Shown here piece after piece: positions 1 to 7,622 of a DNA stretch of 7,622 bases (the stretch's first letter is position 1; each line of letters begins with the position of its first letter). The stretch is taken from the NCBI GenBank assembly GCA_030635865.1, contig DAOVYA010000065.1, positions 1 to 7,622 of the forward strand, in the 5' to 3' direction. The position numbers were made by a program, and so were the translations under genes. This stretch comes from Gammaproteobacteria bacterium. GTDB taxonomy: Bacteria; Pseudomonadota; Gammaproteobacteria; UBA9214. Below the pieces are notes generated by a model. The model had not been told where the DNA came from. It did not search any database and worked only from the letters and a program-made list of their open reading frames with translations.

Positions 1-54
1 AGCTGGCAGCGGACTCGACGAGATTGCCGCGACACTTTGTTCCTCGCAAAGACG
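1..54 (+). repeat. Palindromic intergenic repeat, copy A (cut by window start)
   Basis: This is the right-hand part of the element seen complete at 119-205. Position 1 aligns with position 152, and the two copies then match with few substitutions up to the GCAAAGACG end. The right inner arm GAGATTGCCGCG lies at 20-31; its partner arm would lie upstream of the window. The 151-bp offset to copy B, with a shared G-rich tail after each copy, indicates a tandem arrangement. Repeats of the type GTCATTGCGAGCGAAGCG...GCAATCTC are known as dispersed intergenic palindromes in many bacterial genomes; their function is not established. Confidence 0.85.
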
Positions 55-118
55 GGGGGATGTTTATCCGTGTCACAGCGCCTCCAACCTCAGCTCCGTC
101 ATTGCGACTTCCATCCCT

Positions 119-205
119 CGTCATTGCGAGCGAAGCGCGGCAATCTCGTAAAGCTGGCAGCGGACTCGATGAGATTGCCGCGTCACTGCGTTCCTCGCAA
201 AGACG
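119..205 (+). repeat. Palindromic intergenic repeat, copy B (complete)
   Basis: An 87-bp imperfect palindrome opening with CGTCATTGCGAGCGAAGCG and closing with TTCCTCGCAAAGACG. The inner stem is perfect over 12 bp: CGCGGCAATCTC at 136-147 pairs with GAGATTGCCGCG at 171-182, leaving a 23-nt loop. The outer arms also pair, but the right arm is a few bases longer, giving an internal bulge. An extra half-site, CCGTCATTGCGA, lies just before it at about 96-107. The element is non-coding; the open frames crossing it on both strands are a by-product of the repeat. As RNA it would fold into a long hairpin upstream of gspA. Confidence 0.9.
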
Positions 206-462
206 GGGGGGGTGTTTGTCCGCGTCACTGTATTCCTCAGGAAGCGCATCCGCGATCTGCTCTGCCAGGCGCTGCTCATGGACCAGTTCCGATGCCCCGG
301 CGGCCGTGGCACTGGAAATTCAGTCGCAACATGCCGGAAAGAAAGGATATTATAGTGTTTCAAGCGTATGGTATCGGGTCTGGTTCAAGGGCAGGCCCTG
401 GCACCGTAAGCACAGGAAAGTCCTGGCCAGGTGGTATCAGGGCCAGAACAAACTGACAGGAC
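206..462. other. Spacer upstream of gspA, no convincing gene
   Basis: The first part (206-240) is a G-rich tail and a degenerate copy of the repeat's right arm (CGCGTCACTGTATTCCTC at 221-238). The remainder has no reading frame that looks like a protein on the plus strand. On the minus strand a frame stays open from 319 to the window start, and its first part reads ASELVHEQRLAEQIADALP. That is protein-like and could be the remnant of an exported protein's N-terminus, but it lacks a start codon and runs straight into the repeat. A TATTATA block at 348-354 gives -10-like hexamers on both strands. Confidence 0.6.
348..353 (+). promoter_or_regulatory. Possible -10 element for gspAB
   Basis: TATTAT at 348-353 matches the sigma-70 -10 consensus at five of six positions. 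No good -35 is visible at 16-18 bp spacing (the best is TCGCAA, three of six). It would give a leader of roughly 100 nt before gspA. The same block read on the minus strand is a perfect TATAAT (349-354), so the direction is uncertain. Confidence 0.25.
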
Positions 463-2181
463 ATGTATTTAAAACATTTTAATCTGACCGAACGGCCGTT
501 CTCGATTACGCCGGATCCGCGTTTTTTATATATGAGTGCGCGTCATAAGGAGGCGCTTGCACACCTGCTCTTTGGCCTGGGTGAAGGTGGAGGGTTTGTG
601 CAGTTGACCGGTGAAGTAGGAACCGGCAAGACAACCATCTGCCGCTGTTTGCTGGAGCAGGTGCCGGAGAATGTTGATCTTGCCGTGGTATTGAACCCCA
701 AGGTGACCGCAATCGAACTGATTGCCACGGTATGTGACGAACTGGGCATTGCCTATCCGCAAGAATTCACCATCAAGACATTAATCGACGTACTTAACGA
801 ATACCTGCTGGAAGCATACACACGTGGACGACGCACGGTGCTTATTATTGACGAGGCACAGAATCTGAGTGCGGATGTACTTGAACAGGTACGTTTGCTG
901 ACAAACCTGGAGACATCGACACAGAAGCTGTTGCAAATCGTTCTGATCGGGCAACCGGAATTGCGCAGCCTGCTGGAAAGCGAAGGGATGCGACAGTTAT
1001 CCCAGCGAATAACCGCACGTTATCACCTTGACCCCATTACCCGGGAAGAGGCGGAGGCCTATATAAAACACCGGCTGCAGATCTGCGGGAGTTCCAGGAA
1101 CATATTTTCACGCCGCGCGGTTAACAGGATTCAAAAATTGTCAGGTGGTATCCCCCGGTTGATCAATGTTCTGTGTGATCGCGCCATGCTGGGTGCATAC
1201 GTCGAAGGCAAGACGCAGGTTGACTTGAAAGTACTGAAGAAAGCAGCCAGGGAAGTAATCAACGAGACACAACCTCCCGGTGGCAACAACCGGATGCCAT
1301 GGCTGTTGGGTGTTTTATCTGTATTGGCGTTGGTCGCGCTGTTTGTTTATCAACCTTTTCACTCTACCGATACCCGGGTTGTTGAACCTGTTGCACAGGT
1401 CAGGGGGGACCCCGCGGCTACGCCGGTTGATGCACCGGAGACCGGGTTTGTTGAACCCGTGTCCGGGCCTGAAACAGTGCTGGAACGCGAACCAGGGCCA
1501 CTGAATGACATTGAGAAAGTGTCTGTTACCCCCGGGACTGACGACGATGTAGCCGGAGCGCTGGCCACGCTGTTAATGGGGGCTGATGATTCCTATGAAA
1601 TATTGGCCTGGCGCGAACTGCTTGCGCTCTGGTCGGTTGAACTGCCCGCGGATGCCAATCCCGATACCTGCGAGTTTGCAAAACAATACGGCCTGTTGTG
1701 TATGCACGAGCAGGGTAACTGGAACACGCTGCGTCAACTCGATCGCCCGGTCATCCTGAAGCTGGTTGCCGCTGATGGTCGCCGCATCCCGGTGGTGCTG
1801 CAGCATATTGATAACATGTCTGCAGAGCTGATTATCGGGGCTGACCTGTACTGGCTGGAAGTCGGGCTGGTGGACCGTTTCTGGTACGGCGGCTATTCCC
1901 TGTTGCTGCAGACGCCGCCGGGCGGGAGCCTGTTTCTCAGGGCGGGTATCCAGGCCGAGGATGTTCGGTGGCTGCGTAAACAGCTCGAGGTGGCCCAGGG
2001 TGTCGAGATACCTGCCACTAACCCCCTGCTATTCGATCAGGTCCTGAAAGAACATTTGCTGGATTTCCAGCGGAGCCGCGGACTGGTAGCCGACGGCGTG
2101 ATGGGAAGAAACACGATTATTCATCTCAATTCGCAATCCAGCCCGGCGGGCATTCCCCGCCTGTCAGCGGTGCAGTCCTGA
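463..2181 (+). CDS. gspA: GspA/ExeA-type AAA+ ATPase of type II secretion
   Basis: A 572-residue inner-membrane ATPase which, with GspB, allows the type II secretin to pass and assemble through peptidoglycan. The N-terminus (MYLKHFNLTERPFSITPDP) is the classic ExeA family opening and fixes the start. Walker A is GEVGTGKT at 50-57, Walker B LIIDE at 127-131. A GQPEL segment (163-167), the arginine-bearing SQRITARYHL (180-189) and the sensor-2-like GIPRLIN (229-235) complete the AAA+ module. One membrane segment spans about 279-297, followed by a Pro/Glu/Val-rich periplasmic linker (about 300-360), a mixed domain (about 363-487) and a C-terminal peptidoglycan-binding domain (about 497-556; LLDFQRSRGLVADGVMG). 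The binding domain separates it from the shorter PEP-CTERM/exosortase-associated ATPases of the same superfamily. The AGGA before the ATG is only one base away, so ribosome binding looks poor. gspB follows after 4 bp. Confidence 0.93.
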   Translation: MYLKHFNLTERPFSITPDPRFLYMSARHKEALAHLLFGLGEGGGFVQLTGEVGTGKTTICRCLLEQVPENVDLAVVLNPKVTAIELIATVCDELGIAYPQEFTIKTLIDVLNEYLLEAYTRGRRTVLIIDEAQNLSADVLEQVRLLTNLETSTQKLLQIVLIGQPELRSLLESEGMRQLSQRITARYHLDPITREEAEAYIKHRLQICGSSRNIFSRRAVNRIQKLSGGIPRLINVLCDRAMLGAYVEGKTQVDLKVLKKAAREVINETQPPGGNNRMPWLLGVLSVLALVALFVYQPFHSTDTRVVEPVAQVRGDPAATPVDAPETGFVEPVSGPETVLEREPGPLNDIEKVSVTPGTDDDVAGALATLLMGADDSYEILAWRELLALWSVELPADANPDTCEFAKQYGLLCMHEQGNWNTLRQLDRPVILKLVAADGRRIPVVLQHIDNMSAELIIGADLYWLEVGLVDRFWYGGYSLLLQTPPGGSLFLRAGIQAEDVRWLRKQLEVAQGVEIPATNPLLFDQVLKEHLLDFQRSRGLVADGVMGRNTIIHLNSQSSPAGIPRLSAVQS

Positions 2182-2185
2182 GCTT

Positions 2186-2926
2186 ATGTCATATATTCTT
2201 GATGCACTGAGAAAGGCAGACCAGGAACGCAGCATCGGTGATGTGCCTGACCTGGATACACCGCACTGGAGCAGGCGGCGTGGTGGCCATATCCGGTACT
2301 GGGTATGGGGGGGCATCGGTTTGTTAATTGTTAATGCTGCGTTATTTGCGGTCCTGTTCAACCGTGACGACAGCGCTGATGGCCGGCCCGAGATATCCGG
2401 TAACGTGCCGGAACAGACGCAGAGCAAGTCTCCTGCCCCGCCGACAGAGTTTCAACACGGGACCATCACGAAGCCACAGCAGTCGGAAAACCTGCCGCTC
2501 AAGCCACTGGCACGGCCGGAGCGCAACGTGATAACAAAGCCGCGGCAACCGGTGCCCAGGATGGTTGGGCGCCCGGCAGTAGTTGAAGCTCCCAGGGTGG
2601 CAGCGCCTGCTGCCGACAGTGTGACACCAGTAGATGTGACCACGGCACCGGCAGCTGAAAAACCACGGGCGCCCGTTCCTGTTCAGACCGGCGAGCCGGA
2701 AATCCCGGAATGGAGTGAGCTGTCATTGGAATTCAGGAGTGGATTTAATCCGCCGCGACTGGATGTGCATGTCTATTCTGATGAACCATCACGCCGTTTT
2801 ATCCTGGTTGACCTGAAGCGGTTTGCTGAAGGTGATACCCTGGACAGCGGGGCAAAGCTGGAAAAGATCCTGCCGGAAAGTATCCAGTTGTATTACCAGG
2901 GGACCCGGTTCCGGTATGACAGATAG
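2186..2926 (+). CDS. gspB: GspB-type secretin assembly partner
   Basis: A 246-residue bitopic inner-membrane protein, partner of GspA. It opens with MSYILDALRKADQER, the signature N-terminus of GspB proteins. A single membrane segment lies at about 38-58, after a basic stretch RRRGG. A long Pro/Ala-rich periplasmic linker (about 60-175) leads to the conserved C-terminal GspB domain (about 178-246), recognised from RLDVHVYSDEPSRRFILV and a final YYQGTRFRYDR. It starts 4 bp after the gspA stop codon with no clear Shine-Dalgarno sequence, so translation is probably coupled to gspA. The other gsp genes are not in the window; a separate exeAB locus is common. The stop codon lies 7 bp from that of the convergent isomerase gene, leaving no space for a terminator. 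Confidence 0.92.
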   Translation: MSYILDALRKADQERSIGDVPDLDTPHWSRRRGGHIRYWVWGGIGLLIVNAALFAVLFNRDDSADGRPEISGNVPEQTQSKSPAPPTEFQHGTITKPQQSENLPLKPLARPERNVITKPRQPVPRMVGRPAVVEAPRVAAPAADSVTPVDVTTAPAAEKPRAPVPVQTGEPEIPEWSELSLEFRSGFNPPRLDVHVYSDEPSRRFILVDLKRFAEGDTLDSGAKLEKILPESIQLYYQGTRFRYDR

Positions 2927-2933
2927 TCAGGTG

Positions 2934-3413
2934 TTATTCAACACCAACCTTGCCGGTACGAATTTCTTCCTCTGTTGCATCACGGATGCCCTGGATCTCG
3001 ACCTCGAATAACAGCGATTGACCGGCCAGTGGATGGTTGCCATCAAGGCAGGCGATATCATCCTTGACTTCAGTCACAGAAAAAGTCACCTCGTTTCCCT
3101 GTTCGTCGGTGCCGGTTATTTTCCCGCCTGTCTCGATGTTCTCTCCCGGTGGCAATTCGCTTAACGGTACTTCCTGGACCAGGTCGGGATCACGCTTGCC
3201 AAAGGCATCACCGGGCAGCAGCCTGGCTGTAACGATATCACCAATCCTGTGGCTCTCCAGTTCCTGCTCGAGCCGGGAGAAGAGTGCGCCGACACCATGC
3301 AGGTAGGTGATCGGTGTGCCGCTGGCTTCACGTATAATGATTCCGTCCGTATTGCTCAGGCTGTACTGCATGGTGATGACTTTAAGCGGTGCAACTGTAA
3401 GTTGTTCTTTCAT
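2934..3413 (-). CDS. slyD: SlyD-type FKBP peptidyl-prolyl cis-trans isomerase
   Basis: A 159-residue cytoplasmic prolyl isomerase/chaperone. The FKBP fold is read from KVITMQYSLSNTDG (11-24), PITYLHGVGALFSRLEQEL (34-52), GDAFGKRDPDLVQEVP (68-83) and DGNHPLAGQSLLFEVEI (124-140). The insert-in-flap chaperone domain lies between the RDPDLV and GNHPLAG motifs, as in SlyD. YLHG and RDPDLVQEVP favour SlyD over FkpB/SlpA. The C-terminus stops at GKVGVE, so the His/Cys-rich metal-binding tail of E. coli SlyD, used in hydrogenase nickel delivery, is absent; metal delivery is therefore unlikely. The first ATG is preferred: a start at Met15 would remove the first beta-strand. There is no Shine-Dalgarno sequence before it, and the predicted promoter would leave only a few bases of leader. 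Confidence 0.9.
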   Translation of the reverse strand: MKEQLTVAPLKVITMQYSLSNTDGIIIREASGTPITYLHGVGALFSRLEQELESHRIGDIVTARLLPGDAFGKRDPDLVQEVPLSELPPGENIETGGKITGTDEQGNEVTFSVTEVKDDIACLDGNHPLAGQSLLFEVEIQGIRDATEEEIRTGKVGVE

Positions 3414-3422
3414 AAGAATGTG

Positions 3423-3428
3423 TATTAT
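3423..3428 (+). promoter_or_regulatory. Possible -10 element of hspQ promoter
   Basis: TATTAT, five of six against the sigma-70 consensus, shifted by one base from the minus-strand TATAAT of slyD. The nearest -35-like hexamer, TTGTTC at 3402-3407, lies at a short 15-bp spacing and inside the slyD coding sequence. No sigma-32-type CTTGAA/CCCCAT pair is visible upstream of hspQ, although the E. coli gene is heat-inducible. Confidence 0.3.
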
Positions 3429-3429
3429 A
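3424..3429 (-). promoter_or_regulatory. -10 element of slyD promoter
   Basis: Read on the minus strand this is a perfect TATAAT. A weak -35, TTCGCC (three of six), lies 17 bp upstream at 3447-3452. Transcription would begin near 3417-3418, only about 4-5 nt before the slyD ATG at 3413, consistent with the missing Shine-Dalgarno sequence and a nearly leaderless message. On the plus strand the overlapping hexamer TATTAT (3423-3428) could serve hspQ. Confidence 0.5.
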
Positions 3430-3489
3430 CGTGTGTCGTTGTTGTTGGCGAACTTGTTGCTGCGATCATGGTCAAAGTGGGTTATGGAC

Positions 3490-3493
3490 AGGA
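3490..3493 (+). promoter_or_regulatory. Ribosome binding site of hspQ
   Basis: AGGA ends 8 bases before the ATG at 3502. It decides in favour of this start over the in-frame ATG at 3484, which has no comparable site and would add six residues not seen in the family. Confidence 0.7.
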
Positions 3494-3501
3494 TTATATT
3501 G

Positions 3502-3813
3502 ATGAAACAGGCAAAATTCTCAATCGGTCAGTGTGTTTATCACAAGCTGTTTGCTTACCGTGGCGTGATAATAGATGTGGACCCGGTATTCATGGGCTCG
3601 GATGACTGGTATGAAGTTGTCGCCAAAAGCCGTCCGCCAAAAGATAAACCCTGGTATCACGTACTGGTACATGATGCATTAAGCGAAACCTATGTAGCGG
3701 AACGTAACCTGGCGGGTGACGAATCAAACGAACCGGTTGAGCATCCCCTTGTTGGTGAATTCTTTGATAAGTTTGACCAGGGCATGTATCACTCCGACAG
3801 GCAAATCAACTAG
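3502..3813 (+). CDS. hspQ: HspQ heat shock protein (YccV family)
   Basis: A 103-residue cytoplasmic protein of the HspQ/YccV family, the hemimethylated-DNA-binding-like fold. In enterobacteria HspQ promotes degradation of a denatured DnaA mutant and acts as a specificity-enhancing factor for the Lon protease. Family features visible are the opening KFSIGQCVYHKLFAYRGV, the DVDPVF motif, KPWYHVLVHDA in the middle and TYVAERNL followed by the acidic PVEHPLVGEFF tail. Longer in-frame starts exist upstream (3307, 3484), but only 3502 gives the family length and has a Shine-Dalgarno site. It is divergent from slyD, another folding-related gene, across 88 bp, and is followed 9 bp after its stop by a palindromic repeat that could act as a 3' hairpin. 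Confidence 0.9.
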   Translation: MKQAKFSIGQCVYHKLFAYRGVIIDVDPVFMGSDDWYEVVAKSRPPKDKPWYHVLVHDALSETYVAERNLAGDESNEPVEHPLVGEFFDKFDQGMYHSDRQIN

Positions 3814-3822
3814 GGAAACCCT

Positions 3823-3908
3823 GTCATTGCGAGGAACGCAGTGACGCGGCAATCTCATCAAGTCCGCTGCCAACTTCACGAGATTGCCGCGCTTCGCTCG
3901 CAATGACG
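3823..3908 (-). repeat. Palindromic intergenic repeat, copy C (inverted)
   Basis: The reverse complement of this segment matches copy B at 119-205 almost throughout, including the loop (GGCAGCGGACT followed by TGATGAGATTGCCGCG). The inner stem is again a perfect 12 bp: CGCGGCAATCTC at 3845-3856 with GAGATTGCCGCG at 3880-3891. Its outer ends (GTCATTGCGAGG and CGCTCGCAATGAC) are better matched than those of copy B. It fills most of the space between hspQ and the TerB-like gene, so the RNA hairpin could protect the hspQ 3' end or limit read-through. No T-tract follows directly, so it is not a standard intrinsic terminator. Confidence 0.92.
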
Positions 3909-3944
3909 GGATGTTTTAATAAACCAAGACTCTAAAAATAACCT

Positions 3945-4397
3945 ATGATAACAACCATTCAGATCTTGCTGAAGAGATGTACCTATGTCCCGGAGGATAA
4001 CAAGGCGGGGCGCGAGGAGGCCTTGCGTACGGCCGTTGCTGTTTTGTTAATGGAAGTGGCGCGTTCGGAAGATGGTATCTCGAATGAAGAGCGCCGGGCA
4101 ATACACCGTGTTATCGAAGCGCAGCATTCCATTTCACCCGACCAGGCACGTGCAGTTGCCGCTGCGGCAGAGCGGGATGCTGAACAGGCTACCTCATTGC
4201 ACCCATTTACCCGACTGATTGTCGATGAATGCAGTCTCGAGGAGAGAGCAGAGGTTATCAGGATGTTATGGGAAGTTACTTTTGCTGATGGTAATGCGGG
4301 TGCGCATGAACAACATCTGGTCAGGAAGGTTGCCGGTCTTCTTCATGTACCCCATAGTGACTTCATTCGAATGAAGTTGCAGCACGGCAGTTCTTGA
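3945..4397 (+). CDS. TerB-like (TerB/DjlA-N fold) protein
   Basis: A 150-residue, mostly helical protein with two related halves typical of the TerB family found in proteobacteria. The first half has an acidic loop SEDGISNEE (41-49) after RTAVAVLLMEVAR; the second has ADGNAGAHEQHLVRKVAGLL (114-133), followed by the characteristic end HVPHSDFIRMKLQ. The acidic loops may bind metal, as proposed for TerB. Such stand-alone proteins are often labelled tellurite resistance, but no ter operon is present here and that role should not be assumed. There is no signal peptide or membrane segment. The ATG at 3945 has no Shine-Dalgarno sequence, and no other in-frame start fits better. The gene begins 36 bp after the palindromic repeat. 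Confidence 0.82.
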   Translation: MITTIQILLKRCTYVPEDNKAGREEALRTAVAVLLMEVARSEDGISNEERRAIHRVIEAQHSISPDQARAVAAAAERDAEQATSLHPFTRLIVDECSLEERAEVIRMLWEVTFADGNAGAHEQHLVRKVAGLLHVPHSDFIRMKLQHGSS

Positions 4398-4612
4398 GAG
4401 TACATGCACGGCTTTCCTGGGCATCGCTCCCGGCGGTCATTGACTTGACTATGTGGCAGCGTGAAGACGTCGCTCCCGGCATGGCCCAGGCCAGCCTCTC
4501 GACCGGTTCCCGGTCTCACCTTCTCCATGCCTCCCGCGACGTACCTACGATGTACAGGGACGTACGAGTGCCACGAGAGGGCAGGACGCCCGGAGTGGCC
4601 TTCCATGTAGGC
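4398..4612. other. Non-coding, repeat-rich spacer
   Basis: No reading frame here looks like a protein. Short repeats are present: TCGCTCCCGGC occurs near 4424 and again near 4470; GACGTAC occurs at 4538-4544 and 4559-4565 (21-bp offset); and GACCGG/CCGGTC forms a 6-bp stem with a 3-nt loop at 4501-4515. The composition, rich in CCATG, GTAC and CTCCCG words, resembles dispersed intergenic repeat families, but no second copy is in the window. Confidence 0.5.
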
Positions 4613-4643
4613 AAAAAAAACGGGGCCGCATGACGGCCCCGTT
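4613..4643 (-). terminator. Intrinsic terminator of the HU-like gene
   Basis: A perfect 10-bp stem (AACGGGGCCG at 4619-4628 with CGGCCCCGTT at 4634-4643) and a 5-nt loop. On the minus strand it is followed by a run of eight T (4613-4620). It starts 23 bp after the stop codon of the HU-like gene. Only the minus strand has the T-run, so it serves that gene and not the plus-strand TerB-like gene. Confidence 0.93.
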
Positions 4644-4666
4644 CCCATGTATTCATACCGCTTGTT

Positions 4667-5020
4667 TCAGACCATTTCTTTCAGGCCCTTAAGTGCAAGA
4701 ACCTTGACTACATTACGTGCAGGTTTTGCCTTGAACATCATTTCTTCGCCTGTAAACGGATTAACTCCCTTGCGTGCCTTGGTAGCTGGCTTGCGCACGA
4801 CCTTGACTTTCATCAGTCCTGGAACAGTGTAAACACCCGGGCCCCTTTTCAGGTCACGCTTGATAAGAGTGGCGAGTGAATCGAAAACCGAACCGACTTC
4901 TTTCTTGGCCAAGCCGGTTTTGTCGGCAATATAGGTGAGTGATTCTGACTTGGTTGTTGGTTTCTTTGCAGCCTTTGCGGTTGTCTTCTTTTTCGCCTTC
5001 GCTTTTTTCTTTGCAGCCAT
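4667..5020 (-). CDS. HU-family DNA-binding protein with lysine-rich N-terminal tail
   Basis: A 117-residue histone-like nucleoid protein. Residues 1-25 are strongly basic (11 Lys, with Ala and Thr: KKKAKAKKKTTAKAAKK), resembling the tails of eukaryotic histone H1 and of extended HU proteins such as those of Deinococcus. Residues about 26-117 form a divergent HU/IHF domain: helices to about 60, then beta-strands YTVPGLMKVKVVRKPATKARKGVNPFTGEE. The NPFTGE motif holds the proline that intercalates DNA in HU/IHF. The start is the ATG at 5018-5020, preceded by GAGGAG with 9-nt spacing. An upstream in-frame ATG (5074) would add 18 unrelated residues and lies inside the promoter. It has its own promoter and terminator, so it is a single-gene unit. 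It is longer than classical HU (about 90 residues) because of the tail. Confidence 0.9.
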   Translation of the reverse strand: MAAKKKAKAKKKTTAKAAKKPTTKSESLTYIADKTGLAKKEVGSVFDSLATLIKRDLKRGPGVYTVPGLMKVKVVRKPATKARKGVNPFTGEEMMFKAKPARNVVKVLALKGLKEMV

Positions 5021-5029
5021 TCGATAAAG

Positions 5030-5035
5030 CTCCTC
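5030..5035 (-). promoter_or_regulatory. Strong ribosome binding site of the HU-like gene
   Basis: Minus-strand GAGGAG lies 9 bases before the ATG at 5020 and fixes that start over the longer in-frame ATG at 5074. It is the strongest Shine-Dalgarno site in the window, which fits an abundant nucleoid protein. Confidence 0.85.
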
Positions 5036-5064
5036 TATAAGTATTTGGATGAAACAGCACGCGT

Positions 5065-5100
5065 AAGATAGCACATTAAAATAAATGTTAAAGTTTTTTT
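5065..5100 (-). promoter_or_regulatory. Predicted promoter of the HU-like gene
   Basis: On the minus strand: -35 TTAACA (5086-5091, five of six), 15-bp spacer, and an extended -10 TGCTATCTT (hexamer 5065-5070). A run of seven A directly upstream (5094-5100) could act as an UP element. The spacer contains ACATT and AATGT arms separated by 6 bp (5073-5088), a possible small operator. The start of transcription would be near 5058, giving a leader of about 38 nt. Confidence 0.55.
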
Positions 5101-5662
5101 GAATGCAGGAAATGCCTTCTATAGTAGTATTTCATGAACCTCTGTCAGCGCCCTCCGTTGCCCGGTTGATGCCCTGCTGACGAGCACCGGGGTGCATGTG
5201 CCGGGGTTGCCTTCCTGCGGTCGCGGCAGATGCATGTGCTCGCGGCCCTTGTGGTGGTACCTGCGTGGCCGGCTGCCGCAGGAGCCGCACGGTGCCGGGC
5301 GCCAGCCCCTTCACGCAGAGGCGGCAGCGGTATCCTTTTGGTGCACGCAAGACAACCCCTTGATAATCTTGTTATTTATGATTCGATATCGGATGCCCCA
5401 GGCTGTTTCTTGCAGCTTGGCCCGTTGCCTCCTGACCCTGAAGTCGGGCCTGTTTGTGATGTTTTGACCGGTTTCAGTACTACAAGGCCGCTTTGCAGCC
5501 TTGCCCTGAGCGGCTTGCTACAGGCATCACATATCCGCCTGATTATGAATTCAATTTTAGACTTCACCAGCCGATAAATCAGGAGCGAGGGGGTGTGCCC
5601 ACACGGGGCACTATTGTCCACTCGAAAATATCAAGCATCAACAGCCTGGGAACTGTATTGAA
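5101..5662. other. Long spacer without a convincing gene
   Basis: About 560 bp between the HU promoter and the cNMP/rhodanese gene. Open frames exist on both strands (for example 5230-5577 plus and 5132-5350 minus), but they lack ribosome binding sites, have no recognisable motifs and have compositions expected of out-of-frame GC-rich DNA. No tRNA or rRNA is visible. Near the downstream gene there is a small palindrome GTGTG-CC-CACAC (5593-5604) and a weak promoter-like pair TTCAAT...GATAAA (17-bp spacing, roughly 5550-5578). The region could be regulatory or hold a decayed gene. Confidence 0.5.
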
Positions 5663-7622
5663 ATGATTGCAGCAAAGAAGATCGTGGACATGAAGATTCT
5701 GCGGGGGCTTGTGCCGCTGAATACGCTGTCCCAGGTGCGTTTTGAAGAGATATCGAAAAAAATCATAATTGAAGAGGTCCGGGCGGGTAAATACCTGTTT
5801 CGTATTGGTGACCGCGATAACCAGACTGTATATCTGCTGGGTGGGGAAGTTAACCTGCTTGATGGCAAGCGTAAGTTTTCCGCCGTGATCAAGGCCGACT
5901 CTAACAAGAGCCATTACCCGATAGCCGCTGCACAGCCGCGTGCCTTGTCAGCACGAGCGGTGAAGAAATGCGTGGTCGCCCGTATTGATTCCAGCCTGCT
6001 GGAGGCATTCCTGTCCTGGGACCAGTCAAACAACACAGAGGCGGTTGCTATTGACGCTGATGAGAATGAAGACTGGATGACGCGCATGCTTCAATCCCGG
6101 GCATTCGAAAAGATACCGCCTGCAAAAATCCAGCAACTGTTACTGAAGATGGATACCATTCAGCTCAAGGCTGATGATACTGTCATCAAACAAGGTGATG
6201 CCGGGGACTATTTCTACACCATCAAGAGCGGCAAATGCGCCGTAACCTACAAGGATACGCCGCAAGCTGATGACCAGCTGCTGGCCGAACTCTCCGAAGG
6301 CGACAGTTTTGGCGAAGATGCACTGGTCTCTGATATAAAACGCAATGCCACGGTATCCATGCTGACCGATGGGGAGTTAATGCGCCTGGCCAAGCAGGAT
6401 TTCATTGACCTCCTGCAAAAACCATTGATTCGTTATGTCGATTTTGAAAAAGCCGCGGTAATGGTTGATGAAGGGGCCGTATGGATAGATGTCAGAACCG
6501 CTGATGAATATGACAACGGTGTCCTTGAGGATAGTGTAAATATCCCGCTTTCCTCGCTACGCGCGAAGATGCCTGAGCTGGTATTAAATCATCTTTATAT
6601 TATCTGCTGTGATACCGGTGTGCATAGTGCCTCTGCGGCATTTACCCTGAGTCACAAGGGGTTTGACGTGTATGTTCTGCAGGGCGGATTAGAGGCCGCA
6701 CCGGACAGTTCACCGGCAGATCCGGAAATTGCAGCCGGGATTGGCGGGTTCGAACAACAGATCACTGCACTGAATGACCAGAAGCAGCAGCTGGAATCCG
6801 GGCTGGCCGGGGCGCATGAACAGCAAGCATCACTTGAACAGCAAATGGCCGAGCTGAAGAAACTTCATGAGCAGGACAAGCAGCAACATGCGAGGGATGC
6901 TGAAGAACATGAGCGTTCAGCGGCAGCATTGGAGGATGAAGCCAGGCAGCTGGAAGTCAGCAGCGGCAAACAGGAGGAAAAGCGTGACAAGCTGTTGGCT
7001 GACAAGCAGGCAGCAGCTGAGGCGCTGGACAGGCAAATGCAGGAATGGGACAGGGAGCGGGCCCTGTTCATAGCAGGGAATGAAGAGACACAGCAGCGTA
7101 TTGCAGGGCTCCAGGAGCAGCTTGAGCAGGCCGGCGAGAGGAACAGCCGGGACAAGTCCATGGTTCTGGGAGACCTGGAAGCCGTACAGAAAGAGCGTGA
7201 CAGTTTGCAGCAGGAGATTGATACGTTAAATGCACAGCTTGCAACTGTGGCCGGCAGTGCTGATGAACAAATAGAGGACCTACAGGCGCAGTTGGAAGCC
7301 GGGCAACTGCAGTTTGAAAAAGAGCGTGACAGTTTGCAGCAGGAACTGGGATCGGCAGTGGATGCTGCTGCAGGCAAGCAGCAGAAGATTGATGCGTTAG
7401 ACGCACAGATTGCAAGTGTGACCGGCAGTGCTGATGAGCACACGCAGGTCCTGCAGGCCCAGTTGGAAACCGGGCGCCAGCAGCTTGAAGAGCTGGAGCG
7501 GCAAGCAGCCGACAGGCTGGCGCAGTTAAATAATATGCAAGATGAAATGGCCTCGATGAAGATAGCTGAATCCAGGCTTGAACAGGAAGCGGTGCTGCTT
7601 CATGAGCAAAAGGAAAAACTCC
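5663..7622 (+). CDS. Cyclic nucleotide-binding / rhodanese / coiled-coil protein (3' end outside window)
   Basis: Open for 653 codons with no stop before the window end. Residues about 14-130 form a degenerate cNMP-binding-like domain: the fold is suggested by KYLFRIGDRDNQTVYLLGGEV, but no GE...R phosphate cassette is present. Residues about 148-250 are a second cNMP domain with an intact cassette, FGEDAL (Glu218) and RNATV (Arg227), so it could bind cAMP or cGMP. Residues about 258-345 are a rhodanese domain: WIDVRTADEY, then the loop CDTGVHS with catalytic-type Cys316, preceded by Cys315. From about 355 onward it is Gln/Glu/Lys/Ala-rich coiled coil. No signal peptide or membrane segment is seen, so it is probably cytoplasmic. 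The ATG at 5663 is preferred because no other standard start codon lies between it and the upstream stop (TAG at 5558); ATG 5690 is the alternative. GGGAA ten bases before is a weak ribosome site. cNMP-rhodanese proteins are known in gammaproteobacteria; the long coil is unusual. Confidence 0.88.
   Translation, partial: MIAAKKIVDMKILRGLVPLNTLSQVRFEEISKKIIIEEVRAGKYLFRIGDRDNQTVYLLGGEVNLLDGKRKFSAVIKADSNKSHYPIAAAQPRALSARAVKKCVVARIDSSLLEAFLSWDQSNNTEAVAIDADENEDWMTRMLQSRAFEKIPPAKIQQLLLKMDTIQLKADDTVIKQGDAGDYFYTIKSGKCAVTYKDTPQADDQLLAELSEGDSFGEDALVSDIKRNATVSMLTDGELMRLAKQDFIDLLQKPLIRYVDFEKAAVMVDEGAVWIDVRTADEYDNGVLEDSVNIPLSSLRAKMPELVLNHLYIICCDTGVHSASAAFTLSHKGFDVYVLQGGLEAAPDSSPADPEIAAGIGGFEQQITALNDQKQQLESGLAGAHEQQASLEQQMAELKKLHEQDKQQHARDAEEHERSAAALEDEARQLEVSSGKQEEKRDKLLADKQAAAEALDRQMQEWDRERALFIAGNEETQQRIAGLQEQLEQAGERNSRDKSMVLGDLEAVQKERDSLQQEIDTLNAQLATVAGSADEQIEDLQAQLEAGQLQFEKERDSLQQELGSAVDAAAGKQQKIDALDAQIASVTGSADEHTQVLQAQLETGRQQLEELERQAADRLAQLNNMQDEMASMKIAESRLEQEAVLLHEQKEKL
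7190..7480 (+). repeat. Internal duplication in the coiled-coil coding region
   Basis: A 26-nt segment beginning AAAGAGCGTGACAG is identical at 7190-7215 and 7319-7344, a 129-nt (43-codon) offset. A second matching block, starting ATTGAT at 7217 and 7388 (171-nt offset), encodes IDTLNAQLATVAGSADE and IDALDAQIASVTGSADE. The second unit therefore carries a 42-nt (14-codon) in-frame addition, all offsets keeping the reading frame. Confidence 0.85.

Follow-up and report, generated by a model that had tools for sequence, protein, structure and literature searches.

The closest characterised protein to the one described here is probably CbpA (PA4704) of Pseudomonas aeruginosa. Endoh and Engel reportedly found in 2009 that CbpA has two cAMP-binding domains, of which the N-terminal one is degenerate and the C-terminal one intact, and likened it to the regulatory subunits of PKA; it is reportedly a small soluble protein without a rod, a membrane helix or a SUMF1-like domain. 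Excerpts of three papers variously describe CbpA as a receptor, an effector or a binding protein for cAMP (PMC7247823, PMC3019171, PMC11139211), and two of these place it at the cell poles (PMC7247823, PMC3019171). The excerpt of PMC3019171 gives its function as unknown, whereas an excerpt of another paper, against the other three sources, classes PA4704/cbpA as nucleoid-associated and DNA-binding (PMC6147739). A review names CRP as the only cAMP effector in most bacteria (PMC7247823).

Here we describe a widespread, uncharacterised giant protein that is predicted to be membrane-anchored and to combine a PKA-like head and a possible sulfane-sulfur sensor with a predicted exported domain. Its full architecture, well supported by sequence in intact relatives, is a degenerate cyclic-nucleotide-binding (cNMP) domain, an intact cNMP domain, a rhodanese domain, a rod, a membrane helix and a SUMF1-like domain. 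The domains are known ones; among the matches listed by a search of the open literature, with subscription papers mostly outside its scope, none deals with this order of domains. Nor did the searches reveal a characterised protein built in this way, of which the earlier note, naming the gene its best candidate for an undescribed function, had said that many would speak against it. The function proposed below is hypothetical. The window, i.e. the whole stretch of 7,622 nucleotides that was analysed, is an entire contig (C95) of a genome that is 82.8% complete, is spread over 325 contigs and has 6.3% contamination. Its features are as follows.

463..2181, + strand: GspA/ExeA-like gene, an upstream synteny anchor (cluster in 15 of 19 loci)
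2186..2926, + strand: GspB-like gene (T2SSB), an upstream synteny anchor (cluster in 15 of 19 loci)
3945..4397, + strand: TerB-domain gene, an upstream synteny anchor (cluster in 16 of 19 loci)
4667..5074, - strand: HU/IHF-like gene between the TerB gene and the giant gene (cluster in 14 of 19 loci)
5663..7622, + strand: giant gene, 5' part, 653 codons; the frame (5663-7621) is still open where the contig ends
5672..6028, + strand: first cyclic-nucleotide-binding fold, degenerate (residues 4-122)
6074..6421, + strand: second cyclic-nucleotide-binding domain, intact (residues 138-253)
6308..6355, + strand: phosphate-binding cassette FGEDALVSDIKRNATV (residues 216-231, with Glu218, Arg227 and Asn228)
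6431..6712, + strand: rhodanese domain (residues 257-350)
6608..6610, + strand: Cys316 in the rhodanese active-site loop (CDTGVHS in the window, mostly CDTGRRS in relatives)
6713..7621, + strand: predicted coiled-coil rod, initial portion (residues 351-653, heptad contrast z 6.2)
7207..7489, + strand: two 112-nt direct repeats in the rod (copies 7207-7318 and 7378-7489)

The frame starts with an ATG at 5663, an alternative in-frame ATG being possible at 5690, and no clear ribosome-binding site was seen by eye in 5541-5663. The earlier note had read the head as a degenerate and an intact cNMP domain (Glu218, Arg227) followed by a rhodanese domain with Cys316, and Pfam and structure matches as well as the residues conserved in relatives bore this out. 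In the first cNMP fold the phosphate-binding stretch has no Glu, as judged by eye, and Arg93 is retained; Q-P-R is invariant among 46 aligned rows. In the second domain, Glu218 is found in 118, Arg227 in 116 and Asn228 in 117 of 119 long heads (the best 120 of the 312 proteins of the search described below, minus P0141, which has no cNMP domain). The corresponding counts among the 94 proteins of 380-560 aa, which are those among 120 matches listed and may include some cut long ones, are 94, 93 and 94. We infer that this domain binds cAMP. PKA has an Ala and PKG a Thr at the position of Asn228, and the nucleotide could therefore differ from cAMP. The rhodanese loop of the window head matches the CxxGxxS type with an active-site Cys, Cys316 is conserved in 118/119 long heads and in 93/94 of the 380-560 aa proteins, and the best structural matches of the domain include persulfide reductases; Cys316 may carry a persulfide. 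Class III cyclase domains occur in 22 of the 23 genomes of the family, with three in the source genome, and no match to class I adenylate cyclase (PF01295) was obtained in any of the 23.

Like the regulatory subunits of PKA, and like PKG, the head has tandem cNMP folds, and PKA subunits were the best PDB matches found for it by Foldseek; unlike them, it has no kinase, and a rhodanese domain follows the cNMP folds. Superposition is good for single head domains only, that of the whole head on PKA being loose (TMq 0.26-0.32 and rmsd 11-19 A in 50 listed rows). With the first cNMP fold starting near residue 4, there is no room for the N-terminal docking/dimerisation domain of PKA. A regulator of the CRP/FNR type was also considered and rejected, since the cNMP domains are followed by rhodanese and Pfam detected no HTH (E<=0.001).

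The earlier note had further described about 300 residues of coiled coil in a frame open at the window end, which agrees with the heptad contrast given above. The 3' end of the giant gene is very likely on contig C142 of the same genome. The first stretch of this contig is rod sequence that shares 89% identity with window 7256-7552, and the frame continues through the rod into a hydrophobic helix and a PF03781 domain (FGE-sulfatase, 2e-54) up to a stop at 2358. Window and C142 together are colinear with four intact relatives (P0121-P0124), with 15-89 residues between the two parts; on P0121 the window part corresponds to 4-749 and the C142 part to 838-1673. Given the repetitive rod, the gap is of uncertain size, and the 112-nt repeats are the likely cause of the assembly break. 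That the two contigs are unrelated, or that C142 comes from another strain, so that the gene of the window ends differently in the source organism, is very improbable. The contigs share no exact overlap, the 89% identical stretch could be one place in two strains, and the genome is partly contaminated; against this, both contigs are colinear with the intact relatives, conserved genes flank both outer sides, and the only strong tail match of the source genome sits on C142. A short protein stopping soon past the window was rejected for the relatives, which have intact frames, and is unlikely in the source genome given C142. An early stop or frameshift, or a coiled coil missing in related strains, had been named in the earlier note as evidence that would speak against its reading: no early stop was found in the relatives, among which 13 frames are intact, and the rod is present in the intact ones.

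The rod was measurable in 113 of the 120 listed long homologues, with lengths of 513-1157 residues and a median of 942, and its heptad periodicity reached z 6.0-16.4 in all 20 tested. As one continuous two-stranded coil it would be predicted to span about 76-172 nm. The approximately twofold variation in length among relatives fits a spacer better than a ruler, and a molecular ruler of fixed length is thus disfavoured.

Of the 120 listed long homologues, 118 have a hydrophobic helix 309-384 residues ahead of their C-terminus and two show none; more than one hydrophobic peak was seen in 36 of the 120, and C142 has two, which overlap. A surplus of Lys/Arg is found on the rod side of the helix in 110 of the 118 and equal numbers in seven, and the predicted topology therefore has the head inside and the SUMF1-like domain outside the cytoplasm. 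The earlier note had suggested a scaffold, cytoskeletal or polar-localisation protein. The very long rod of that reading held up. Since relatives extend into the membrane helix and a PvdO/SUMF1-like domain, a membrane-anchored rod is likelier than a free cytoskeletal one.

The tail aligned with PvdO (PDB 5hha) with an E-value of 1.9e-41 over 227 residues. It resembles PvdO and FGE in its PF03781 match, and two of its four near-invariant Cys (present in 119, 120, 120 and 120 of 120 listed tails) align with Cys of PvdO. It differs from them in being joined to a membrane helix and a rod and in an extra CxxC which, in the alignment, is not in PvdO; unlike for PvdO, no pyoverdine cluster is found among the immediate neighbours of the giant gene (GspA, GspB, HspQ, TerB, HU, PfkB, Rieske and epimerase). 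The catalytic Cys pair of FGE corresponds to Cys336/Cys341 of the human enzyme. No Cys was found in that stretch of the tail when aligned to SUMF1, and the pair is absent from the 120 listed tails, whose last 240 residues hold only Cys of four other columns. Activity as a formylglycine-generating enzyme was therefore rejected, and the tail is probably not such an enzyme. Structure prediction of the tail was poor (mean pLDDT 55 over 14 rows), and the assignment of its fold thus comes from alignment.

Thirteen intact relatives from the same family, of 1378-1792 aa, carry the head and tail matches on one frame. They represent 13 of the 19 long-head loci of the family, the other six leaving their contig within the rod. 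Among the 23 genomes of the family, 20 have a closely matching head whose frame is long or cut by a contig end, 21 have a strong match to the tail (E-value at most 1.5e-89), and all 23 have head, tail or both. A protein search with an intact relative as query gave 312 proteins, and the best 120 of them contain rhodanese and the FGE domain (PF03781) in 120/120 and cNMP in 119/120 cases, in a sample that is biased by its tail-bearing query and by the listing of the best 120. In a class sample of 369 genomes, the head was detected in 168 (E<=1e-40) and a strong tail in 105 (E<=1e-60); rows compared by eye placed both on one open frame in at least 28 genomes from 17 families. Many of the other listed heads of this sample are compact (~350-390 aa), as the earlier note had stated for gammaproteobacterial cNMP-rhodanese proteins, and others lie on frames of 400-1300 aa. 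The window head shares with this compact head family the order of one degenerate and one intact cNMP domain before rhodanese. In a phylum sample, the head was found in 21 of 398 genomes, five of them outside the class and all five compact (355-381 aa). A plasmid search gave 251 records with partial matches and none covering 80% of the head, and a contig search for named relatives gave a single weak match.

Three long proteins (L109, L110 and L112) have the head and rod without the SUMF1-like domain. The rhodanese Cys is lost in L109 (1658-6748) and L110 (1771-6387) and is kept in L112, which indicates that neither the tail nor the Cys is needed in every lineage. In a tree of 77 heads, the window head falls together with family members in a supported group of 19 rows; change counts by length label were left out, because short flanks truncate the loci L085-L100 and make their labels wrong, as are those of a few frames cut by contig ends. 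Head-plus-tail proteins of other families are found in separate supported groups (L134, L138 and L139 versus L130, L136 and L137) and thus do not form one group, suggesting that the architecture is old and often lost, or was assembled repeatedly.

Both ends of the protein recur in other contexts. Three family genomes contain frames of 935-936 aa that appear to be SulP fusions (L064:360-3164, L065:5648-8455 and L066:4630-7437), and that of L066 was resolved by Pfam into SulP sulfate permease, STAS, cNMP and rhodanese. These fusions have the same cNMP-rhodanese cassette (FGEEAL..RNATV and the Cys loop) but carry it on a sulfate permease and, in L066, with one cNMP domain by Pfam; there the cassette would regulate sulfate transport. 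The C-terminal SUMF1-like domain matched by tail alignment A2 is found in PP2C phosphatase-SUMF1-like proteins, two of which, of 633 and 639 aa, were examined by Pfam (L104:4895-6811 and L117:4560-6458); they carry a phosphatase where the giant protein has its cNMP-rhodanese head, and they are far too short for such a rod. Many other frames of 600-750 aa among the tail matches resemble them in length. Together with the compact heads, the two fusions indicate that head and tail are exchangeable parts, and their recurrence elsewhere fits parts that sense a ligand or a state.

The genes upstream of the giant gene in the window (GspA, GspB, HspQ, TerB and HU) stand in the same order as in relatives, and those downstream on C142 (PfkB, Rieske, DUF6763 and ribulose-phosphate epimerase) in the same order as behind intact relatives. 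PfkB and/or Rieske genes lie behind the giant gene, on its strand, at 13/13 family loci and at 14/24 loci of other families, a count that includes L124 (100-nt overlap), excludes L123 and is based on little downstream sequence at L131, L137 and L124. Among the tail-less long head-rod proteins, PfkB and Rieske are found behind L109 and Rieske behind L112. Of four loci outside the family with wide upstream flanks, L113 and L114 have GspA/GspB and L115 and L116 do not, and 20 further loci had upstream sequence too short to be scored; the use of these neighbours as evidence for a role in secretion was set aside. The neighbouring genes are largely housekeeping genes and point to no single pathway. 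At window 5475-5508, a stretch of 29-32 bases is a small dispersed repeat, with four further copies (91-97%) spread over three other contigs of the genome. The frames in window 1-450, ahead of the GspA gene, have internally repeated peptides and look like non-coding dispersed repeats.

We propose that the protein is a tether spanning the inner membrane, whose cytoplasmic head would respond to sulfur as well as to cyclic nucleotides and sits on a long rod, the far end of the molecule being outside the cytoplasm, and we consider the chances of this to be about even. Class III cyclases would make the cAMP bound by the second cNMP domain, Cys316 would hold a persulfide, the cAMP and persulfide states might change a partner of the head or its dimerisation, and the SUMF1-like domain would fix the molecule to an envelope ligand. 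Tentatively, and at clearly less than even chances, this may represent a new class of second-messenger tether, in which an envelope-bound SUMF1-like domain is tied to a PKA-like switch for cAMP and persulfide up to 170 nm away, and in which the choice of what is retained at one site of the inner membrane depends on cAMP and sulfane sulfur. The signal might run inward instead, in a transmembrane receptor whose SUMF1-like domain binds an envelope ligand and whose helix and rod set the nucleotide affinity or sulfur transfer of the head. Tails of this kind are also carried by PP2C phosphatase modules of other Gammaproteobacteria, as would be expected if the domain has a sensing role, but a precise conformational signal would be transmitted poorly through a rod that is hundreds of residues long and varies twofold in length, and no ligand is known; we regard this reading as unlikely, though of some weight, and favour the tether over it because of the very long rod and its variation in length.

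A distinctly unlikely explanation is that the protein is a sulfur enzyme, with a rhodanese domain whose transfer of sulfane sulfur is controlled by cyclic nucleotides and a rod that serves only to position this domain at the membrane. The near-invariance of Cys316 in long heads, the presence of the same cassette on SulP and the persulfide reductases among the structural matches of the rhodanese domain are in its favour; such chemistry needs neither a rod nor a SUMF1-like tail, and the Cys is lost from the two long relatives mentioned above. The length and regularity of the rod, and the existence of tail-less rod-bearing head proteins, would also suit a filament- or hub-forming cytoskeletal protein with bundling rods and the helix only as an anchor. 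This is quite improbable, since helix (118/120) and PF03781 (120/120) are nearly always kept in the best 120 of 312 proteins found with the tail-bearing query. If read correctly, the tether would provide a localised, post-translational output of cAMP and a direct link from sulfur state to the envelope, as well as a testable context for CbpA as a polar cAMP-binding protein.

Other head proteins of 814-1289 aa, with tails rich in Glu, Gln, Lys, Arg, Ala and Leu, were seen at L107, L108 and L118; they stand as divergent neighbours at L107 and L108, and no Pfam domain was found behind rhodanese in the four examined from these loci. Ten of the loci fetched hold another form of the protein, which has the same head and is shorter, at 462-568 aa. 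This head-plus-coil form adjoins SPFH (Band_7) genes at L057, L058, L059 and L063, NfeD genes at L057, L058, L059, L061 and L062, and DnaJ-TerB genes at seven loci, these being neighbour clusters of which one member each was examined by Pfam; a TerB gene is also near the long form.
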